NCBI GenBank assembly: GCA_022572485.1 | Contig: JACZVU010000118.1 | Span: 1-8,214, forward strand | Length of the DNA: 8,214 bases | Source: Myxococcales bacterium | Lineage (GTDB): Bacteria > Myxococcota_A > UBA9160 > SMWR01 | Reading direction: 5' to 3' | Part shown: in pieces, positions 1 to 8,214 of the stretch | How positions within the stretch are numbered: position 1 is the stretch's first letter | Layout of the letters: the number at the start of each line of letters is the position of its first letter | The notes under the pieces: generated by a model | What the model saw: the letters and a program-made list of their open reading frames with translations, nothing else | Told to the model about the DNA's origin: nothing | Databases searched by the model: none | Position numbers and translations under genes: made by a program

Positions 1-702
1 GGTCACTACCTGATCTGCGACGCTGGCCCGATTGGGCCCGAACCTCAAATGGGACACGCTCACGGAGATCTCTTCTCGTTCGAACTCTCTCTCCGCGGGC
101 ATCGGGTGATCTGCGACTCCGGCGTGCACGGCTACGAGGGCGATCCTTACCGGCCTTACTGTCGCTCGACACGGGCCCACAACACGATCGAAGTCAACGG
201 CGAGGACCAATGCGAATTCTGGGCGACCTTTCGGGTCGCGCGCCGCGCCCGGCCGCGGGAGATTCGCTGGGAACCGACCGACAGCGGGTTTCGCCTCAGC
301 GGATGGCACGACGGCTACGAGCGCCTGCCGGGCAAGCCCCGCCACTACCGCGAGTTCAGCTGGCACGAGCGCGGTGTGCTGATCGTCGTGGATCGGGTAT
401 CGGGCGCGAGGTCGGTATCGGTGGCCTCCCGCCTGCACCTGCATCCAGATTGCAAAATCGTGGACCTCGAGTCTCGGACCGCGCGAATCCGAGCACCCGG
501 AGGGGATTTCTATGTCGCCTTTGCGGGGCGCGGTAGACTGCAGGTCGAACCCTCGGTGTACTGCCCGGAGTTCGGCGTCGCGATCGAGAACCAGGCGCTG
601 GTATTCCGCTCCGCTGGAACCGCTCTAGAACTGGGATTTTGCATCAGTGATGAATCGCTAGACGATGCGCGTTCTCTTTCTGACTCACTATTTCCATCCT
701 GA
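1..702 (+). CDS. Heparinase II/III-like protein, C-terminal part (5' end outside window)
   Basis: The frame is open from base 1, so this is the last 233 residues of a longer protein. The sequence matches the C-terminal beta-sheet domain of heparinase II/III-like polysaccharide lyases. It has a GHAHGD histidine motif at 52-69, then the family pattern of a 'D-G-x-Y-E-G-x-P-Y-R' stretch and RSTRAHNTIEVNGEDQ around 166-210. Proteins of this type (the family also includes alginate and heparin lyases) are common in exopolysaccharide clusters, where they probably cleave or edit the uronate-containing polymer. Signal peptide and N-terminal alpha-toroid domain would lie upstream and cannot be seen. 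The stop at 700-702 lies inside the following glycosyltransferase gene (38-bp overlap), which argues for one transcript. Substrate cannot be told from sequence. Family call is fairly secure; exact activity is inference. Confidence 0.85.
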   Translation, partial: GHYLICDAGPIGPEPQMGHAHGDLFSFELSLRGHRVICDSGVHGYEGDPYRPYCRSTRAHNTIEVNGEDQCEFWATFRVARRARPREIRWEPTDSGFRLSGWHDGYERLPGKPRHYREFSWHERGVLIVVDRVSGARSVSVASRLHLHPDCKIVDLESRTARIRAPGGDFYVAFAGRGRLQVEPSVYCPEFGVAIENQALVFRSAGTALELGFCISDESLDDARSLSDSLFPS

Positions 703-1915
703 AGGCAACGCGCCCGGCACCCGTGTGTACGAACTGTGTAGGCGGTGGGTGCGGATGGGGCACGATGTTACGGTGATCACCGGGGTTCCCAACGTTCCCA
801 ATGGCGTGGCCTACGAGGGCTACGAGAACCGCTGGCTCCAGAGGGAGTGCGTCGACGGCATCGAAACCATCCGGGTCTGGACCTACCTCGCCCCGAACAA
901 GGGAACCACGCGCCGAATCTTGAATTACCTCTCCCTGATGGTTTCGGCGATTGTCGCCGGCTTGTTCATCCGAAAGCCGGATCTCGTGATCGCCACTTCG
1001 CCCCAGTTCTTTTGCGGCTGGGCGGGCGTTTGGGTGGGCCGTCTGCGCCGGATCCCATGCATCCTCGAGATTCGCGATCTCTGGCCTGAATCCATCGTCG
1101 CGGTGGGGGCGATGCGCGCGGGGCGCCGGCTGCGTTTTCTCGAGTGGCTCGAAAGGCGGATGTACGCGGCTGCTGGCCGAATCGTCACGGTCGGTGCCGG
1201 GTATCGAGACCAGTTGGTGGGCCGGGGGGTAGCGGCAGCGCGCATCGACATCGTGCCCAATGGAGTCGATCGGGAGCTTTTTGCCCATCGCGGCGACGGG
1301 GCCGCCCTGCGGGACCAATACGGCCTGAGAGACGCCTTCATTTGTTCCTATGTCGGCACGATCGGGTTGGGGAGCGGCCTCGAGGTCGTGCTGCGCGCGG
1401 CGCGGCTGCTTCGAGACGAAGGTCGCGACGACATCGTCTTCGTGCTGGTTGGAGAGGGTGCCGTTCGCGAAGCATTGGAGCGCAAGGCCCTGCAAGAAGG
1501 CTTGAAGCAGGTCGTTTTCACCGGGCGCCAAGACAAGCGGGCGATTCCCGATTTTCTGTCGATGTCGGACGCGTGCCTGGTGCACCTCCTTCGCAGGGAG
1601 TTGTTTCGCAGCGTGCTGCCGTCCAAGATTTTCGAAGCGGCCGCGATGAAGAAGCCCATCATCCTCGGCGTCGAGGGAAGCGCGGCACAGGTCGTGCGGG
1701 AAGCCAACGCGGGAATTTGTATCGAGCCGGAAAACGAGCGGGAACTCGTGGCGGCCGTGAAGCGCTTGGCCGGGGATCGGGGTTTGGCAGCGCGCTTGGG
1801 GCAGGCCGGCTTTGAATCCATCGCCGCGGTTTATGATTACGATCGGCTCGCCGAGAAGTACGCAGAGATCATCGAGCGGGTCGCAGCGACGGAAAATTCG
1901 AGGTTGCGCGGGTGA
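665..1915 (+). CDS. GT4-family glycosyltransferase, WbuB-like
   Basis: A 416-residue retaining GT-B glycosyltransferase that should transfer a sugar from a nucleotide donor onto a lipid-linked glycan at the cytoplasmic face of the membrane. The N-terminal acceptor-side domain opens with MRVLFLTHYFHPEGNAPGTR and carries R-D-L-W-P-E-S at residues 137-143, a hallmark of WbuB-type enzymes (GT4, O-antigen/EPS assembly). The C-terminal donor domain starts at about VPNGVD (197-202), followed by SYVGT (228-232) and PSKIFE (319-324) near the nucleotide-sugar site. Length is normal for the family. The ATG at 665 is chosen because conserved N-terminal sequence starts right there. I see no strong Shine-Dalgarno site, so translation probably couples to the overlapping upstream heparinase gene. 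Its TGA (1913-1915) overlaps the wecB GTG by 4 bp. Donor sugar is unknown; GlcNAc, FucNAc or ManNAc derivatives would fit the neighbouring epimerase. Confidence 0.9.
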   Translation: MRVLFLTHYFHPEGNAPGTRVYELCRRWVRMGHDVTVITGVPNVPNGVAYEGYENRWLQRECVDGIETIRVWTYLAPNKGTTRRILNYLSLMVSAIVAGLFIRKPDLVIATSPQFFCGWAGVWVGRLRRIPCILEIRDLWPESIVAVGAMRAGRRLRFLEWLERRMYAAAGRIVTVGAGYRDQLVGRGVAAARIDIVPNGVDRELFAHRGDGAALRDQYGLRDAFICSYVGTIGLGSGLEVVLRAARLLRDEGRDDIVFVLVGEGAVREALERKALQEGLKQVVFTGRQDKRAIPDFLSMSDACLVHLLRRELFRSVLPSKIFEAAAMKKPIILGVEGSAAQVVREANAGICIEPENERELVAAVKRLAGDRGLAARLGQAGFESIAAVYDYDRLAEKYAEIIERVAATENSRLRG

Positions 1916-3042
1916 AGATCATCAACGTTGTTGGTGCGCGTCCCAATCTCATGAAGATTGCGCCTTTGATGAATGCGTATGCGAAGTGCGATTCGATCGA
2001 GCCGCTGTTGGTCCACACGGGCCAGCATTACGACGAAAACATGAGCGATCTCTTCTTTCGCCAGCTCGGGATTCCCGAGCCGGATCTCAACCTCGAGGTC
2101 GGTAGCGCGTCTCACGCGGTCCAGACCGCCGAGATCATGCGGGCTTTCGAGCCGGTGGTGCTGGACCATAAGCCCGATGCGGTTCTCGTCGTGGGCGACG
2201 TCAACAGCACGATTGCCTGCGGCACGGTCGCGGTCAAGCTGGGCGTCAAGCTCATCCACGTCGAAGCCGGGCTGCGCAGCTTCGATCGCACGATGCCCGA
2301 AGAGATCAACCGGCTGATCACGGATGCGATCAGCGATCTGCTCTTCTGCACGGAGCAGAGCGGGGTCGATAACCTCCGGCGGGAAGGGGTGCCCGAAGAG
2401 AAGATTCACTTCGTCGGCAACCTGATGATCGACACGCTGCTGCAGCATCGCGTCAAGGCCGATCAATCGACGATTCTCGAGGATCTCGCGCTTGCGGAAG
2501 GAGGCTATGCGGTCCTCACGCTGCACCGGCCCGCAAATGTCGACAACCGGAAAACCCTCGAAGGGCTGCTCGGCGCGTTGGAGCAGATCCAGAACGATCT
2601 GGCGATCGTATTCCCCGCGCATCCCCGAACCCGAGCCAAATTTGAAGAATTCGGGATGACCCCCCGGCTGACGGCGATGCCCAACCTTCGCATGCTCGAT
2701 CCGATTGGCTATCTCGACTTTCTCAAATTGATCGCTTCCGCGAGGCTCGTCTTGACGGATTCTGGTGGAATTCAGGAAGAAACCACGATTTTAAAAGTGC
2801 CCTGCCTGACACTCCGGGAAAATACGGAGCGCCCGATCACAGTAGAGGTTGGAAGCAATCGGTTGGTCGGGACAGACCCCGCGAAGATCATCGCCGCTTA
2901 TCAGGCAATCATGGGTCGATCCGTCGTGAAATCGGATATCCCCCCGCTATGGGATGGGCGGGCGGCCGAGCGAATCGTCGAAATTCTCCGGAAGTGTGTA
3001 CTTACCGTACAGCCCCGTAGCCGCAAGGCCCACAAAGGCTAA
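1912..3042 (+). CDS. wecB: UDP-N-acetylglucosamine 2-epimerase (non-hydrolysing)
   Basis: A 376-residue cytoplasmic enzyme that interconverts UDP-GlcNAc and UDP-ManNAc, providing ManNAc-type sugars for surface polysaccharide. It starts at GTG 1912 within the GTGA overlap with the glycosyltransferase stop, which indicates translational coupling. The opening VVGARPNLMKIAPL is the family's N-terminal nucleotide-binding loop. Residues matching the known catalytic set of E. coli WecB are all present: D96 (VVGDVNST), E118 (HVEAGLRS), E131 (MPEEINR) and H205 (TLHRPANVD). The donor-binding DSGGIQEE and RENTERP motifs follow in the C-terminal half. Length equals the usual 370-380 residues. The tail after AERIVEILRK is basic and about 16 residues longer than many homologues, with no domain visible in it. 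It is the last gene of the polysaccharide block; mobile DNA starts about 150 bp downstream. Confidence 0.95.
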   Translation: MKIINVVGARPNLMKIAPLMNAYAKCDSIEPLLVHTGQHYDENMSDLFFRQLGIPEPDLNLEVGSASHAVQTAEIMRAFEPVVLDHKPDAVLVVGDVNSTIACGTVAVKLGVKLIHVEAGLRSFDRTMPEEINRLITDAISDLLFCTEQSGVDNLRREGVPEEKIHFVGNLMIDTLLQHRVKADQSTILEDLALAEGGYAVLTLHRPANVDNRKTLEGLLGALEQIQNDLAIVFPAHPRTRAKFEEFGMTPRLTAMPNLRMLDPIGYLDFLKLIASARLVLTDSGGIQEETTILKVPCLTLRENTERPITVEVGSNRLVGTDPAKIIAAYQAIMGRSVVKSDIPPLWDGRAAERIVEILRKCVLTVQPRSRKAHKG

Positions 3043-3191
3043 ACGTCCGAGGGGAAAGGGATTATCGGACGGTCGCGAGACTCCGCCCACAAGGGCAAAA
3101 AAGGGTGAAAAACAGCTTGATTGGAGCCACCTTGGCCGCATCGAGAGTCGACCCGTGACGAATAAAGCTGCGACTGAGCTGCGCCAGTACC

Positions 3192-3259
3192 TGCGCATTC
3201 CGCTGATCGTGAACGGTCATTTCGCCCGATCGTGAACACCCATTCCGGCGATCGTGAAC
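3192..3259. repeat. Three tandem 22-23 bp repeats, IS21 terminal (transposase-binding) repeats
   Basis: Three head-to-tail units each end in GATCGTGAAC, at 3205-3214, 3228-3237 and 3250-3259, with spacings of 23 and 22 bp. The first half of each unit is also related (CATTCCG, CATTTCG, CATTCCG). IS21-family elements are known to carry multiple internal repeats at their ends that bind IstA. The adjacent istB tail supports that reading over an iteron origin or a CRISPR array. Confidence 0.8.
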
Positions 3260-3284
3260 GGAGCGGAGCGACGCTGGTCAGTGG

Positions 3285-3458
3285 TTAGCTTTGCGTTTTC
3301 TCATCCTTTCGTCGAGACTCTCGCTTTAGATGGATTTTGTGCGCGTTGTAGAGCAGTCGGTCGCAGATCGCATCGGCGATCGTCGGGTCGCCCACGTGAT
3401 CGTGCCAGTTCTCCGGGGGCAGCTGGCTTGTGAGGATCGTCGAGCGGTTTCCGTAACG
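3285..3458 (-). pseudogene. istB: istB 3' fragment (IS21 transposition helper ATPase)
   Basis: On the minus strand, 57 codons plus a TAA stop (3285-3287) encode the C-terminal end of an IstB-type ATPase: RYGNRSTILTSQLPPENWHD, then H-V-G-D-P-T-I-A-D-A-I and L-L-Y-N-A-H-K-I-H-L. IstB normally has about 250 residues with Walker A and B motifs in the AAA+ domain; both are missing here. IstB is the ATPase that assists IstA in target selection. There is no start codon in frame with sense, and similarity ends at 3458 where unrelated sequence begins. It is a dead fragment. It lies in a frame not shown by any complete ORF, so a routine annotation would miss it. Confidence 0.8.
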
Positions 3459-3521
3459 ATTTCCCCTCTCTAAATGAGAAAACTAGCATCCGCTTTGGAC
3501 CCGAATTTGGGGGTTGGGTCA
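3459..3521. mobile_element. Possible orphan IS3-type right end
   Basis: Directly after the istB break comes 63 bp with no coding sense that ends in GGGGGTTGGGTCA (3509-3521). The last 28 bp (3494-3521) resemble in layout the right end of the IS3-family element at 5479-5506: a TG/GGAC-CC stretch, a run of G, and a final TCA in the same orientation. The identity is only about half, so they would be related element types, not the same element. The most economical reading is that an IS3-type element jumped into istB and was later deleted except for its tip. A short inverted pair, AAATGAG (3472-3478) and CTCATTT (3534-3540), brackets the same region and offers another possible boundary. Weak evidence. 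Confidence 0.3.
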
Positions 3522-3608
3522 ACAGCAGGGTCGCTCATTTGAAGAATTCTCTCTTTTGTCGACGTTGATCACGTAGAGAACAGCGAAAGCAATCAGAGGG
3601 CGAGAATC

Positions 3609-4214
3609 TCAATCGGATCCAGCCACGGGTCGCCACATAGTGGTCACCCGCGCATTGTCAAGGACCGCGTTAAATCCTCCGATTGGTGTGAACCCTGCGC
3701 GGACATAGCGGTGATCGTTGGCCGGATTCGACGATTCGAGATAAGTGGGAATTCCGAGAGCATCCCACTCGCGGAGGTCGGCGGCCAACAGTGCCTGACC
3801 GATGCCTCGACCGCGACACTCCCGGTGGGTTGCCAACAGTGCGAGATATGCGTGCGGTCCCGGAGTGCCGCTGTGGCTGGTCTCGAATCGTTGGTAGAGC
3901 TCATTCAAGGCGGTGATGCGCTCGGCATCCAGGGATCGGGTGATCAGCGCCGCGGAGCCCGCCTCGAGCGCCGGGGTTAGCTCGCTTTCGTTGGGCGGCA
4001 CCCAGACCGACACCGCCGCTCCCGAATCCCACTGGTGCACGGTGCCAAACCGCATTGCGCCTTCCACAATGAACCGCCAGTAAGCCTCATGGTGGTCTGT
4101 CCGCCCGTCCCCTCTCGCCAGCGCGACCGACCAGAGCGGATCCGTGGAGAACGCGTACGTGATGCACGCCGTCACACTGTCGATATACTCGGGACCCGCA
4201 ACCGATGATCCCAT
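3609..4214 (-). CDS. GNAT-family N-acetyltransferase
   Basis: A 201-residue soluble protein with a single GNAT fold, predicted to move an acetyl group from acetyl-CoA to an amine on a small molecule or protein. The acetyl-CoA pyrophosphate loop is R-G-R-G-I-G at residues 134-139, preceded by the beta-4 strand HAYLALLATH and followed by Y-L-E-S-S-N-P-A-N and Y-V-R-A-G-F (158-175), a common C-terminal GNAT pattern. The N-terminal half (acceptor side) has no recognisable signature, so the substrate is unknown. The ATG at 4212-4214 is supported by a strong Shine-Dalgarno site (AGGAGGA on the minus strand, 4222-4228, 7 nt away). It has its own transcription unit, opposite to all neighbours, and sits between IS remnants on both sides. 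That suggests it arrived with or was trapped by mobile DNA, although its GC content looks like the host's. The frame is complete and shows no sign of decay. Confidence 0.85.
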   Translation of the reverse strand: MGSSVAGPEYIDSVTACITYAFSTDPLWSVALARGDGRTDHHEAYWRFIVEGAMRFGTVHQWDSGAAVSVWVPPNESELTPALEAGSAALITRSLDAERITALNELYQRFETSHSGTPGPHAYLALLATHRECRGRGIGQALLAADLREWDALGIPTYLESSNPANDHRYVRAGFTPIGGFNAVLDNARVTTMWRPVAGSD

Positions 4215-4258
4215 TGCTGCTTCCTCCTATCCGGCCCCACTGGAACCTCGACGCGCCA

Positions 4259-4282
4259 ACCGCGGGTACGAATCACCGCGGT
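4259..4282. repeat. Two near-identical CCGCGG palindromes upstream of the GNAT gene
   Basis: ACCGCGG (4259-4265) and ACCGCGGT (4275-4282) have centres 16 bp apart, in the 5' flank of the minus-strand acetyltransferase, about 45-68 bp before its start codon. Paired short palindromes at this distance could be an operator for a dimeric regulator. In GC-rich DNA such a pair can also arise by chance, and I see no clear promoter to place them against. Confidence 0.2.
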
Positions 4283-4349
4283 CGGGCGGAGACTCATAGA
4301 ATCGATAGTTAATCATATGGGATCCGTCCCTAATCCTGTGGAAAAAGGA

Positions 4350-4412
4350 ATGGCGTAACCTTCCGAGTTGACAAACGAAATCGCCAAAAAGGCGATCGGA
4401 GGGCTACGCCAT
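4350..4412 (+). promoter_or_regulatory. Inverted repeat that hides the transposase RBS and start codon
   Basis: The left arm 4350-4366 pairs with the right arm 4396-4412: 17 positions with 15 Watson-Crick pairs, one U-G wobble (4361/4401) and one mismatch (4358/4404). The right arm holds the Shine-Dalgarno GGAGGG (4398-4403) and the first two bases of the ATG (4411). The 29-nt interior contains a second small hairpin, TCGCC-AAAAA-GGCGA (4381-4395). RNA started upstream of 4350, such as read-through from a neighbouring gene, would fold the ribosome site shut; RNA started inside the repeat would not. This kind of protection from outside transcription is known for IS10 and IS50. A TTGACA at 4368-4373 lies in the loop but has no good -10 partner. 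Confidence 0.6.
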
Positions 4413-4647
4413 GTCGAAAACTACCATGGGAGAGGCGGAGGTGCTGCGCCTACGCCAGAGCATCCAGACGCCGATGCGTCGTAGGGTTCTCGAAGCCATC
4501 GAGCTCGTGCTCGAGGAAGAGCTGACCGAGGCCCTGGGCACGGGACGCTACGAGCGCGGGGAGGCGCGACGCGGTTATCGCAATGGGCACCAGACGCGCC
4601 GGATCACGACGGCAGTCGGGACGCAGACGTTGGGTGTCCCGCGTGCA
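4411..4647 (+). pseudogene. IS256-family transposase, N-terminal fragment
   Basis: About 79 codons from ATG 4411 match the start of IS256-type (mutator-like) DDE transposases: MSKTTMGEAEVLRLRQSIQT, a helical V-L-E-A-I-E-L-V-L-E-E-E-L segment, then G-R-Y-E-R-G-E-A-R-R-G-Y-R-N-G and T-T-A-V-G-T-Q-T-L-G-V-P-R. The full protein has about 400 residues, and the whole catalytic domain with its three acidic residues is missing. After VPRA the frame reads 28 nonsense codons into IS3 sequence and stops at 4734. Shine-Dalgarno GGAGGG lies 7 nt before the ATG. If made, the product would be a DNA-binding or dimerising stub without catalysis. Confidence 0.8.
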
Positions 4648-4649
4648 CC

Positions 4650-5390
4650 GCCCTGTCACCGCGGGAGCTGGCTTGTCGCTACACCGACGAAAGGCGCTAC
4701 TTCGTATCGGAATCGAGCGTCTATCGCATCTTGAAGGAAGCGGACCTCATCACGAGCCCGGCTTACGTGCTGATGTCGGCCTCGGAGGCCTTCCAGAACC
4801 CCACGACACGCGTGCATGAAATGTGGCAGACGGACTTTACGTACTTTTGGATCGTGAATTGGGGGTGGTATTACCTATCGACCGTCCTCGACGATTTCTC
4901 GCGTTACATCATCGCGTGGAAGCTGAGTTCAACCATGGGGGCAAGCGACGTCACCGAAACGCTCGACGAGGCACTGGCGATCGCCGGCGTCGACCCAATT
5001 CAGGTCAAGCACCGCCCACGCCTATTGAGCGACAACGGCTCCGCCTACGTTTCTGGCGAACTCCGAGACTATCTGGACGCGCGAAAGATGACCCACACCC
5101 GTGGCGCTCCCTACCACCCGCAGACGCAGGGCAAAATCGAGCGCTATCACCGGACCCTGAAGAACGTCGTCAAGCTCGAGCACTACTACTATCCATGGGA
5201 GCTCGAGGCGGCACTGAGGGGTTTCGTGGCTTACTACAACAACGAGCGCTATCACGAGTCTCTTGACAATGTGACGCCGGCCGATGTCTACTTTGGACGG
5301 CAGTACGAGATCGTCTCGGAGCGCGATAGAATCAAGAGGCGTACGATGCGAAAGAGGAAGAAGGAGTACCTGGCGGCAAGAGCCGCCTAG
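4650..5390 (+). pseudogene. IS3-family transposase (OrfB), N-terminally truncated
   Basis: IS3-type sequence begins in frame 3 at about 4650 (A-L-S-P-R-E-L-A) and runs to the TAG at 5388-5390, some 246 codons. The retroviral-integrase-like core is complete: catalytic D in WQTDFTYF (codon at 4833), D in LLSDNGSAY (codon at 5031) and E in QGKIERYH (codon at 5139), with 35 residues between the second D and the E, the D,D(35)E spacing of IS3. It ends in a basic tail (KRRTMRKRKKEY). The N-terminal helix-turn-helix portion and the orfA frameshift region are lost. A TTG at 4731 could start a 219-residue protein holding all three catalytic residues, but without the DNA-binding part it is very likely inactive. 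Confidence 0.85.
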
Positions 5391-5478
5391 GATGAAATCA
5401 GGAACTGTCTCTTAGCAGAGGCCATGTCGAGTCCGAAACGCTTTGACGACGTACAGGACATTACATTCTCCTCAAATT

Positions 5479-5506
5479 CGTGTCCAAGAAAACCGGGGGC
5501 GCCTCA
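5479..5506 (+). repeat. Probable right terminal inverted repeat of the IS3-family remnant
   Basis: The sequence ends in AAAACCGGGGGCGCCTCA at 5489-5506. Read from outside on the minus strand it begins TGAGGCGCCCCCGGTTTT and continues into GGACACG. A 5'-TGA start followed by a C-run is the usual look of IS3-family termini, and it lies about 90 bp after the transposase stop. Membrane-protein coding sequence begins directly beyond it. The left copy is deleted, so the match cannot be confirmed within the window. Confidence 0.5.
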
Positions 5507-5588
5507 CAAGTGGACGTGGGCAGGGTGGATGTACGTCTCGATCACCGGAGTTGTGGTCTATTGCATGCTCCACGTGATCCGCTGGTAA
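5505..5588 (+). pseudogene. C-terminal tail of a DUF420-like membrane protein, cut by the IS
   Basis: In frame 3, 27 codons to a TAA at 5586-5588 read HKWTWAGWMYVSITGVVVYC followed by MLHVIRW. This is one hydrophobic membrane helix with the W-T-x2-x-W-x-Y-V-S-x-T-G-V-V-V-Y pattern that ends DUF420 proteins, small four-helix membrane proteins often encoded near cytochrome c oxidase genes. The rest of the gene is not in the window; sequence directly upstream is the IS3 right end. I read it as the downstream stump of a gene interrupted by the insertion and then separated from its front by later rearrangement. The hydrophobic helix is plain; the family name is recognition from a short match. Confidence 0.5.
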
Positions 5589-5800
5589 ACGGAGCTGGGC
5601 GCCTACAGGGCCATGCTCTCCTCCCTCTCCTCGAACGATGTCGGCAACCGAAAGGGCGGGACTGTGCTGCTACTTGAGCTCGTGCGGGCAGACGGTGGCC
5701 GTGGCATCGCCTTCAGAATACGCTCCTCGTCCCTGGCCAGAAGCGAGAGTGACGGGCATCTTTTCTGCCAGTGGATGTATCGGGGGGGAAGGAGCCGGGC
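5589..5800. other. Spacer before fumC, no gene recognised
   Basis: The 212 bp between the DUF420-like stump and fumC hold no reading frame with recognisable protein sense on either strand and no clear -35/-10 pair that I can defend. It should contain the fumC promoter, since the preceding genes are broken. A short frame from 5613 overlaps fumC and has the arginine-rich composition of an out-of-frame shadow. Confidence 0.4.
5789..5794 (+). promoter_or_regulatory. Shine-Dalgarno site that sets the fumC start at 5801
   Basis: AAGGAG stands 6 nt before the ATG at 5801. The frame also opens earlier at a GTG (5771), but that would put this site inside the coding region and add ten residues (MDVSGGKEPG) not seen in fumarases. 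Confidence 0.75.
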
Positions 5801-7198
5801 ATGGCAGCCGAGACCCAGAAGACGCGAATAGAGCGCGACTCCATGGGCGAGATGGAGGTGCCTGCAGACGCACTCTGGGGCGCGTCCACGCAGCGCGCCG
5901 TGCTGAACTTTCCGGTGAGTGGGGAGCGCTTTCCGCCGCGCTTCGTCCGGGCCCTGGGGATCATCAAGGGAGCTGCGGCGGCGACCAACGCCGAGCTGGG
6001 GAAGCTCGATCCCGAGATCGCCGAGTCCATCCAGTCCGCCGCCCGGGAGGTGGCGGACGGGGTCCTCGACGCGCACTTCGTGCTCGACATCTTCCAGACC
6101 GGTTCGGGGACCTCGACCAACATGAACGCCAACGAAGTGATCGCAAACCGGGCAGCCCAGCTCCGCCGCGCCGGCGGAGACCGGATCCACCCCAACGATC
6201 ACGTCAACTACGCCCAGTCGTCGAACGACGTGATTCCGACTGCGCTTCACATTGCCGCCCGCCAAGCCATCCACGAGGACCTGCTCCCGGCCCTGCGGCG
6301 ACTACGCAACTGCCTCGCGTGCAAAGCGCAGGAATTCGACGACGTGGTGAAGGTCGGGCGGACGCACCTGATGGATGCGGCGCCGGTGCGCCTGGGACAG
6401 GAATTCGCGGGTTACGCGCGCCAGATCGAGCTGGGCATCTCCCGGGTCGAGGCGGCGATGGAAGCTCTCGCGGAGCTGGCACTCGGGGGCACGGCCGTGG
6501 GCACCGGCCTCAACTGTCCCCCCGAGTTCCCCACTCTGGCCATCGCTCGCATCTCCCAGGTCACGGGCCTCGAGTACCGGGAAGCGGCCAACCACTTCGA
6601 GGCCCAGGGTGGGCGAGACGCCGCCATCGAGACCAGCGGCGCGCTCAAAACCCTCGCGGTCTCGCTCTACAAGATCGCCAACGACATCCGCCTGCTCGGC
6701 TCGGGACCACGCTGCGGCCTCGGCGAGCTCGCGCTTCCCCCGCTGCAGCCCGGCTCCTCCATGATGCCCGGGAAGGTCAATCCCGTGATCTGCGAGTCGG
6801 TCACCCAGGTGTCGGCACAGGTGATCGGCAACGACGCAGCCGTGACTGTGGGCGGGCTCTCCGGTCACCTCGAGCTGAACGCGTTCATCCCCGTCATCGC
6901 CCGCAACCTCCTCGAGTCGATTCGGCTACTGGCGAACGTCTGCAATCTCTTCGTCACCCAATGTCTGGAGGGCATCGAGGCGAACCGGGAACGGGCGAAA
7001 TCGCTGATCGACGGCAGCCTGGCCATGGTCACGGCGCTGGCACCGGTGATCGGCCACGACGCCGCGGCGCAGATCGCCGAGGAATCCCTCTCCACCGGGC
7101 GAAGCGTGCGCGAGCTATGCCTCGAGAGGAAGCTCGTGGCTCGCAAGGATCTCGAGAGGCTTCTCGATCCGCGCAGCCAGACGCAGCCTCGACTGTGA
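5801..7198 (+). CDS. fumC: Class II fumarate hydratase
   Basis: A 465-residue cytosolic enzyme of the citric acid cycle that interconverts fumarate and L-malate as a homotetramer, without the oxygen-sensitive iron-sulfur cluster of class I fumarases. It begins TRIERDSMGEMEVPADALWG, the standard class II opening. The superfamily signature G-S-S-M-M-P-G-K-V-N-P covers residues 318-328 and supplies the catalytic serine loop. The G-R-T-H-L-M-D-A motif places the active-site histidine at residue 189 (H188 in E. coli FumC), and TGSGTSTNMNANEV and QSSNDVIPTA form the other parts of the composite active site. Length equals E. coli FumC (467). TGSGT and the ANEV form separate it from aspartase and argininosuccinate lyase. 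It appears to be transcribed from its own promoter in 5589-5800. No terminator with a T-run is visible after the stop. Confidence 0.97.
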   Translation: MAAETQKTRIERDSMGEMEVPADALWGASTQRAVLNFPVSGERFPPRFVRALGIIKGAAAATNAELGKLDPEIAESIQSAAREVADGVLDAHFVLDIFQTGSGTSTNMNANEVIANRAAQLRRAGGDRIHPNDHVNYAQSSNDVIPTALHIAARQAIHEDLLPALRRLRNCLACKAQEFDDVVKVGRTHLMDAAPVRLGQEFAGYARQIELGISRVEAAMEALAELALGGTAVGTGLNCPPEFPTLAIARISQVTGLEYREAANHFEAQGGRDAAIETSGALKTLAVSLYKIANDIRLLGSGPRCGLGELALPPLQPGSSMMPGKVNPVICESVTQVSAQVIGNDAAVTVGGLSGHLELNAFIPVIARNLLESIRLLANVCNLFVTQCLEGIEANRERAKSLIDGSLAMVTALAPVIGHDAAAQIAEESLSTGRSVRELCLERKLVARKDLERLLDPRSQTQPRL

Positions 7199-7410
7199 CC
7201 GGGTACCCTCATCGCGATCTTCTGCGGGGCTTGGAGAAGCACGCGCGGAAACAGCAGGCCGGCGGGCGTGAGCGAGCGCGACCTCTGGCTATCGCTCGCC
7301 GCACGCTAGCGGCCGAGTCCGTGCCGCGCCCGGCCGCATGGACCATGCCCTCTGGGGAAGACGGTTACCGCTTGCACCGGGAAGGCGCGACCCGGCGATA
7401 ATCGCAGCTC

Positions 7411-7419
7411 GAGGAGGAG
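7411..7419 (+). promoter_or_regulatory. Shine-Dalgarno site that sets the peroxiredoxin start at 7425
   Basis: GAGGAGGAG ends 5 nt before ATG 7425, where peroxiredoxin-like sequence (MLEIGTEAPAFSV) begins. An earlier in-frame ATG at 7338 would add 29 residues with no resemblance to the family and lacks such a site. A GATAAT at 7397-7402 could be a -10 box, but its best -35 (TTGCAC, 7371-7376) is 20 bp away. Confidence 0.75.
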
Positions 7420-7424
7420 TTCCC

Positions 7425-7871
7425 ATGCTCGAGATCGGTACCGAAGCTCCAGCGTTCTCCGTCCAGGACCACCGCGGCGAGATGGTGCGCCTGGCCGACC
7501 TGCGCGGCCAGAAGGTCCTGCTCTGGTTCGATCCCAAGGCCGACACCCCCGGTTGAACGATCCAGGGTTGCGCGTTGCGCGGCCACGCGGACCGAGTAGA
7601 CGCCGCGGGTCTCCACGTCCTGGGGATCAGCTTCGACAGCATCGACGAGAACCGGGCCTTCGCCGAGAAGTTCGACTTTCCCTTCCGCCTGCTGTGCGAT
7701 GTCGACCGCAGCGTCGGCATGACGTACGGGGCGGCCGACGCTCCGGAGGCTGGCTATGCGAAGCGCATCAGCTACGTGATCGGCGAGGACGGTCGCATCC
7801 TCCACGCCTACGCGAAGGTGGATCCGAACACCCATCTCGACCAGGTGCTGGCCGACCTGGGCGCCAGCTGA
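7425..7871 (+). CDS. Selenocysteine-containing peroxiredoxin (BCP/PrxQ type), TGA read as Sec
   Basis: Read with TGA 7554-7556 as selenocysteine, this is a 148-residue thioredoxin-fold peroxidase that should reduce H2O2 and organic hydroperoxides in the cytoplasm. Residues 1-43 (MLEIGTEAPAFSVQDHRGE..., then W-F-D-P-K-A-D-T-P-G) lead into the catalytic motif P37-x3-T41-x2-U44. C49 follows five residues later, the same spacing as C45/C50 of E. coli BCP, so an atypical two-residue mechanism with a selenenylsulfide U44-C49 is expected. The same frame continues without shift: VLGISFDSIDENRAFAEKFD, C-D-V-D-R-S-V-G (C91), then R114 before I-S-Y-V-I-G-E-D-G-R, to a TGA at 7869-7871. Total length is normal for BCP. 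Sec-containing peroxiredoxins are known from other bacteria. A hairpin after the TGA supports recoding. The rival view is a nonsense mutation in a Cys codon, but nothing downstream shows decay. Confidence 0.88.
7554..7556 (+). other. In-frame TGA recoded as selenocysteine (U44)
   Basis: The TGA lies between D-T-P-G and T-I-Q-G-C, exactly where cysteine (TGC/TGT) sits in ordinary BCP peroxiredoxins. Upstream ATG (7425) and downstream codons (7557 on) share one frame, so no frameshift is needed. Of all positions for a stop to appear, the one catalytic Cys is the one that selenocysteine replaces. Confidence 0.87.
7566..7584 (+). promoter_or_regulatory. Candidate bacterial SECIS hairpin
   Basis: GGTTGCGC (7566-7573) pairs with GCGCGGCC (7577-7584): eight contiguous pairs, two of them U-G, closed by a GUU triloop (7574-7576). 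The stem starts 9 nt after the TGA, and the loop lies 18-20 nt after it. That fits the bacterial SECIS pattern as I know it: hairpin inside the coding region, loop roughly 16-37 nt from the UGA, G at the first or second loop position. SelB with Sec-tRNA would bind here. A competing fold pairs 7566-7574 (G7570 bulged) with 7586-7593 around an 11-nt loop. Both folds use the same 5' arm, and GC-rich sequence makes some hairpin likely by chance. Confidence 0.6.
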
Positions 7872-8052
7872 GGAGGCTTCGCTCTCGTCGCTCGTGGAAA
7901 TCTGCGGAAGACCAGGTCAAGGGGGAACGCGAGCGAGCGACTCAGTTGCGTCCTGAACCGGCGCATCTTGCCTGAATCGTGCTGTATCATAGGGTGCCTC
8001 CGAGAGATCCTGTATATCGAGTAACCCTCGCGAAGCCCGGAAAGGAGACACC
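7872..8052. other. Spacer between peroxiredoxin and glutaredoxin genes
   Basis: The 181 bp carry no convincing gene. There is an 8-bp inverted pair, GTCGCTCG (7887-7894) and CGAGCGAC (7934-7941), with a 39-nt loop and no T-run, so it is not a good terminator. TATCAT at 7985-7990 resembles a -10 box but has no -35 at a proper distance. The gap is long enough for a separate promoter of the glutaredoxin gene. Confidence 0.35.
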
Positions 8053-8214
8053 ATGAGCCTGAGCCCGGAGCTCCGAGGCCGAATCATGGAGCTGGTCCAG
8101 TCGAACTCCGTCTTTCTATTCATGAAGGGGAACCGGCACCAACCCCAATGCGGTTTCTCGGCGAGCGTGGTGGGCATGCTCGATGGCCTGACATCCGACT
8201 ACGAGACCTTCGAC
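8053..8214 (+). CDS. grxD: CGFS monothiol glutaredoxin (Grx4/GrxD type), 5' part (3' end outside window)
   Basis: The first 54 residues of a monothiol glutaredoxin, a cytosolic protein that binds a [2Fe-2S] cluster with glutathione and passes it to client proteins. Family features in order: an N-terminal helix (ELRGRIMELVQSN), strand VFLFMKGNRHQPQ, then the active-site C-G-F-S at residues 33-36, followed by A-S-V-V-G-M-L and the strand Y-E-T-F-D. The full protein normally has 100-115 residues, so about half is missing at the window edge. ATG 8053 is chosen because AGGAG (8043-8047) precedes it by 5 nt and homology starts at once. The N-R-H-Q-P-Q stretch replaces the more usual T-P-D-x-P-M before CGFS. 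It lies 181 bp after the Sec peroxiredoxin on the same strand, so a shared redox or iron-sulfur stress role is possible but not shown. Confidence 0.9.
   Translation, partial: MSLSPELRGRIMELVQSNSVFLFMKGNRHQPQCGFSASVVGMLDGLTSDYETFD

Follow-up and report, generated by a model that had tools for sequence, protein, structure and literature searches.

Within the window, i.e., the whole stretch of 8,214 nucleotides analyzed here, a single Bcp/PrxQ-type peroxiredoxin frame extends from 7425 to 7871, and its translation meets TGA only at codon 44 (7554–7556) and at its end (7869–7871). The features of this locus are as follows.

7411–7419, forward strand: Shine-Dalgarno-like GAGGAGGAG, read from the sequence, 5 bases 5′ of the ATG at 7425
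7425–7871, forward strand: Bcp/PrxQ-type peroxiredoxin gene, 148 residues with a predicted selenocysteine (Sec) at residue 44, ending with TGA 7869–7871
7554–7556, forward strand: in-frame TGA, predicted Sec codon at the peroxidatic position, with Cys in the 59 other alignment rows and TGA in 13 of 22 loci
7566–7584, forward strand: bacterial SECIS-like hairpin of 8 pairs (7566–7573 with 7577–7584) and a GTT loop at 7574–7576, the loop G being 7574
7569–7571, forward strand: Cys49 codon, candidate resolving cysteine (UxxxxC), with Cys there in 8 of 22 Sec genes
7575–7871, forward strand: headless 98-residue open reading frame (ORF) from mechanical ORF calling, with an internal TTG start; 58 of the 120 best database matches (95–99 residues) start at this point

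Elsewhere in the window, a Grx4-family monothiol glutaredoxin gene (8053–8214) starts on the same strand 181 bases downstream of the peroxiredoxin gene and continues past the window’s end; in the loci of relatives, no such gene was found next to the peroxiredoxin gene, and nothing ties the two genes together. A fumarase/aspartase-superfamily gene (5771–7198) passed the aspartate ammonia-lyase subfamily model (567 vs. 510 bits) and did not pass the fumC model (575 vs. 665 bits), and at 4411–5390 the N-terminus of a Mutator-family transposase (4411–4731) abuts an IS3/IS481-type integrase piece (4731–5387), as if two insertion-sequence remnants had been joined. Seven other window proteins gave no tblastn match at 1e-5 in the relatives’ loci, many of which are short, and the neighbors are therefore uninformative on function.

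An earlier note, made from the DNA letters alone, had proposed that two peroxiredoxin halves share one frame here and are split only by the TGA at 7554–7556, which would occupy the peroxidatic cysteine position in a P-x3-T-x2-U-x4-C arrangement. The translation agrees with this proposal, and the motif is found in the window protein as P37-x3-T41-x2-U44-x4-C49. Overall, the window protein matched PF00578 (AhpC/TSA superfamily) with 99.2 bits, above the Pfam gathering cut-off of 26, and each side of the TGA was also recognized alone: residues 1–43 matched profile positions 1–40 (7.5e-8), and the downstream piece matched positions 44–123 (6.7e-13). The best-scoring model was NF006960 (thioredoxin-dependent thiol peroxidase, Bcp equivalog) with 111.6 bits against a curated cut-off of 140, and because this score lies under the cut-off we refer to the window protein as “Bcp-type” rather than as an NF006960 equivalog; the structures nearest to it, both by sequence and by fold, are those of Bcp. 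The note had further predicted that standard gene calling would yield a 43-residue stub and a headless 98-residue ORF. The latter is in the ORF list (7575–7871), but the upstream piece starts there at ATG 7338 (72 residues) rather than at 7425 (43 residues).

A search among 5.8 billion proteins returned 1,656 homologues, of which the best 120 were examined. TxxC is present in 60 of the 62 full-length homologues among these best 120 of 1,656. The window protein was aligned with 59 of the 62 (60 rows; P0061, P0086, and P0106 left out), and the column of the codon-44 TGA holds Cys in all 59 homologues. At the same site, P0061 has Cys and P0086 has Trp, while P0106 is without the site. Two substitutions specific to the window fall at nearly invariant positions of the alignment, namely Asp for Tyr36 (7530–7532) and Gly for Asp53 (7581–7583).

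Relatives of the gene were collected by a peptide-word scan in which each GTDB species was represented by a single genome. This yielded 22 loci, which are no census, since such a scan reaches close relatives only. The equivalent codon is TGA in 13 of the 22 loci (L001–L004, L006, L007, L013–L015, L018–L021) and TGC or TGT in the other nine (L005, L008–L012, L016, L017, L022), and neither TAA nor TAG was found there in any of the 22. The TGA loci carry the labels Myxococcota or Myxococcales, Deltaproteobacteria, Eisenbacteria, Acidobacteria, Planctomycetota, and Acidimicrobiales, which span five phyla. Four repeats (L042, L044, L045, and L047, of L001, L002, L003, and L007, respectively) and L070, which had been read on the wrong strand and in which the site was not found, were dropped before counting. 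A chance origin is very unlikely, since the aligned column of this TGA is Cys in 59 of 59 homologues and TGA recurs at the same codon in relatives without any TAA or TAG. When 90 genomes from the class to which G001 (the genome of L001) belongs were searched, further TGA genes turned up, one of them 69% identical and located on a 3.67-Mb contig of G032.

A tree of 67 protein sequences places the window in a clade made up of six Sec genes (support 100/99). The best tree implies at least six changes between Sec and Cys, only one of which is forced by well-supported branches. L007, which is partial, was left out of this tree; the N-terminal part of its gene, including the TGA, lies on a second contig of that genome, at its end (G007:C287, L108), and overlaps the start of L007, which indicates that the gene was split by assembly. 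Substitution rates, estimated codon by codon without gaps, were similar before and after the TGA: dN was 0.21–0.27 and dS 0.59–1.06 upstream (window vs. L001, L002, L003, and L043; upstream dS was saturated for L046), and dN was 0.20–0.31 and dS 0.66–0.84 downstream (the same four and L007). Both flanks of the TGA are thus under purifying selection, and because dN is well under dS on either side, a dead or split gene is disfavored.

Bacterial SECIS elements are recognized as a hairpin just 3′ of the TGA whose small apical loop includes a G, and the hairpin at 7566–7584 has this form. For the window alone, it did not fold better than shuffled sequences (z of −0.61 and −0.75 for short stretches, +1.39 for the longest), 7.3% of synonymous recodings of the window folded at least as well, and Rfam returned no family at gathering level for the hairpin, with two chance-level matches in the gene. 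The Gly53 change turns a U–A stem pair into U–G, which can still pair. Across the family, the mean z of the fold energy against synonymous recodings was −1.50 for 22 Sec genes vs. +0.03 for 26 Cys genes, with L014 folding worse than its own recodings (+1.79), and a loop G at the wobble base (7574 in the window) is found in 20 of the 22 Sec genes vs. two of the 26 Cys genes. In the Sec genes, 81.8% of cells are paired vs. 29–48% when the partners are slid; none of 500 shuffles reaches their covariation score. The clearest pairs are 17–27 (AU 9, GC 9, GU 2, UG 1), in which column 27 falls on an Arg codon’s wobble base, and 20–24 (GC 13, CG 6, GU 1), while pair 15–29 is unpaired in 12 of the 22 and L013 keeps three of the eight pairs. 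Two pairs changed on both sides among the 22 Sec genes, no more than in shuffles. In the Cys control, which comprised 14 of the 26 Cys rows, 56.3% of cells are paired, one slid version equals this value, and 3 of 500 shuffles reach it. All of these counts are inflated because the rows are related, and the link between Sec and the loop G comes down to one well-supported independent contrast and four in all, too few to decide. Weak on the window alone, the putative SECIS-like hairpin is nevertheless supported by comparison across the family.

Immediately 3′ of the TGA, the slot for a Thr or Ser codon (7557–7559 in the window) has G as its last base in 20 of 22 Sec genes vs. 6 of 26 Cys genes; this creates a TGAACG context outside the hairpin.

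Sec machinery was sought in the genomes of the 22 loci, with selA, selB, and selD recorded as matches over curated cut-offs and tRNA-Sec accepted only with an ARAGORN anticodon TCA. Of the 13 TGA genomes, 12 had at least two components (G001, G002, G003, G006, G007, G013, G014, G015, G018, G019, G020, and G021), whereas G004 had none by the selA, selB, and selD profiles and ARAGORN-checked tRNA-Sec; among the nine Cys genomes, the machinery was found in two (G005 and G017), each with all four components. The difference between TGA and Cys genomes gives a Fisher p of 0.0015, computed on rows that are not independent and uncorrected for relatedness. Among 19 tRNA-Sec matches, ten were confirmed as tRNA-Sec and nine were rejected as tRNA-Ser, -Leu, or -Gly according to ARAGORN (G001, the second of G003, G004, G011, the second of G014, G015, G016, G019, and G022). 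G032 has a tRNA-Sec and matches to selA and selD, the latter itself containing TGA and covered over 169 of 311 positions. For SelB, with the protein of G104 as query, G032 gave only a 95-residue fragment match; there was no match at 1e-30, and none in the stretches around its selA, selD, and bcp genes.

These results bear on three other explanations of the TGA. If it were a former Cys codon turned into a stop, either in a dead gene or through a wrong base, then Asp36 and Gly53 at nearly invariant positions could hint at such decay or errors; yet this is very improbable, given that TGA recurs at the exact codon in 13 of 22 loci with labels from five phyla, that 58 of the 120 best homologues share one start point just behind it, and that dN is well below dS downstream, and a pseudogene or sequencing error is already refuted for the family. 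The TGA could instead be a true stop, with the 98-residue ORF representing a separate, independently started protein, in line with its TTG start at 7575, a short AGGG (7564–7567) seven bases before it, and the 95–99-residue proteins listed in databases. However, such a product would be a headless redoxin, missing the peroxidatic residue as well as the first strands of the fold; the 43 codons before the TGA are similarly constrained, and in the 22 loci Cys codons are the only alternative to the TGA, with no TAA or TAG, so that we regard a split gene as just as improbable as a dead one. Less probable still is a genome-wide recoding in which TGA would stand for another residue, e.g., Trp or Gly: the Trp of P0086 looks as if an annotator had applied such a code, but it is found in P0086 alone while TxxC is seen in nearly all full-length listed homologues, four of five window frames checked end with TGA as their stop, and relatives carry a tRNA-Sec and the downstream hairpin.

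Taken together, the gene is predicted, with little doubt as far as sequence comparison can tell, to encode a Sec-containing Bcp/PrxQ peroxiredoxin. Computation supplies for this reading the continuous frame, the exchange of TGA and Cys codons at the catalytic column, a hairpin that covaries family-wide, the fold, and the Sec machinery of relatives. In the source organism, SelB with Sec-tRNA(Sec) would read the UGA at 7554–7556 as Sec, directed by the hairpin at 7566–7584 within the coding sequence.

Several known peroxiredoxins are comparable to the window protein. PrxU of Eubacterium acidaminophilum is reportedly a Sec-containing peroxiredoxin (Soehling et al., 2001, by its title). The Sec of PrxU is at the peroxidatic position, as is the predicted Sec of the window protein, but the window protein scored 38.6 bits and did not reach the cut-off of 270 of the PrxU model (NF040737, 233 positions). 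Xanthomonas campestris PrxQ/Bcp and Mycobacterium tuberculosis BcpB are Cys enzymes, whereas the window protein has a predicted Sec. For X. campestris PrxQ, structures of C48S and C84S mutants are available according to their titles. These two Cys residues pair with each other, while the candidate resolving Cys of the window lies five residues after U44. M. tuberculosis AhpE is a 1-Cys peroxiredoxin and likewise a Cys enzyme, unlike the window protein with its Cys at +5.

The closest known system is the Zhang–Gladyshev Sec peroxiredoxin family (COG1225/Bcp, TxxU). In the available excerpts of the respective papers, 43 Sec peroxiredoxins of COG1225 with TXXU are reported for the Sargasso Sea (PMC1088965), 12 in a 2006 survey, three of them for Anaeromyxobacter dehalogenans (PMC1794560), and 253 in the GOS study (PMC2398784); the table of a 2022 review assigns the Sec peroxiredoxin domain to COG1225 (Bcp) (PMC9312934), and the PxxxTxxU motif is described as serving peroxide binding and catalysis (PMC13188914). 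The window shares with this family PxxxTxxU, the Bcp-type domain, a predicted Sec at the peroxidatic position, and a putative SECIS of the bacterial type whose small apical loop includes a guanosine. As far as these excerpts go, which make no mention of a resolving Cys, nothing essential is different, and the Myxococcota branch that includes the window adds one more branch to the family. Consistent with the earlier note, which had called Sec peroxiredoxins a known class, the window protein is thus a further member of a known family described since 2005. The note had also set apart a BCP-type version with a retained resolving Cys: UxxxxC is there in the window, but “BCP-type” denotes no new variant, because the known family is itself COG1225 (Bcp) in the review table (PMC9312934), and the Cys at +5 is not general among Sec genes.

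An AlphaFold2 model based on the 60-row alignment, used instead of a poor model computed without alignment (pLDDT 48), places U44 and Cys49 in the same predicted helix (42–53). The helix-2 resolving Cys of PrxQ/Bcp sits in the equivalent helix, and a Cys at +5, as in atypical 2-Cys PrxQ with such a resolving Cys, is present in the window as Cys49, so that a selenenylsulfide is the natural prediction. In this plausible cycle, the U44 selenolate would attack the peroxide and yield a selenenic acid, Cys49 would be the likely resolving thiol forming the selenenylsulfide, and thioredoxin or glutaredoxin would reduce the U44–Cys49 selenenylsulfide. This is not a family rule: across the 22 Sec genes the +5 residue is Cys in 8, His in 5, Arg in 3, Lys in 3, Gln in 2, and Leu in 1, vs. 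Cys in 17 of the 26 Cys genes, and most of these Sec members must therefore be reduced otherwise, perhaps like 1-Cys enzymes. The Cys of the LLCD motif (residue 91) is found in 14 of the 22 Sec genes and 11 of the 26 Cys genes. Sec homologues with (8) and without (14) the +5 Cys thus form a natural series for asking whether Sec needs a resolving thiol.

The 58 fragments of 95–99 residues among the best 120 homologues all start just after the position of the TGA, which presumably precedes each of them in its own genome, and the Trp of P0086 suggests a TGA translated as Trp. Source names of the listed homologues include “redoxin domain-containing protein” and “peroxiredoxin Q/BCP”. Public protein sets hence often carry headless fragments of the selenium peroxidases made by a bacterial lineage, and correcting these fragments would alter both the inferred antioxidant capacity and the selenoprotein count.

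It is possible, and we put it forward tentatively, that the window belongs to a little-charted, selenoprotein-rich Myxococcota class whose peroxide defense is a battery of Sec peroxiredoxins from several subfamilies, many of them truncated in databases, and that within the Bcp subfamily Sec frees the enzyme from the helix-2 resolving Cys, which would have been lost repeatedly. A search of one paper library on selenoprotein peroxiredoxins in Myxococcota, or on selenoprotein-rich Myxococcota, returned no paper, although such work may be in print elsewhere. The class of G001 looks selenoprotein-rich: 70 of its 90 genomes gave a strong match to tRNA-Sec (E of 1e-10 or lower), and TGA was present in 91 of 150 among the peroxiredoxin matches listed, by hand count. 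Finally, in 20 of 20 weaker peroxiredoxin-like paralogues, picked for an internal TGA (e.g., L087–L106), the first TGA is at the catalytic position, and these 20 represent at least four motif types, e.g., TPGU, TPTU, SAVWUPPC, and a TPGU/TGGU group with an LRDS motif.
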